From Brachyspira hyodysenteriae ATCC 27164 (lineage in GTDB: Bacteria; Spirochaetota; Brachyspiria; Brachyspirales; Brachyspiraceae), in contig NZ_CP015910.2 in assembly GCF_001676785.2 (NCBI RefSeq), positions 1,426,001 to 1,490,000 on the forward strand: a DNA stretch of 64,000 nt, read 5' to 3'. Both the position numbers and the translations under genes were made by a program. Within the stretch, counting starts at the first letter, position 1, and the number at the start of each line of letters is the position of its first letter. The notes under the pieces were generated by a model. The model ran no database searches, had not been told where the DNA came from, and saw nothing but the letters and a program-made list of their open reading frames with translations. Positions 1 to 64,000 of the stretch are shown in pieces.

Positions 1-620
1 ACAGAATATACGGCTTCAGTATCAAATGAAGCATCTGTATAATTTGTAACCACTACTACAGCATTAAAATTAGTTTGATATCCAAAATATTGAACGCCCC
101 ACCCTCCTGCTGCAGTAACTTTTCCACCAGCAACATTTCCTACAGTTGCTGTATCAGCTGTTAATGTTGTTCCATTTCCATTTCCTTCAGGTCTTGGTAC
201 AACAGGCAATGCTGAATAAATTTTAGTTTCTATATATTTTTTATCAACTAAATCGTTAGTACCATACGCAGTAACAGCTACATAGTATAATGTACCATTA
301 TTAAATGTGTAATTTGGAATTTCTATTACATAATTTGTTCTTGTGTGGTTAGATCCTGCTACTGTTGGATATGCTCCAGAAGAATTTTTTATAGCATTAT
401 CAGGCTGAGTAAAACTAGCAGAATTACCAGCATATATATTGAATCCTGCAAAATCAGAAGCTATTACCCCTGACCAGAAGCTTATACTTACTTTATTATT
501 ACCAGGTATGGCAGAAACACTGTATGGAGAATTATATTCATCCACTATAGTGATAAGTTCTTCATTACAAGAAATAAATAAAAAAATTGCTATTATATTA
601 AATATAAATATTTTTTTCAT
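1..620 (-). CDS. Lipoprotein, C-terminus beyond window edge
   Basis: An ATG at 620 opens a frame that stays open to the window edge, giving about 206 residues of an incomplete protein. The N-terminus is a short basic start, a hydrophobic run and a lipobox ending FISC, so Cys18 is the likely lipidated residue. Residues after it resemble the gene just upstream: SAIPGNNKVSISFWSG and GFNIYAGNS correspond to KVIPGNNQLTVEF and GYNIYFGDS there, so the two are paralogues from a tandem duplication. The spacing and repeated beta-strand-like pattern suggest a fibronectin type III-like fold, which is inference. It starts 2 bases after the stop of the upstream lipoprotein, so the two are probably cotranscribed. 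The function is unknown, and surface or periplasmic exposure is likely. Confidence 0.8.
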   Translation of the reverse strand, partial: MKKIFIFNIIAIFLFISCNEELITIVDEYNSPYSVSAIPGNNKVSISFWSGVIASDFAGFNIYAGNSASFTQPDNAIKNSSGAYPTVAGSNHTRTNYVIEIPNYTFNNGTLYYVAVTAYGTNDLVDKKYIETKIYSALPVVPRPEGNGNGTTLTADTATVGNVAGGKVTAAGGWGVQYFGYQTNFNAVVVVTNYTDASFDTEAVYS

Positions 621-622
621 AA

Positions 623-1444
623 TTAGTAACTTAGTATGTTGGCACTAGTTTGTCTGCAATAATCAACTGTTATACTGCTAGTACCATTTACACTCCTTAC
701 ATATATTTTACCATAATAGGCATTATTTCCGTCTGTTATTTTTATCAAATAAAGTCTGTTGGCTTTTACTTGTAAATCAACGTTTCCATATCCATTTTCA
801 GGGGGAATAACAACATCATTCAAAGAATTACCAGATACTGCCATCATACTTGTACCACCAACATTTTGAAAATATAAATTTCCGCCGCTAACAATTAATC
901 TGGCTAAATCTCTACCTTCCATACTTATATTATTATTTGGGGTAACTGTTTGATTTAATGCTTCAGGTCTAGGTGTACCCATCTTAACAAAATTATCATA
1001 GTAATAGTAGCTTTCTAATTGAGGAGTTATTTGATAAGCTGATACCCAAACATATACTGGTATTCCGTTGTTTAGATCAGATTCTTTTAATGTATATACA
1101 TCTGTACCATTGGTTGAAAAATATGAACCTACTTTAATGGTAAATGAATATTTTTTTATAACAGTAGATGTTTTATCTGATATTGTAGGCAATGCTTTTT
1201 GCTGATTATACAATCTGTATTTTCTAGGATCTGTACTGTCTCCAAAATATATATTATATCCGCTGAATGAAGGTTCATTGTTTTGAGCTTCAAATTCAAC
1301 AGTTAATTGATTATTTCCTGGTATAACTTTTGTTATATAAGGCTGATTTAATTCAAGAGTTATACCTGTAACATCTGGAAGTCCGCATGAAATTATTGGA
1401 AATGATAATAATATAGTAAATAAAAATAATTTTAATATATTCAT
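623..1444 (-). CDS. Lipoprotein, paralogue of its downstream neighbour
   Basis: This 273-residue protein has a signal peptide and a lipobox PIISC (Cys20), so it is an exported lipoprotein. The region after the lipobox holds ITKVIPGNNQLTVEF and SGYNIYFGDS, a pattern typical of fibronectin type III-like beta sandwiches and shared with the neighbouring partial lipoprotein. No enzyme motif is visible. It is first in a two-gene unit, 2 bases ahead of the paralogue, and lies 46 bases downstream of dut on the same strand. Brachyspira-type genomes carry many such lipoproteins, but no substrate or partner can be named from the sequence. Confidence 0.8.
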   Translation of the reverse strand: MNILKLFLFTILLSFPIISCGLPDVTGITLELNQPYITKVIPGNNQLTVEFEAQNNEPSFSGYNIYFGDSTDPRKYRLYNQQKALPTISDKTSTVIKKYSFTIKVGSYFSTNGTDVYTLKESDLNNGIPVYVWVSAYQITPQLESYYYYDNFVKMGTPRPEALNQTVTPNNNISMEGRDLARLIVSGGNLYFQNVGGTSMMAVSGNSLNDVVIPPENGYGNVDLQVKANRLYLIKITDGNNAYYGKIYVRSVNGTSSITVDYCRQTSANILSY

Positions 1445-1490
1445 TTATACATTATACACTAAAATATAAATTATATCAATATTTGTTTGC

Positions 1491-1925
1491 TTATTTATTT
1501 GTACTTCCAAATCCGCCTTCACCTCTTTGAGTATCAGAAAGAGAATCTACTTCTTCAAAAGATACTTTCTCAACTTTAGCAAAAACCATTTGAGCTATTC
1601 TGTCACCATGATTTATTGTAAATGGAATATCAGTTAAAGATGCTAATATTATTTTTAATTCTCCCCTATAATCGCTGTCTATTGTTGCTGGTGAGTTTAA
1701 ACAAAATATGCCGTTTTTTAATGCCAAAGAACTTCTGCTTCTAATTTGTGCTTCATAACCTTCTGGTATTTCTATGAAAAGTCCTGTTGGTACTAATACT
1801 ATATCATTTTTATTTAAAGTAATTGGATTATCTATATTCGCATGTAAATCAAGCCCAGATGAACCAACTGTTTGATACTTAGGCAAAGGGTTTGATGATT
1901 TATTAATAATTTTTATTTTAAGCAT
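1491..1925 (-). CDS. dut: dUTP diphosphatase (dUTPase)
   Basis: It hydrolyses dUTP to dUMP and pyrophosphate, keeping uracil out of DNA and feeding thymidylate synthesis. All five trimeric dUTPase motifs are present in order: SSGLDLHA, RSRSSLALK, ATIDSDYRGE, GDRIAQMV and the C-terminal RGEGGFGSTNK that closes over the active site. The length (144 residues) is normal. I chose ATG 1925 (MLKIKI) because GGAG lies 6 bases upstream; a longer frame would need a TTG that overlaps this ribosome binding site. The gene sits 48 bases after the GntP permease gene on the same strand. There is no functional link to that permease beyond shared orientation. Confidence 0.96.
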   Translation of the reverse strand: MLKIKIINKSSNPLPKYQTVGSSGLDLHANIDNPITLNKNDIVLVPTGLFIEIPEGYEAQIRSRSSLALKNGIFCLNSPATIDSDYRGELKIILASLTDIPFTINHGDRIAQMVFAKVEKVSFEEVDSLSDTQRGEGGFGSTNK

Positions 1926-1973
1926 AATTTTCTCCAAAATGATCTAAATTAGAAATGGCTTATTATAATATTA

Positions 1974-3356
1974 TTATCTGAACAAAAAAGCAAGTATCAT
2001 TATAATAATTAATGCTGTAATACCCTGTACAAAAGTTGCCAAAGTTCTAGCTTTATATGCATCATTTATTTTTAAGCCGGATAATTCAACAACTATCCAG
2101 AAATAACTATCATTGGCATGTGAGGCTATCATAGAACCTGCACCTATTGACATCAATACTAATATCTGAGATATAGGAGTATTAAATCCCAATGTACCTA
2201 ATAAAGGAGCAAAAAGTGATGCTACAGTAACTACTGCTATTGTAGAAGAACCTAACATTATTTTTAATGCTGATGCCATAATAAATGGTAATATTAGTCC
2301 CATATTTAATGATCCGAATATATGTCCTAATTCTGGTATTATTTTAGCTAGTTCAGTAGATTTTAATACTTCTGCAAAAGCGCCGCTGGCACCAACTATA
2401 GCCAATATACTTCCTGATGATCTTATACCATCACCTATCCACATAGATATTTCTTCTTTATTAAATTTATGAGTTAATAAAAGTGAGAATAGAAAACCTA
2501 TGAATAATGCCATAGATGGTTCACCCAAAAATATAAATATGTTTTTGATGATTCCGCTGCCTACTCTGAAAGAATCAAATCTAACTATACTTCCTATAGC
2601 CATTAACAATATTGGTACTACTATAGGAGCTAAAGCTTTCCAAGTAGGAGGAAGTCCTCCAATATCGCTTATTAGAGTCTCATAAGTAGGTGATTTATCC
2701 GGATAATTAGGTTTTTTTATATATTTTGATATAAATATTCCGTATATTGCACCAACTAAAGAGGTTGGAATGGCAACTATTAAACCAACTATAATGATTG
2801 TTAATAAATGAGCCTCAAGTCCGAATAGATTTACAACTGCAGCAGGTCCTGGAGTTGGAGGAATTAAAGCATGAGAAGCGTAAAGTCCTGTAGATAAAGC
2901 TACAGATAAAGCCACAGGAGAAGCACCGCTTTTTTTAGCAACTGCTTTTCTTAAAGGTGTAAGTATTAAGTATCCTGAATCACAGAATACAGGTATTGAT
3001 ACTATGAAACCCAATATATTCATAGCCAATGCAGGATGAGAATTTCCTACTATTCTTAATACTATTTCTCCTAATTTTAAAGCAGCTCCTGACATTTCTA
3101 ATATATTACCTATTACACTGCCCAAAACTATTATTATACCAACACTTGCAAGAGCATTACCAAAACCCTTTCCTATTAAAGCGGATATTTCTGTTATGTA
3201 ATTAGTATCATTATTAGATGGAACATGAAGTGTAAAAGCTAGAAATATCGCCACTAACAGCATAGCTATAAATGGATGAATCTTAAATTTAATCGTTAAA
3301 ACCATAACGACAATAATAGATATTGCCAACATAGCTATTACAAAATAACTAATCAT
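1974..3356 (-). CDS. GntP-family permease (gluconate-type proton symporter)
   Basis: This 460-residue, very hydrophobic inner-membrane protein has about 12-14 predicted membrane segments. The N-terminus (KFKIHPFIAMLLVAIFLAF), GKGFGNALASVGIIIVLGSVIG, the proline-rich ALIPPTPGPAAVVNLFG and the late GAGSMIASHANDSYFW segment are characteristic of the GntP/DsdX family, which takes up gluconate and related sugar acids or D-serine with protons. The exact substrate cannot be read from sequence. The start at 3356 has AAGGA about 7 bases upstream. It lies 39 bases after an HPr-like gene that carries the same GGATATCTAATGA start context, so the two are probably one unit. An HPr partner suggests carbon-source control, which is inference. 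Confidence 0.9.
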   Translation of the reverse strand: MISYFVIAMLAISIIVVMVLTIKFKIHPFIAMLLVAIFLAFTLHVPSNNDTNYITEISALIGKGFGNALASVGIIIVLGSVIGNILEMSGAALKLGEIVLRIVGNSHPALAMNILGFIVSIPVFCDSGYLILTPLRKAVAKKSGASPVALSVALSTGLYASHALIPPTPGPAAVVNLFGLEAHLLTIIIVGLIVAIPTSLVGAIYGIFISKYIKKPNYPDKSPTYETLISDIGGLPPTWKALAPIVVPILLMAIGSIVRFDSFRVGSGIIKNIFIFLGEPSMALFIGFLFSLLLTHKFNKEEISMWIGDGIRSSGSILAIVGASGAFAEVLKSTELAKIIPELGHIFGSLNMGLILPFIMASALKIMLGSSTIAVVTVASLFAPLLGTLGFNTPISQILVLMSIGAGSMIASHANDSYFWIVVELSGLKINDAYKARTLATFVQGITALIIIMILAFLFR

Positions 3357-3395
3357 TAGATATCCTTATGTTTGGTTTTTTTATATGAAAAAATA

Positions 3396-3707
3396 TTAAT
3401 CATCTTCTGGAACTTCAGCGTGAATATATCCTTCTTCAAAGAAATATACTAATTCTTTTTCTGCTTGTTTAGCTGTTTCTTCCATTCCATCTTCATATTC
3501 TATTTCTAAAATTAGATTTGCACCCTGAAATGCTCCAAGTCCCATAATATTAAATACACTTTTAGCATCAGCCCTTACACCATTATAAAGTAAAAATATT
3601 CCTATATTTGAATATTCATTTTTACTTGATATTTGTGATAAAACTCCTGCTGGTCTTAAATGCATTCCGTTTTTGCTTTTGATTGTAACTACATTTGTTA
3701 ATGTCAT
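3396..3707 (-). CDS. HPr-family phosphocarrier protein
   Basis: This 103-residue protein matches HPr of the phosphotransferase system. The phosphate-accepting histidine is His16 in NGMHLRPAG, and the regulatory serine, target of HPr kinase in organisms that have it, is Ser50 in AKSVFNIMGLG. It is about 15 residues longer than typical HPr, with an acidic C-terminal tail ending VPEDD. It would shuttle phosphate from enzyme I to sugar permeases or act in carbon regulation in the cytoplasm. It is first in a unit with the GntP permease (39-base gap) and has AGGA 8 bases before its ATG. Whether it is the main HPr or a regulatory paralogue cannot be decided here. Confidence 0.9.
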   Translation of the reverse strand: MTLTNVVTIKSKNGMHLRPAGVLSQISSKNEYSNIGIFLLYNGVRADAKSVFNIMGLGAFQGANLILEIEYEDGMEETAKQAEKELVYFFEEGYIHAEVPEDD

Positions 3708-3823
3708 TAGATATCCTGAAATTTATTATATTACTATTATAGTATATTTAGTTATATTTTTCAAGATTTTTTTATATACTGAATAATTATTTAGTAATAA
3801 ATTAGGAATAAAATTTATTTATA

Positions 3824-4166
3824 ATTCCCGCCCTCTATATTTTTTACCTATTATAAAATAATAATTTAATAATCTTTTTTACTATTATTTATTAAAAATA
3901 TAGCACCCACCCTAGTTTTTATTAAATTTATGATCTTCTTGACGCACGGTGAATAGGCTATTATAGTTTAGCAAAATTTGAATTATAAATCAGCTTTATT
4001 TTTTAGATTCATTCTGCGTGCGGTGAATAAATTTTTAAGTTTTATTTTATAGTAAAAATTCTAAATTTAAAAATCGCTTGGGAGGGCATGCTTTTTCTTT
4101 TGTAGCTTTAAAGAATAAGAGAATTTTATGTTCAAATTGAAACAGAAATATTAAAGGGCGGGGAAT
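3824..4166. repeat. Noncoding element with nested imperfect inverted repeats
   Basis: The 555-base gap at 3708-4262 has no credible ORF. Within it, GC-rich islands are arranged symmetrically in AT-rich DNA. ATTCCCGCCCT (3824-3834) faces AGGGCGGGGAAT (4155-4166); CACCCACCCTAG (3904-3915) faces CTTGGGAGGGCA (4077-4088) with mismatches; and CGCACG (3943-3948) faces CGTGCG (4017-4022), both followed by GTGAATA. The order is mirror-like, as in a fold-back element or a long structured RNA. I could not match it to a known RNA family, and I cannot tell whether it is repeated elsewhere in the genome. Confidence 0.45.
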
Positions 4167-4229
4167 ATAAGAAAATTTGTTTATTAATATTAAATATTGA
4201 TAAAGTCTTTTTTTATATAGAATTCATGT

Positions 4230-4257
4230 TATAATATTTTAACTTTTTTGTAAGGAT
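4230..4257 (+). promoter_or_regulatory. -10 box and ribosome binding site of uvrA
   Basis: TATAAT at 4230-4235 is a perfect -10 box, and AAGGA lies about 7 bases before the uvrA ATG at 4263. No good -35 box is seen at 16-18 bases spacing. Confidence 0.45.
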
Positions 4258-4262
4258 TTTTT

Positions 4263-7200
4263 ATGGCTAATAATTCTATAGAAATAAGAGGTGCTAAAGA
4301 GCATAACCTTAAAAATGTATCACTTTCAATACCTCATAAAACCCTAACTACTTTAACAGGAGTATCAGGAAGCGGAAAAAGTTCTCTCGCATTCGATACT
4401 ATTTTTAAAGAGGGACAAAGAAGATATTTAGAATCATTATCAGCTTATGCAAGACAGTTTTTAGGCGTTATGGCTAAGGCTGATGTTGAACATATTGAAG
4501 GACTATCCCCTACTATTTCTATAGACCAAAAAAGCGTAAATAAAAATCCTCGTTCTACTGTAGGTACAGTTACAGAAATCTATGACTTTTTTAGACTTCT
4601 TTTTGCAAGACTTGGGGTCCCTTACTGCTCTAAATGCGGACATAAAATTTCTAAACAAAGCGAAGACCAAATTGCACAAAGCGTATTAAGAGAATTTGCA
4701 GAGAAAAGAATTTTAGTGCTTGCCCCCATTGTAAGAGATAGAAAGGGAGAGTATAGAAAAGAAATTGAAGAAGTTAAACTTGCAGGATATCCTAGAATAA
4801 GAATTGATAATATAGTTTATAAATTCGATGAAGATGAAATTCCTGAATTAAAAAGATATGAGAAACATACTTTAGAAATAGTTATTGATAGAATAAAAGT
4901 TGAAGATAAATACTTGTCAAGAATTACTGATGATATTGAAAGAGCTATAAGAATAACAAAGGGGTTAGTAGCATTCTATGAAGAACATGAAAAAAGTGAG
5001 GAAGTACTAGAAACACAAACTCCTGAGAGTACTGAAGAAGATACAAAAACAAAAAAGAAAAAAATCAAAATGAGTAAACAGTTTGAAATAGATAAATATT
5101 ATAAATTGTACACAACTGAAAGATCTTGTGCAAATTGCGGACACTCTATTGCAGATATTGAACCTAATTTATTTTCATTTAATAACCCTATGGGAGCATG
5201 TACAGTTTGCGGAGGTCTTGGAGTTGAGCATGTATTTACAGAGAAGCATATTGTAAAAGATGAGAATTTAAATATTTATGAAGGTGCTTTATCATGTTTT
5301 GTAGATGATCATATCGGTTTTGATATGGAATATGGTACTGATGAACTTGAAGTTATTGCTAAGACTTATAAAATAGATTTAAAAAAGTCTTGGAAAGATT
5401 TAACTAAAACAGAAAAGAAATATTTACTTTATGGTACTGATAAAGAAGTAAAATGGAGAAAAAGATTCTGGTATCATAGCAAACTTGTTGAAGAAAGAGT
5501 TCCCGGAATTTTAGACAGATTAAAATACGATTATGAAACTTATAAAAATAGTTATTATGCTAATTTTATGGACGAAGTTCAATGCCCTAAATGTAAAGGT
5601 AAAAGAATTAATGAAGATGCTTTGTCAGTAAAATTCAATGGAAAAACTATAGCTGATTTTTCTTCAATGACTATAGAAGATTTATATGATTATTTCACTA
5701 AATTAAAATTAAAACCAAATGAGGAAGTTATAGGTGCTCCTATAGTAAAAGAAATTATTTATAGATTAACATTTTTGGTTAAAGTTGGATTAACCTATTT
5801 AACAATAGAGCGTTCCTCTCCTACTCTTTCAGGAGGGGAATCTCAAAGAATAAGATTAGCCTCACAAATAGGAAGCGGGCTTGAAGGTGTATTATATGTA
5901 CTTGATGAGCCTTCAATAGGTTTGCATCAATCAGACAATAAAAAATTAATTGAATCGTTAAAAACGTTAAGAGATAAAAATAATACTGTCATAGTTGTAG
6001 AGCATGATAAAGAAACTATGGAGGAATCAGATTATTTAATTGATATAGGTCCTAATGCCGGTGTTAATGGAGGTGAGGTTGTTGGCATTGGTGATTATGA
6101 AGAGTTTATAAAATCGGATAGATCTTACACTGCTAAATATTTACGCGGCGATGATGATATAGAAATTCCTAAACAAAGACGCGAAGGAAACGGAAAGTTT
6201 TTAAAAGTAATTGGAGCTAATCAATTTAATCTTAAGAATATAGATGTTCAATTTCCTTTGGGGGTATTTATTGTAGTTACAGGACTTTCTGGAAGCGGTA
6301 AATCTACTTTAGTTGAAAATATTTTAATGCGTGCTTTGCATAATCATTTTTATGGTAAGACTCTAACTCCGGGAAGTCATGAAAGAATAGAAGGACTTGA
6401 AAATATTGATAAGGTTATAGAAGTTGATCAATCTCCTATAGGAAGAACTCCAAGAAGCAACCCAGCAACTTATACAAAAGTTTTATCGCCTATAAGGGAT
6501 TTATTTGCTGCTACTAAACTTGCCAAAATGAGAGGATATGATAAAGGAAGATTTTCATTCAATGTTAAAACAGGAAGATGTCCTACTTGTGAAGGTGCAG
6601 GAGTTATAGAATTAGAAATGCAGTTTCTTTCCAATGTATTAGTGCCTTGTGAAGAATGCGGCGGAAAGAGATTCAATGCAGAAACTTTAGATGTTAAATA
6701 TAAAGACAAAACTATTTATGATGTTCTTGAAATGAGTGTCTCAGAAGCGATTGCTTTTTTTGACGGTATAACTTCTATTACAAGAATATTAAAAATAATG
6801 GAAGATATAGGACTTGGATATATAAAATTAGGTCAGCCATCAACTACTCTTTCAGGTGGTGAAGCTCAAAGGATAAAACTTGCAAGCGAACTTCATAAAA
6901 TATCTACTGGAAACACTTTATATATATTAGATGAACCTACTACAGGACTTCATTTTGAAGATATAAAGAAATTATTAAAAGCATTAGATGGGCTTGTTGA
7001 AAAAGGCAATACTGTTTTAGTTGTAGAGCATAATTTGGACGTTATTAAATGTGCGGATCATATTATAGATATGGGGCCTTTAAGCGGAGATAAGGGAGGC
7101 AGAGTCGTTGCTGAGGGTAAGCCTGAAGATATAATTAATGTAAAAGAATCTCTCACAGCAAAAGAACTCAAAGAAATATTAAAGCCTTCAAAAAAGAAAA

Positions 7201-10079
7201 AAGAGAATATCAAAACAGAAGAAACAAAAAAAGAAGAAAATACTTCATTAATAATAAAAGGTGCTAATAAGCATAATCTTAAAAACATAAGTTTAACACT
7301 TCCTAAAAACCAAATCAATGTTATTACAGGAGTATCTGGAAGCGGAAAAACTTCTCTTGCATTCGATACTATATTTAAAGAAGGTCAAAGAAGATTTGTT
7401 GAATCGCTTTCTACTTATGCAAGAAGATTTTTAGGAAGATTTGAAGATGCTAATGTTGAAAAAATTGAAGGATTAGCTCCAGCCATTGCAATTGATCAGA
7501 AGAATGTAAGCAGGAATCCTCGCTCTACTGTGGCTACCGTTACAGAGATTTATGATTATTTCAGACTTATTTTTGCAAGGCTTGCTAAACCTCATTGTCC
7601 GCATTGTAATGATAAAGATACTTTAAAAGCTGAAACTCCTTCTATACTTGCAACTGAAATTATTGATACTATGGATTTGCATAAACTTGTTATAATATCA
7701 CCTTTATATCATAGTTCATTTAATCATAGATTTACTTTTGATGATAATGATGCAAAAGATATTAAAAAGATTATAGAAAAAACCAGAGAAGCTGGATATG
7801 TAAGAATGCAGATCAACAATAATGATTATGTTATAGATGATATTACAGAAGAAGATATTAAAGAATTATCTAAAGAAGAAATATATTCTGTAGGTATAGT
7901 AATTGATAGAATTGTTGTTGGAAAGGATAAAAGAGCTAGGATTGCAGATGCTATTGACAGAGCAATGGATTTATCAAATGGAGTAGCACATATAAAGGCA
8001 TCTCATGGAATAATAGTAAAAGAAAGTTTCCATACAAAATTTCCGGCCTGTTTGCTTCATGGAATTTTATTTGATTTTGAAGTTACGCCAAGACATTTTT
8101 CATTTAATTCACATTGGGGATATTGTGAGGAATGTAAAGGACTTGGAAGCAAACCTACATTTAGTATAGATTTAGCAATAAAAGACAGTACAAAACCATT
8201 ATTTGATGGTGCATTAGATACTGCTATTCATAATATGTTTTCTACTCCGGGAAAGCATTATACAGATTCTTTAATGAGATTTTTAAGAAGAAATGGAATA
8301 ACAAAAAAAGATTTATATTATACTCCTTTCAATGAATTAGATCAAAAAGTTATTGATATATTCTTTTTTGGAGGCGATTATTCTGTAGGAAATATCATAA
8401 CTTCATGGCATTCTAATAATGATGTTACAAGTGATGATTATTCAGAATGGAAGGATAAATCACTTGGTAAATTTTTTATTGATGAGGAATGCGATTCATG
8501 TCATGGAGAAAGGTTAAATGAAATAATAAGATCTTACACTATAGAAAATAAAAATATAAGCCAAGTATGTGCAATGACAGTTGAAGAAGCTATTCATTTC
8601 TTTGATGAACTTCCAAATCTTTTAAGCGAGAGAGAAAATACTATATCAAAAGAAGCAATAAAAGAAATTAGAACAAGATTAAGTTTCTTAGATAAAGTAG
8701 GACTAGGATATTTATTCTTAAGCAGAAAATATGCAACACTTTCAGGCGGCGAGGCACAGAGAATAAGACTTGCTAGTCAATTAGGTTCTAAACTTACAGG
8801 GGTACTTTATGTATTAGATGAACCTACTGTAGGACTTCACCCAAGAGATACGAATCATTTGCTTGATACTTTAAAAGAATTAAGAGATTTAAAAAATACT
8901 CTTGTAATAGTAGAGCATGACAGGGATACTATGAAGGCTGCTGATAATATTGTAGATATGGGGCCTTATGCTGGTGCTTTTGGAGGCGAAGTAGTTTTCC
9001 AAGGTAAATACGATGATATATTAAAAGATGATAATTCACTTACAGGAAATTATTTAAGTGAGAGAAAAAAAGTATTTGAGAAAACTGCTGTAAGAAATGA
9101 AGAAACTGAATGCATAAAATTAAAAAATGTTTCAACAAACAATTTAAAAAATATTGATGTTGATATACCACTAAAAAAAATAGTAGTTGTTACAGGAGTA
9201 TCAGGAAGCGGTAAGTCATCATTAATAATAGACACTCTCTACCCTGCTCTAAAAAAACGAAGACTTAATCAATATTCAAAATTTGAAAGCGTTGAAATAC
9301 CTAGCATCGTTTCAGACACTATATTAGTTGATCAAATTTCAATAGTTGGTTCTATTAGAAGTACATTGGTAAGTTATAGTAAAGTGTTTGATAAAATAAG
9401 AAATATATTTGCTAAAACTCCTACAGCAAAAGCAAAGGCATTCGCACCTGGAAGATTTTCATATAACGGCAAAGAAGGAAGATGTAATATTTGCGAAGGT
9501 AAAGGAATAAGAAAAATTGCAATGCACTTCTTATCTGATATGGAGATTGTTTGTGAGGCTTGCGGAGGTAAAAGATACAATGACGAAACTTTATCTGTAA
9601 GATTCAAATCTTTAAACATAGCCGAAGTATTAGAATTAACAGTTGATGAGGCAATAGAGTTTTTTGACTTTGACAAATCAGTAACAAAAACACTTTCTAT
9701 AATGAGTGAGGTTGGACTTGGTTATATAAAACTTTCTCAAAGGCTTGATACTTTCTCAGGCGGTGAATTACAGCGTTTGAAACTTGCTACAGAGTTAGCT
9801 AAAAAACAAGGCGATGAGCATATAGTATACATTTTAGATGAACCTACAACAGGGCTTCATTTTGATGATGTTAATAAACTTCTCATAGCTTTAAATAAAT
9901 TAGTAGAGAAAGGACACAGTGTTATAATAATAGAACATAATCCTGATGTTATAAAAGCTGCCGACTATATAATCGATTTAGGATTAGAAGGCGGTAGTAA
10001 TGGAGGAGAAATCATTGCTAAAGGTACTGTTGAAGAAATTCTAGAAATGAAAAAAGGCTACACTTGGAAGTATATTTAA
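4263..10079 (+). CDS. uvrA: Tandem double-length UvrA (excinuclease ABC subunit A)
   Basis: UvrA recognises damaged DNA and loads UvrB in nucleotide excision repair. This 1938-residue protein is two complete UvrA units fused head to tail, joined by a Lys/Glu-rich linker near residues 970-1000. Four Walker A motifs are visible: GVSGSGKSS (33-41), GLSGSGKST (about 674), GVSGSGKTS (about 1023) and GVSGSGKSS (about 1645). Four ABC signatures follow: LSGGESQR, LSGGEAQR, LSGGEAQR and a variant FSGGELQR. Unit 1 keeps its zinc cysteine pairs (CSKC, CANC, CTVC, CPKC, CPTC, CEEC). In unit 2 one pair has become CLLH, facing CEEC. Normal UvrA is about 940 residues and dimerises; here the dimer is covalent, a form known in Chlamydia. 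There is an AAGGA ribosome site 7 bases before ATG 4263. Confidence 0.95.
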   Translation: MANNSIEIRGAKEHNLKNVSLSIPHKTLTTLTGVSGSGKSSLAFDTIFKEGQRRYLESLSAYARQFLGVMAKADVEHIEGLSPTISIDQKSVNKNPRSTVGTVTEIYDFFRLLFARLGVPYCSKCGHKISKQSEDQIAQSVLREFAEKRILVLAPIVRDRKGEYRKEIEEVKLAGYPRIRIDNIVYKFDEDEIPELKRYEKHTLEIVIDRIKVEDKYLSRITDDIERAIRITKGLVAFYEEHEKSEEVLETQTPESTEEDTKTKKKKIKMSKQFEIDKYYKLYTTERSCANCGHSIADIEPNLFSFNNPMGACTVCGGLGVEHVFTEKHIVKDENLNIYEGALSCFVDDHIGFDMEYGTDELEVIAKTYKIDLKKSWKDLTKTEKKYLLYGTDKEVKWRKRFWYHSKLVEERVPGILDRLKYDYETYKNSYYANFMDEVQCPKCKGKRINEDALSVKFNGKTIADFSSMTIEDLYDYFTKLKLKPNEEVIGAPIVKEIIYRLTFLVKVGLTYLTIERSSPTLSGGESQRIRLASQIGSGLEGVLYVLDEPSIGLHQSDNKKLIESLKTLRDKNNTVIVVEHDKETMEESDYLIDIGPNAGVNGGEVVGIGDYEEFIKSDRSYTAKYLRGDDDIEIPKQRREGNGKFLKVIGANQFNLKNIDVQFPLGVFIVVTGLSGSGKSTLVENILMRALHNHFYGKTLTPGSHERIEGLENIDKVIEVDQSPIGRTPRSNPATYTKVLSPIRDLFAATKLAKMRGYDKGRFSFNVKTGRCPTCEGAGVIELEMQFLSNVLVPCEECGGKRFNAETLDVKYKDKTIYDVLEMSVSEAIAFFDGITSITRILKIMEDIGLGYIKLGQPSTTLSGGEAQRIKLASELHKISTGNTLYILDEPTTGLHFEDIKKLLKALDGLVEKGNTVLVVEHNLDVIKCADHIIDMGPLSGDKGGRVVAEGKPEDIINVKESLTAKELKEILKPSKKKKENIKTEETKKEENTSLIIKGANKHNLKNISLTLPKNQINVITGVSGSGKTSLAFDTIFKEGQRRFVESLSTYARRFLGRFEDANVEKIEGLAPAIAIDQKNVSRNPRSTVATVTEIYDYFRLIFARLAKPHCPHCNDKDTLKAETPSILATEIIDTMDLHKLVIISPLYHSSFNHRFTFDDNDAKDIKKIIEKTREAGYVRMQINNNDYVIDDITEEDIKELSKEEIYSVGIVIDRIVVGKDKRARIADAIDRAMDLSNGVAHIKASHGIIVKESFHTKFPACLLHGILFDFEVTPRHFSFNSHWGYCEECKGLGSKPTFSIDLAIKDSTKPLFDGALDTAIHNMFSTPGKHYTDSLMRFLRRNGITKKDLYYTPFNELDQKVIDIFFFGGDYSVGNIITSWHSNNDVTSDDYSEWKDKSLGKFFIDEECDSCHGERLNEIIRSYTIENKNISQVCAMTVEEAIHFFDELPNLLSERENTISKEAIKEIRTRLSFLDKVGLGYLFLSRKYATLSGGEAQRIRLASQLGSKLTGVLYVLDEPTVGLHPRDTNHLLDTLKELRDLKNTLVIVEHDRDTMKAADNIVDMGPYAGAFGGEVVFQGKYDDILKDDNSLTGNYLSERKKVFEKTAVRNEETECIKLKNVSTNNLKNIDVDIPLKKIVVVTGVSGSGKSSLIIDTLYPALKKRRLNQYSKFESVEIPSIVSDTILVDQISIVGSIRSTLVSYSKVFDKIRNIFAKTPTAKAKAFAPGRFSYNGKEGRCNICEGKGIRKIAMHFLSDMEIVCEACGGKRYNDETLSVRFKSLNIAEVLELTVDEAIEFFDFDKSVTKTLSIMSEVGLGYIKLSQRLDTFSGGELQRLKLATELAKKQGDEHIVYILDEPTTGLHFDDVNKLLIALNKLVEKGHSVIIIEHNPDVIKAADYIIDLGLEGGSNGGEIIAKGTVEEILEMKKGYTWKYI

Positions 10080-10211
10080 TTATTATATAGTGTATAATTA
10101 ACAAATTTAGTAAGCATGTAAAGCTACATATATAAAAACAAAAAGTATTTGTTTCAGTATCATTTAAGTTTTATAAATTTCAATTCCTAAAATCAATTAC
10201 TTTAAACTTAA

Positions 10212-10243
10212 AAGAGGATAGTTAAATTAATAACTACCCTCTT
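10212..10243. terminator. Hairpin terminator between convergent genes
   Basis: AAGAGGATAGTTA and TAACTACCCTCTT pair over 13 positions with one mismatch around a 6-base loop. It lies between uvrA (plus) and the RsiV-like lipoprotein (minus), and the minus-strand copy is followed by a T-rich run. Confidence 0.75.
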
Positions 10244-10267
10244 ATTAAAATTACACAAATATTTTTA

Positions 10268-11407
10268 TTATTCAAATATAGTTTTGTATTCGTCTTTCAA
10301 ATAAGGTTTGATTTCTTCTGTTGGTATTAATACTCTAGTCTCACCTATTGCATAAGGTCCGATTTCGTATATTCCCCAAGTAAATACTAAACCTTTTGAT
10401 GTCAAATAGAAATTGTTATTTTCTAATGAAAGTTCATCTAATCCGGAATAAGAATTAGCATCTCTTCCTTCCATTTTAACAAGTTTGTCTTTTACTAAAT
10501 TGATTAAGTCAGTATTTTTTAAGTCTGTTATTAAATCTGCTATTTTTAATTGATTTCCTGTATCTAATGAATATACACTGTTTACTGTAGCATAGTTTCC
10601 ATGAGCACCGCCTGTGTATTCATAAACCATTTTATTTATAGATACAACTTTTTCGCTTAAATAGTCTATGCCGTATTGAGAAGAATAATTTTCTATATGT
10701 GATATATAATCAGATTTTACCCACTCATCATATATAGGAGTCATTTTATTGCTTATTAAACTTTGAGCTGTTAATAATTTACCCAAATCATTGAAAGTGC
10801 TTGCATCAGTTATTCCAAAATCTTTGTTAATGTCTAAATTAATTTTATCTATATTTGCAGATTTGCTGTCATTTTTTAAAGCAAATATTGCTGTTTTAAA
10901 TTGGAAGAATCTTTGACCATTAGTTGATGATTCGGGAGAAACATTTGAATAACTATATTCAATTATTCTAGCACCTGTTACAGGAGTTTTTGCTGCTTTA
11001 AAAGTCATTTCTTTTCCGTCTATTTTAGCAACAAAAGGATATGCAGTGCTTGGGAAATTTCCTTCTAATGTTTTATTGTCATAAGAAGTTGCTGATATAT
11101 TTCCTTCATCAAGCTCGCCTGCTTTTGTAACATTGAATGTGTTTAAATTTTGATTGATGTCTCTGTAATATACTACTCCAAAATTTCCGCTTTCATTCTG
11201 TGCTATTTCAGAGTTGATATATTCTCCGGTATCAGCTACTAAATATACAACTTCATAATTATTAGCTTTTTCATTTTCACTAAGCTGTAATGGTGTAATT
11301 TCTGCAGTATTGTTCTCAGTTGCTGTTTCTTGTTTAGCATTATTAGAATTACCGCATGAAACAAAAATAAATAAAGTACATAATGCTGTTAAAAAAATTG
11401 CTTTCAT
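10268..11407 (-). CDS. Lipoprotein with RsiV/PdaC-like DUF3298 domain
   Basis: This is a 379-residue exported lipoprotein with lipobox FVSC (Cys19) and a low-complexity Asn/Thr/Glu linker. The C-terminal third carries the DUF3298 pattern: YEYTGGAHGNYATVNSVY, then LKIADLITD, then FYLTSKGLVFTWGIYEIGPYAIGETRVLIPTEEIKPYL. This domain occurs in the anti-sigma factor RsiV and in PdaC-type peptidoglycan-modifying proteins, where it faces the outside of the membrane. No deacetylase domain is present, so a binding or sensing role is more likely than catalysis; this is inference. An AGAGGG ribosome site precedes the ATG at 11407. It appears monocistronic and ends at a clear terminator. Confidence 0.8.
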   Translation of the reverse strand: MKAIFLTALCTLFIFVSCGNSNNAKQETATENNTAEITPLQLSENEKANNYEVVYLVADTGEYINSEIAQNESGNFGVVYYRDINQNLNTFNVTKAGELDEGNISATSYDNKTLEGNFPSTAYPFVAKIDGKEMTFKAAKTPVTGARIIEYSYSNVSPESSTNGQRFFQFKTAIFALKNDSKSANIDKINLDINKDFGITDASTFNDLGKLLTAQSLISNKMTPIYDEWVKSDYISHIENYSSQYGIDYLSEKVVSINKMVYEYTGGAHGNYATVNSVYSLDTGNQLKIADLITDLKNTDLINLVKDKLVKMEGRDANSYSGLDELSLENNNFYLTSKGLVFTWGIYEIGPYAIGETRVLIPTEEIKPYLKDEYKTIFE

Positions 11408-11759
11408 TTTTACCCTCTTTTTTACATATTACTCCCAAAAATATATTATATGTAATAACAAAAAATATAATTTTTAGTAAAATAATATTTTGAAAATAAT
11501 TGCTCGTAATTTTTATAATTGTTTGGAATATTAGATAAAAGCTCAATGATTCGCTAAAATAAATGAAATTAATGTTTATACTTTTTATTTTTTATAATAT
11601 AAATATTTATAACAATAAAAAATTACTAAATAATTGAGACTATCCTAAAAATATAGTTTATAATATATTGGAATTAATTTAAAATTAAATAATATTAACT
11701 TTTTAAATATTTTATTATAAAATATTTAATTGAAAAAACTTCAATAAATATTATTATAG
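11408..11759. other. AT-rich gap at the downstream edge of the sugar locus
   Basis: I see no credible gene in these 352 bases. They hold a perfect AT-only palindrome at 11705-11727 (11-base arms around one base) about 30 bases beyond the stop of the last FkbM-type gene. It could end transcription weakly, but it has no GC stem. Confidence 0.4.
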
Positions 11760-12800
11760 CTAATAAACTTCTGCTATTAACATAGTTTCCACTATAGCTG
11801 TTTGTTCGTTAGGTTTAACAATTTTAAATTTATATCCTAAATTTAAATTATCTATCATAGGTTTTATATCAAAAAAGTCAGAATAATTATGATATATACT
11901 TATCAATAATACAGGTTTTTGTTTCTTTATTGTATTTATAGCGCCTTTTAAAAATGGCTGTTCAAAACCTTCTAAATCAGTTTTTATTAATCCAATTTCT
12001 AGATTATTTTCTTCAACATAACTATCTAAACTAATTATATTAATAGTTTCATCAACTTTATTATAACCCTGAACTTCTTTAGTATTATTTAATGAAATAC
12101 CTGTAGTTACTGTTTCAATATGAGATATTTCTATTTTATCATTATTTTCACCTAAAGCTAAATTTACAGGTATAATATTTTTTTTATTATTTAGTTTTAT
12201 AGTTTTTAACATTAATTCATAGTTTATTTTAATTGGTTCAAAACTATATACATTTTTATTTGTATATTCAGAAAGAACTATTGCAGAATCTCCAATAAAA
12301 GCTCCAGCATCTATTATATTTTTTTCTTTTACATTATTAATATTTTTAATTATTTCTATTCCATGTTTATCATAAAATACGCATATTTCAAAATGATTAA
12401 TTGGAAGTAAATAATTTTTATATATATAACACTCATCATCTATTTTATTTGTCATATTTTGCATATATCTAATAATATTTACACAGTTTTTAGCATCATT
12501 TCCAGTTAAATATACTTTATCATTAATATTTTCAAATTTTTTTATGCGATCAAAAATGATTTTATGAACTATTTCTATACTTTCATCATCTAATTTATGA
12601 ATTAAATTTATATATTTATTCCAAAAATTTTTATCATTTATTATTTCTTCTCTGAATATTTTTACTATATTTTCATCCCATGTTTCTAATGAATTATCAA
12701 TATTATTTTCACATATAGAATTAAGACATAATTTAATATTATTCCTTAATTTTTTAAAAGGAATCCACCATACTATTTCATCTATCACTTTTCTATTCAT
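11760..12800 (-). CDS. FkbM-type methyltransferase with N-terminal WIP tag (cassette A)
   Basis: This 346-residue protein opens with the shared tag VIDEIVWWIPFKKLRNNIK, then about 130 residues of helical sequence unique to this locus, then an FkbM-type SAM-dependent methyltransferase domain: IIDAGAFIGDSAIVL (SAM loop), VYSFEPIKINYEL, PVNLALG and GLIKTDLEGFEQPFLKGA near the end. FkbM enzymes O-methylate sugars or polyketides; in a sugar locus a surface-glycan methylation role is likely. I chose ATG 12800, because GGAG lies 7 bases upstream and the leader ORF stops there with an ATGA overlap; the longer frame would need a TTG. Its leader has 10 pentamer units and is open. It is a paralogue of cassette B. 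Confidence 0.88.
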   Translation of the reverse strand: MNRKVIDEIVWWIPFKKLRNNIKLCLNSICENNIDNSLETWDENIVKIFREEIINDKNFWNKYINLIHKLDDESIEIVHKIIFDRIKKFENINDKVYLTGNDAKNCVNIIRYMQNMTNKIDDECYIYKNYLLPINHFEICVFYDKHGIEIIKNINNVKEKNIIDAGAFIGDSAIVLSEYTNKNVYSFEPIKINYELMLKTIKLNNKKNIIPVNLALGENNDKIEISHIETVTTGISLNNTKEVQGYNKVDETINIISLDSYVEENNLEIGLIKTDLEGFEQPFLKGAINTIKKQKPVLLISIYHNYSDFFDIKPMIDNLNLGYKFKIVKPNEQTAIVETMLIAEVY

Positions 12801-12991
12801 ATATAAACTCCAAGTAAAAAATTGCAATAAAGATACCCTATCAATAGAGATAGGGTTAAATATATTATTAAAATTATATTATTTTTATTATTTAGAATAT
12901 TGGCTTGGCTTGGCTTGGCTTGGCTTGGCTTGGCTTGGCTTGGCTTGGCTTGTAGGAATAAGCCTATTGTTACAATAGGATCGATTAACAT
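12797..12991 (-). CDS. Leader ORF A, 10 pentamer units, coupled (ON frame)
   Basis: This 64-codon ORF starts at ATG 12991, only 6 bases after a TATAAT box. It runs through GLFLQ, then QAKPS repeats from the (GCCAA)10 tract, then ANILNNKN and a strongly hydrophobic segment (IILIIYLTLSLLIGYLY), and ends in a TGA that overlaps the ATG of the FkbM-type gene as ATGA. The reading frame across the repeat is open only when the unit number is 1 modulo 3, as here. The C-terminal half is the same in all three open copies of this module, which supports real translation. The proposed role is to deliver ribosomes to the enzyme start; the peptide may also be a small membrane protein. No homologue is known to me. 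Confidence 0.7.
   Translation of the reverse strand: MLIDPIVTIGLFLQAKPSQAKPSQAKPSQANILNNKNNIILIIYLTLSLLIGYLYCNFLLGVYI
12836..12855 (-). promoter_or_regulatory. Conserved RNA hairpin inside leader A
   Basis: CCCTATC and GATAGGG form a perfect 7-base-pair stem with a 6-base loop, about 25 bases upstream of the enzyme ribosome site. Confidence 0.5.
12900..12949 (-). repeat. Pentanucleotide tract (GCCAA)10 in leader A
   Basis: Ten uninterrupted units read TTGGC on the plus strand and GCCAA on the coding strand. Ten is 1 modulo 3, so leader A is open through to the enzyme. Confidence 0.97.
12963..12979. promoter_or_regulatory. Palindrome at start of leader A
   Basis: CCTATTGT and ACAATAGG form perfect 8-base arms around one base, 12-28 bases inside leader A. 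It is absent from the other three leaders. It could be an operator or an RNA stem, but no protein can be assigned. Confidence 0.35.
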
Positions 12992-12997
12992 ATTGCT

Positions 12998-13025
12998 ATT
13001 ATATACTAATAACTTAAAATATCAA
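12998..13025 (-). promoter_or_regulatory. Promoter of leader A (leaderless architecture)
   Basis: On the minus strand TTGATA (13020-13025), a 16-base spacer and TATAAT (12998-13003) are followed by 6 bases and the leader ATG. The predicted transcript start therefore falls on or beside the ATG. The -35 box begins just after the stop codon of the upstream FkbM-type gene. Confidence 0.7.
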
Positions 13026-13026
13026 G

Positions 13027-14061
13027 TTAATAAATTTCAGCTATTAAAGTAGTTTCTAATATAATGGTATTATCTATAGGTTTTACTATTTTAAATTTAT
13101 AACCTAAATTTAAATCTTCTATCATTGGTTTTATATCAAAAAAATCAGAATAATTATGATATATACTTATTAGTAATACGGGTTTATGCTTTTTTATTGT
13201 ATTTATAGCACCTTTTAAAAATTCTTGCTCAAAGCCTTCTAAATCGGTTTTTATTAATCCAACTTCTAAGTTATTTTTATATACAAATTCATCTAGCGTA
13301 ATCATATTTATAATCTCTTCATTAGTGTAAACATCATTATTGTTATTAATTAATGAGTTGCATCCATTTACAGCATTTTGAGGGTCATAAAATGATGTTA
13401 TTTTACTATTTTCATTACCTAAAGCCAAATTCACAGGTACTATATTTTTTATATTATTTAATTCTATCGTTTTTAACATTATATCATATGTATTTTTAAA
13501 TGGTTCAAAACAATAAACATTTTTGTTTGTATATTTAGACAACATTATACCTGAATCACCAATAAATGCTCCAGCATCTATTATATCACGATTTTTTATA
13601 TTATGTAAATTATTTATATATTCAATACTCAATTTACTGTAAAAAATACACTTTTCAAATTTATTAACTGGTAATACATAATCTTCATAAAGATAACATT
13701 CATCATTTATTTTTATAATTTTTGATAAATATTCATTATACATTTTGACAACAGATTTCAATTCTTCCCCATTGATAATTGACTTATAACTATCAATATT
13801 ATTAATTATTTTGAATACCTTAATTATTATATTTGATATAGTTTCTATACTATCTTTATCTAGATTTTTCATAAGAATTTTATATTTTTTTATAAAATTT
13901 TTATCTTCTTTTAATGATTTTATAAATTTTTTTACCCATTCTATATCATATGCTTCCATTGGATCATCGTCTAATTTATTATTCAGATATATTCTAATAT
14001 TATTTCTTAATTTTTTAAAAGGTATCCACCATACTATTTCATCTATCACTTTTCTATTCAT
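13027..14061 (-). CDS. FkbM-type methyltransferase with N-terminal WIP tag (cassette B)
   Basis: This 344-residue paralogue of cassette A has the tag VIDEIVWWIPFKKLRNNIR, a divergent helical middle and an FkbM domain: IIDAGAFIGDSGIMLSKY, VYCFEPFKNTYDI, PVNLALGNENS, GLIKTDLEGFEQEFLKGA and LLISIYHNYSDFFDIKPMI. A and B agree strongly in the tag and the catalytic C-terminal half but differ in the middle, as expected if the middle sets acceptor choice. ATG 14061 is chosen for its GGAG and for the ATGA overlap with leader B. The first 27 codons are base-for-base identical to cassette C and lie in a 479-bp duplicated block. Glycan O-methylation is likely but unproven. Confidence 0.88.
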   Translation of the reverse strand: MNRKVIDEIVWWIPFKKLRNNIRIYLNNKLDDDPMEAYDIEWVKKFIKSLKEDKNFIKKYKILMKNLDKDSIETISNIIIKVFKIINNIDSYKSIINGEELKSVVKMYNEYLSKIIKINDECYLYEDYVLPVNKFEKCIFYSKLSIEYINNLHNIKNRDIIDAGAFIGDSGIMLSKYTNKNVYCFEPFKNTYDIMLKTIELNNIKNIVPVNLALGNENSKITSFYDPQNAVNGCNSLINNNNDVYTNEEIINMITLDEFVYKNNLEVGLIKTDLEGFEQEFLKGAINTIKKHKPVLLISIYHNYSDFFDIKPMIEDLNLGYKFKIVKPIDNTIILETTLIAEIY

Positions 14062-14252
14062 ATATAAACTCCAAGTAAAAAATTGCAATAAAGATACCCT
14101 ACCAATAGAGATAGGGTTAAATATATTATTAAAATTATATTATTTTTATTATTTAGAATATTGGCTTGGCTTGGCTTGGCTTGGCTTGGCTTGGCTTGGC
14201 TTGGCTTGGCTTGGAATAAGCCTATATTTAATGAGTTAAAAATTATTACCAT
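14058..14252 (-). CDS. Leader ORF B, 10 pentamer units, coupled (ON frame)
   Basis: This 64-codon leader starts at ATG 14252 directly after a strong promoter, with no ribosome binding site and almost no 5' untranslated sequence. It encodes MVIIFNSLNIGLFQ, three QAKPS repeats, then ANILNNKN and the hydrophobic IILIIYLTLSLLVGYLY. The stop TGA (14058-14060) overlaps the enzyme ATG (14059-14061) as ATGA, a classic translational-coupling arrangement. Ten repeat units keep this frame. Removing or adding one or two units would stop translation just after the repeats. Confidence 0.7.
   Translation of the reverse strand: MVIIFNSLNIGLFQAKPSQAKPSQAKPSQANILNNKNNIILIIYLTLSLLVGYLYCNFLLGVYI
14097..14116 (-). 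promoter_or_regulatory. Conserved RNA hairpin inside leader B
   Basis: The coding strand has CCCTATC and GGTAGGG around a 6-base loop, with one pair changed to a T-G wobble relative to leader A. The stem survives as RNA. Confidence 0.5.
14161..14210 (-). repeat. Pentanucleotide tract (GCCAA)10 in leader B
   Basis: Ten perfect units lie inside a 479-bp block that is otherwise identical to the block around leader C, which has eleven units. Confidence 0.97.
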
Positions 14253-14258
14253 ATATTT

Positions 14259-14287
14259 ATTATATATAATAATATAAAAAATATCAA
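14259..14287 (-). promoter_or_regulatory. Promoter of leader B (leaderless architecture)
   Basis: On the minus strand TTGATA (14282-14287), a 17-base spacer and a perfect TATAAT (14259-14264) lie 6 bases before the leader ATG at 14252. The predicted start of transcription is the A of that ATG. Confidence 0.78.
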
Positions 14288-14310
14288 ATTAATAATTTTT
14301 ATATGATATA

Positions 14311-14540
14311 TTAAATATATTCATCTATATTTTTACTAGAAGTTTTCCATGGTATTTCATATTTTCTATTTTTTATATCACAATATTTACATAATGGTAT
14401 TGGTTTAGCAATAAAATTTAATAATTCATCATAACTATTTGCCTTATGTATATCAATATTATCATTTTCCATTGTAGATATATTTTTTTAAAAAATTATT
14501 GAAATAATTAATATAACATGCTATTGGATAGGTAAAAAGT
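14311..14540 (-). pseudogene. Decayed 3' fragment of the radical SAM gene
   Basis: This stretch copies the last roughly 230 bases of the radical SAM gene at 15601-15832, including the stop codon. From 14311 to 14459 the two are identical. Beyond that the fragment has several substitutions and indels that break the frame, and after 14540 the similarity stops. It sits between cassette C and the promoter of leader B. The simplest reading is that cassette C was inserted with a duplicated junction (radical SAM end, promoter, leader, tag), leaving this scar. It has no start and no product. Confidence 0.85.
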
Positions 14541-14578
14541 TTATTCATAAATAATGTTTTATTATTCATACTATAAAT

Positions 14579-15346
14579 TTAAATTGATTTGATTATTACT
14601 CCTACTTGTTGATGATTGGATATTGCTATATATTCATATGTAATATTATATTTTTCACAAAATTCCTTAAAAGCTTTATATTCATGATTTTGCCAATTTG
14701 GATAATTAAAATATTCATCAAAAATTATTATTGTACCAACAATAATTCTATCATATATATTATCAAAAATTATTTTTGTGGAGGAATATAAATCACAATC
14801 TATATGTATGAATATGATTTTTTCTTGATGTTCTTTTAAAAAATCAGGTAAAGTTTTATCAAAATAGCCTTTCACTAAACAAACATTATCATTGACTTTT
14901 GGCATATTTCCACTTAAATCAAAATATCCTTTATTAAAAGTCCAACCTTCCCAGTTATTTGGTAACCCTTCAAATGAATCAAAACCATAAAATTTATTTT
15001 TTTCCATAATTGATGATAATCTATTTATTGAAGTTCCATTAAAAACTCCAAATTCTAAAAAAAGATAATTAGTATTTTTGTATTGAAACAAATAATTATA
15101 GAATATATGTTCATACATATTAACAATATTATCAAAAAGAATAGCATTTAATGCATATTTTTTTATATAATGTATTGTTTCTAATGTAGCCTCTTTTTTT
15201 AAATTGTATATAATTTCTGTATTTTCTTCTGTTATTTTAATTTTATTATCTTTATCTATAAGATAATTCAGATATATTCTAATATTATTTCTTAATTTTT
15301 TAAAAGGTATCCACCATACTATTTCATCTATCACTTTTCTATTCAT
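14579..15346 (-). CDS. TylF-type O-methyltransferase with N-terminal WIP tag (cassette C)
   Basis: This 255-residue protein has the tag VIDEIVWWIPFKKLRNNIR followed by a TylF/MycF-type SAM-dependent methyltransferase domain: YLFLEFGVFNGTSINRLS (SAM loop), FYGFDSFEGLPNNW, FIHIDCDLYSST and IIIFDEYFNYP, where the acidic residues match the metal site of this family. Known members O-methylate deoxysugars, so methylation of a glycan sugar is likely. ATG 15346 is chosen for its GGAG and because it lies where the leader would end. Its leader is out of frame (11 repeat units), so this gene is the one predicted to be translated poorly in this isolate. It shares its first 27 codons exactly with cassette B, though the two enzymes are otherwise unrelated. 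Confidence 0.87.
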   Translation of the reverse strand: MNRKVIDEIVWWIPFKKLRNNIRIYLNYLIDKDNKIKITEENTEIIYNLKKEATLETIHYIKKYALNAILFDNIVNMYEHIFYNYLFQYKNTNYLFLEFGVFNGTSINRLSSIMEKNKFYGFDSFEGLPNNWEGWTFNKGYFDLSGNMPKVNDNVCLVKGYFDKTLPDFLKEHQEKIIFIHIDCDLYSSTKIIFDNIYDRIIVGTIIIFDEYFNYPNWQNHEYKAFKEFCEKYNITYEYIAISNHQQVGVIIKSI

Positions 15347-15381
15347 ATATAAACTCCAAGTAAAAAATTGCAATAAAGATA

Positions 15382-15401
15382 CCCTACCAATAGAGATAGG
15401 G
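15382..15401 (-). promoter_or_regulatory. Conserved RNA hairpin in leader C region
   Basis: Same stem as in leader B (CCCTATC with GGTAGGG). Here it lies downstream of the premature leader stop, so it would not be crossed by leader ribosomes. Confidence 0.5.
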
Positions 15402-15437
15402 TTAAATATATTATTAAAATTATATTATTTTTATTAT

Positions 15438-15542
15438 TTAGAATATTGGCTTGGCTTGGCTTGGCTTGGCTTGGCTTGGCTTGGCTTGGCTTGGCTTGGC
15501 TTGGAATAAGCCTATATTTAATGAGTTAAAAATTATTACCAT
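15438..15542 (-). CDS. Leader ORF C, 11 pentamer units, truncated (OFF frame)
   Basis: This leader starts at ATG 15542 with the same promoter and first 29 residues as leader B. With eleven repeat units the frame ends AKPIF and a TAA at 15438-15440, giving 34 residues without the hydrophobic segment. The stop is about 90 bases before the TylF-type start, too far for coupling. The next unit number (12) would also stop just after the tract; 10 or 13 would restore it. The intact hydrophobic coding sequence is still present downstream in another frame, so this is a reversible frame state, not decay. Confidence 0.7.
   Translation of the reverse strand: MVIIFNSLNIGLFQAKPSQAKPSQAKPSQAKPIF
15446..15500 (-). 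repeat. Pentanucleotide tract (GCCAA)11 in leader C
   Basis: Eleven perfect units, one more than the otherwise identical copy in leader B. Eleven is 2 modulo 3, which closes the leader frame. Confidence 0.97.
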
Positions 15543-15548
15543 ATATTT

Positions 15549-15577
15549 ATTATATATAATAATATAAAAAATATCAA
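15549..15577 (-). promoter_or_regulatory. Promoter of leader C (leaderless architecture)
   Basis: Identical to the leader B promoter: TTGATA (15572-15577), 17-base spacer, TATAAT (15549-15554), 6 bases to the ATG at 15542. Confidence 0.78.
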
Positions 15578-15600
15578 ATTAATAATTTTTATATGATATA

Positions 15601-16542
15601 TTAAATATATTCATCTATATTTTTACTAGAAGTTTTCCATGGTATTTCATATTTTCTATTTTTTATATCACAATATTTACATAATGGTATTGGTTTAGCA
15701 ATAAAATTTAATAATTCATCATAACTATTTGCCTTATGTATATCAATATAATCATTTTCCGTTGTAGGTATATTTTTTCCAAAAAATTTATTGAAATGAT
15801 TAATATAACATGCTATTGGACAGGTAAAAAGTTTTCCATTTTTTAAAGAAGGACATGAATTAGCAAACCAACAAGTTACAAAACTTTCTAAAGCATCTTG
15901 TTTACCATCTACATCAATAGTATATTTATAACTAGTTTTTATTATATCTTTACCTTCTCCATTTGAAACATTTATTTTTACATTATAATTATTACATAAT
16001 TCTATTATTTTATCCCAGTCTATTTTTATAGGATATTTTGTAGCTTCAATTACAATATTATTTTCTTTTAATGATTTCCAAAAATTATCGTCTTTATTTA
16101 CTAGTAATACAGCATTTGTAACTAATTGTATTTCAGAATCTTTAAAATATTTTCTAGACATAGTAAAAAAATCAGGACAATTTGGATGTAATAAAGGTTC
16201 TCCACCCATTAATCTTATTCTTTCTATGTTTCCATTTGTTAATGAAGATAATTGTTTTATATCTTTTTCAAAGATTTCAATATCTAAAAATTCCTTTTCT
16301 GCAATTTGTGAAAAATGTGTACATGATTGACAATTTAAATTACAATGTTCTACAAGATGGATTTCTACTCTATGAAATTTTATTCTAGGTGTAACTCTTC
16401 TAAACATGTTCATTATTTCATCTTTTGTATAAAACTCTGTATTTAATAATCTAGATACATCCTCCAAAAAATATCTTATAGGTCCTCTCCATTTTTTAAA
16501 AGGTATCCACCATACTATTTCATCTATGATTTTTTTATCCAT
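15601..16542 (-). CDS. Radical SAM enzyme with N-terminal WIP tag
   Basis: This 313-residue protein starts with the tag KIIDEIVWWIPFKKWRGPIR and continues into a radical SAM core. CNLNCQSC (Cys67, Cys71, Cys74) is the CxxxCxxC motif that binds the 4Fe-4S cluster, and RLMGGEPLLHP is the SAM-binding GGE motif. The C-terminal part has extra cysteines (TCWFANSC, FTCPIACYI, LCKYCDI) that could hold an auxiliary cluster, as in SPASM-like enzymes. The substrate is unknown; radical SAM proteins of this kind occur in capsule and lipooligosaccharide loci. Start ATG 16542 has GGAGAGGG upstream. Its leader has 13 units and is open, ending 6 bases before this ATG. A decayed copy of the 3' end lies at 14311-14540. 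Confidence 0.87.
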   Translation of the reverse strand: MDKKIIDEIVWWIPFKKWRGPIRYFLEDVSRLLNTEFYTKDEIMNMFRRVTPRIKFHRVEIHLVEHCNLNCQSCTHFSQIAEKEFLDIEIFEKDIKQLSSLTNGNIERIRLMGGEPLLHPNCPDFFTMSRKYFKDSEIQLVTNAVLLVNKDDNFWKSLKENNIVIEATKYPIKIDWDKIIELCNNYNVKINVSNGEGKDIIKTSYKYTIDVDGKQDALESFVTCWFANSCPSLKNGKLFTCPIACYINHFNKFFGKNIPTTENDYIDIHKANSYDELLNFIAKPIPLCKYCDIKNRKYEIPWKTSSKNIDEYI

Positions 16543-16548
16543 TTTATA

Positions 16549-16752
16549 TTACCCTCTCCATAAAAAATTGCAATAAAGATACCCTACCAATAGAGATAGG
16601 GTTAAACATATTATTAAAATTATATTATTTTTATTATTTAGAATATTGGCTTGGCTTGGCTTGGCTTGGCTTGGCTTGGCTTGGCTTGGCTTGGCTTGGC
16701 TTGGCTTGGCTTGGAATAAGCCTAATTTAATCTTGTTAAATGTTACTATCAT
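16549..16752 (-). CDS. Leader ORF of radical SAM gene, 13 pentamer units (ON frame)
   Basis: This 67-codon leader starts at ATG 16752, 7 bases after a -10 box, and encodes MIVTFNKIKLGLFQ, four QAKPS repeats, then ANILNNKN and the hydrophobic IILIICLTLSLLVGYLY. It ends WRG with TAA at 16549-16551, 6 bases before the radical SAM ATG, so the leader stop falls between the enzyme ribosome site and start codon. Thirteen units is again 1 modulo 3. The junction differs from the ATGA type of the other three, which shows that coupling distance is kept although the sequence is not. Confidence 0.7.
   Translation of the reverse strand: MIVTFNKIKLGLFQAKPSQAKPSQAKPSQAKPSQANILNNKNNIILIICLTLSLLVGYLYCNFLWRG
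16582..16601 (-). promoter_or_regulatory. Conserved RNA hairpin inside radical SAM leader
   Basis: Same CCCTATC and GGTAGGG stem with a 6-base loop as in leaders B and C. Confidence 0.5.
16646..16710 (-). repeat. Pentanucleotide tract (GCCAA)13 in radical SAM leader
   Basis: Thirteen perfect units, the longest tract in the window. It is three units longer than tracts A and B, so the frame is preserved. Confidence 0.97.
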
Positions 16753-16759
16753 ATGTCCA

Positions 16760-16788
16760 ATTTTATATCATAATAAAATAATATACAA
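16760..16788 (-). promoter_or_regulatory. Promoter of radical SAM leader
   Basis: TTGTAT (16783-16788), a 17-base spacer and TAAAAT (16760-16765) lie 7 bases before the leader ATG. The sequence is unrelated to the leader B promoter, yet the spacing to the ATG is the same. Confidence 0.6.
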
Positions 16789-16805
16789 CTAAAATATATT
16801 ATTTA

Positions 16806-17978
16806 TTACCAAATACCTATTTTTTTTCTAATGTCATCTCTTTTTTTTCTTCCAGGAATCCACCATAAAATTAAATTAATAGCATTTCTTATAACGGGTA
16901 ATAGTTTATCACAAGTAGAAACTTTTCTTTCTATGTATCTTAACCTATTTTCAAGATCATATTTTTCATCTTGGCATGTTGATATTGGAAATACATCTGG
17001 AAATAATTTTTCATAATAAGTTTTTATTACTTTAAATAGATCCCTATTTTCTTCTCTCTGTACTAAAAAAGATAAATGCACCATAGGAATTTCAGATACT
17101 ATAATTTTTTTATTGTTTTTTCTTGAATAATCAAAACAATAAAATTCGTCATGGGCTTTCCATTTATCTTTTAAAGATTTATCTTCTATATCATTCCAAA
17201 AATTCTTTTTAAATAAAATACAATTAATAGAGAACTGCTGAGTATTGTCTGCTTCATAATATTTGTTAGTATTGCAGCTTGCAATATATTTATCATATTG
17301 CAAAGTTGTTTTTATATGAATCCATCTAGCTATATAAGCAAATTCTATTGGAGAAGCAAAAACTGTATCTTTTATTTCATCTTTTTTATTAACTAAAAAG
17401 GTTTCCATATTATTTTTAATATCATAAGATAAATTATCAGCATTATATTCTCTATCTGAATAATATTTTTTAGCAAAATAATTTCTAGCATATAGTTTAT
17501 GATACTCTTCTTCTAAATCCATATTTTTAATAATTCTTTTAAATCCAAATGGATTATTATTAACTAATGAAGAAACATAAGCTAAGTTATCTTTATATTT
17601 ATTATAAGAATCATTATAACAGTCTAATAATTTTTCTAGCCAATTTTTTGTAAGCGGAAATACATCATCATCCATTTTACATACATATTCATAATTTTCT
17701 AATTCTTTACTATTTATTAAATCTTTTATTCCATAATATGCTCTTTGCGCTCCATATGGTCCTATGACTTTAAAATTGTTAGGATATAATCTTTCATACC
17801 TTTCTGCTACCATTAAAGTTCTTTCACAATCATATGATTCCCATCCATTCATTAAAATAAAAATTTTATAATTTTCAGACATGAATCTTGAATGCATATA
17901 TAAAGCAATTTCAAGAGATTCATAATCCCAACATGCTAATACAATTATTGCTGTTTTTTCTACATAATTATTTTCCAT
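16806..17978 (-). CDS. GT-A-type glycosyltransferase with C-terminal WIP tag
   Basis: This 390-residue protein begins with AIIVLACWDYESLEIALYMHSRF, has a GT-A-like core and a metal-binding acidic motif KMDDDVFPLTKNWLEKLL near residue 107, and later AHDEFYCFDYSRKN. This fits a nucleotide-sugar-dependent glycosyltransferase acting at the cytoplasmic membrane face; donor and acceptor are unknown. The last 25 residues contain AINLILWWIPGRKKRDDIR, the same tag that the neighbouring cassettes carry at the N-terminus. The gene follows glf by 23 bases, so the two form a transcription unit, and it has no repeat leader. GGAG lies about 11 bases before ATG 17978. Confidence 0.8.
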   Translation of the reverse strand: MENNYVEKTAIIVLACWDYESLEIALYMHSRFMSENYKIFILMNGWESYDCERTLMVAERYERLYPNNFKVIGPYGAQRAYYGIKDLINSKELENYEYVCKMDDDVFPLTKNWLEKLLDCYNDSYNKYKDNLAYVSSLVNNNPFGFKRIIKNMDLEEEYHKLYARNYFAKKYYSDREYNADNLSYDIKNNMETFLVNKKDEIKDTVFASPIEFAYIARWIHIKTTLQYDKYIASCNTNKYYEADNTQQFSINCILFKKNFWNDIEDKSLKDKWKAHDEFYCFDYSRKNNKKIIVSEIPMVHLSFLVQREENRDLFKVIKTYYEKLFPDVFPISTCQDEKYDLENRLRYIERKVSTCDKLLPVIRNAINLILWWIPGRKKRDDIRKKIGIW

Positions 17979-18001
17979 TTTATTATATTCTCCAGCATAA
18001 A

Positions 18002-19114
18002 TTAAAATTTAAAATTATCCATAAAATTTAATACTCTTTCTACGGCATTATCCATATTATAATATTTATAATCACCCAATCTTCCAAGAATATATACATT
18101 ATTTAATTTATTTATTTCAGTTAAATATTTATTATATAAATTTCTATTTATGTCATTTTCAATTGGATAATATCTATCGTTTCTATTTATATCAAACATT
18201 TCAGAATATTCTATTGAGATAATAGTTTTATTAGAATATTCATCCAAGAAATGCTTATGCTCTATTATCCTAGTAAAATCATAATTATTTGGGTAATTAA
18301 TAACTGATGTCTCTTGATAATATTCTTTATTTATAGTGATATTTTCAAAATATATAGATCTATAAGGTAATATCCCATATTTATAATTAAAAAAATCATC
18401 TATCGAGCCAGTATAAAATATATATTGAAAATCTTTATTTTTTATATCAGAAAAATTAGTATTTAGATTTATATGTATATTTTCATGATCTATTAATTTT
18501 TCTATTAATTTAGTATACCCATTTGATGGTATTCCTTGATATATGTCCTGAAAATATCTATCGTCATTTGAAATATATATTGGTACCCTAGAAATTACAG
18601 AAGCATCAATATCATTAGGAGATATCCCCCATTGTTTAATAGTGTAATTTTCAAATATGTTTTTATATACATATTGGTAAATAAATTTTATATCTTTATC
18701 ATCATTTTCTTTAAAATCTAAAATAGATATTTTTGAACCATATTCATATTTATCCAATAATTTTGATATTATTCTGTTAGATATATTATGTGGAAATATT
18801 TCTTCTATAGTTTTTAAATTAAAAGGAATTGTTACTTTACTACCTTCTACTACAGCTTTAACTTTATGGAAGTAATAATTCCAAGATGTATATTTAGATA
18901 AATAATCCCATACTTTTTTATTATTTGTATGAAAAATATGGGCTCCATATTTATGAATAGTTATACCAATTTCGTTTTTGTAATCGTAACAATTACCAGC
19001 TATATGATTTCTTTTGTCTATTAAAAGTACATTTTTATTATAACAATTTGCTAGTATGTTTGCAAGGCATGATCCTGTTATTCCAGCTCCCACTACTAAA
19101 CAATCATAATGCAT
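18002..19114 (-). CDS. glf: UDP-galactopyranose mutase
   Basis: It converts UDP-galactopyranose to UDP-galactofuranose, the donor for galactofuranose in surface glycans, using reduced FAD. The 370-residue length is typical. Visible motifs are the FAD dinucleotide fold VVGAGITGSCLA at the N-terminus, RNHIAGNCYD, YGAHIFHTNNKKVWDYL, the central IKQWG segment and ILGRLGDYKYYNMD near the C-terminus, all characteristic of Glf. It lacks the WIP tag, as expected for a soluble enzyme making a donor. It opens the minus-strand sugar locus and is followed by a glycosyltransferase that may use its product. AGG precedes the ATG by about 9 bases. Confidence 0.95.
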   Translation of the reverse strand: MHYDCLVVGAGITGSCLANILANCYNKNVLLIDKRNHIAGNCYDYKNEIGITIHKYGAHIFHTNNKKVWDYLSKYTSWNYYFHKVKAVVEGSKVTIPFNLKTIEEIFPHNISNRIISKLLDKYEYGSKISILDFKENDDKDIKFIYQYVYKNIFENYTIKQWGISPNDIDASVISRVPIYISNDDRYFQDIYQGIPSNGYTKLIEKLIDHENIHINLNTNFSDIKNKDFQYIFYTGSIDDFFNYKYGILPYRSIYFENITINKEYYQETSVINYPNNYDFTRIIEHKHFLDEYSNKTIISIEYSEMFDINRNDRYYPIENDINRNLYNKYLTEINKLNNVYILGRLGDYKYYNMDNAVERVLNFMDNFKF

Positions 19115-19329
19115 ATATTTACCTATAATTATAATTAAGTTTATTAATTATAATTTAATTTTTAAAAAAAGTCAATTATATTGATATATACATAAATAAT
19201 ATACTATTAATTAACTATATTATTTATAAAAAATATATCAATCAAATAATAAAAGATGTAATTTTTTAATAATTATTAACATAATTATAATTATTGGAAA
19301 TTGATTAAATATATGGAGATATTGTGTAT

Positions 19330-20424
19330 ATGAATAGAGAAATGCATATATGTACTATAGCTAGCGGACACAATTTTGCAATATATGCTGCTACATTATT
19401 AGTATCTATACTTGAAAATTCTGATAAAGATGATTTTTTTATTTTTCATATAATTACTGCAGATATAAGTGAAGATGATAAGAATAAAATAATTGAACTA
19501 AAAAATATTAAAAATTGTGATATAATTTTTCATTATATAACAAATATAGAAAAGTATAAAAAATGGGTAAATGATTCCAATGGATGTGTATTAGAAAGAT
19601 GGTCATATCATATATTTTTTAAATTAGAAATAATGAATGTTCTTTCAGATTTAGATAAAGTGCTATTTTTAGATGCAGATACTATAGTTCTTAGGAATCT
19701 TAGAGATATATTCAAAATTGATATAGAAAATTACTATATTGCTACAGTTTGCGGTATAGAATTATCTGTTATCAATTATATAGGTGAAGAGGGTTATATA
19801 ATAAAAAATGGACATAGTACAGTTGAAAATTTTAAGGAAAATATGCATATTAATAATGATTCATCAATACAAAGAAATGTTAAACATAAAAACGTAGAAA
19901 CTTGGTTTAGTACAGGATTTATGTATATGAATTTAAAATATTTAAGAAATATTTTAAATGAAAATAAAATTGAAGAATTAATAACAAATTGTATTAATAG
20001 TGGAGAAATTTTTGGAGATGAAGTAATATTTAATTATTTTATAGAAGATGATAAAATATTAAAGTTGAATGATAATTATCATGTAACAAATGCAATATGG
20101 TTAAAAGAAGATTGTTTAGATATATATGTTGCTCATTTTGCTCCAAAAATGTTTAACTTATTTAATATGCCAAAAACAAAAAATCAAATATATTTAAAAG
20201 CATTAAAATATTTTTCACAAACTCTTTGGTTTAAAGAAGATCCTATTTACTATATTAATATGCTGTTAGAAGAAAAAAGTAATTACTATGAAAAATTATT
20301 TGATATAAAATTATTTGCTATAATTGATATGATAGTATGGTTTATACCGTTTAGAAAAAAAAGAGATGAAATAAGGAAAAAAATGGTAGATAAAATAAAA
20401 AACATAAAATATTTAATAAATTAA
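19330..20424 (+). CDS. Family 8 glycosyltransferase with C-terminal WIP tag
   Basis: This is a GT8-type (LPS galactosyl/glucosyltransferase-like) protein of about 364 residues. The N-terminus MHICTIASGHNFAIYAATLLVSIL and the DxD motif in VLFLDADTIVLRNLRDIF (metal and nucleotide-sugar binding) are typical, as is the later TGFMYMNLKYLRN. Residues 330-355 carry IIDMIVWFIPFRKKRDEIR, the shared tag, here at the C-terminus with a Lys-rich tail. ATG 19330 (MNRE) is preferred because its context matches the starts of the cassettes. GTG 19324, 5 bases after GGAG (19315-19318), is an equally spaced alternative. It is divergent from glf across 209 AT-rich bases. Confidence 0.85.
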   Translation: MNREMHICTIASGHNFAIYAATLLVSILENSDKDDFFIFHIITADISEDDKNKIIELKNIKNCDIIFHYITNIEKYKKWVNDSNGCVLERWSYHIFFKLEIMNVLSDLDKVLFLDADTIVLRNLRDIFKIDIENYYIATVCGIELSVINYIGEEGYIIKNGHSTVENFKENMHINNDSSIQRNVKHKNVETWFSTGFMYMNLKYLRNILNENKIEELITNCINSGEIFGDEVIFNYFIEDDKILKLNDNYHVTNAIWLKEDCLDIYVAHFAPKMFNLFNMPKTKNQIYLKALKYFSQTLWFKEDPIYYINMLLEEKSNYYEKLFDIKLFAIIDMIVWFIPFRKKRDEIRKKMVDKIKNIKYLIN

Positions 20425-20431
20425 TTTAACT

Positions 20432-20487
20432 ATAATATTCAATCTAATATGCTAAATATTATATTAACAGATTAGATTGAATATTAT
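20432..20487. terminator. Bidirectional AT-rich hairpin between convergent genes
   Basis: Seventeen-base arms (20432-20448 and 20471-20487) pair perfectly around a 22-base loop, between the GT8 gene (plus) and the chemoreceptor gene (minus). Confidence 0.6.
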
Positions 20488-20492
20488 TTATA

Positions 20493-22310
20493 TTAAAATT
20501 TAAAATATGATACTTCATTAACTATATTTTCTGTTTTTTCAAGTATATTTTTACTTTCATTTACTCCCTGTTCTGCTATATTAGAATTTGTATAATTAAT
20601 ATTATTAAGATTATTAACAGCTGTATTTATTTGGGACATACTTTCTTCTTCATTTTTTATTGCCTTTAATATATCAATTAATATACCAGATATTTCATTT
20701 GCAAAATTTTCTATTTCATCTAAAGCATTTGAAGATTCTCTTACAGTAGTTTCTCCTATCTCTATTTTTTTTGTAGTTTCATTTACTATACTGCTTATAT
20801 CTTTTGCTGCATTACTAACATTAGTGGATAAATTTCTTACCTCTGAAGCAACAACTGCAAATCCTTTACCCTGATCACCAGCACGTGCTGCCTCTACAGA
20901 AGCATTAAGTGCCAATATATTAGTTTGAAAAGCAATGGATTCTATTATAGAAGTTATATTTGCTATTTTTTTACTATATTCAGCTACTTCTATAACATTT
21001 TTAGATGTGTTTTTTATAGCATTAACTCCTTTCATTGTTGATTCCATCATATTATCGCTCATTTTTTTAGCATTGTCTGTATTTACTACCGTTTCTTTAA
21101 TAGATGAAAATACAAATTCTATAGAACTTGTTAATTCTTTCAAAGATGAAGATTGTGCTGTAACCCTTTGAGATAAGTTTTCATTTCCATCAGCTATTAT
21201 TTCCATAGAACTATTAATACTATTTATTTCTTTTGTCATACTATGAATTGTGCTTCCTAATTTATTTTGCATAGTTTTTATTGCTCTTACTAAACTTCCT
21301 GTTTCATTTTTCTTTTCTAATTCTTTTTTATTGAATGAAGCATTGAAATTACCTTCTGACATAGATTCTATAATATTTATAGTATTGTTTAAAGTTGTTG
21401 ATATAGGTTTGGCTATTATAGTGACAAGTATAGATTCTATAGATATTAAAAATAAAAAACCTACTATCATTACAATTATAAGTCTTAGAACATTCCATTC
21501 TAAAATATCTATATCACCTTCTGCTATTAAATACCATGGTGTATTTTTTATATTTGTAGTAATATATATTTTTTTATTTTTAATGAATGAAAATGAATCA
21601 GTGCCTAATATATCATCTTTATAGTTTGCAAATATTTCTTTATTAAAAATATTTTCTTTCAATATTGCATTTTTATCTTTATGATAAAAGTAAATTCCTT
21701 CTCCATTTATTAAACTTATATTATAATTATATAACATAGCATTTGATAAAGTATCATTCGCTATTTCATTAAATATTATATCTACACCTAATATACCTCG
21801 TACACTTCTATCAGGATTATAAATAGTTTTACTAAATGCTATTGCTAATGATTCAGTAACAACATCAATATATGGATTTGATATAAATATATTTGTGGTT
21901 TCTAATGCTTTTATAAACCATTCTCTTGTGGTCTGATCATAATCTGATGGTAAAGGTGCACTATTAAACATTACTCCGCCGTCTTTATATGGAACAGTTG
22001 TGGCAAAATATATATTTGCTATATTACTATCTCTTCTAACAATATTAGACATTATAGTAGGAAAATTATTTGTATAATATTCTGCTTCCAAATATGAAGA
22101 GAATATTTCCATTTGTTTTTTTATAGCGTACATATTGTTATCCAATATATTTGATAATAATTTTGCATTATCTTTTGATACTGTAATAAACTCACTTTTA
22201 TATTTTGGTATATATAAACTTAAAACTACTATAAATATAACCATTATAGAAATTGCATATGGTATTATGAAGCTCAAAATTAACTTATTTTTTTTATATA
22301 TTTTTGTCAT
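20493..22310 (-). CDS. Methyl-accepting chemotaxis protein with Cache sensor
   Basis: This is a 605-residue transmembrane chemoreceptor. A first membrane helix at about residues 10-32 is followed by a periplasmic double-Cache-like sensor ([12 protein letters not shown]-like region, then [19 protein letters not shown]), a second membrane helix near 275-298, a HAMP segment and the signalling domain. The hairpin tip reads [41 protein letters not shown], only slightly changed from the consensus, so it should couple to CheA and CheW. Cache sensors bind small ligands such as amino acids or organic acids; the ligand here is unknown. AAGGA lies 6 bases before ATG 22310. It is not linked to the che operon at 47-55 kb. 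Confidence 0.93.
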
Positions 22311-22439
22311 AAAAAATCCTTAAATTAGTGATATTTAAAATAATAAATAAGATATATGGGTACAATAATTGAATGTTGTAATCATAATAAAATATATTTA
22401 TATACATAATTTGAGTATACTATAATGATTATATTTGTC

Positions 22440-22472
22440 AATGTTAATAATCATTTTTTTATTATTAACATT
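22440..22472 (+). promoter_or_regulatory. Inverted repeat upstream of metH
   Basis: AATGTTAATAAT (22440-22451) and ATTATTAACATT (22461-22472) are perfect 12-base arms around a 9-base T-rich loop, 100 bases before metH. It may be an operator. I found no riboswitch fold in this 262-base gap. Confidence 0.4.
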
Positions 22473-22572
22473 AACAATATTTTGATTATAAAATTATAAA
22501 AACTTGTTATATTTATATTTTTATATTAGAATAGATAAAATATAGTTTTTATATAAAATTGGAGCATAAATA

Positions 22573-25194
22573 ATGAATAATACTAAAGAAAAATTGAAGG
22601 ATCTTATAAAAAAACAATATTTAATAATAGATGGTGCAACAGGTACAGAACTTCAAAAAAAAGAAATAAAGAAAGAATCTTGGATTATAAATGGAAATAA
22701 TATAGAAGGCTGTAACGAAATATTAAATATAACCGCTCCAAATATCATGAAAGAAATACATATAGATTATTTGAATTCTAATGCTAATATAACAAAAACT
22801 AATAGTTTTGGTGCTATACCTTGGGTTTTAAGCGAGTATGATATTGCCGATAAAGCCTATGATCTAGCAAAAAGTGCTGCATTAATAGCTAATGAGGCAA
22901 AAGAAGAATATTTAAAAAATCCAAATTCAAAAGGAGATTTAAATAGAGATATATTTATTGCAGGCAGTTTAGGACCTGGAGTAAAACTTCCAAGTTTAGG
23001 ACAAATTAGTTTCGATGAAATGTATAATGGATATATAGAAGCTGTAAGAGGTTTAATAGACGGAGGAGTTGATATAATACTTCTTGAAACTGCACAAGAT
23101 GTTTTGCAATTAAAAGCTGCAATACTTGCAGTTAATGATACAGCTAAAAAAATGGATAAAGAAATTCCAATAATGGTTTCTGTGACTATAGAAAAAGAAG
23201 GCACTATGCTTTTAGGTACAGATATAGAAACAGCATATACTATACTTTCAAATTTAGATATTTTTTCTATAGGTATGAATTGCGGTACTGGACCTGATAT
23301 GGCAATGCGTCATATAAAAAGACTTTCAGAAATATCCTGTATTCCAATATCAATACATAGTAATGCAGGACTTCCGGAAAACAGAGGCGGAAAAGCATAT
23401 TATAGTATGACGCCGGAAGAGTTTGCTGATATTAACAGTAAGTTTTTTGAGTTAGACGGACTTGCATTTATAGGAGGATGCTGCGGTACTACCCCATTTC
23501 ATATAAATGCATTAGCAAATAAAGTAAAAGGAATAAAGCCTAAAAAGCCGGCATTAGAAAAACAAAGACCTTATATAGCTAGTTTATTTAATGTAGTAAG
23601 CATAAAACAAAATCCTGCACCTTTAATGATTGGTGAAAGAAGTAATGCTACAGGAAGTAAAATATTTAGAGAGCTTATGATTGCAGGAGATATGGATGGT
23701 ATGCTTGATGTTGGTATAAAACAGGTAAAAGCAGGAAGCCATGCAATAGATGTAAATGCTGCTTGGGCTGGACGTGATGAAGTAGAAGATATTACAAAAA
23801 TTATTTCTGCTTATGTTAAACAAATTTCTTTGCCTTTAGTTATTGATGCAATAAAACCTAATGTTATAGAAGCTGCTTTAAAAGTATATGGTGGAAAACC
23901 AATAATAAATTCTGCTAATATGGAGCAAGGTGAAGAAAAATTTGATGCTATATGTTCATTGGCTAAAAGATATGGTGCCTCTATTATGCTTCTTACTATA
24001 GATGAAAAATCAATGGCCTTAACTTGTAAAGATAAATTGAGAATGGCTGAAAGAATGTATGACAGGGCTGTAAATATACATAAAATACTTCCTCATGATA
24101 TAATATTTGATCCTCTTACATTTACACTTGCTAGCGGTGATGAAAATAGTTTTATGGCAGGAGTTGAAACTTTAAATGCTATAAAAGAATTATCAAATAA
24201 ATATCCTGAATGTTCTATAAGTTTGGGAGTATCAAATATATCTTTCGGACTTAAAGAAGAAGCAAGAAAGATAATGAATTCGGTATTTTTGTATGAAGCC
24301 ATTAATCATGGGCTTACTACTGCAATCGTCAATGTGGCTCAAATACTTCCGCTTTCAAAAATAGATGAAAAAGAAATAGAATTAGCAAGAGAATTAATAT
24401 ATAATAAAAACAATACTAAAGAACCTTTAATAAATTATATAAATCATTTCTCTGATAAAAAAGAAAAGAAAGAACTTAATAAAGAAGAAAATGTAAAAAA
24501 GCCTATAAGGGAAGCTATAAGAGATGCTATGCTTGACGGAGAATGGAAAGATATGCAAAACTTACTCAATGAGGTAAAGGAAAATAGCGAAGAGTTTGGC
24601 GGTGAAAAGAAATTTGCACAAGCTATAATTGATGAAATACTTCTTCCTACTATGGCTGATATTGGAGTAAAATTTGGTGAAGGAACTATACAGCTTCCTT
24701 TTGTACTTGGATCTGCTGAAGTAATGAAAAAGAGTGTTGACTTTTTATCTGAATTTTTAGAGAAAAAGAAACAGGAAAAAACTGCCAAAATAATACTTGG
24801 TACTGTTGCAGGAGATGTGCATGATGTTGGTAAAAATCTAGTTGAAATCATTATAAAAAATAATGGATTTGAAACTGTTAATATTGGTACTAAAGTGCCT
24901 ATAGAAAAATTTTTGGAAGCCTATCAGGAACATAATGCAGACTGTATAGGGATGTCAGGACTTTTAGTAAAATCTACAGAAGTGATGAAGGATAATCTAG
25001 CCTATATAAGAGAGAAAGGATTAAAAATACCAATTATACTTGGAGGAGCTGCACTAACAAAAGATTTTGTTGAAAATGACTGCAAAAAAGTTTACGGAGA
25101 TACTGCTAAAATATTTTATTGTAAAGACGGATTCGATGATATTTTAGCAATAAAAGAGATAATAGCTGACAGAGATAAAGAAAATAATAATTAA
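22573..25194 (+). CDS. metH: B12-dependent methionine synthase, short form without activation domain
   Basis: It transfers the methyl group of methyltetrahydrofolate to homocysteine through cobalamin. In order, the 873 residues hold a homocysteine methyltransferase barrel (IDGATGTELQ at the start, GMNCGTGP and the zinc pair in FIGGCCGTTP), a pterin-binding barrel beginning IGERSNATGSKIFRELM at about 353, a cap domain near 650-740 and a B12-binding domain with DVHDVGKN, whose histidine coordinates cobalt. The roughly 330-residue C-terminal reactivation domain of E. coli MetH is missing. The gene 15 bases downstream supplies a similar domain, so the enzyme is split. GGAG lies 8 bases before ATG 22573. 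Confidence 0.93.
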   Translation: MNNTKEKLKDLIKKQYLIIDGATGTELQKKEIKKESWIINGNNIEGCNEILNITAPNIMKEIHIDYLNSNANITKTNSFGAIPWVLSEYDIADKAYDLAKSAALIANEAKEEYLKNPNSKGDLNRDIFIAGSLGPGVKLPSLGQISFDEMYNGYIEAVRGLIDGGVDIILLETAQDVLQLKAAILAVNDTAKKMDKEIPIMVSVTIEKEGTMLLGTDIETAYTILSNLDIFSIGMNCGTGPDMAMRHIKRLSEISCIPISIHSNAGLPENRGGKAYYSMTPEEFADINSKFFELDGLAFIGGCCGTTPFHINALANKVKGIKPKKPALEKQRPYIASLFNVVSIKQNPAPLMIGERSNATGSKIFRELMIAGDMDGMLDVGIKQVKAGSHAIDVNAAWAGRDEVEDITKIISAYVKQISLPLVIDAIKPNVIEAALKVYGGKPIINSANMEQGEEKFDAICSLAKRYGASIMLLTIDEKSMALTCKDKLRMAERMYDRAVNIHKILPHDIIFDPLTFTLASGDENSFMAGVETLNAIKELSNKYPECSISLGVSNISFGLKEEARKIMNSVFLYEAINHGLTTAIVNVAQILPLSKIDEKEIELARELIYNKNNTKEPLINYINHFSDKKEKKELNKEENVKKPIREAIRDAMLDGEWKDMQNLLNEVKENSEEFGGEKKFAQAIIDEILLPTMADIGVKFGEGTIQLPFVLGSAEVMKKSVDFLSEFLEKKKQEKTAKIILGTVAGDVHDVGKNLVEIIIKNNGFETVNIGTKVPIEKFLEAYQEHNADCIGMSGLLVKSTEVMKDNLAYIREKGLKIPIILGGAALTKDFVENDCKKVYGDTAKIFYCKDGFDDILAIKEIIADRDKENNN

Positions 25195-25209
25195 AGGACA
25201 CTAAAAGCA

Positions 25210-26022
25210 ATGCCTGAAATAAATCATAAAACTCATGAACATTATATAAATAAACCTCCATTTTATGGAAGAAAAGTTTTTGAATTTAATAAAGAAATAG
25301 AAAAAGAAGCTTTTGATATGATTAATAAAGTTAGACTTTTCAGAGCTGGTTTTGGTTATTCTGCTAAGAACCAGGATATGGAAAAGTATAATGAGATGAT
25401 TAAAACAAAAGTAGAACCTAAATACGAAGAGATGAAAAACAATATCATAGATAATAATTTAATAGAACCTGTTATGATTTACGGATTTTATAAAACTATT
25501 ACAGAAAATGATAAATTATATATATATGATGTTGATTTTTATACTAATGAATTAAAAAATGAAAAGATAGAAATTCCTTTAGAGCGTATGGAAAATGAGC
25601 CTTACAATTCAATAGTAGATTTTTTTGATAAAGAAGAAGATACTATAGGTTTTACTCTTGTAAGTCTTGGAGCTAAATTTCATCAATTTTTGAAAGGCTT
25701 ATATGATAATGATGAATATAAAGAATATTATTTTTATAATGCAATAGGAACAAATATTATAGAAAATTATGTTGATATACTTCAAGAACACATGGATAAT
25801 TTGCTTAATTTAAAAAACAACAGCAAAAGAAAACATGTAGGATGCAGATATTCTTTCGGATATAAAGCACTTACAAATATGTACGGCAATAGGATAATAT
25901 TCAATCAATTAAAACCTGAAGAATTCAATGTTACTCTTACAGAAAGCTACATGATGGATCCGGAGCTTAGTACTTGTGCAATAGTATCATTTTGTGAGGA
26001 TTCTTATTATTTTGCCAATTAA
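25210..26022 (+). CDS. Stand-alone methionine synthase reactivation domain
   Basis: This 270-residue protein looks like the AdoMet-binding reactivation domain of MetH, which remethylates oxidised cobalamin. Telling segments are INKPPFYGRKVF near the N-terminus, GCRYSFGYKAL (compare the conserved RPAPGYP stretch) and FNVTLTESYMMDPELSTCAIVSFCEDSYYFAN at the C-terminus (compare LTESFAMxPxxSVSG and the final YFxV of MetH). It directly follows the short-form metH, which lacks this domain, with a 15-base gap, so the pair should work as one enzyme. The match is by motif and context rather than full alignment, and the AdoMet-binding arginine region is divergent. It converges with a MetF-like gene one base away. 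Confidence 0.75.
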   Translation: MPEINHKTHEHYINKPPFYGRKVFEFNKEIEKEAFDMINKVRLFRAGFGYSAKNQDMEKYNEMIKTKVEPKYEEMKNNIIDNNLIEPVMIYGFYKTITENDKLYIYDVDFYTNELKNEKIEIPLERMENEPYNSIVDFFDKEEDTIGFTLVSLGAKFHQFLKGLYDNDEYKEYYFYNAIGTNIIENYVDILQEHMDNLLNLKNNSKRKHVGCRYSFGYKALTNMYGNRIIFNQLKPEEFNVTLTESYMMDPELSTCAIVSFCEDSYYFAN

Positions 26023-26023
26023 T

Positions 26024-26953
26024 CTATTTGATATTTTTTAATAAATTAACAACAAAATCATAATTATTCATACTCATTATATGCATTTTTTTATGTTTCT
26101 TAAGCATGTTATGAAACAAATCGGATGATAATTTTACAGCAACTCTTTTTTCTTCTTCAGGAGATTTATTACTTGCTTTTTTTAATTTATTAAGCCAATC
26201 TTCCGGTATATAAGCACCTGGAAGTTTATAGTATATAAAGTATGCTGTTTTATAGGTTAATACAGGGAAGAAACCAGGTACCAATATAGGTTTATTTTTT
26301 AGAGGAAGCTCATCTATCCATTCCAATAGAAGTTCTAATCTCTCAGCTTCATATATAGGCTGAGTGAAGATAGCCTTTACTCCTGAATTTGCTTTTTTAG
26401 CAAGTCTAACTTTCAAACTGTCATTATTTTTTGCATAGCTGTTTATTACGCAAAAAGAATATATAGGTTTTAATGGTTCTTTAAAAGCAAACTCTCCTAA
26501 ACTTTTTCCTTTATTTAAATCTTTTATTATAGCTATAAGTAATTCAGAATTTCCCTCAAATACTGATTTAGCCTGTTTTTGATTTCCTCCATTAATAGGA
26601 TCTCCTGTAACAGCAAGAACCATTCTTATATCAAAATAATTTGCCCCTATTAAATCATTTTGCAAAGCTATAGAATTTTTATCTCTCATAGTTTGAGTTG
26701 CTATGAAAGGTTTATTATTATTAAGTCTTTGCTGCAATTGCAATGCGGCCAGTATAGATGATATTTTTAAGTTAGCAAATGGGGAATCAGTTACAACAAA
26801 AGCATCTATATAATCTGAAATTTTAGCATCATCAATTTTATCTTTTATATAACCCAAATCAAATTTAGCCTGCGGAGATATTTCTAATGTAAATGTATAT
26901 TCATCTTTATTTTCTAGTTTATCTATGAAATTTTCTACACTATTATCACTCAT
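26024..26953 (-). CDS. Methylenetetrahydrofolate reductase-like protein (MetF family)
   Basis: This 309-residue protein has the MetF-type barrel layout: FTLEISPQAKFDLGYIKDKI near the start, AFVVTDSPFANLKIS, PFIATQTMRDKNSIALQNDL (compare the HxTCRDxN region), MVLAVTGDPINGG and a C-terminal half with KAIFTQPIYEAERLELLLEWI and LVPGFFPVLTYKTA. MetF reduces methylenetetrahydrofolate to methyltetrahydrofolate, the methyl donor for MetH, and the split metH pair is its convergent neighbour, which fits. It keeps the general motifs but varies at several, so a MetF-like paralogue is possible. It starts from its own promoter region opposite the MATE gene. Confidence 0.8.
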   Translation of the reverse strand: MSDNSVENFIDKLENKDEYTFTLEISPQAKFDLGYIKDKIDDAKISDYIDAFVVTDSPFANLKISSILAALQLQQRLNNNKPFIATQTMRDKNSIALQNDLIGANYFDIRMVLAVTGDPINGGNQKQAKSVFEGNSELLIAIIKDLNKGKSLGEFAFKEPLKPIYSFCVINSYAKNNDSLKVRLAKKANSGVKAIFTQPIYEAERLELLLEWIDELPLKNKPILVPGFFPVLTYKTAYFIYYKLPGAYIPEDWLNKLKKASNKSPEEEKRVAVKLSSDLFHNMLKKHKKMHIMSMNNYDFVVNLLKNIK

Positions 26954-27078
26954 ACTGCAATCCTCTATATTATGTTAATATCGTACTAAAAAAATAAAAA
27001 AAGTCAAATAAAAAAATCATATTGAAGTTATATAAAAAAGTTATATACTATGCATAATTAGATTTTTTAGGATATAAT

Positions 27079-28485
27079 ATGAACGTAAGTGATGATGCAA
27101 CTTTAAAAGAAACTGAAAGACAAAATAGAAAGTTTAAAGAATTAACAGAATCAAGAGTTGAATTTTTAGTTATAAAGTTGGGCATACCTACAATTATTAG
27201 TATGCTTACAACATCTTTTTATAATATGGCAGATACATTTTTTGTAAGCAAGATAAATACTCAATCAACCGCTGCTGTTGGAATAGTATTTTCTATGATG
27301 GCAATAATACAGGCTGTAGGATTTTTTTTCGGACATGGATCAGGTAATTATATATCTATAAAATTAGGGGCAAAGGAAACAGAAGAAGCTTCAAAAATGG
27401 CTGCTACTGGTTTTTTATCAGCTATGATAGCAGGTTTTATTATATTAATATTTGGAATAATTTTTATTAAGCCATTAGCCTATATATTAGGATCAACAGA
27501 AACTATACTTCCATATTCAATAAGTTATATGAAATATATTTTAATAGGTGCTCCATATATGACTGCTTCATTAGTTTTGAATAATCAATTAAGACTTCAG
27601 GGTAATGCCTTATTTGCTATGATAGGTTTAATAACAGGAGCTATTTTGAATATAATACTTGATCCTATATTAATATTCCATTTTTCTATGGGTGTAAAAG
27701 GTGCTGCCATAGCAACTATAATAAGTCAATTTTGCGGTTTTTGTGTACTTTTGGTTGGTACTAATGTTTGGGGATCTTTGCCTATAAAATTAAGAGATTT
27801 TTCACCTAGTTTACAAAAATACAAAGCTATCATAGTAGGAGGACTTCCTAGTCTTTGCAGACAGAGTATATCTAGTTTTGCAACAGCATTCTTGAATATA
27901 GCTGCTGGTCAATTTGGTGATGCTGCTATAGCTGGTATGTCTATAGTAAACAGAGTTTCTATATTTGCTAATTCTGCAATCATAGGTTTTGGTCAGGGTT
28001 TTCAGCCCGTATGCGGATTTAATTATGGAGCAAAAAAATATGATAGAGTTATAAATGCATTTTTTTTCTGCATCAAAATATCTACATTAGTGCTTTTCAT
28101 TTTTGCTGTTATAATATTTGTAAATTCATCTCAAATAGTTCATTTATTTAATGATAAAGATATTTCTTTATTTAATGTAGCAAAAGATGCTTTACATTAT
28201 CAGGCATTAAGCTTACCTTTATGGGGAGTTATAACATTATCAAGTATGATGCTTCAAACTACTAGAAAAACTATAAGGGCTTCTCTTTTAGCTTTGGCAA
28301 AACAAGGAATATTCTTTATACCAATAATATATATATTTCCTAGAATATTTGGAATAACAGGTATAGAAATTGCTCAGCCTTTTTCTGATTTTCTTACTTT
28401 TTTATTAGCAATACCTCTTGCTTATAGTATAATAAAAGAAATGAAATCAGAATTATTAAAATTAAAAGATACAAACACAAATTAA
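27079..28485 (+). CDS. MATE-family efflux transporter
   Basis: This 468-residue inner-membrane protein has about 12 membrane segments. LGIPTIISMLTTSFYNMADTFFVSKIN and the duplicated second-half counterpart GGLPSLCRQSISSFATAFLNIAAGQFGDAAIAGMSIVNR, together with GFGQGFQPVCGFNYGAKKYDR, are typical of MATE transporters. These export drugs or metabolites by sodium or proton exchange. The substrate is not evident. It begins 125 bases from the divergent metF-like gene and has AGGA 6 bases before ATG 27079. It is followed by a small unknown gene 49 bases downstream on the same strand. Confidence 0.93.
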   Translation: MNVSDDATLKETERQNRKFKELTESRVEFLVIKLGIPTIISMLTTSFYNMADTFFVSKINTQSTAAVGIVFSMMAIIQAVGFFFGHGSGNYISIKLGAKETEEASKMAATGFLSAMIAGFIILIFGIIFIKPLAYILGSTETILPYSISYMKYILIGAPYMTASLVLNNQLRLQGNALFAMIGLITGAILNIILDPILIFHFSMGVKGAAIATIISQFCGFCVLLVGTNVWGSLPIKLRDFSPSLQKYKAIIVGGLPSLCRQSISSFATAFLNIAAGQFGDAAIAGMSIVNRVSIFANSAIIGFGQGFQPVCGFNYGAKKYDRVINAFFFCIKISTLVLFIFAVIIFVNSSQIVHLFNDKDISLFNVAKDALHYQALSLPLWGVITLSSMMLQTTRKTIRASLLALAKQGIFFIPIIYIFPRIFGITGIEIAQPFSDFLTFLLAIPLAYSIIKEMKSELLKLKDTNTN

Positions 28486-28534
28486 CATAAAATTAATGCT
28501 TGCAGTTTTCTATTATCAGTATATAATGTAGACT

Positions 28535-29077
28535 ATGGAAATAAAAGATTCTACAAGAAGTGCTTTAGTTAGAAAAGGTAATGAACTTTTTAATCAAAAA
28601 GATATAGAAGGCGCTTACCGATGCTATCTTACAGCTTCCTATTATGGAGGCATAGAAAAAGTTGCTGATTATTATAACTTTGAAAAGAAAAATATAATAA
28701 AAGCTATGCAGCTTTATAAATTCATTATGAAAGAAGATTCTAATCTTGGCGGAAATGTAAGAGCTAAGCAAAAGCTAGATAAATTGGCAGAATCTGTTGC
28801 TAAGGTTCTTAGAAAATGGCTGAAAGAAGATGAAACTTTCAATAAAGATAATAATAATGATAAATTAGAATTAGACAGTAAAAATGTATTTCTTCCTAAC
28901 AATTACAAAAAAAATAGTTTAGAAGATATTCTAAAAGCAAAAGAAAAAATAGATTCTAAAAATAATGATTTACAAGTTAATGATAAAACTGTAAATTCCG
29001 ATTTCTATTCTAAAAACATCAACATAAAAAAACCTGTATTTGAACAAATATATACAAATAAACAAAATAAAAAATAA
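28535..29077 (+). CDS. Small hypothetical protein with TPR-like helices and charged tail
   Basis: This is a 180-residue cytoplasmic protein with no signal peptide. Residues 1-90 form TPR-like paired helices (LVRKGNELFNQKDIEGAYRCYLTASYYGG, then AMQLYKFIMKED), and the rest is a low-complexity Asp/Asn/Lys tail that is probably unstructured. I do not recognise a family. It lies between a MATE transporter and a GlmU-like gene, 22 bases ahead of the latter, so it is probably cotranscribed with it. The TPR-like part suggests a binding role, which is inference. Confidence 0.7.
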   Translation: MEIKDSTRSALVRKGNELFNQKDIEGAYRCYLTASYYGGIEKVADYYNFEKKNIIKAMQLYKFIMKEDSNLGGNVRAKQKLDKLAESVAKVLRKWLKEDETFNKDNNNDKLELDSKNVFLPNNYKKNSLEDILKAKEKIDSKNNDLQVNDKTVNSDFYSKNINIKKPVFEQIYTNKQNKK

Positions 29078-29099
29078 ACATTATAATTAGGAGTTACCT

Positions 29100-30635
29100 A
29101 TGGAAAAAAATGTAGTTGAAATTGAGAATGCTCTTGCTTCGTTGTCATCTAAGTTTTCAAAAAATGATACATTAGTGATAATATTAGCTGCTGGTCATGG
29201 TAAAAGAATAAGAAGTTCTACTTCTAAAATGCTTCATACCATATGGGGAGTTCCTAGTATTGAAAGAGTTAGACTTGCTGTAAAAAATGGTATGCCTAAA
29301 AGCAATATTACTATAGTTGTTGGAATAAAGGCTCTTGATGTTGCTAATGCAGTTGGAAAGCAGGCTAACACTAATTTTGCTTATCAGGAAGAACAAAGAG
29401 GTACAGGTCATGCTGTAAAAGTTGGTCTTGATAAGAGTGATTTAAAGAATATAAAATATTGTTATGTAATATATGCTGATATGGGACTTATTGACTCTGA
29501 AACTATGAAAGAATTTCATGAAGAATTTTTGAAATCTAAAACTGATATGATAGTTATGACTGCTATGTATGATGGTCCTAAAGGAAGCAACTATTATGGA
29601 AGAATACTAAGAAGCAGAGGTCTTACTTACGATGGTAAAAAAAGTAAGTACAGACAAGGCTCTCAAGGTAATGTTATAGGTGTTATTGAATATAAAGATA
29701 TACTTGCAATGAAAGATGAAGATAAGCTTTTCAAAGTTTATAAAGATGAAAAATTCTCTTATGAAAAAGATGAGTTATTAGATAATTTTAATGAGTATGT
29801 TGCTGGTATATATGGTTTTAAAATGAAGCCTTTAGAGGAACTCATACAAAAATTAGAATCTAATAATGCACAAAATGAATTATATCTTACAGATTTAATA
29901 GAAATTTTTATTAATAATAATTTATCAATATCTACTTATATGCCTAAAGACAGCAGAGTAGTTTTAGGATTTAATGATAAAACAGTTCTTAAAGAGATGG
30001 AATCAATAGCCAGATCTAATGTTTATAATAAACTAAAAAATATAATCACTATATATGATGGAGAAGACTTCTTTATAGATGATAGTGTTGTAGATCAGAT
30101 ATTGGAAATAGATAAAGATGAAAAACCTCTCGATATATATATAGGAAAAGGTGCTTATATAGGTAAAGGGGTTAAAGTTAATTATGGAGTTACAATATCA
30201 CATGGGGCAAAAATAGAAGGTAATGTATATCTTGGAGAACATGCCTATATAGGAGATAATGTATTACTTTCTTGTTTAGAGAATCAGAAACTTATATTAG
30301 ATGATAATGTTAAGATATACTCTGGAAATCAGATTAAGGGTAATGTATATATAGGAAAAAATACTACTTTAGAAAGAGGTGTTAATGTTACAGGAAGCGA
30401 TAATCACCCTGTTAATATTGGTACTAATGTTCTTATTAAAGGAGTAAGCTATTTATACGGCTCTATTGTTGATGATAATGCTTATATAGAACATTGTATA
30501 TTTTATTATTCACATATAAAAGCTTTACTTGATGATAAAGGTAATGTAATAAAATGCAGATTTATAAGACCTAAAGAAGAAGGACTTGAAGCTGTAAGCA
30601 AAATAGAAGATGCTAAGAAATCTAAAAAGAAATAG
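29100..30635 (+). CDS. GlmU-like sugar nucleotidyltransferase with beta-helix domain
   Basis: The N-terminal domain of this 511-residue protein matches sugar-1-phosphate nucleotidyltransferases: VIILAAGHGKRIRSSTSKMLHTI (nucleotide-binding loop), AYQEEQRGTGHAVKVGL and VIYADMGLID. From about residue 345 hexapeptide repeats (IYIGKGAYIGKGVKVNYGV, IEGNVYLGEHAYIGDNV) form a left-handed beta helix as in GlmU. The acetyl-transfer residues of GlmU are not clearly kept, and the tail is charged and Lys-rich, so uridylyl transfer to N-acetylglucosamine phosphate or another sugar phosphate is more certain than acetylation. AGGAG lies 7 bases before ATG 29100. The next gene overlaps its last 26 bases. Confidence 0.85.
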   Translation: MEKNVVEIENALASLSSKFSKNDTLVIILAAGHGKRIRSSTSKMLHTIWGVPSIERVRLAVKNGMPKSNITIVVGIKALDVANAVGKQANTNFAYQEEQRGTGHAVKVGLDKSDLKNIKYCYVIYADMGLIDSETMKEFHEEFLKSKTDMIVMTAMYDGPKGSNYYGRILRSRGLTYDGKKSKYRQGSQGNVIGVIEYKDILAMKDEDKLFKVYKDEKFSYEKDELLDNFNEYVAGIYGFKMKPLEELIQKLESNNAQNELYLTDLIEIFINNNLSISTYMPKDSRVVLGFNDKTVLKEMESIARSNVYNKLKNIITIYDGEDFFIDDSVVDQILEIDKDEKPLDIYIGKGAYIGKGVKVNYGVTISHGAKIEGNVYLGEHAYIGDNVLLSCLENQKLILDDNVKIYSGNQIKGNVYIGKNTTLERGVNVTGSDNHPVNIGTNVLIKGVSYLYGSIVDDNAYIEHCIFYYSHIKALLDDKGNVIKCRFIRPKEEGLEAVSKIEDAKKSKKK

Positions 30636-31740
30636 TGTATTAATATTTGTTATAATAATACTGTTATTTGCAAGTTTAAATGCACAATATCAAAAAGAAA
30701 TAAAAAAAGATGCTCCTCCCCTTACAGAGCATTATGTTAGAATGAGCGGATTTGAATCGCTTTATACTTGGTCTATAGCTTCTTTAAGGGAGGAACCATA
30801 TATTAGTGAGTTATTTATAGATGGATACAATAATGTGCATTTTGCTTACTATGATAATATTCTCAATACTGCTGTATATGTTACAGGAAAAGAAGGAAAT
30901 TTCAGCAGAACTATATTAGATAATAATAGAGATCTTGGTAATTTGATAAGTATAGCATTGAACAATAGTCATGTACATGTTTCATATAATAAAGCAAACA
31001 AATTATTATATGTTAATAATAATTCCGGAACTTTCAATAATTATACTATGGATATAAGGCAAAATAGAAAAATTGTTGATTTAAAATTAGTTATGTCAGC
31101 ATTCAATTATCCTACCCTATTTTTTGTAGATAATAGAGGCATATTATCTGTATCAAGATTTTATAGAGATAATTTCTTTTCAGACTTCATTTATACAAAT
31201 AGAATAGTAGACAGTGTTTATCCTGTTGCAGAAAAAGATGGTTATGCACTTTATATGCATGAATATCAAACAGGAAATATATTATATGGCTCTAGAAAAA
31301 CTAATACAGCATTTAAATTCTTTGATGACAGAGCAATAGTAACTAATTCTAGTATTTATTCAGTTGCATATGAGGAACATAACAGATTTAATATAGTTTA
31401 TATAACCAAAGATAATCCTCAAACTATTAATTATACTAGATTTTATGATGGAGTATTTACTAATGGTACAATAGTTACTGAAGATGAAAATATAATTTCA
31501 TTGGATTCAGCATTGGATTATGCAGCGCAGATAATGGTTTTATATACTAAAGAAAATGGAAATAAATATCTATTTATGGACAATAGAGTCATAGATTTAT
31601 CTGTTTTGGGAACAAGTATAGGAAATGTAAGACTAAAATCTGCCCAATATCCATATTTTTATATACTATATTATAATGATATATTTGATGAACTTAGAAT
31701 TACTAAGATCAATATAAGTGATATTGAAAAATTAAAATAA
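30610..31740 (+). CDS. Exported protein of unknown function, beta-propeller-like
   Basis: This 376-residue protein has a signal peptide (basic start, LIFVIIILLFASLNA, cleavage near residue 25) and no lipobox. The mature part is Asn- and Tyr-rich with repeated short beta-strand-like phrases such as NVHFAYYDNILNTAVYV, HVHVSYNKANKLLYVNN and FNIVYITKDNPQTINYT, spaced roughly 45-50 residues apart, as in a beta-propeller. I do not recognise a family. The start at 30610 overlaps the GlmU-like gene by 26 bases; no in-frame ATG, GTG or TTG further on would keep the signal peptide, so the overlap seems real. It is probably periplasmic or surface. Confidence 0.75.
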   Translation: MLRNLKRNSVLIFVIIILLFASLNAQYQKEIKKDAPPLTEHYVRMSGFESLYTWSIASLREEPYISELFIDGYNNVHFAYYDNILNTAVYVTGKEGNFSRTILDNNRDLGNLISIALNNSHVHVSYNKANKLLYVNNNSGTFNNYTMDIRQNRKIVDLKLVMSAFNYPTLFFVDNRGILSVSRFYRDNFFSDFIYTNRIVDSVYPVAEKDGYALYMHEYQTGNILYGSRKTNTAFKFFDDRAIVTNSSIYSVAYEEHNRFNIVYITKDNPQTINYTRFYDGVFTNGTIVTEDENIISLDSALDYAAQIMVLYTKENGNKYLFMDNRVIDLSVLGTSIGNVRLKSAQYPYFYILYYNDIFDELRITKINISDIEKLK

Positions 31741-31808
31741 ACCGATAATTGATTTAACATTTTTATATTATAAATGTTATAAAAATAAGTATATAATAGG
31801 ATTTTTTT

Positions 31809-32690
31809 ATGAGTGATGAGCAACCAAAAGTATCGTTTATAGAGAAAAACCCAAGAACTTGTCCTGTATGTAGGAATGAATTTTATCATGAAATGCTTCT
31901 TACAGGCGGTGGAAGGTTAATTGCTGGAAAATTAAGAAATGATTTAAGAAGAACTTATGAAAAAAGTAAAAAATATGGTACAGTTTACCCTTTAATATAT
32001 GTAGTAGTAGTTTGTCCTCATTGTTTATACGCGGCTTTTCAAGAGGATTTTAATTTAATAGATCATAAAAAAGTAGAAGAAGCAGCAGATACAACAAGAC
32101 AAAGAGCTTCATATATGAAAGAATTTTTTGGAAATGATGTAGACTTTACAAAACATAGAACACTTTTGGAAGGTGCGGCTAGCTATTTTTTAGCTTTAGA
32201 TGGATATCGTTATCATGGAAAAGATACTGCTCCTACTTTGAAAAAGGCGTTATGTTCATTGAGATTAAGCTGGACTTTAGAAGATTTAGCAAATGTTTAT
32301 CCTAATGAAAATTACGATAGACTTATTCCTTTCTTCCAATATAAAGCTAGTGAACTATACTCTGCTTCTATAGAATGTATGCAAAATGGAAAAGAGAATT
32401 TTGAAAAATTAAAATCATTTGGTCCGGATATAGATAATAATTTTGGATATGAAGGTATGCTTTATATGGCAGCATTGCTTGGAATGGATGCTTCTAAATT
32501 TATACCAGATCCTAAAGTTAAAGCTGAAACTCTTGTACAAGCTAAAAGAAAAATAAGTAAAATATTTGGATCTGGAAAGAGCAGTAAATCAAAACCTTCT
32601 GCTTTACTTGAAAAAATAAAAGAACTTCATGTTGCTATTACTGAAGAATTAAATCATCTTAATGAAGAATATGGTATAGATGTAAGTTAA
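31809..32690 (+). CDS. DUF2225-family protein with zinc-ribbon cysteines
   Basis: This 293-residue cytoplasmic protein carries the DUF2225 pattern: RTCPVCRNEFYHEMLLTGGGRL near residue 17 and VVVCPHCLYAAFQEDF near 77, two CxxC pairs that likely bind zinc, then a helical region resembling TPRs (DGYRYHGKDTAPTLKKALCSLRLSW). The family is common in spirochaetes and firmicutes and its function is not established. Its stop shares a base with the ATG of the LptF/G-type permease gene (TAATG), so the two are translationally coupled and perhaps functionally linked. Confidence 0.85.
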   Translation: MSDEQPKVSFIEKNPRTCPVCRNEFYHEMLLTGGGRLIAGKLRNDLRRTYEKSKKYGTVYPLIYVVVVCPHCLYAAFQEDFNLIDHKKVEEAADTTRQRASYMKEFFGNDVDFTKHRTLLEGAASYFLALDGYRYHGKDTAPTLKKALCSLRLSWTLEDLANVYPNENYDRLIPFFQYKASELYSASIECMQNGKENFEKLKSFGPDIDNNFGYEGMLYMAALLGMDASKFIPDPKVKAETLVQAKRKISKIFGSGKSSKSKPSALLEKIKELHVAITEELNHLNEEYGIDVS

Positions 32691-33760
32691 TGAAAAAATT
32701 AAATGCTTATTTATTAAAAGAATTCCTATCTTTCTTTTTTGGTTCTTTGCTGCTTTTTGTTGTATTGGTTACAATAGCAGACTTAAGCAGCAGATTATCT
32801 TTTTATACAGAACATCCTGAATTAATTAATTATTTTATTACTTACCATTTAGCCAGAGCTCCGCATAATACATATTATATATTCCCTGTTGCTTTGATGT
32901 TTTCTTCTACTTATGTATTAGGTACATTTGTAAAAAACAAGGAAATGCTTGCTATTGAAAACTCCGGTATTAGTTTATTTAAATTTTCTATGCCTATGTT
33001 TATTATTGTAATTGGGCTATGTTTGTTTCTGGTATTTTTCTGGGAATTTGTAGCAGCTCCATTAAATAAAGTATCTTTTGCAGCAAATGATGCTATGCGA
33101 GGTCGTGAACAAGTATCTAAAAGCGGACCTTGGCAGCTTTTTGGTGGTAATAATCATCTATATTTTATAGAAACTTATTTTTATAAAGAACAATATATGC
33201 AAAATACTATTATAGTAAAACTAGATGATGACGGCGGAATTCAATTCAGAGTATCTAGTCCTCATATACAATGGAATAATGAGGATAGAAAATGGTATGT
33301 AATGGATGGGATATTGACTACATTTAGCGAAAATAAAGAAATAAAAGTAGAAAAAGTAAATAATTATCCATTAGATCTCTTAGAAAGACCGGAACATTTT
33401 TATGGAAGACCGCCTTTAGATGCTATGAGTTTGAGTGAAGAATCACATATAATAAAACTTCAAAAAGAAGTTAATATGAATACTTCAAAATTAGAAACTG
33501 ATTTGCATTATAGAATATCATATTGTTTTTCTGGTTTTATTATTGTTCTACTTGCATCATTATTCTCTAAATTTTCAACTCAAAGTGTTTTAGTTGTAAG
33601 TTTAGTTATGGTTATAATAGTTGCTTTGTTATATTATTCTATACTTATGGTTTTCAGATCTATGGGAGAAGCAGGTGATATTAATGCATTCATTGCTGCT
33701 TGGATGCCAAATATTATATTCGCTATACTTTGTATATTAGCATTTAAAAAATTCCATTAA
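32690..33760 (+). CDS. LptF/LptG-family permease
   Basis: This 356-residue protein has three N-terminal membrane segments, a large periplasmic domain at about residues 115-275 and three C-terminal segments. LNAYLLKEFLSFFFGSLLLFVVLVTIADLSSRL, IFPVALMFSSTYVLGTFVKNKEMLAIENSGISLFKF and FVAAPLNKVSFAANDAMRG are typical of YjgP/YjgQ permeases, which with LptB extract lipopolysaccharide or lipooligosaccharide from the inner membrane. That fits a spirochaete that makes lipooligosaccharide and the sugar locus in this window. LptF and LptG are not easily told apart, so I give no symbol. It overlaps the DUF2225 gene by one base. Confidence 0.9.
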   Translation: MKKLNAYLLKEFLSFFFGSLLLFVVLVTIADLSSRLSFYTEHPELINYFITYHLARAPHNTYYIFPVALMFSSTYVLGTFVKNKEMLAIENSGISLFKFSMPMFIIVIGLCLFLVFFWEFVAAPLNKVSFAANDAMRGREQVSKSGPWQLFGGNNHLYFIETYFYKEQYMQNTIIVKLDDDGGIQFRVSSPHIQWNNEDRKWYVMDGILTTFSENKEIKVEKVNNYPLDLLERPEHFYGRPPLDAMSLSEESHIIKLQKEVNMNTSKLETDLHYRISYCFSGFIIVLLASLFSKFSTQSVLVVSLVMVIIVALLYYSILMVFRSMGEAGDINAFIAAWMPNIIFAILCILAFKKFH

Positions 33761-33777
33761 TACAAATTACAAATCAT

Positions 33778-34218
33778 TTAATTTATTTTCATTTCCATAA
33801 TAACAGCATTAAATTGATTATTATAATATTTTTTTCTAACAGCTATTTCTTTAAATCCGTTTTTTAAATAAAACTTTTTAGCATTTATATTATTTTCATG
33901 TAAATCTAATTTTATACTTTTTATATTGTTTTTTTTAGAATCATTAAACATATATGATAATAATTTATTACCATAGCCATTATTATTTGGATATGTTGCT
34001 ATAAATATTATATCAATATCTGGCTCTAATAAAAAATAAATTAAAAAACCAGTTATTTGATTACTATCTTTTATAATAATTACTTTATGATATTTATCTT
34101 CTATATACTGTTTTATATAATCTTTAGATAGATGTATATATTCGCTTTTTGAAGATATAAAAAAAATTGAATCAATTATATTATCATCGATATTATCTAC
34201 GATTTCTATATTTTCCAT
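33778..34218 (-). CDS. GNAT-family acetyltransferase
   Basis: This 146-residue protein has a GNAT core: IIKDSNQITGFLIYFLLEPDIDIIFIATYPNNNGYGNKLLSYMF with the acetyl-CoA loop in NNNGYGNKL, then KSIKLDLHENNINAKKFYLKNGFKEIAVRKKYY, the usual last strands and helix. It resembles RimI-type N-terminal or small-molecule acetyltransferases; the substrate is unknown. It lies between the LptF/G gene (convergent, 17 bases) and the proS terminator, so it is probably transcribed alone. Confidence 0.88.
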   Translation of the reverse strand: MENIEIVDNIDDNIIDSIFFISSKSEYIHLSKDYIKQYIEDKYHKVIIIKDSNQITGFLIYFLLEPDIDIIFIATYPNNNGYGNKLLSYMFNDSKKNNIKSIKLDLHENNINAKKFYLKNGFKEIAVRKKYYNNQFNAVIMEMKIN

Positions 34219-34235
34219 TTTTATTAATAAAATAA

Positions 34236-34274
34236 AAAATGAATAAGAGAGTAAATTACTCCCCTATTCATTTT
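34236..34274 (-). terminator. Terminator after proS
   Basis: AAAATGAATA and TATTCATTTT form the outer stem, with GAGTAA and TTACTC pairing inside. On the minus strand the hairpin is followed by TTTTTTATTTT. It lies 15 bases beyond the proS stop. Confidence 0.8.
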
Positions 34275-34288
34275 ACTATATTGATTTA

Positions 34289-36025
34289 TTATAATCTGCT
34301 ATTTATTTCATTGAATAATTCTTGTTTTTTTGTTTTTACGTATTCAATTATATCTTCAACTTTCACTTCAACACTTTCCTGTGATTTTCTAAGTTTGAAT
34401 TCAACTACTCCTTTTTGAAGTGATTTTTTACCTACTATTATTCTTATAGGAATACCAATCAAATCGCAGTCATTAAGTTTAACGCCAAGTCTTTCTTTTC
34501 TATCATCAAACATAGTTTCAACACCAATAGAATTTAAAGTATTGTATATTTCTTCTGCTTTTTTGAATGAATCTTCAGTTTCTTTATCAATAGCAACAAC
34601 TATAGCCTCATAAGGGGCAACACTTATAGGGAATATTATACCTTTATCATCATAATTTTGTTCTATAACAGAAGCCAAAGCTCTATTAACTCCAATACCA
34701 TAACATCCCATTATAGGAGTAATCTCTTTATTATTTTCATCTAATACTTTGAAATTAAAAGCCTCAGTATATTTATCTCCAAGTTTGAAAATATGTCCTA
34801 ACTCTAAACCTTTTTTCTGATAAAGAGTTTCTCCGCATTGAGGACATCTATCACCTTCTTTAGCTGTTCTAAAATCCCCCCACACATCGATATTAAAATC
34901 TCTTTCTATATTAACATTTTTTATATGGGTATCATCTTTATTTCCACCTACTATTGCATCGGCTACTGATTTTATAGAGTTATCAGCAAATATTCTAATT
35001 TTCTTTTTTAATCCTATAGGAGAAGCAAAACCTACTCTAGCACCTGTAACTTCTTTTACAGTTTCTTCATCAGAAAGTTCTATATCTAGTCCTCCTAATG
35101 CATTAGATAATTTAGTTTCATTAATTTCTAAATCGCCTCTTATAGCAACTAGTATTATTTCATCTTCTTCAGTTTTATAAATTATACTTTTAATAAAATT
35201 CTTTGAAGATGTATTAAAGAATTTTTCTAAATCATTTATAGTTTTTATATCAGGAGTATGAACTTCTTCTAATGCTTTATCTGTATAAGATTTAGCAGCT
35301 TCCTCTTCTTTTACATTAGCTTTTTCAACATTAGCTCTGTAATCGCATTTAGAACAGAAAATTATTGTTTCCTCACCTACTTCACTTAATACCATAAACT
35401 CTTCGCTTCCTTCTCCGCCCATTGCACCGCTGTCTGCTTTTACGCTTACAGTATCGAGTCCCATTCTTTTGAAAATTTTTGTATAAGCACCGCTCATATC
35501 ATTATAAGTTTTATCAAGACATTCTTTAGTGATATGAAATGAATAAGCATCTTTCATTGTGAATTCTTTAGAGCGTATAACTCCGAATCTTGGTCTTATT
35601 TCATCTCTGAATTTAGTATGTATTTGATATAAAGTTAGAGGAAAATCTTTATATGACTGTATTTCATTTTGAGCTGTTATAGTGAAAGCCTCTTCATGAG
35701 TAGGGCCCATTGCCATATCAACATCATTTCTATCTTTTAATCTGAATAATTCTTTTTTAAATCTTTCCCATCTTCCTGAAGGTGTTAATAATTCTTTTGA
35801 AACAAGTATGGGCATTATGCATTCATTAGAACCTATTGCATCCATTTCCTCTCTTATTATATTAGATATTTTATTCAATACTCTAACTCCAAGAGGTAAA
35901 TACGAATAAAGTCCATTTGATATTTTTCTTGCAAGTGCTGCTCTTAACATTAATTTATTTGAAGCTATTATTGCATCACTAGGTGCTTCTTTCAATGTAG
36001 GCATAAATAATTTTGATAAACGCAT
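34289..36025 (-). CDS. proS: Prolyl-tRNA synthetase (bacterial type)
   Basis: It charges tRNA-Pro with proline. This is a class II synthetase of 578 residues: SNGLYSYLPLGVRVLNKISNIIREEMDAIGSNECIMPIL is the first part of the core, AMGPTHEEAFT and FRDEIRPRFGVIRSKEFTMKDAYSFH follow (motif 2 region), then an inserted editing domain at about 225-400 and motif 3 in GCYGIGVNRALASVIEQ. The C-terminal anticodon-binding domain contains FDDRKERLGVKLNDCDLIGIP. The insertion marks the bacterial ProS type with editing of mischarged alanine. It is followed by a clear terminator and preceded 79 bases away by dxr on the same strand. Confidence 0.97.
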   Translation of the reverse strand: MRLSKLFMPTLKEAPSDAIIASNKLMLRAALARKISNGLYSYLPLGVRVLNKISNIIREEMDAIGSNECIMPILVSKELLTPSGRWERFKKELFRLKDRNDVDMAMGPTHEEAFTITAQNEIQSYKDFPLTLYQIHTKFRDEIRPRFGVIRSKEFTMKDAYSFHITKECLDKTYNDMSGAYTKIFKRMGLDTVSVKADSGAMGGEGSEEFMVLSEVGEETIIFCSKCDYRANVEKANVKEEEAAKSYTDKALEEVHTPDIKTINDLEKFFNTSSKNFIKSIIYKTEEDEIILVAIRGDLEINETKLSNALGGLDIELSDEETVKEVTGARVGFASPIGLKKKIRIFADNSIKSVADAIVGGNKDDTHIKNVNIERDFNIDVWGDFRTAKEGDRCPQCGETLYQKKGLELGHIFKLGDKYTEAFNFKVLDENNKEITPIMGCYGIGVNRALASVIEQNYDDKGIIFPISVAPYEAIVVAIDKETEDSFKKAEEIYNTLNSIGVETMFDDRKERLGVKLNDCDLIGIPIRIIVGKKSLQKGVVEFKLRKSQESVEVKVEDIIEYVKTKKQELFNEINSRL

Positions 36026-36103
36026 AATATTTCCCTTAAAAGATTAAAAATTTTTTATTAATGATATATTATAAAATTAAAATTATCAACTATAGTATAT
36101 ATT

Positions 36104-37258
36104 TTATTTAGACATTGAATTAATTATCCAAGCTGTTTCTTTTCTTATTTCACTATCCATATTAATAATATTATCTATAGTTAATGGAACATTAATTTTT
36201 CTGTCGCATACTTTTGATACTATATTAAATATATCAGTGAAACCTATTTTCTTTTGTAAGAATGAATACACACATATTTCGTTAGCGGCATTTAAAACAC
36301 AAGGATAAAGTCCGCCTTTCTTTCCGCATTCATAAGCCAATCTAAGCATTATAAATTTATCAAAATCCATTTTATAAAAATTGATTTCTGAATGTTCATA
36401 TAGTTTTAATTTTTCAAAAGGTGTGTTTCTAATTTCAGGATAAGTTAATGCATGCTGTATAGGAAGACGCATATCATTCTTACCAATCTGGGCATAAATT
36501 TCTCCGTCATTCATTTCTATCATAGAATGTATTAAACTTTGAGGGTGAATGATTGTCTCTATTTTATCATAATCCAAATTAAATAAATGATGAGCCTCTA
36601 TAACTTCAAAGCCCTTATTCATCATAGTAGCACTGTCTATTGTTATTTTACTTCCCATAGCCCAAGTTGGATGTTTTAAAGCCATTTCAACTGTAACATT
36701 TTTTAATTCTTCTTTTGGAGTTCTGAAAAAAGGACCTCCTGAAGCTGTTATTATTACTTTTGAAAGCGATGTTTTAGGAAAATGTCTTAACATTTGAAAT
36801 ATCGCTGAATGTTCGCTGTCTATGGGTATTAAGCTAGAATTATATTCTTTTAATAATTGATTTATTATATCTCCGCCTACAACTAGAGTTTCTTTATTTG
36901 CTAATGCGATTGTTTTTCCTTTCTTTATTGCTTCTACTGTAGGTAAAAATCCAGCATATCCTGTAAGAGCATTAACTAATATATCGAAATCAGTATGCTT
37001 TACAAAGTCAGCTATAGTTCCCTCATATATATTTAGATCTTTTGCACAGTCATAATCTTTAAAAATATTCTCTGCATTCTTATCAGATATATTTACAGTT
37101 TTAGGTTTGAACTCTGCACATAAATTGTTTAATATATCTATTTTACTATTTGCAGACATTCCTACTATTTCAAAGTCATTATTAAACTCTCTCACAACAG
37201 AACATGTATTTGTACCAATAGAACCTGTGGCTCCTAACAAAAGAATTCTTTTTTTCAT
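36104..37258 (-). CDS. dxr: 1-deoxy-D-xylulose 5-phosphate reductoisomerase
   Basis: It converts 1-deoxyxylulose 5-phosphate to methylerythritol 4-phosphate with NADPH, the first committed step of the MEP isoprenoid pathway. The 384 residues show the NADPH fold LLLGATGSIGTNTCSVV, ALANKETLVVGG, the metal-binding PIDSEHSAIFQ, ITASGGPFFRTP, HPTWAMGSKITIDSATMMNKGFEVIEAHHLF and IIHPQSLIHSMIEM, all signatures of DXR. It shares orientation with proS (79-base gap) and diverges from the GldG-like gene across 221 bases. ATG 37258 follows GGGAG about 4 bases upstream. Confidence 0.97.
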   Translation of the reverse strand: MKKRILLLGATGSIGTNTCSVVREFNNDFEIVGMSANSKIDILNNLCAEFKPKTVNISDKNAENIFKDYDCAKDLNIYEGTIADFVKHTDFDILVNALTGYAGFLPTVEAIKKGKTIALANKETLVVGGDIINQLLKEYNSSLIPIDSEHSAIFQMLRHFPKTSLSKVIITASGGPFFRTPKEELKNVTVEMALKHPTWAMGSKITIDSATMMNKGFEVIEAHHLFNLDYDKIETIIHPQSLIHSMIEMNDGEIYAQIGKNDMRLPIQHALTYPEIRNTPFEKLKLYEHSEINFYKMDFDKFIMLRLAYECGKKGGLYPCVLNAANEICVYSFLQKKIGFTDIFNIVSKVCDRKINVPLTIDNIINMDSEIRKETAWIINSMSK

Positions 37259-37479
37259 AATACTCCCAAATATTATAATAATAGTATAATATTCTATACT
37301 ATTATTATAAATTAATAAATAGCTCTAATAATTAAAAAATATTGTTTTATGTATTTTTTTTAATAGCCGATAATATACCAGAATAAGTATAACTAAACAT
37401 AACTATTGAAATTTATCATTAATTATATATAATATTTATTCAAATTAATTGAAATTTTTAAAAAACGGATTATTACTAA

Positions 37480-39108
37480 ATGTCAAATAAGAAATTTAAT
37501 TTAAAAATAGTTACATTAGCTTCTTGGGTATTATTATTTTTTGCTTGGATTTTCTTTTATGCCGTAACCCAAACTCCTACCCCTGTTTTTTGGGGAGTAT
37601 TAGCATTTACTTCTATAATAACTATTATAACATTAATAGTAGATAGGAAACAGATAGTATCCTTTTTAAAGATGCGATTTGTTCATAAAGCTTTTTTTGG
37701 AATACTATCGTTAATAATAATTCTTGCTATACTTGTAGGTTTATATATTATAAGTATAAACTTCCCTATAAGATTTGACTTGACACAAAATAAATCATAT
37801 ACAGTATCTCAGCAAACTATGGATGTTCTATCAAGAATAGACAGTCCTCTTTCAATAGTAGTTTTAAGATCTCCTAGTACAGATCCAACTTCAGCAGATT
37901 GGAGAGCTGATTTATTATTGGAACAGTATAAAAGAATAAATAAACATATAAGTGTTGAATATATTAACCCTATAGAAAAACCTTCTGCTAAAAGTAAATA
38001 TCAAATGACTCAGGTTGGGGAAATAGTATTTACTTACGGACAAGGTAAACAAGTTAGAGTATATAGAAAAGATTTAACAACTCAGTCAAAAGTAACTTCC
38101 GATCCTTTATTCGTTGGAGAAGAAAAATTTACTCAGTCTATATACACTTTACTTGATACAGAATCTTATACTGTTTACTTCACTGTAGGACATGGTGAAA
38201 GACAGATTCAAGATAGAGGCGGTGAAGGTTTATCTTATGTAAAAACTTATTTGGAAAATGAAAATTACAAAGTTAAAGAATTAAATATAATACTTGAAAA
38301 TATTCCTACAGATGCATCACTTATAGTAATAGCAGCACCTGTTGAAACATTCAGTGATTTTGAAATAGAAAAATTAAATAACTATGTAAAAACAGGTGGA
38401 AAACTTCTTGTATTATATGATAGTTTTATGGATAGAAGTAAATTTAACAGCAATTTAGGTAATTTCTTATCTGATTGGGGATTCAAAACTAAAAATGACT
38501 ATATAATAGATCCTGCTTCAAGTGTTGTTATACCTGTTAATATAGTACCTCAATATACTTCTCATCCTATAACTCAAACATTAAAAGAAGGAAATGTATT
38601 TGCTTGTTTGGTTGTTGCTAGAAGTATATTAAGCGGTGAAAATAAATATAACGGCAGCTTTGAAAATATAATAACAACTACTCCTCAAGGTTATGGAAAA
38701 GAAGAAGCTACTTTTGATTTATCAAGAGCTAGATTCAATCCTAGAACAGATATACAAGGACCTGTGCCTTTGGCTATAAGCGGTACTTATGAGATAGAAG
38801 GAAGAAAAGATCCTGCAAGAATAGTAGTATTTGGTGATGCTACATTTGCATTGAATGCATATATCAATCCTGAACAAGGACAGTCTGTAGATATTGCTTT
38901 TGCCGGAAATAAAGACTTATTTATGAATACTGTTGCTTATCTATTAGAAGCTAGACAGAAAATTACTATAAGACCTAAAGAAGCAAGTATTAAAAATCTT
39001 ACTCTTACAACAACTCAAACTAACTTTATCAGATATGTTGCTCAAATAGGTTTGCCTTGTTTGTTCGGTATACTTGGTATATTAATATGGTTCTTTAGAA
39101 GAAGATAA
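37480..39108 (+). CDS. GldG-like ABC transporter auxiliary protein
   Basis: This 542-residue membrane protein has three N-terminal membrane helices (residues 10-95), a large extracytoplasmic region and one C-terminal helix before FFRRR. The extracytoplasmic part begins FDLTQNKSYTVSQQTMDVLSRI and contains VYFTVGHGERQIQDRGGEGLSYVKTYLENENYKVKEL and the Rossmann-like LIVIAAPVETFSDFEIEKLNNYVKTGGKLLVLYD, the pattern of the ABC_transp_aux/GldG family found with GldA/GldF-type ABC exporters. No partner ATPase or permease lies next to it here; any partner would be upstream or elsewhere. Its role in gliding is not implied, as the family is widespread in spirochaetes. Confidence 0.85.
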   Translation: MSNKKFNLKIVTLASWVLLFFAWIFFYAVTQTPTPVFWGVLAFTSIITIITLIVDRKQIVSFLKMRFVHKAFFGILSLIIILAILVGLYIISINFPIRFDLTQNKSYTVSQQTMDVLSRIDSPLSIVVLRSPSTDPTSADWRADLLLEQYKRINKHISVEYINPIEKPSAKSKYQMTQVGEIVFTYGQGKQVRVYRKDLTTQSKVTSDPLFVGEEKFTQSIYTLLDTESYTVYFTVGHGERQIQDRGGEGLSYVKTYLENENYKVKELNIILENIPTDASLIVIAAPVETFSDFEIEKLNNYVKTGGKLLVLYDSFMDRSKFNSNLGNFLSDWGFKTKNDYIIDPASSVVIPVNIVPQYTSHPITQTLKEGNVFACLVVARSILSGENKYNGSFENIITTTPQGYGKEEATFDLSRARFNPRTDIQGPVPLAISGTYEIEGRKDPARIVVFGDATFALNAYINPEQGQSVDIAFAGNKDLFMNTVAYLLEARQKITIRPKEASIKNLTLTTTQTNFIRYVAQIGLPCLFGILGILIWFFRRR

Positions 39109-39150
39109 AATAATATATTACAATGAAGGCTATGCATAAGTTAATATAGT

Positions 39151-40425
39151 ATGAATAATATAAAACTTTTATACAAAAAATATTCATATTATATTAACTA
39201 TGCTTTATTAGTATTTATAAATGGCATTGCAAGTGTATTAAATTATGTATCTTCAATATATGTAAACAGAAGTTTATCAATATCTGATTTTGCACATTAT
39301 AACGGTATTATCAATATATATTCAATAATAGTTCTAACAGTATCAAGCTTTAGTTATTATATTATGCATCATTATAAAGATGATGAAGATGCTAAAGTTT
39401 ATTGGGCTTACGGCTACATTATAGCATTTATAATATCTTTATTATATATATTATCAATACCATTAATAGATATACTATTTAATATAAAAAGCTACCCATC
39501 TCTTTTTATAATATCAATTGGAATATTCGCAACGATTTTAGGTATAGTTTCTCAGTCAATATTAAAAATTAATAACTATATAGCCTATGACTATACAGCA
39601 AGTTTAATAGCAATATTAATATCCAAAATTTTATTATTAGCATATTTTATTATTACAGGATTGACATTATTCAAATCTATTATAACAGTTACTTTATTCT
39701 GCGTACTATATTTAATAATCAATTTAATAGAATTGAAAAAAGTTAATCTACCCTATTTTATACCATTAAATAAAATAAAAATGTATTTCTCTAAACAAAA
39801 TCTATCAGTATTTTTAAGCTATATAATACATATTGTAATAATAAATTTTATATTCAATTGGATATCATTAAGCGATGTACTTATGGCAAACAGATATTTG
39901 GATAAAACAAGTGCAGGCTACTACTCTACTATATCATTAATAATAAAAATGTTTTTCTATATAGGAACTCCTGTTGCATCAGTTATGTTTTCTTATATTT
40001 TAATAGCTAAAAAGGATAATAATAAAAATAAAGAAAGAAAGATAGTTTATTATTCCATTGCACTTTTTGTATTTGCATCTATTTGTTTATCAGCATTTTT
40101 AATTATATTTGCAAAACAAATAGTATTAATACAATTTACAAATAGATATGAAGCCATTATTCCATTGATTCCGCAGGCTGTAATATTTGGATTTTCCTTA
40201 GGATTTACAGTTATTGCCTTCAATTACGGACTTGCTTATAAACTTTTCGCACCATTTTACGGATACTTAATTATATTTGCTTATGTATATTTTTCATTAA
40301 GAAACGGACTTAGAACCTTTGAAAATTTCATGTTCATAATGAAAATATTTTTTATAGCATTACTTATATATAATATCTTAATCATATTAATACATAGAAT
40401 AATATTAAGAACTAATGAAAACTAA
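39151..40425 (+). CDS. Polysaccharide flippase-like membrane protein
   Basis: This 424-residue protein is almost entirely membrane segments, about 12, with short loops. Layout and phrases such as NYVSSIYVNRSLSISDFAHYNGIINIYSI, FNWISLSDVLMANRYLDKTSAGYYSTISLIIKMFFYIGTPVASVMFSY and the second-half repeat fit Wzx-type flippases of the MOP superfamily, which move lipid-linked sugars across the membrane. Similarity is by topology and the SLSxxDVLMANRYL-type motif, so the substrate is open. It starts 42 bases after the GldG-like gene without a clear promoter. It may serve the sugar locus at 11.7-20.4 kb though it is unlinked. Confidence 0.8.
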   Translation: MNNIKLLYKKYSYYINYALLVFINGIASVLNYVSSIYVNRSLSISDFAHYNGIINIYSIIVLTVSSFSYYIMHHYKDDEDAKVYWAYGYIIAFIISLLYILSIPLIDILFNIKSYPSLFIISIGIFATILGIVSQSILKINNYIAYDYTASLIAILISKILLLAYFIITGLTLFKSIITVTLFCVLYLIINLIELKKVNLPYFIPLNKIKMYFSKQNLSVFLSYIIHIVIINFIFNWISLSDVLMANRYLDKTSAGYYSTISLIIKMFFYIGTPVASVMFSYILIAKKDNNKNKERKIVYYSIALFVFASICLSAFLIIFAKQIVLIQFTNRYEAIIPLIPQAVIFGFSLGFTVIAFNYGLAYKLFAPFYGYLIIFAYVYFSLRNGLRTFENFMFIMKIFFIALLIYNILIILIHRIILRTNEN

Positions 40426-40470
40426 AATAGTAATTAAAAAATATTATAAAGCTAGTTATAAAAATTATTT

Positions 40471-41274
40471 TTAGAATCTACCACCTTTTTCAGAAATCAA
40501 CTTCGTTATTTTACTATTATTTTTAGTTATTGCATAATATAATGCTGTGTTTACATCTTTATCTTTAGCATTAAGATCAGCTCCAGCTTCTATCAATAAC
40601 TCAGCTAATTCTGTATTATAATCAAAAATTACCCACATTAAAGTAGTAATATTTTCTAATTGTATATTTCTTGAATCATCTTTTATAGATAATCTAGTAT
40701 TAACATTAGCACCAGCTTTTATTAATAATTCAGCTACTTCTTTATCTACATTAAATGTCAAAGGAGTAAAATCTTTTAAATATAATCCATCTGTCTTGAA
40801 TGATACTTTTGTATTTACATCAGATTTTCTTTTTATAAGCATTTTTGATAAATCTGTTTTCTCACGCTGTATAGCATGTATTAAAGCTGTAAATCCCGAA
40901 TTGTCTTTTATATTAACATTAGCACCTTTTTCTATAAGTAACTCTGCTATTTCATATCATTCATAAATAATAGATAAAATTAAAGGTGTAGCACTGCTTT
41001 CTTTCTCTTTTTTATTGAGATCTGCACCTTTTTCTATTAGCAGCTTTGCTATTTCATCTTGCTTATAAATGATAGATAACATCAAAGGTGTAGCACCATC
41101 AATAATATCTAAATTTATATTGACTTTTTTATTATTTAAAAAATCTAAAACTTCTTCTTTATTACCATTCGCTATATATGATACAAATTCTTTTTTATCT
41201 TTACTAAGTTCTGGATACAGTGCATTGAAGCTAAATAAAGTATACAATATTGCCATCAATACAATTTTTTTCAT
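40471..41274 (-). pseudogene. Ankyrin-repeat protein gene broken by in-frame TGA
   Basis: The frame from ATG 41274 starts with a signal peptide (MKKIVLMAILYTLFSFNALYP) and ankyrin repeats, meets TGA at 40957-40959, and continues in the same frame with further ankyrin repeats (YEIAELLIEKGANVNIKD) to a stop at 40471. No frameshift is needed to join the parts. In the paralogue at 41491-42189 the matching position is glutamine (IIFKQDEIAK against IIYE-stop-YEIAE). So this is a 267-codon gene inactivated by one nonsense change with nearby substitutions. A truncated 105-residue product could still be made. It is a tandem duplicate of the next gene upstream. Confidence 0.85.
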
Positions 41275-41438
41275 ATAAACCTCTTTTTAAATTATATACA
41301 AAATATACTAATTACATTGTTTTGTCAATTATATACTTCATTATGGTATGTAATTTTACAATGATCACATTTAATTATTTAGGCTATTTTAATAGTAGTA
41401 ATATTTGTATATTTAACTTTTTAATGATTTACAAATAA

Positions 41439-41472
41439 AAAATCTCTATCAGCTTTAGCTCATAGAGATTTT
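41439..41472 (-). terminator. Terminator after ankyrin gene
   Basis: AAAATCTCTAT and ATAGAGATTTT pair, extended by AGC and GCT after one mismatch, around a 4-base loop. On the minus strand TTTTTTATTTG follows. Confidence 0.8.
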
Positions 41473-41490
41473 AAAACTATATATTTTTTA

Positions 41491-42189
41491 TTATTTAGCA
41501 CCTTTGGTTATAAGTAACTGCTCTATTTTAGCATTATTTTTCTCTTTCGCATAATCTAATGCTGTTTTTCTGCTTTTATCTTTAGCATTTATGTCAGCTC
41601 CGGATTCTATCAATAACTTAGCTATTTCAGAATTATCATTAAAAATAAACCACATTAAAGGTGTAGCATTTTCTAATTTTATATTTTTTCCAGCATGTTG
41701 AAAAGAGAATTTAATATTAATGTCTGCACCAGCATTTACTAATGATTGAGCTACTTCTTTATTTTCATTAAGTATTAAAGGAGTAACGTTTTTCATATAT
41801 ACCACATTTTCATTTAATGATACTTTTGTATTTACATCAGCTTTTTTTTCTATAAGTATTTTTGATATTTCTATTCTATTATACATTATAGAATATATTA
41901 AAGCTGTGAATCCTGACTTGTCTTTGATATTAAGATCTGCACCTTTTCCTATAAGCATTTTTGCAATTTCATCTTGCTTAAAAATAATGGAAAATATTAA
42001 TGGTGTAGCACTATTTTCTATCCTGGCATTTATATTAATTTTCTTATTATCTATAAAATTTGAAACTTCTTCAATATCACCGGATGCTATATACGATAAA
42101 AACAGTGATTCATCTTCAGAGTTTGCTGGATACAATGCATTAAAACTAAATAAAGTATACAATATTGCCATCAATACAATTTTTTTCAT
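41491..42189 (-). CDS. Exported ankyrin-repeat protein
   Basis: This 232-residue protein has a signal peptide (MKKIVLMAILYTLFSFNALYP, probable cleavage after residue 21-25) and then ankyrin repeats: ATPLIFSIIFKQDEIAKMLIGKGADLNIKD, TALIYSIMYNRIEISKILIEKKADVN, TPLILNENKEVAQSLVNAGADIN, ATPLMWFIFNDNSEIAKLLIESGADINAKD. These are protein-binding modules; here they would act in the periplasm or outside. AGAGG lies 7 bases before ATG 42189. Its signal peptide and upstream sequence are nearly identical to the broken copy next door, so the duplication is recent at the 5' end while the repeats have diverged. Partner unknown. Confidence 0.9.
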   Translation of the reverse strand: MKKIVLMAILYTLFSFNALYPANSEDESLFLSYIASGDIEEVSNFIDNKKININARIENSATPLIFSIIFKQDEIAKMLIGKGADLNIKDKSGFTALIYSIMYNRIEISKILIEKKADVNTKVSLNENVVYMKNVTPLILNENKEVAQSLVNAGADINIKFSFQHAGKNIKLENATPLMWFIFNDNSEIAKLLIESGADINAKDKSRKTALDYAKEKNNAKIEQLLITKGAK

Positions 42190-42290
42190 ATAAACCTCTT
42201 TTTAAAAATATTGGAAAAATATATATTGTTATATTATTTTGTCAATATGATTATTTGAAATTGAATAATTTTAATATTTTAAAACAATAA

Positions 42291-42321
42291 AAAAGCTGAC
42301 AACTTATTGTTATCAGCTTTT
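42291..42321 (-). terminator. Terminator after Crp-type gene
   Basis: AAAAGCTGACAAC and GTTATCAGCTTTT pair over 13 positions (one wobble) around TTATT. The minus-strand copy ends in TTTTTTATTG. It lies 28 bases beyond the stop of the Crp-type gene. Confidence 0.85.
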
Positions 42322-42348
42322 AAATAATTTTATTATTAATAATAAAAA

Positions 42349-42984
42349 TTATGATTTCTTTCTCTTTAAATCGATTTGTCTTTGAATCTCTTTTAAGTTC
42401 TTAACATATATGGTATTAGTTCTTATATCAATTTTACCTGTTTTTACCAATGTGTTTAAAACTTTCTGTACATCAACTACTTTTACACCGCACCAATTCG
42501 CTATATCATTTATAGTAGCATTTAATTCCTGAGGTTCATAATAATGATCTCTAGGTATGTTTTGAAGTTCTGCTAAAAGTAAAAGACAATCATAAACTCT
42601 CAAATCAGTTTCATTTAATTGAAGTATTAAAAGTCTTCTTTTAGCATCGAATATTCTCTTAGCGAATGTTTTTGAAAGTTTTAATGCCATTATAGTATTA
42701 TTAGCCAATATGCTTTGGAAGTTTTCTTTTCTCAACTCTAAAAGTACTGTTGGTTCATTAGCTATAGCTGATGCACTTCTTGTAGTATCTTCTAATATAG
42801 CCATTTCACCAAAGAATTCTCCTGCATAAACTATGTCTAATAATTTTTCAACATCTTTTATAACTTTGGTAATTTTTACAGAACCGCTTTGAACTAAATA
42901 GAATTTATCACCTTTTTCATATTCAAGAAATATGACATCATCAGTATTATATTTTTTAGTATGAGAACTTAAATTATTGTCCAT
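42349..42984 (-). CDS. Crp/Fnr-type cyclic-nucleotide-binding regulator
   Basis: This 211-residue protein has an N-terminal cNMP-binding beta-roll: GDKFYLVQSGSVKITKVIKDVEKLLDIVYAGEFFGEMAILEDTTRSASAIANEPT. The phosphate-binding cassette GEMAILEDTTRSASA keeps the Glu and Arg that contact cyclic nucleotide. A long C-helix follows, then a winged-helix-like DNA-binding region (ATINDIANWCGVKVVDVQKVLNTLVKTGKIDI). It probably controls transcription in response to cAMP or a related ligand. It sits 30 bases after a second cNMP-domain protein gene in the same direction and ends at a strong terminator, so the pair form one unit. Confidence 0.9.
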   Translation of the reverse strand: MDNNLSSHTKKYNTDDVIFLEYEKGDKFYLVQSGSVKITKVIKDVEKLLDIVYAGEFFGEMAILEDTTRSASAIANEPTVLLELRKENFQSILANNTIMALKLSKTFAKRIFDAKRRLLILQLNETDLRVYDCLLLLAELQNIPRDHYYEPQELNATINDIANWCGVKVVDVQKVLNTLVKTGKIDIRTNTIYVKNLKEIQRQIDLKRKKS

Positions 42985-43014
42985 ATTTGTTCCTTAATTT
43001 CTTTTTATATAAGA

Positions 43015-44001
43015 TTATAGTCTTGAAATACTAGCATTTGCTTCTTTTGAAAAATTATCCATAGGAGGCATTGAAATAACTTTCTGATAATAAGCTTTTG
43101 CTTTCGTTTTATTTCCGCTTGCTTCGCAGCTTTTAGCCAAAAATAGTATAGCCTCTTTAACATTTGAAGATTTAGGATATTTTTTTATCGCTGATAATAA
43201 TACAGTAGAAGCATTGTCGTATTTATTTATATTATAATAGCATTTACCCATATAAAATATTGAATTTTCAGCAACAGCAGTATCCGAACTTTTAATTAAA
43301 TTATTGAATGCCTTTAATGAATTAACATAATCATTATTGTTATATAATTCAACAGCTTTATTATATGCAGGATCATTAATTGTAGCTTTAGTCTGAGCTT
43401 TAGCATTTGAAACAGGTGCATTTGAAACAGGAGGTGCTATATCACTATCATCTGTAATATCTAATTCATCTTTACATTCTTCGATTTTTTCTTTTACAGT
43501 ATTATAAAATGCTGAATCTTCATCTGCATATTGTATATATCTTTTATATGCATAAAGAGCATTTCTGTATTTTTTATTTTTGAAATAGAACTCACCTATT
43601 CCATATAATCCTTCTAAAGGATCCTGTCCCTCTTCACTTATATCATTTTCAACAAGTTCTCTTACTCTTTTATTGATTCTTCTAAGCTGATTTGAAAATA
43701 CCTTTAACATTTTTATAATGATTGGTTTATTTTTTTCAACCAAACTTTCAAATTCTTCATAAGTAATGATAATAACAACACAGTCTGTTAAGCACTGAAC
43801 AGTATCTTCCTGCGGATATGTACCAAGTATACTTTTTACCCCAAAAAACTCGCCTATATTAATAAGTTCCCTAGTTTCATAACCTGTTTCTTCTGATAAA
43901 AATATACTTTGAGCCTGACCTTGTTTCAAAATATAAACTCTGTCTGAGGTATCGCCTGTAAAATATACTATAGAACCTGCTTTATATACTCTTGTTTGCA
44001 T
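43015..44001 (-). CDS. cNMP-binding-like and TPR domain protein
   Basis: Residues 1-115 of this 328-residue protein resemble a cNMP-binding beta-roll (YKAGSIVYFTGDTSDRVYILKQGQAQSIFL, INIGEFFGVKSILGTYPQEDTVQCLTDCVVIII). The phosphate-binding cassette lacks the usual GExALL and RxA residues, so classical cAMP binding is doubtful. The rest carries TPR-like helices: GEFYFKNKKYRNALYAYKRYI, then after a Pro/Ala/Lys linker ELYNNNDYVNSLKAFNNLI, GKCYYNINKYDNASTVLLSAI and AKSCEASGNKTKAKAYYQKVI. There is no DNA-binding domain. It probably acts as a scaffold or sensor with the Crp-type regulator encoded 30 bases downstream. Confidence 0.85.
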   Translation of the reverse strand: MQTRVYKAGSIVYFTGDTSDRVYILKQGQAQSIFLSEETGYETRELINIGEFFGVKSILGTYPQEDTVQCLTDCVVIIITYEEFESLVEKNKPIIIKMLKVFSNQLRRINKRVRELVENDISEEGQDPLEGLYGIGEFYFKNKKYRNALYAYKRYIQYADEDSAFYNTVKEKIEECKDELDITDDSDIAPPVSNAPVSNAKAQTKATINDPAYNKAVELYNNNDYVNSLKAFNNLIKSSDTAVAENSIFYMGKCYYNINKYDNASTVLLSAIKKYPKSSNVKEAILFLAKSCEASGNKTKAKAYYQKVISMPPMDNFSKEANASISRL

Positions 44002-44114
44002 TAACTTTTTTCCTCAACTAATAATTTAATTATATCTAAAGTTTTTTAGAATAAAAAAAGATTATTTTATTATTTTATTCTATCACTTATAATACTTTTT
44101 TCAAGTTATTTTTT

Positions 44115-44702
44115 TTATTTTCTTAGCTTATTTGTCATATCTACTGTTTCAATATCTATGTCTTTTGATCTAATATTTAGATCATCTATTATAATTTTTA
44201 TTTCTTCATCAGGCATATTCTGCCCAAATTTAGCTTTTGCCGTAATATTTTTAACTTTTATAACTCCTATAAGCATATTATTTTGAGCATAATCAAACAT
44301 TTTATTATCTATAGATAAATTATCATTATTAGGCTCATATTTTTTTACTATTTCATATAAAATTTCTTTTCTTCTTGATATATCATCTATAGTTTCAAAT
44401 TTGCCTTCTATAAAAACTGAAAAGAAAAACTGTGTAGGTATCATTTTTCCATTCAAAAATTCGGAAGGTATATAAGAATATGGTTTAGAAGCAGTAAAAG
44501 ATACTTCAGGATTATTTTTTAAAATTTCATATTTCCTTCCGGCCATAGCTCCATGAAAATATATTTCATTATTTTTATAGCAAAAACTTATAGGTACAGC
44601 ATAAGGTATATTGTCAGGAAGAGCCATAACTCCGAATTCTATACTATTAAGCATGCTATATATCTCTTCTTTATCTTCAAATATAAAATCTTTTCTTCTC
44701 AT
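44115..44702 (-). CDS. Pyridoxamine 5'-phosphate oxidase-like flavin-binding protein (NimA-like)
   Basis: This roughly 195-residue protein starts MRRKDFIFEDKEEIYSMLNSIEFGVMALPDNIPYAVPISFCYKNNEIYFHGAMAGRKYEILKNNPEVSFTA, the split-barrel fold of the PNPOx-like superfamily, closest to NimA-type proteins that bind FMN and in some cases reduce nitroimidazoles or carry haem. The later TQFFFSVFIEGKFETIDD continues the barrel. Substrate and cofactor cannot be fixed from sequence. I place the start at ATG 44702 rather than the TTG two codons upstream. It is divergent from nadE across 145 bases. Confidence 0.83.
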   Translation of the reverse strand: MRRKDFIFEDKEEIYSMLNSIEFGVMALPDNIPYAVPISFCYKNNEIYFHGAMAGRKYEILKNNPEVSFTASKPYSYIPSEFLNGKMIPTQFFFSVFIEGKFETIDDISRRKEILYEIVKKYEPNNDNLSIDNKMFDYAQNNMLIGVIKVKNITAKAKFGQNMPDEEIKIIIDDLNIRSKDIDIETVDMTNKLRK

Positions 44703-44847
44703 ATACAAATTACCAAAGCATAACCTTTTATAATATAAATTATAATTGTAGACTAAATTAATAATTTTTATTATAATATATATAACGGTTTATTATGTTT
44801 TTTCTTTATAATTTAATTAATATAATTACAATTGGAGTTCATTTACT

Positions 44848-46740
44848 ATGAAAATAGCTGTTTCACAATTAGAGATAATACCATCCATGCCTTGCGATAA
44901 TACAGTAAGAATCATAAGTTTTATAAGTAAAGCCAAAAAAGAGAATGCTGATATAGTAATATTTCCAGAATTATGCATTTCAGGATATATGATTGGAGAT
45001 ATGTTTGAAAGCGAGGGATTTATAAGAGAATGCGAAGAACTTGGTGAAGAGATAATAAAATCTTCAAATGGAATATATGTTATTTTTGGAAATGTTGCTT
45101 CTGATAGGAAAAAAAAGAATTTTGATGGAAGAATAAGAAAATATAATGCTATGTTTGTAGCTAAAGACGGTAAATTAATACATAATAATACCACTGAATA
45201 CCCTTTTATAATAAAGTCATTACTGCCTAATTATAAAGAATTTGAGGATCCTAGACACTTTTTCAGTTTAAAAGACTTGGCTTTTGAGAATAATACTGAT
45301 ATAAAAAATTATTTAAAGCCATTAGAAATAGAATGCAATGGTGAAAAAATTAAATTAGGTTTAACTATATGTGAAGATGCTTGGAGCAAAAACTATTTAT
45401 TTTCTCCAATGGATATTATTAATACTAATAAAGATGTAGATTTATTTATCAATATATCAAGCTCTCCTTATACTTTGGTTAAAGATGCTAAAAGACATAG
45501 CATGTATGGAGAAATTGCAAGTAAACATAATACTCCTCTTGTATATACTAATAATGTAGGAATACAAAATAATGGAAAAACAGTATATACATTTGACGGA
45601 GGAAGCTCTGTTTATGATAATAATGGTAATTTACTATTAACAGGAAAAAGATATGAAGAAGATTTGTATTTCATTGATATAGATGTGAAAAATAAATCAT
45701 TTGGAAAAACTATAGAGATAAAAGAAGAAAATGAATATAAATTAATATATGATACTGTTATTTATGGAATAAGGAAATTTATGAAGTCCATAGGAATTAA
45801 TAAGGTTGTTATAGGAGTATCTGGGGGTATTGATTCTGCATTATCATCTGCAATGTATGTAAATGCAATTGGAAAAGATAATGTATTACTTGTTAATATG
45901 CCTAGTAAATTTAATTCTAATACAACTAAAAACCTTGCTAAGACTTTATCTGATAATTTAGGTTGTGCTTATATGGTTGTTCCTATACAAGAGTCTGTAG
46001 ATTATACTGTAAAACAATTAGAGACCTCCCCTATTATAAAAGAAGGTAAAGAAGATCATCTAAAATTATCATCTTTTGTTATAGAGAATATACAGGCAAG
46101 AGACAGATCTTCGAGAGTATTATCTGCTATAGCAGCTAGTTTTGGAGGCGTATTTACATGCAATGCTAATAAAACAGAGACTATGGTTGGATATTCAACT
46201 ATGTATGGAGATGGTGCTGGATTTTTTGCTTGCTTAGCTGATTTATGGAAATATCAAATATACGGATTAGCTAATTATGTTAATAAAGAAGTATTTAAAA
46301 AGGAAATTATCCCTGAAGGTACTATAAATATTGTTCCAAGTGCTGAACTTTCAACTGCTCAGGCTGTAGATGAAGGTAAAGGAGATCCTATAAAATATGA
46401 TTATCATGATTATTTATTTAAATTTTTAATGGAATCTTGGAACAGAGCAATATTAGAAGATATACTAGAATTTTATATAGAAGGAAATTTGGAAGAAAAA
46501 ATAGGATGCCAAAAAGGAATATTAAAAAAATATTTCAAAAGCGGTGCCGAATTTGTAGACGATTTAGAAAGATGGTGGAAGCAATACATGGGAATGGGTA
46601 TATCTAAAAGGATACAAGCTCCTCCGATACTTGCTGTAAGCAGAAGAAGTTTCGGATTTGGAAATAGAGAATCTCAAAACAGGATATATTATACAGCAAA
46701 ATATCTGTCCTTAAAAAACAAAATTTTTGAAATTAATTAA
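44848..46740 (+). CDS. nadE: Glutamine-dependent NAD+ synthetase
   Basis: It makes NAD+ from nicotinic acid adenine dinucleotide, ATP and glutamine. The N-terminal half is a nitrilase-like glutaminase (IVIFPELCISGYMIGDMFE with the catalytic Glu, the Lys in KSLLPNYKEFEDPRHF, and TICEDAW with the catalytic Cys). The C-terminal half is the synthetase with the ATP loop VVIGVSGGIDSALSSAM and the late GTINIVPSAELSTAQAVDEGKGDPIKYDYHDYLFKFL. The length, 630 residues, is usual for the bacterial two-domain form. GGAG lies about 10 bases before ATG 44848, with a TATAAT box at 44772-44777 in the divergent promoter region. Confidence 0.96.
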   Translation: MKIAVSQLEIIPSMPCDNTVRIISFISKAKKENADIVIFPELCISGYMIGDMFESEGFIRECEELGEEIIKSSNGIYVIFGNVASDRKKKNFDGRIRKYNAMFVAKDGKLIHNNTTEYPFIIKSLLPNYKEFEDPRHFFSLKDLAFENNTDIKNYLKPLEIECNGEKIKLGLTICEDAWSKNYLFSPMDIINTNKDVDLFINISSSPYTLVKDAKRHSMYGEIASKHNTPLVYTNNVGIQNNGKTVYTFDGGSSVYDNNGNLLLTGKRYEEDLYFIDIDVKNKSFGKTIEIKEENEYKLIYDTVIYGIRKFMKSIGINKVVIGVSGGIDSALSSAMYVNAIGKDNVLLVNMPSKFNSNTTKNLAKTLSDNLGCAYMVVPIQESVDYTVKQLETSPIIKEGKEDHLKLSSFVIENIQARDRSSRVLSAIAASFGGVFTCNANKTETMVGYSTMYGDGAGFFACLADLWKYQIYGLANYVNKEVFKKEIIPEGTINIVPSAELSTAQAVDEGKGDPIKYDYHDYLFKFLMESWNRAILEDILEFYIEGNLEEKIGCQKGILKKYFKSGAEFVDDLERWWKQYMGMGISKRIQAPPILAVSRRSFGFGNRESQNRIYYTAKYLSLKNKIFEIN

Positions 46741-46797
46741 AAAAACTTTAATTAAATATATTTTTACTGTAAAATTATTGTGTAATAAAAATTTTAC

Positions 46798-46826
46798 TTG
46801 CAAAAAGCAATAATAAATGTTATATT
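46798..46826 (+). promoter_or_regulatory. Likely promoter of the chemotaxis operon
   Basis: TTGCAA (46798-46803), a 17-base spacer and TATATT (46821-46826) lie 47 bases before the GTG of the small ORF that opens the operon. Confidence 0.45.
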
Positions 46827-46872
46827 TATATCGTAATATATAATTTTTTAGAATGTTGGGAAATTATAAAAA

Positions 46873-47046
46873 GTGGCTACAACTATTATAGACAATAACA
46901 TAAGGCAGGACATCCTCGACTATTCTGCAATATTAGAAACAACTGTAAAAGATATTCATTCCTTCCTTGAAGAAGTTGGAAGAGTATATAGCTTTATAGG
47001 TGAAAAGTTTCCTATGATTGAACAGGAAATGAAAAATGAAAAATGA
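46873..47046 (+). CDS. 57-residue ORF overlapping the MCP-like gene; possible detached N-terminus
   Basis: From GTG 46873 a frame encodes MATTIIDNNIRQDILDYSAI and then a helical, acidic stretch ending IEQEMKNEK and TGA at 47044-47046. It overlaps the start of the MCP-like gene by 11 bases within three perfect copies of ATGAAAA (47029-47049). Loss of one 7-base copy would fuse this frame in phase with the MCP-like gene, and its last residues MKNE repeat the start of that protein. So it is either a true short coupled gene or the N-terminus of a longer protein in a shifted state. The helical content suits an extension of a coiled-coil receptor-like protein. Confidence 0.55.
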   Translation: MATTIIDNNIRQDILDYSAILETTVKDIHSFLEEVGRVYSFIGEKFPMIEQEMKNEK

Positions 47047-47049
47047 AAA
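47029..47049 (+). repeat. Heptanucleotide (ATGAAAA)3 at ORF junction
   Basis: Three perfect tandem copies, each holding an ATG in a different frame. The first is in frame with the upstream ORF and the second starts the MCP-like gene. Confidence 0.95.
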
Positions 47050-48808
47050 CGAAAAAGCTAATAAGCTGCTTTCATATTTTACCAACAAAGAAAAAGGCGA
47101 AAAAAACTTTTCAAATGATTTAGATGAAAACCAGGAAGACTTTTTTAGATCATTTGACAGAATGCAAAGCTTTATATCACAGGATAATGAACTTTCCGAC
47201 TCATTAGTTGAAGACGTTGGCAGAACAAGTAATATTATGGATTCCATAGAACAAATTAGGATGCTTGCTGACCAGATTAAAGTTTATTCATTAAATGCTA
47301 TCATCATATCTTCTAAATATGGTGCAGGCGGTAAAGCTTTTGGAGAAATATCCAAAAACATAATAAAAATGTCTGAAACATCAAATGAACAAGCAGATCA
47401 AATGAACAGAATCGGTAAGGAATTATTTGTAAGGTTTGAATCATTTAAAACTGAAATATTGAAAACAAATGAATTGCAAAGACAAAATTTTACCATTATG
47501 AGAGAGCAGCTCGATAAAGAGCATAATAATATGGTTAATTCCTTTGCAGTATTTTCTAATATAATATCAGATATAATATCAAGAGTTGATAACACTTATG
47601 ATTTTATATTTGAAGTAATGATGGTGCTTCCTCGTGAAGATATAGTAAGACAGCAGACAGAACACATAATAGAATCTATGAATTCTATAGTTTATGAAAA
47701 TAGAAATTTCATTGAGTATTATGGAAAAGAAGTAGAAACTATGGATGCTGCCGATCTTGAAAAAGAAGAAAATCAAACATTGGAGCATAAACTCCTAGAT
47801 TTGCTTACTTTTGACGATGTAGTTTTAACTTTAATTATAGAAAACTTTAAATCTATACATGAGGAAATCGATCTTACTAACTCAGATATTTATAAAAGCC
47901 TAAAAGGTTTAAAAGATGCTTTAACAGATATTACATTAGATAGAACTACTATAGTGGAATATATGATTGGAGGCGAAAGCGGAAAATCAGAATTCCCATT
48001 CACAGTTTCAGAATCATTATTTAATGAATATATGGGTTTTATAAAACTCTATTTAGAAAACTTTAAATTATTTCTGACCAATAAATATAGAATATCTGAT
48101 AGTAATATAGCCATAATAGACTCAATAGAAGAATTGGAAAGTATGTTCTTAGAAACAAAAAACATTGCCAAAACTTTTAACTCTATTAACTTTTTAGCTA
48201 AAATAGAACTTGAAAAGAATAGTAATATATTTAATAATTCTCAAACTTTCTCTATAGAAAGTGTGGAATCAATAGCTACTAACATTACAGATACAGTAGA
48301 CGGATGTTTAGAGCAATTCCATAATATTAAATCTGCTATTTTTAGTTCTATTAATAAGTTTAAATCCAATATTAATCAGCAGTCAAGCGAACATTCTTTT
48401 ATAGAATCTATGACAGACAGCGTAAGTAAACGTTTGGATGAATCTAAATATATTATTAATAATAACATAAAAAGATTAGATAGTTATGCTGATGAATTAT
48501 TTGGACTTATAGATAAAACGCTAATAGATTTAAGCTCTTTAAGTACATTGCTTACAAAAATTAATGAAATAATAGAAATTTTTAATAGTATGAGAAATGT
48601 TATAAGAGATAAAAAGAATGAATATTACAATTTGTTGGGTATAGAAAATTGGAAAATAGAAAGTGATAAATATTTGGATATAGTTAATTCTTATACAATC
48701 AAAAAAGAAAGAGCTATTGCTAATAGTATTTTATCTGGAGAAGATGCGCCAAATGTCGATATAAGTATAGATGTAGGTGCTGATAGCGGTGACTTTACTA
48801 TGTTTTAA
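47036..48808 (+). CDS. Soluble MCP-like coiled-coil protein at head of che operon
   Basis: This 590-residue protein has no membrane segment and is almost all helical. Near residue 75 it has ADQIKVYSLNAIIISSKYGAGGKAFGEISKNIIKMSE, clearly related to the signalling tip of chemoreceptors (compare [35 protein letters not shown]) but changed at many positions that contact CheA and CheW. Repeated helical segments with Asn/Ser/Asp-rich phrases follow to the C-terminus. The position just before STAS, CheY, CheA, CheW, CheR, CheD and CheB suggests a cytoplasmic adaptor or scaffold in the array. AGGA lies 9 bases before ATG 47036. It may have a longer N-terminus (see the overlapping 57-residue ORF). Confidence 0.75.
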   Translation: MKNENEKANKLLSYFTNKEKGEKNFSNDLDENQEDFFRSFDRMQSFISQDNELSDSLVEDVGRTSNIMDSIEQIRMLADQIKVYSLNAIIISSKYGAGGKAFGEISKNIIKMSETSNEQADQMNRIGKELFVRFESFKTEILKTNELQRQNFTIMREQLDKEHNNMVNSFAVFSNIISDIISRVDNTYDFIFEVMMVLPREDIVRQQTEHIIESMNSIVYENRNFIEYYGKEVETMDAADLEKEENQTLEHKLLDLLTFDDVVLTLIIENFKSIHEEIDLTNSDIYKSLKGLKDALTDITLDRTTIVEYMIGGESGKSEFPFTVSESLFNEYMGFIKLYLENFKLFLTNKYRISDSNIAIIDSIEELESMFLETKNIAKTFNSINFLAKIELEKNSNIFNNSQTFSIESVESIATNITDTVDGCLEQFHNIKSAIFSSINKFKSNINQQSSEHSFIESMTDSVSKRLDESKYIINNNIKRLDSYADELFGLIDKTLIDLSSLSTLLTKINEIIEIFNSMRNVIRDKKNEYYNLLGIENWKIESDKYLDIVNSYTIKKERAIANSILSGEDAPNVDISIDVGADSGDFTMF

Positions 48809-48832
48809 TAAAAGTAATGGAGGTATTTATTT

Positions 48833-49096
48833 ATGTCAGTTATAGAGATAAATGATAATCTTAATATAAGAACTATGAGTAAATATTTTAAGAATGTCAT
48901 AAAAAGTGCTAATTATAACGAAGATATGACTGTAAAGTTTAATTGTGAGGGTGAGGCTCATGTGGATTTAGCAGGACTTCAAATACTATATGCTATGAAA
49001 AAAGAGCTTGCTAAAAATCAAAAAAACCTTATAGTAGAAGGTATGGATAATTTATTTGTAGAATATTTAAATATAATTAATGATAAAAATAATTAA
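48833..49096 (+). CDS. STAS-domain protein in che operon
   Basis: This 87-residue single STAS domain has beta-alpha repeats and the helix-capping loop HVDLAGLQILYAMKKEL. In anti-anti-sigma factors this loop carries a phosphorylatable Ser or Thr after the Asp; here Leu occupies that place, so switching by phosphorylation is unlikely. It may be a structural partner of CheA or of the MCP-like protein. GGAGG lies 9 bases before ATG 48833, the best ribosome site in the operon, suggesting high expression. It lies 24 bases after the MCP-like gene and 19 before cheY. Confidence 0.82.
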   Translation: MSVIEINDNLNIRTMSKYFKNVIKSANYNEDMTVKFNCEGEAHVDLAGLQILYAMKKELAKNQKNLIVEGMDNLFVEYLNIINDKNN

Positions 49097-49115
49097 TGAT
49101 TAAGAGGTTAAATCT

Positions 49116-49484
49116 ATGGCTAAAACAATACTAATTGTAGACGATTCTAATACAGCTAGAGCATCTGTTGAATATACTTTGAAGAAAGGCAGCTATACTG
49201 TGGTGTCTGCAGATGATGGTACTACAGGATTGGAGGTTCTTGGTAAAACACCAAATGTTGATATGATAATAACAGACCTCAATATGCCAAAAATGGACGG
49301 TATAGAATTTATTAAGCATGTGAGAAAGGTAGATCAGCATAAATATACCCCTATTCTAATGCTTACAACAGAATCTCAAGATGAGAAAAAAATGGAGGGT
49401 AAAGCTGCAGGTGCTAGTGGTTGGCTAGTAAAGCCATTTAACCCAACTCAGCTTTTAGATGTAGTAAAACGTTTTTTAAATTGA
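49116..49484 (+). CDS. cheY: Chemotaxis response regulator CheY
   Basis: This is a 122-residue single receiver domain. The acidic pocket is Asp9-Asp10 (LIVDDSN), the phosphorylated residue is Asp54 in IITDLNMPKMDGIEF, the switch Thr is in PILMLTTESQ, and the conserved Lys is in GWLVKPFNPTQL. The LTTES and KPFNPxQL phrases are typical of CheY rather than of DNA-binding regulators. It carries the signal from CheA to the flagellar motor. It sits between the STAS gene and cheA in one operon, with GAGG 10 bases upstream. Confidence 0.95.
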   Translation: MAKTILIVDDSNTARASVEYTLKKGSYTVVSADDGTTGLEVLGKTPNVDMIITDLNMPKMDGIEFIKHVRKVDQHKYTPILMLTTESQDEKKMEGKAAGASGWLVKPFNPTQLLDVVKRFLN

Positions 49485-49536
49485 TTTCTAACCATCTTAT
49501 TATATAATAAGGATTTTACAAAGGTAGAGGTGCTAT

Positions 49537-51699
49537 ATGTTTGATAGTGATGAATTTATTTCGATATTCTTAAGTGAAGCCAATGAAATTGTAGAAGGTC
49601 TTGAAAACGATCTTGTTTTGTTGGAAGATAATAAAAGTGATGAAGATCTTTTGAATAAAATATTTAGAAGTGCTCACACTCTTAAATCTTCAGCAGGTAC
49701 AGTTGGTTTTACAATTATGAGTGAGTTAAACCACGTCGCTGAAAACTTGCTAGAAAAAGTTAGAAGCGGTAAATTGGATGTTACTCCTCAAATGATTACA
49801 GTATTACTAGAATTCTTGGATACTGTAAAATTAATGCTGCAAAATATTGTAGATGGTAAAAGTGAAACTGAAGGTGTTACCAATATAGATTCACTAAAAG
49901 CTAAAATAAAAGCTATAGCTGATGGTAATGATGTAAGCACAGCTGCAGCTACACCAAAAGCATCTCCTGAACCTAAAAAAGAAGAACCTGCAAAAGAAGA
50001 AGCTAAAACTGAAGAAAAAAAAGAAGATACAAAAACTGAATTACCTGCTTCTTCAGGCGGTGAAAATTCATTCCATATCGAAATGGGATTTAAAGCTACT
50101 ATTTTTGATAATGGTATAGACCCTCTAATGTTCTTAAATGACCTTAGAGCTATAGGTACTATAAGCAACTTAAGAATAGAATGTAATAGCTTACCTACTA
50201 TCTTAAATCTTGAAGATCCTTATGTTTGTTATACTCAATTCTCTTTGGATTTTGAAACTAATGCTCCTGAAGAACAAGTTCAGAACATTTTCTTATTTGT
50301 AATAGATGATAATGATATTAATATTATAAATACAAAAGCTGATATAAAAGATGATGAGGAAGCAAATAAACCAGCAGAATCTAAAAAAGAAGAACCAGCA
50401 AAAGAAGAGGCTAAAGAAAATACAGCTGCCAAAACAGAAGAAAAACCGGCTGAAACATCTGCAGCTGCTAGTAAACCTGCAGCCGCTCCTAAAGCAGGTA
50501 CAAAAGTTCAGGCTCCTTCAACAGTAAGGGTTGATACAAGAAAATTAGATAGCTTAATGAACTTAATCGGAGAGCTTGTTATAGCTCAATCAAGAATAAT
50601 GCAGCTTACTCAAAGTTTGGATATAGATAATGGATTAAAAGAGGCTGTAAGTTCAATGGATAGAACTTCCAGACAAATACAAGAAGAAGTTATGAACATC
50701 CGAATGATGCCTATTGGTCCTATATTCACTCAGTTCCACAGATATGTTAGGGACTTGAACTTAGAATTAAATAAAGAAGTAAAATTAGTTCTTAAAGGTG
50801 AAACTACAGAGATAGATAAAAATATGTTAGAGCAGTTATCTGACCCTCTTAAACACATTATAAGAAACTCTATGGACCACGGTATAGAAAAAACAAAAGA
50901 AGAAAGAATAGCCAGAGGTAAACCTGAATATGGTACAATAACAATGTCTGCTGCTCACCAAGAAGGACATGTTGTTATAGAAGTATCAGATGATGGTAAT
51001 GGATTAAATAAAGAAAAAATCTTTAATAAAGCTGTTGAAAAAGGACTTCTTTCAAGAGACGGTAAATATTCTGATATAGAAATATACAGAACTATTTTCT
51101 CTCCTGGACTTTCAACTGCTGAAAAAATAACAGACATATCAGGAAGAGGTGTTGGTATGGATGTTGTTAGAGCTAATGTTGAAAAAATGAAAGGTAAAAT
51201 AGAAATTAAATCTACTGAGGGACAAGGCAGTACATTTATAATTAAACTTCCTTTAACATTGGCTATTATTGAAGGTATTACTTTTGCTTTAGGTAAGCAA
51301 ATATATATTATGCCTTTGATTTCTATTATAGAACAAATAAAAGTAAAAAATGAACAGGTAAAACCTTTTGAAGGCAAAGGTGAAATGATAAAAATAAGAG
51401 ATGAATATTTGCCTTTAATTAGATTGCATAAAGTATTTGAAATAGATACACAAGTTGATAATATAGATGATGGTATAGTTGTTGTTGTTGAAGCTGGATA
51501 TAGAAAATGTGCTATATTTGTTGATGAGCTTTTGGATCAGCAGCAAGTAGTTATTAAATCTTTAGATTCAGCATTCAGTAAACATGCAGGAATAGCCGGA
51601 GGTACTATACTTGGAGACGGAAGAATAGCCCTTATTATAGATATACAAGGACTAGTAAATATGTCTTTACAAGGAAAAATAAATAACGGCGTAAAATAA
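49537..51699 (+). CDS. cheA: Chemotaxis histidine kinase CheA
   Basis: The domains of this 720-residue kinase run in order: HPt with His47 (FRSAHTLKSSAGTVGF), a Lys/Glu/Pro/Ala linker (about 125-165), a second domain near 170-270 in the place of the CheY-binding P2 region, another Ala/Lys/Glu/Pro linker (about 275-325), dimerisation helices (RVDTRKLDSLMNLIGELVIAQSR), the ATPase domain (PLKHIIRNSMDHGIE, ISDDGNGL-like EVSDDGNGLNKEKIF, DISGRGVGMDVVRANVEKM) and a C-terminal CheW-like domain. It autophosphorylates under receptor control and passes phosphate to CheY and CheB. The central linkers are repetitive (KKEEPAKEEAK occurs in both), a likely source of length variation. The operon continues into cheW 11 bases on. 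Confidence 0.96.
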   Translation: MFDSDEFISIFLSEANEIVEGLENDLVLLEDNKSDEDLLNKIFRSAHTLKSSAGTVGFTIMSELNHVAENLLEKVRSGKLDVTPQMITVLLEFLDTVKLMLQNIVDGKSETEGVTNIDSLKAKIKAIADGNDVSTAAATPKASPEPKKEEPAKEEAKTEEKKEDTKTELPASSGGENSFHIEMGFKATIFDNGIDPLMFLNDLRAIGTISNLRIECNSLPTILNLEDPYVCYTQFSLDFETNAPEEQVQNIFLFVIDDNDINIINTKADIKDDEEANKPAESKKEEPAKEEAKENTAAKTEEKPAETSAAASKPAAAPKAGTKVQAPSTVRVDTRKLDSLMNLIGELVIAQSRIMQLTQSLDIDNGLKEAVSSMDRTSRQIQEEVMNIRMMPIGPIFTQFHRYVRDLNLELNKEVKLVLKGETTEIDKNMLEQLSDPLKHIIRNSMDHGIEKTKEERIARGKPEYGTITMSAAHQEGHVVIEVSDDGNGLNKEKIFNKAVEKGLLSRDGKYSDIEIYRTIFSPGLSTAEKITDISGRGVGMDVVRANVEKMKGKIEIKSTEGQGSTFIIKLPLTLAIIEGITFALGKQIYIMPLISIIEQIKVKNEQVKPFEGKGEMIKIRDEYLPLIRLHKVFEIDTQVDNIDDGIVVVVEAGYRKCAIFVDELLDQQQVVIKSLDSAFSKHAGIAGGTILGDGRIALIIDIQGLVNMSLQGKINNGVK

Positions 51700-51710
51700 A
51701 GGATTTTAAT

Positions 51711-52241
51711 ATGTTAGATAATCAAAAAATTAATGCAGCTAATATACCTCAGGTTGGAGGTACATCTTTAGAACATGATGAAAACATTTCTATTGAACCT
51801 AGTCAGCAATTTTTAGTGTTTAAAATTGACAATGAGGAGTATGCTCTTGATGTATTAAGCATTGAAGGTATTGTAGGTGTAACTAATATAACTCCTGTTC
51901 CTGGAAGTCCTAAATTTATGAGAGGACTTATGAATTTAAGAGGTAATATTCTTCATATAGTTGATATAAGAATAAGATTTGGCTTGGATAGAAGAGATGA
52001 TCATTCTATTGAAGACGATGTTATTATAGTTATATCTACTACTAATAGAAAATTTGGTATATTGGCAGATATGGTAAGTGATGTTATTACAGTTTATGAA
52101 AGCCAGATGACAGAAACTCCTATTGATAATATGAGAGGACTTCAAATTTCTAATGTTATTAGATTAGAAAATAAGATTATTATGGTTCTTCCTATAGAAG
52201 AAATAATAAAATCTAATGAACCAACAAATCAAACAGTATAA
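51711..52241 (+). CDS. cheW: Chemotaxis coupling protein CheW
   Basis: This 176-residue protein has the CheW SH3-like fold: FLVFKIDNEEYALDVLSIEGIVGVTNITPVPGSPKFMRGLMNLRGNILHIVDIRIRFGL, then IIVISTTNRKFGILADMVSDVITV. The key Arg of the NLRGxxxxxxDLR region is kept (NLRGNILHIVDIR). It has a 35-residue N-terminal extension compared with compact CheW proteins. It links receptors to CheA in the array. It lies between cheA and cheR with gaps of 11 and 18 bases, and AAGGA precedes ATG 51711. Confidence 0.95.
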   Translation: MLDNQKINAANIPQVGGTSLEHDENISIEPSQQFLVFKIDNEEYALDVLSIEGIVGVTNITPVPGSPKFMRGLMNLRGNILHIVDIRIRFGLDRRDDHSIEDDVIIVISTTNRKFGILADMVSDVITVYESQMTETPIDNMRGLQISNVIRLENKIIMVLPIEEIIKSNEPTNQTV

Positions 52242-52259
52242 TATCATTGAGGTATAAAA

Positions 52260-53111
52260 ATGGAAGATATGAATGAGCATATGCCGGCTCTGAGTGATGC
52301 TGAGTTTAATGAATTAGTTAAAATTATTTATGACAAAACTAGAATACAAATGACTAGTCATAAAAGAGCTTTAGTAACTTCTAGATTAAGTAAGAGACTA
52401 AGAGCTTTAAAAATGGATTCTTTCAGAGAGTATATAGATTTTGTCAAAAATGCTAAAGATGAAGAATTAACTAATTTTGTTAATGCCGTTACTACAAATA
52501 AAACTGACTTTTTTAGAGAAAATAAACATTTCGAGTATATGAAAAGTACATTTCTTCCAGATTGGGAAAAGAATTTTAAAGCTGGTAAAGTAAAAAATCT
52601 TAGAATATGGTCAGCAGCATGCTCAACAGGAGAAGAGCCCTACACTATACAAATGACTTTGCATGAATATTTTGGTGCTAATTATGATAAATATGATATA
52701 AAAGTTTTAGCTAGTGATATAGATACCAATGTATTAGCACATGGAAGAGCAGGCATCTATAAAGAAGAAGCTGTTGAACCTATACAAGATAATATACTTA
52801 GAAAATATTTTTTAAAAGGCACAGGTGATAAAGAAGGATTATTTAGAGTTAAAGATATATTAAAAAAGAATTTATTTTTTAGACAGTTAAATTTTAAAGA
52901 TGAAGATTTTGATATTCATACTCAATTCGATTTAATATTTTGCAGGAATGTTATTATTTATTTTGATAAAGAATTCCAAAAGGAATTATTTAATAAATTT
53001 CATAAATATTTGAAAGAAGACAGTTTAGTATTTATAGGACACTCAGAAACATTATTTGGTGTGTCTGATAAATTTAAATATGTAGCAAGCAATATTTATA
53101 AAAAGATTTAA
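52260..53111 (+). CDS. cheR: Chemoreceptor methyltransferase CheR
   Basis: It methylates glutamates of chemoreceptors with SAM, setting adaptation. The 283 residues have the N-terminal helical domain (FNELVKIIYDKTRIQMTSHKRALVTSRLSKRLR) and the SAM-binding domain with IWSAACSTGEEPYTIQMTL, VLASDIDTNVLAHGRAGIY, FDLIFCRNVIIYFDKE and FIGHSETLFG, all CheR signatures. There is no C-terminal TPR extension. GAGG lies 8 bases before ATG 52260. With cheB and cheD downstream it completes the adaptation set. Confidence 0.96.
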   Translation: MEDMNEHMPALSDAEFNELVKIIYDKTRIQMTSHKRALVTSRLSKRLRALKMDSFREYIDFVKNAKDEELTNFVNAVTTNKTDFFRENKHFEYMKSTFLPDWEKNFKAGKVKNLRIWSAACSTGEEPYTIQMTLHEYFGANYDKYDIKVLASDIDTNVLAHGRAGIYKEEAVEPIQDNILRKYFLKGTGDKEGLFRVKDILKKNLFFRQLNFKDEDFDIHTQFDLIFCRNVIIYFDKEFQKELFNKFHKYLKEDSLVFIGHSETLFGVSDKFKYVASNIYKKI

Positions 53112-53127
53112 CTAGGGGTGTGTAATA

Positions 53128-53721
53128 ATGATTGATTTTCCAGCAGCAGCCAATAGCAATTTTAAAAGAATCACAATATATATAGGTGGTTATTATGCTT
53201 CAAAAGAACCTGCTGTAATAAAAACAGTTCTAGGCAGTTGTATATCAGTATGCCTGTTTGAGAATAAATTAAAATTTGGAGGTATGAATCACTTTATGCT
53301 TCCTGAAATGAGAGAATGGGAAAATCCTGCTGAAGATTATAATAATACTAGATATGGTGTTTTTGCTATGGAGGTTCTTATAAACGAAATCATTAAATTA
53401 GGGGGAAAAAAGGAAAACCTTACAGCTAAAATATTTGGAGGCGGGCATGTACTTTCAGGTATGACTAGTAATATTCTTCAGGTACCTGATAAAAATATAC
53501 AGTTCGCTAAGAAATTTTTGGCAGATGAAAAAATACCTATAGTAAGTGAAGATATAGGCGGTTCTTGGCCTAGAAAAGTATTTTTCTTTAATACTGAGAA
53601 TAGAGTTCTTATGAAAAAATTAGAAGGTAAAACTAAAGAATTCTCAGCTGAACAAGAAATTAAATATTCTAAAAATTTACAGCATAAACTTGAAGAAAAA
53701 TCAGACATTACATTGTTTTAA
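53128..53721 (+). CDS. cheD: Chemoreceptor glutamine deamidase CheD
   Basis: CheD deamidates receptor glutamines to glutamates. The 197 residues contain the catalytic Cys and His region TVLGSCISVCLFENKLKFGGMNHFMLPEM and the later LTAKIFGGGHVLSGM, both characteristic. In Bacillus-type systems CheD also binds CheC; no cheC or cheX gene is in this window. The C-terminal 40 residues are Lys/Glu-rich and longer than usual. It lies 16 bases after cheR with a GGGGTG site, and 24 bases before cheB. Confidence 0.94.
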   Translation: MIDFPAAANSNFKRITIYIGGYYASKEPAVIKTVLGSCISVCLFENKLKFGGMNHFMLPEMREWENPAEDYNNTRYGVFAMEVLINEIIKLGGKKENLTAKIFGGGHVLSGMTSNILQVPDKNIQFAKKFLADEKIPIVSEDIGGSWPRKVFFFNTENRVLMKKLEGKTKEFSAEQEIKYSKNLQHKLEEKSDITLF

Positions 53722-53745
53722 TATATTAATAATTAAGGATTTTTT

Positions 53746-54882
53746 ATGGCTACAAAAATTAAAGTATTAGCTATTGACGATAGCGCATTAATAAGACAAT
53801 TACTTACTAAAATTGTAAATTCAGATCCTGCTTTGGAAATGGTGGGAACTGCTGCAAATCCAATTTTAGCTGAAAATAAGGTCAAAAATCTTAAGCCTGA
53901 CATTATTACTTTAGATATTGAAATGCCGGAAATGGATGGTATTACATATCTTAAAAAGCTTATGCTTAATAATCCTATTCCTGTAATAATGTTTAGCTCG
54001 CTTTTAGATAAACATAGAGAATTAGCTTTAGATGCTTTAAATATTGGAGCTTTTGATTATGTAATAAAACCTTCCGCAAACGTTAGAGATGGTGTAGAAG
54101 AATTAGCTACAGACTTAGTTGAAAAAATAAAGAATGCTTATGCAAACAGAGCTAAGTTTTATAGAAAACATGGTGTTAATGTTCCAACAGAACCTGCTGC
54201 TGCAGCTACAGAAAGAAGTTCTATTAGTTTAGAAGCACCAAAAACCGCTGGTTTTAAAGTTTATCAAAAAAATACTGCCGATATTATACTTCCTCTTACA
54301 CCTTCAAGAGAAACTCCTATGGATAAAATAATTCTTATAGGTTCATCAACAGGCGGTACAGAGGCTTTAATAGAATGTCTTAAAAATGTTACCCCTTCTG
54401 CTCCTCCTATAGTTATTGCTCAGCACATGCCTGAACACTTTACTACTTCATTTGCTAAAAGATTAAATAGTATTCTTAAAATCGATGTATTTGAATCTGA
54501 AGATGGTATGAGTATAGGAAGAGGACAAGCTGTACTAGCAAGAGGTGCTAAACATACTATGATTAAAGTTAGAGGCGGTAAGTATTATATAGAAGTAAGA
54601 GACGGAGAACCTGTTACAAGACATAAACCTTCTGTAGATGTACTTTTCAGAAGCGGTGCTGTATATGCTAAAAACAAAGCTATAGGTATAATACTTACAG
54701 GTATGGGTGATGATGGTGCTAATGGTATGAAAGAAATGAAAGATGCCGGTGCTTACAATATAGCTCAGAACGAAGAAACTTGTACTGTTTTTGGAATGCC
54801 TAGAGAAGCAATTGCAAGAGGCGGTGTTGATGAAGTTTTACCATTAGATAAAATACTTGCTGCTGCTCTAAAAAGAGTATAA
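53746..54882 (+). CDS. cheB: Chemoreceptor methylesterase CheB
   Basis: CheB removes receptor methyl groups when phosphorylated by CheA. The N-terminal receiver domain has Asp11-Asp12 and the phosphorylated Asp57 (IITLDIEMPEMDGITYL). After a linker the methylesterase domain has the catalytic Ser in LIGSSTGGTEAL, His in IVIAQHMPEHFTTSFAKRLN and Asp in LTGMGDDGANGM. The length, 378 residues, is normal. AAGGA lies 8 bases before ATG 53746. A nucleotidyltransferase-like gene follows after only 6 bases and is probably part of the same operon. Confidence 0.96.
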   Translation: MATKIKVLAIDDSALIRQLLTKIVNSDPALEMVGTAANPILAENKVKNLKPDIITLDIEMPEMDGITYLKKLMLNNPIPVIMFSSLLDKHRELALDALNIGAFDYVIKPSANVRDGVEELATDLVEKIKNAYANRAKFYRKHGVNVPTEPAAAATERSSISLEAPKTAGFKVYQKNTADIILPLTPSRETPMDKIILIGSSTGGTEALIECLKNVTPSAPPIVIAQHMPEHFTTSFAKRLNSILKIDVFESEDGMSIGRGQAVLARGAKHTMIKVRGGKYYIEVRDGEPVTRHKPSVDVLFRSGAVYAKNKAIGIILTGMGDDGANGMKEMKDAGAYNIAQNEETCTVFGMPREAIARGGVDEVLPLDKILAAALKRV

Positions 54883-54888
54883 ATAAAA

Positions 54889-55701
54889 ATGAACACAAAT
54901 ATAGATTTATATGAATATATAAATAAATGGGTAAGCGGTTCTACAGCTTACCCATATTATAAAATAGAAAAAAAAATTGATTTTATATCCAAGTTAATAT
55001 CATCTCATAAACAATTTAATAATATTTCTATTATTCCTACTGGTTCAAAAAGAAATAGGACTGATGTAACTTATATGGAATATCTTAATATATTTCTAAT
55101 ATTAGATAATAATGATGCATTAGATACTAGAAAATTTAAATCTTCTATCTTAGAATTAATAAAAAATAATGATTTATATTCAAATAAAGTTAATGTTACA
55201 TCATCATCTTTAATTCTAGAATATGAAAATGAAAAAATAGTATTGATACCTTCATTTAAAAACTTGGATAATAATGTTGAAGGTGCTTTAGTAACTGACT
55301 CTAATGGGAAAAATGAAATATTTTATCCTAAATTAGACAATAAAAATTTTGATAAGAAAGAACATGATTGCGGATCTAATTTTATCAATTTGGTAAAATT
55401 ATTTAAACATTTATTTTTAACTTTTTCTTCTGAAATTAAATATATTAATGAATTAACTCCTACTATAACAGAAGCTCTTATATGGAATTTACCAAATGAA
55501 TACTTTAATTTTAAAGATTATGATGATGCTATATTAAAATCTATTGAATATATTTATCAAAGAATAGCTAGTGATGATTATATGTCGCTTTCTGAAATTA
55601 ATGATATAAAAGTTTTATTTTCATCTAGAAATAATATTGATAGAAAAGAATTATTAAAAGCATTGTACAAATTAAAACAATTTATACATGAAAATATATA
55701 A
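54889..55701 (+). CDS. Nucleotidyltransferase-like protein, probable pseudoenzyme
   Basis: This 270-residue cytoplasmic protein resembles the polymerase-beta/CD-NTase type of nucleotidyltransferase: IIPTGSKRNRTDVTYMEYLNIFLIL aligns with the GS motif and the following strand, EKIVLIPSF with the third catalytic strand, and DCGSNFINLVKLFKHLF with the helix that starts the second domain. The GS and Thr of the motif remain, but both aspartates of the metal site appear as Tyr and Asn, and the third acid as Leu. It should not transfer nucleotides but could still bind one. It begins 6 bases after cheB with no ribosome site of its own, so coupling to the chemotaxis operon is likely. The family assignment is by motif only. 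Confidence 0.6.
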   Translation: MNTNIDLYEYINKWVSGSTAYPYYKIEKKIDFISKLISSHKQFNNISIIPTGSKRNRTDVTYMEYLNIFLILDNNDALDTRKFKSSILELIKNNDLYSNKVNVTSSSLILEYENEKIVLIPSFKNLDNNVEGALVTDSNGKNEIFYPKLDNKNFDKKEHDCGSNFINLVKLFKHLFLTFSSEIKYINELTPTITEALIWNLPNEYFNFKDYDDAILKSIEYIYQRIASDDYMSLSEINDIKVLFSSRNNIDRKELLKALYKLKQFIHENI

Positions 55702-55738
55702 AATTTTAATTTTTTTCTTATAACTTCTAATAGTAATA

Positions 55739-55766
55739 TTGAATTAATTTAAACTAATGATATAAT
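55739..55766 (+). promoter_or_regulatory. Promoter of glutamine synthetase
   Basis: TTGAAT (55739-55744), a 16-base spacer and a perfect TATAAT (55761-55766) lie 56 bases before the ATG at 55823. Confidence 0.6.
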
Positions 55767-55822
55767 AATTGCGTTTAATTATAATTTTTTTTATAATAAA
55801 TTTCTTAGGAGAAATATATAAA

Positions 55823-57910
55823 ATGAAAAAAATACCAGAAATTTTTGGTAGTATGGTTTTTAATGACAATGTTATGAAGGATAAACTTCCTAAAGACATT
55901 TATAAAAAACTTATAAAGACCATAAAAAATGGAGAGCGTTTAAATTTAGAAGTTGCCAATGTTGTAGCTCATGCTATGAAAGAATGGGCTATAGAAAAAG
56001 GTGCTACTCATTTCACTCATTGGTTTCAGCCTATGACAGGAATAACAGCTGAGAAACATACAAGCTTTATTACTCAAACCGATGACGGATCCATTCGTAT
56101 GGAGTTCACAGGTAAAGAATTAGTTCAGGGAGAACCTGATGCTTCTAGTTTTCCTTCAGGCGGACTAAGAGCTACTTTTGAAGCTAGAGGATATACTGCT
56201 TGGGATCCTACATCTTATGCATTTATAAAAGACGACACATTATGCATACCTAGTGCCTTTTGTTCATATAGCGGAGAATCTTTAGATAAGAAGACTCCCC
56301 TACTTCGCTCTATGGAAGTTATAGAAAAAGAAGCTAAAAGAATATTAAAGTTATTCGGACATAATGATGTTAATCGAGTATTCACTACAGTAGGTGCTGA
56401 ACAAGAATATTTTTTAATAGACAGAGATTTGTATTTACAAAGACCTGATTTAAGATATTGTAAAAGAACATTATTCGGTGCTTGTCCTCCTAAAGGTCAG
56501 GAATTAGAAGATCATTATTTCGGTGCTATTAAACCTAGAGTACTTGCATTTATGAAGGAACTCGATAATGAGCTTTGGAAGCTTGGAATAGTTGCTAAAA
56601 CTGAACATAATGAAGCTGCACCTGGACAATATGAATTAGCTCCTGAATTTACACTTACAAATATGGCAACAGATCAAAATCAGATTACTATGGAGCTTAT
56701 GAAAGTAATAGCTGAAAAACATAATTTAGCTTGTATACTTCATGAAAAACCTTTCACAGGAGTAAATGGAAGCGGAAAACATAATAACTGGTCTATTGCT
56801 ACAGATACAGGTATAAATCTATTAGATCCAGGAGACAATCCTTCTAAAAATAAAAGATTCTTATTATTCTTAATTGCTATAATAAAAGCTGTTGATGAAT
56901 ATCAGGATCTTTTAAGAATAACTACTGCAAGTGCTAGTAATGATCATAGACTTGGTGCTGCTGAAGCTCCTCCTGCTATCATATCTATATTTCTTGGAGA
57001 TGAGCTTACAGAAATACTTGAATATATGGAAAGCTCTAAAAAATATAAAGGAAAAGAAAGAGTTGAAATGGAAATGGGTGTTAATTCATTAGCAAGACTC
57101 ACTAAAGATACAACTGACAGAAACAGAACTTCTCCTTTAGCATTTACTGGAAATAAATTTGAATTTAGAATGGTTGGATCTAGTCTTTCAGTATCTGGTC
57201 CTAATATCATTTTGAATACTATAGTAGCTGAAGCATTATCACAGTTTGCTGATATTTTAGAAAAATCTTCAAATTTTGATAAAGATGTTGAAGAACTAAT
57301 AAGAGAAACTTTTAGAAAACATAAAAGAATAATATATAATGGAAACAATTATTCTAATGATTGGGTTAAAGAAGCTGAAAAAAGAGGCTTGTTTAATTTA
57401 AAAACAACTCCTGAAGCATTACCTCATTTCATATCTAAAAAGAATATTGAAGTATTAACAAAACATAAAGTTTTAACAGAAGCAGAAATACATTCAAGAT
57501 ATGAAATAAGTATGGAAGAGTATATTAAAGAAATTAATATAGAAGCTCTAACATTAATAGATATGGTACATAAGCAAATACTTCCATACTCAATGGAATA
57601 TGTAGGCGAGCTTGCAAATACAGCTGATAAAAAAAGAAATTTAAAATTAAAATTTGATGTTGAAAAAAAATTGATTAATAAACTCAATGATTTAATCAAA
57701 GATCTTGATTCTAAATTAGAAAAATTAGAAGGATACACTCTAGAATCTAAGAAAATTAATGATATAGCCAAATCAGCCAAATTCTCAAGAGATAAAATAT
57801 TCGCTTGTTTAGAAGATATGAGAGTTACAATAGATGAATTAGAAAGAACTGTATCAAAAAAATATTGGAAACTCCCAACTTACGGCGATATGTTATATAG
57901 TTTATCATAA
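55823..57910 (+). CDS. glnN: Type III glutamine synthetase
   Basis: It makes glutamine from glutamate, ammonia and ATP. The 695-residue length and N-terminus ([12 protein letters not shown]) fit GlnN (GSIII), not the 450-residue GlnA type. Characteristic stretches are [79 protein letters not shown] and [17 protein letters not shown], which hold the metal and glutamate sites, and [18 protein letters not shown] start at ATG 55823 because AGGAG precedes it; an upstream ATG at 55769 would add 18 hydrophobic residues unlike the family. It has its own promoter and terminator. Confidence 0.95.
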
Positions 57911-57916
57911 ACTAAT

Positions 57917-57948
57917 AAAGGGCATAGATTATATAATTTATGCCCTTT
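57917..57948 (+). terminator. Terminator after glutamine synthetase
   Basis: AAAGGGCATA and TATGCCCTTT form a perfect 10-base-pair stem with a 12-base loop, followed by TATTTTTT. It lies between convergent genes and may serve both. Confidence 0.88.
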
Positions 57949-57959
57949 TATTTTTTACT

Positions 57960-58976
57960 TTATTCGTTCATAATAGATAATGAATTATTTAAATGATCTA
58001 TAAATTCTTTATTAAAATTCTTAGGAGATATTATCTTAAAAGAACCAAGCCAAGGACTTAAAAATATTCTAAGCTCTGTAAAAGATGAGAAATCAAAATT
58101 AATAATTATAGAACCATCATCTAATATTTTTTTTATCTTTTGATTGAATCCATAATCTCTATTTTTAAAATAGTGTGCAACATCTGAATTGAAATGAACT
58201 GTTGTTCTAGTTAATTTATTATCACTCCAGTATATACTTCTTTTCTTCTCTATCAATTTAATTAATTTTTCTCTATTATTAATTCTGTATTTATGTTCTT
58301 TATCATATTCTTCTTTTTCTCTATTATTATTAAATTTTAATTTCTGAATTATTTCAATATCAGATATATTGCTAATAGAATATGTTTTTATCTTTTTATA
58401 TTTATGATCATAAGCGACTAAATACCATATACCTTGAAAATAATAAATAAGATATGCTATAGCTTTAACTTTATAATTAATATTACCGCTTTGAATATAA
58501 TAATTAAAACTAATATCATTTAAATCTTTAACACAATAAAGCAATTTTTCTATATTTTCACTATTGCCTGATATATTATTTATTTCATTATTTGAAATTA
58601 TAATAACATCATAATATTCATGATCTACATTCTGCGGAAGTAATTTTGATATAGTTGAATGAGGTATGAGAGATAAATTTGAACTCACTTTTTTCATAAA
58701 TACAGAAAATAATATATCTACATTTTTTTTAAGATCATCATTATCAAAATTTAGTCCTCTTCTTAATTTTTTTAAATCTTCTTTTTTTACTATATATCTG
58801 TCATTTTCTAAAATTAAATCTATTTGTAAATATCTTTGTATTTCTTCTATATCTCTCTGCACAGTTCTCAAAGACATATTATTATGATGCATAAGCTTAT
58901 TTTTATCTACAAAGCCATCTAATAATAATGAAGTATATAATTGAAATAATCTCTCAAATTTTTTCTTATCAGGCAT
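57960..58976 (-). CDS. WYL-domain transcriptional regulator
   Basis: This 338-residue protein has an N-terminal helix-turn-helix (FERLFQLYTSLLLDGFVDKNKLMHHNNMSLRTVQRDIEEIQRYL), where the SLRTVQRDIEEI stretch is the recognition helix of the DeoR/WYL type. The middle has the WYL domain (KVKAIAYLIYYFQGIWYLVAYDHKYKKIKTYSISNISDIEII), and the C-terminal part is a WCX-like extension (LRIFLSPWLGSFKIISPKNF). WYL domains bind nucleotides or single-stranded nucleic acid and control diverse genes. It is 12 bases downstream of the membrane protein gene 58989-60116 on the same strand. The target is unknown. Confidence 0.9.
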   Translation of the reverse strand: MPDKKKFERLFQLYTSLLLDGFVDKNKLMHHNNMSLRTVQRDIEEIQRYLQIDLILENDRYIVKKEDLKKLRRGLNFDNDDLKKNVDILFSVFMKKVSSNLSLIPHSTISKLLPQNVDHEYYDVIIISNNEINNISGNSENIEKLLYCVKDLNDISFNYYIQSGNINYKVKAIAYLIYYFQGIWYLVAYDHKYKKIKTYSISNISDIEIIQKLKFNNNREKEEYDKEHKYRINNREKLIKLIEKKRSIYWSDNKLTRTTVHFNSDVAHYFKNRDYGFNQKIKKILDDGSIIINFDFSSFTELRIFLSPWLGSFKIISPKNFNKEFIDHLNNSLSIMNE

Positions 58977-58988
58977 ATAATATTCCTT

Positions 58989-64000: not shown

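Follow-up and report, generated by a model that had tools for sequence, protein, structure and literature searches.

Pentanucleotide repeats in separate leader reading frames as a probable phase-variable switch of glycan enzyme genes in Brachyspira

Four successive enzyme genes of the intestinal spirochaete Brachyspira hyodysenteriae ATCC 27164 are each preceded by a module that is probably a phase-variable expression switch, in which slippage of a (GCCAA)n tract would set whether a ribosome on a short leader crosses a hairpin and feeds the start of the enzyme gene. The genes lie in a stretch of 64,000 nucleotides (contig NZ_CP015910.2, positions 1,426,001 to 1,490,000), here called the window, to which the coordinates below refer. 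The proposal builds on the tracts, their frame logic, the promoter spacing, the hairpins, the overlap of stop and start codons and the recurrence of all this across species, which are observed. For the genus as a whole we favour, with some reserve, a wider picture: a portable promoter-leader-repeat cassette with leaderless leaders may form a combinatorial switchboard throughout Brachyspira. The cassette and an enzyme tag would have been copied before unrelated glycan enzymes, related modules would drive lipoproteins, anti-termination would act together with stop-start coupling, and at least two repeat units would have evolved.

The window holds four perfect (GCCAA)n tracts with n = 10, 10, 11 and 13, all on the minus strand, and a chance origin of these tracts is excluded. 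Their places and counts are those given in an earlier note on this DNA, which was made from the sequence alone. Its description of leader ORFs before two FkbM-type, one TylF-type and one radical SAM gene was confirmed as well, with the enzymes assigned by Pfam, and promoter-like sequence precedes every tract, as the note had proposed for each leader. Read along the minus strand, on which all features named here lie, a module consists of promoter, leader ATG, 42 nt, (GCCAA)n, coda, hairpin, ribosome site and enzyme gene.

Module 1 has the promoter TTGATA-16-TATAAT (12998..13025), whose -10 box ends 6 nt from the leader ATG, a leader ORF of 64 amino acids (12797..12991) with its (GCCAA)10 tract (12900..12949), a terminator-like hairpin (ACCCTATCTCTATTGATAGGGT; 12835..12856, dG -11.9) and the gene of an FkbM-type methyltransferase of 346 amino acids (11760..12800, PF05050). 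Module 2 is built alike, with the promoter TTGATA-17-TATAAT (14259..14287), a leader of 64 amino acids (14058..14252), (GCCAA)10 (14161..14210), a hairpin at 14096..14117 (dG -11.3) and a second FkbM-type gene encoding 344 amino acids (13027..14061, PF05050). The promoter of module 3 is again TTGATA-17-TATAAT (15549..15577). Its leader ORF as assembled has only 34 amino acids (15438..15542), as a stop follows 8 nt past the (GCCAA)11 tract (15446..15500), and the module is predicted to be OFF; the hairpin (15381..15402, dG -11.3) and the TylF-type methyltransferase gene (14579..15346, 255 amino acids, PF05711) follow. Module 4 combines the promoter TTGTAT-17-TAAAAT (16760..16788; -35 box placed by eye, -10 box ending 7 nt from the leader ATG), a leader of 67 amino acids (16549..16752), (GCCAA)13 (16646..16710), a hairpin (16581..16602, dG -11.3) and the radical SAM gene (15601..16542, 313 amino acids, PF04055). 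The enzyme genes have Shine-Dalgarno-like sequences of their own (GGAG, GAGGG), and an Rfam scan of positions 11600-18100 matched no known RNA element.

The repeat unit is not a multiple of three, and the openness of the tract-bearing ORF, if it is translated, depends on n mod 3. The earlier note had claimed that the leader reaches the start of the enzyme gene only if n = 1 mod 3, and translation bears this out: such counts give a leader of 64-67 amino acids, and the other two phases meet a stop 8 or 12 nt past the tract. The long frame of the window modules ends 97-103 nt past the tract, and the hairpin lies 44-65 nt past it. The spacing of stop and start also agrees with the note, as the two codons overlap in the sequence ATGA in modules 1-3 and a gap of 6 nt separates them in module 4. 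Since n = 11 is not 1 mod 3, modules 1, 2 and 4 would be in reading phase and the TylF module 3 out of it.

The same arrangement recurs across species. In 23 of the 26 GCCAA-type modules, one frame has its stop no more than 25 nt from the downstream start, compared to 5.4 expected from dinucleotide shuffles of the codas; because many modules are related, these counts are not independent and the effective number of modules is below the nominal one. The exact ATGA overlap occurs in seven modules from five species, and the codas of the window, G001, G002-C1 and lipoprotein families are unrelated. Module L189 has only two units, yet one frame is open to 10 nt before its gene. Module L226, also with two units, is closed as assembled, and in module L256 leader and lipoprotein form a single uninterrupted frame in one of the phases. 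Taken together, the comparison supports the view that the leader frame persists despite drift in tract length, with a stop at the downstream start in many lineages.

Three of the four window promoters match at 11 of 12 positions and are among the four best in the region. In 26 of the 28 GCCAA-type modules, 5-8 nt, most commonly 6 nt, separate the end of a -10 hexamer from the leader ATG, compared to 11 of 43 control ORFs taken from the window. With stricter boxes (at least 5/6 in the -10 and 4/6 in the -35 box) the figures are 16/28 and 1/43. Because the -10 box stands so close to the ATG, the leader mRNA is probably leaderless; given standard promoter geometry, transcription would start at the leader ATG.

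Downstream of the tract and ahead of the gene, a hairpin with a T-rich tail is present in 12 of 13 modules with the related repeat GACAA (2.2 expected) and in 9 of 16 GCCAA modules before non-lipoprotein genes (1.9 expected); the ten lipoprotein modules have no such stem-loop. The folding energies of most GACAA stems lie between -16 and -25 kcal/mol, and compensatory changes affect 7 of 17 pairs among nine aligned stems. In the majority of GACAA modules, one frame has its stop within the hairpin or beyond it, whereas the remaining frames stop short of it, and in several of these modules the leader stop lies at least 40 nt from the gene, yet inside the hairpin. Terminators are also present in modules L262, L272 and L226. 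All four window hairpins surpass their shuffled counterparts (equalled by 0-1 of 100 shuffles), the stem ACCCTATCTCTATTGGTAGGGT with -11.3 being well beyond the shuffles in stability, and they are followed by a poor U-run (AUCUUUAUUG). We also considered masking of the Shine-Dalgarno sequence by RNA structure and rejected it: apart from the local hairpin, the four folds from coda to enzyme start are of ordinary overall stability.

These features suggest the following course of events. A sigma-70-type promoter would yield an mRNA that begins at or beside the leader ATG, where a ribosome would enter without a Shine-Dalgarno site and read the GCCAA tract. In the right phase, one of three, it would continue through the weakly constrained coda, block formation of the hairpin and stop on or beside the enzyme start codon, at which translation of the enzyme would begin. 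In the other two phases the ribosome would leave within 12 nt of the tract, the hairpin would be free to form, the enzyme start would receive no incoming ribosome and expression would drop. The OFF states are likely to be leaky, because the enzyme genes have their own Shine-Dalgarno-like sequences. Translational coupling, the mechanism named in the earlier note, is supported by a stop-start spacing that is kept across species, but it is probably not the whole mechanism: the terminator-like hairpin between tract and enzyme makes transcription attenuation a likely part of it. Coupling alone would have to act in the lipoprotein modules, and attenuation is probably dominant in the GACAA modules. 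We infer that the leaders are translated, that the tracts slip within a culture and that enzyme level follows tract phase.

The leader peptide itself appears to matter little. The window coda is hydrophobic (NNIILIIYLTLSLLVGYLYCNFLL); the codas of other families are unrelated to it in sequence, and those of the lipoprotein modules are lysine-rich. Amino-acid conservation of the coda peptide is low, nonsynonymous differences exceed synonymous ones, and the lipoprotein family shows only a mild third-position excess. A search of the leader peptide against Pfam and PHROGs gave no match above threshold. It seems that the trait being kept is the act of reading the leader and not its peptide, and the weak conservation of the coda fits this reading, in which leader translation is presumed.

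The four modules of the window are duplicated copies of each other. Modules 2 and 3 have 572 bp in common at 97.4% identity, and the tract of module 3 is one unit longer. This fits the expected outcome of slippage after duplication; an assembly error behind the difference is possible and is not indicated. This near-identity includes the last 230 nt of the radical SAM gene, continues across promoter and leader and breaks off near codon 28 of the enzyme, and the duplication, having carried along the 3' end of the radical SAM gene, left a dead copy of it at 14311..14542. This extent implies that promoter, switch and N-terminal tag (MNRKVIDEIVWWIPFKKLRNNIR) were transferred together, in a single unit, to an enzyme of an unrelated kind. 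If weaker matches are counted, the genome contains 23 matches to the tag, with or without a module. We found no match that would point to a plasmid or phage origin of the cassette. Among 23 GCCAA modules, 11 are ON and 12 OFF (9.3 ON expected at random, p = 0.53), so tract phases look random. The figure of up to 16 states put forward in the earlier note is the arithmetic for four switches.

In a sample of one genome per species, 13 of the 26 Brachyspira genomes carry GCCAA tracts (28 in all) and 14 carry GACAA tracts (21 in all); together, the two repeats occur in 20 of the 26 species. Among 393 Spirochaetota genomes from 168 genera, long GCCAA tracts are restricted to Brachyspira, while unrelated GCCAA tracts as such also occur in other phyla. 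Glycan-type enzymes stand behind GCCAA modules in genomes G000, G002, G014 and G018, and a large lipoprotein family does so in G005, G008, G009, G014, G017 and G022. The earlier note had suggested a search of other Brachyspira genomes for the C-terminal segment of the leader next to sugar genes. Tract modules do stand before glycan enzymes in other Brachyspira; a DNA search with the window coda alone recovered its four copies in the window and, apart from these, nothing but short weak matches. The ATCC 27164 genome comprises about 3.04 Mb and a second contig of 32.6 kb, which shows up to 99% identity to plasmids of Brachyspira hyodysenteriae. Beyond the four in the window, it contains two further tracts, a GCCAA tract with n = 14 at C1:1949757 upstream of an apparently broken GT8 gene and a GACAA tract with n = 9 at C1:1107804 upstream of a gene of 324 amino acids with a WWIP-type motif. 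The comparison across Brachyspira makes a real switch likely.

How such a switch would work can be read in other ways. It is possible, but on the whole doubtful, that attenuation does everything, as in pil1 of Streptococcus gallolyticus: the leader ribosome would hold a terminator open, the enzyme would be started from its own Shine-Dalgarno sequence and the ATGA overlap would be incidental. The strong, covarying terminators of the GACAA modules, those of L262, L272 and L226 and the experimental precedent of pil1 speak for this, whereas the recurrence of stop-start overlaps in independent families, hairpin-free modules included, and the weak U-runs of the window hairpins speak against it. The same weak U-runs, together with the tight stop-start spacing and the lack of hairpins in lipoprotein modules, would suit the reverse case, in which the hairpin is not a working terminator and an out-of-phase leader simply brings no ribosome to the enzyme start. 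We hold this for similarly doubtful, as the window hairpins are far stabler than shuffled sequences and several GACAA leaders stop at least 40 nt from the gene but within the hairpin.

That there is no switch at all, and that the tracts drift neutrally in an untranslated or irrelevant leader while the enzyme is translated from its own site at any n, appears improbable. The enzymes' own Shine-Dalgarno-like sequences and the lack of clear peptide conservation would agree with it; frame openness, stop placement, the distance of -10 box and ATG and the hairpins, however, are far above expectation in many lineages. Duplication of the cassette before unrelated enzymes could also be taken to mean that the tract acts at the DNA level, either by changing promoter spacing in the manner of nadA and uspA2 or as a site of recombination through which enzymes are exchanged behind a common promoter and tag. 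This we consider very improbable, since a reading frame would be needless and the tract begins about 42 nt into the predicted transcript, neither between nor upstream of the promoter boxes; variation of promoter spacing in particular was rejected, as the tract starts 42 nt after the leader ATG. Least probable of all is a leader that works as a small membrane peptide whose length variation itself matters. The hydrophobic window coda would suit it, but the unrelated and partly lysine-rich codas of other families argue against it, as do the lack of a family match above threshold and the low conservation. The combination of anti-termination and coupling remains our preferred reading.

If it is correct, cells in different surface-glycan states would coexist within one clonal population of the agent of swine dysentery or of a close relative, and in other species cells in different lipoprotein states. 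This would have a bearing on serotyping, vaccine antigens and strain comparison, and each assembly would represent one random state. Control by repeats in a leader, known from one streptococcus, would extend to a distant phylum and multiply there as a cassette. Furthermore, the leaderless leaders would make it possible to examine if a ribosome that initiates on leaderless mRNA can supply a coupled gene further downstream. The literature searched yielded no account of repeat-driven phase variation for Brachyspira.

Translational contingency loci with simple sequence repeats, such as Haemophilus lic, Neisseria opa and lgt and the LOS genes of Campylobacter, carry the tract inside the controlled gene. 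The Brachyspira modules resemble them in that slippage of a short repeat shifts a frame and that surface glycans or proteins are the targets, but their tract is mostly in a separate ORF, in the window always in a separate leader ORF; L256 and the GACAA loci of G019 appear to be of the classical fused kind. As in ATGA-type translational coupling, the stop codon of the leader has bases in common with the enzyme start codon in modules 1-3, whereas the usual coupled pairs are not switched by repeats. In uspA2, repeat variation is of the promoter type, the tract altering promoter elements or the 5' UTR without a reading frame. The same holds for nadA, where a repeat tract upstream of the gene is reported to alter promoter elements or the 5' UTR (PMC2791445). 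Both have repeats upstream of the controlled gene, as in Brachyspira, where the tract, however, lies downstream of the predicted transcript start and in a reading frame.

The closest counterpart is pil1 of S. gallolyticus, in which a leader with (GCAGA)n and a terminator bring about experimentally shown phase variation by attenuation (Danne et al. 2014, PMC3894217). The author of the earlier note had not seen a switch in a separate leader peptide described, but one has been shown for pil1/pil3 (PMC3894217), and the antitermination half of the mechanism is experimentally established in pil1 with another pentanucleotide (PMC3894217). Both systems have pentanucleotide repeats inside a separate leader peptide downstream of a promoter and a hairpin between leader and gene, which in Brachyspira is missing from the lipoprotein modules and has a weak U-run in the window; in both, repeat number sets whether the leader ends before the hairpin or at or beyond it. 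They differ in the repeat unit (GCAGA compared to GCCAA or GACAA), in the ribosome site of the pil1 leader, where the Brachyspira GCCAA leaders look leaderless, and in the phases, of which two are ON and one OFF in pil1 and mostly one is ON in Brachyspira. Moreover, the Brachyspira ON stop also meets the next start, and the targets are glycan enzymes and lipoproteins, in many copies across a genus of spirochaetes. Repeats in a separate leader peptide are already known from S. gallolyticus; what Brachyspira adds is that the cassette extends genus-wide, that its leaders are apparently leaderless, that stop and start overlap and that it has been copied before unrelated enzymes.

Exchange of the repeat unit is seen at G025:C1:2134636 (L233/L286 of the genus survey), where a (GACAA)18 tract and a strong terminator are followed by a VWWIPFKKLRN enzyme, the architecture of the GCCAA modules being otherwise retained. 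Two modules upstream of lipoprotein genes, L179 (G004:C1:253248) and L195 (G005:C11:752864), are devoid of GCCAA units. Reading these sequences by eye revealed an A9 run in L179, with which the leader frame extends to the ATGA overlap, and an A8 run in L195, with which it reaches an early stop. The switching role may therefore have passed to a poly-A run here. At G005:C8:514242 (L178/L270), the GCCAA tract and the lipoprotein coda are intact, and other sequence stands where the usual promoter and leader start belong.

A GT8-like frame begins with a further GCCAA tract of the genome holding the window (n = 14; L304 2258-2327, G000:C1:1949757). In the open phase this frame ends after 173 codons, and a GT8 gene follows immediately downstream; the locus is probably a broken switched gene. 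At window positions 12947-12979 and in other modules, GGCTT or GCTTA stands directly 5' of the tract; in several module families it can base-pair with AAGCC of the repeats. Elsewhere in the window, a near-tandem duplication of 102 bp (40904-41096) apparently falls within a coding region.

Unrelated glycan enzymes at 11760-20424 share the short motif D-IVWWIPFKKLRN-IR, for which a genome search returned 23 matches in G000, weaker ones included; its plasmid contig likewise carries the motif. The switched genes have the motif at the N-terminus; the genes at 16806-17978 and 19324-20424 and the 324-aa gene near C1:1106800, which lies behind a GACAA tract, carry it close to the C-terminus. Possibly, the motif represents a membrane or docking tag.
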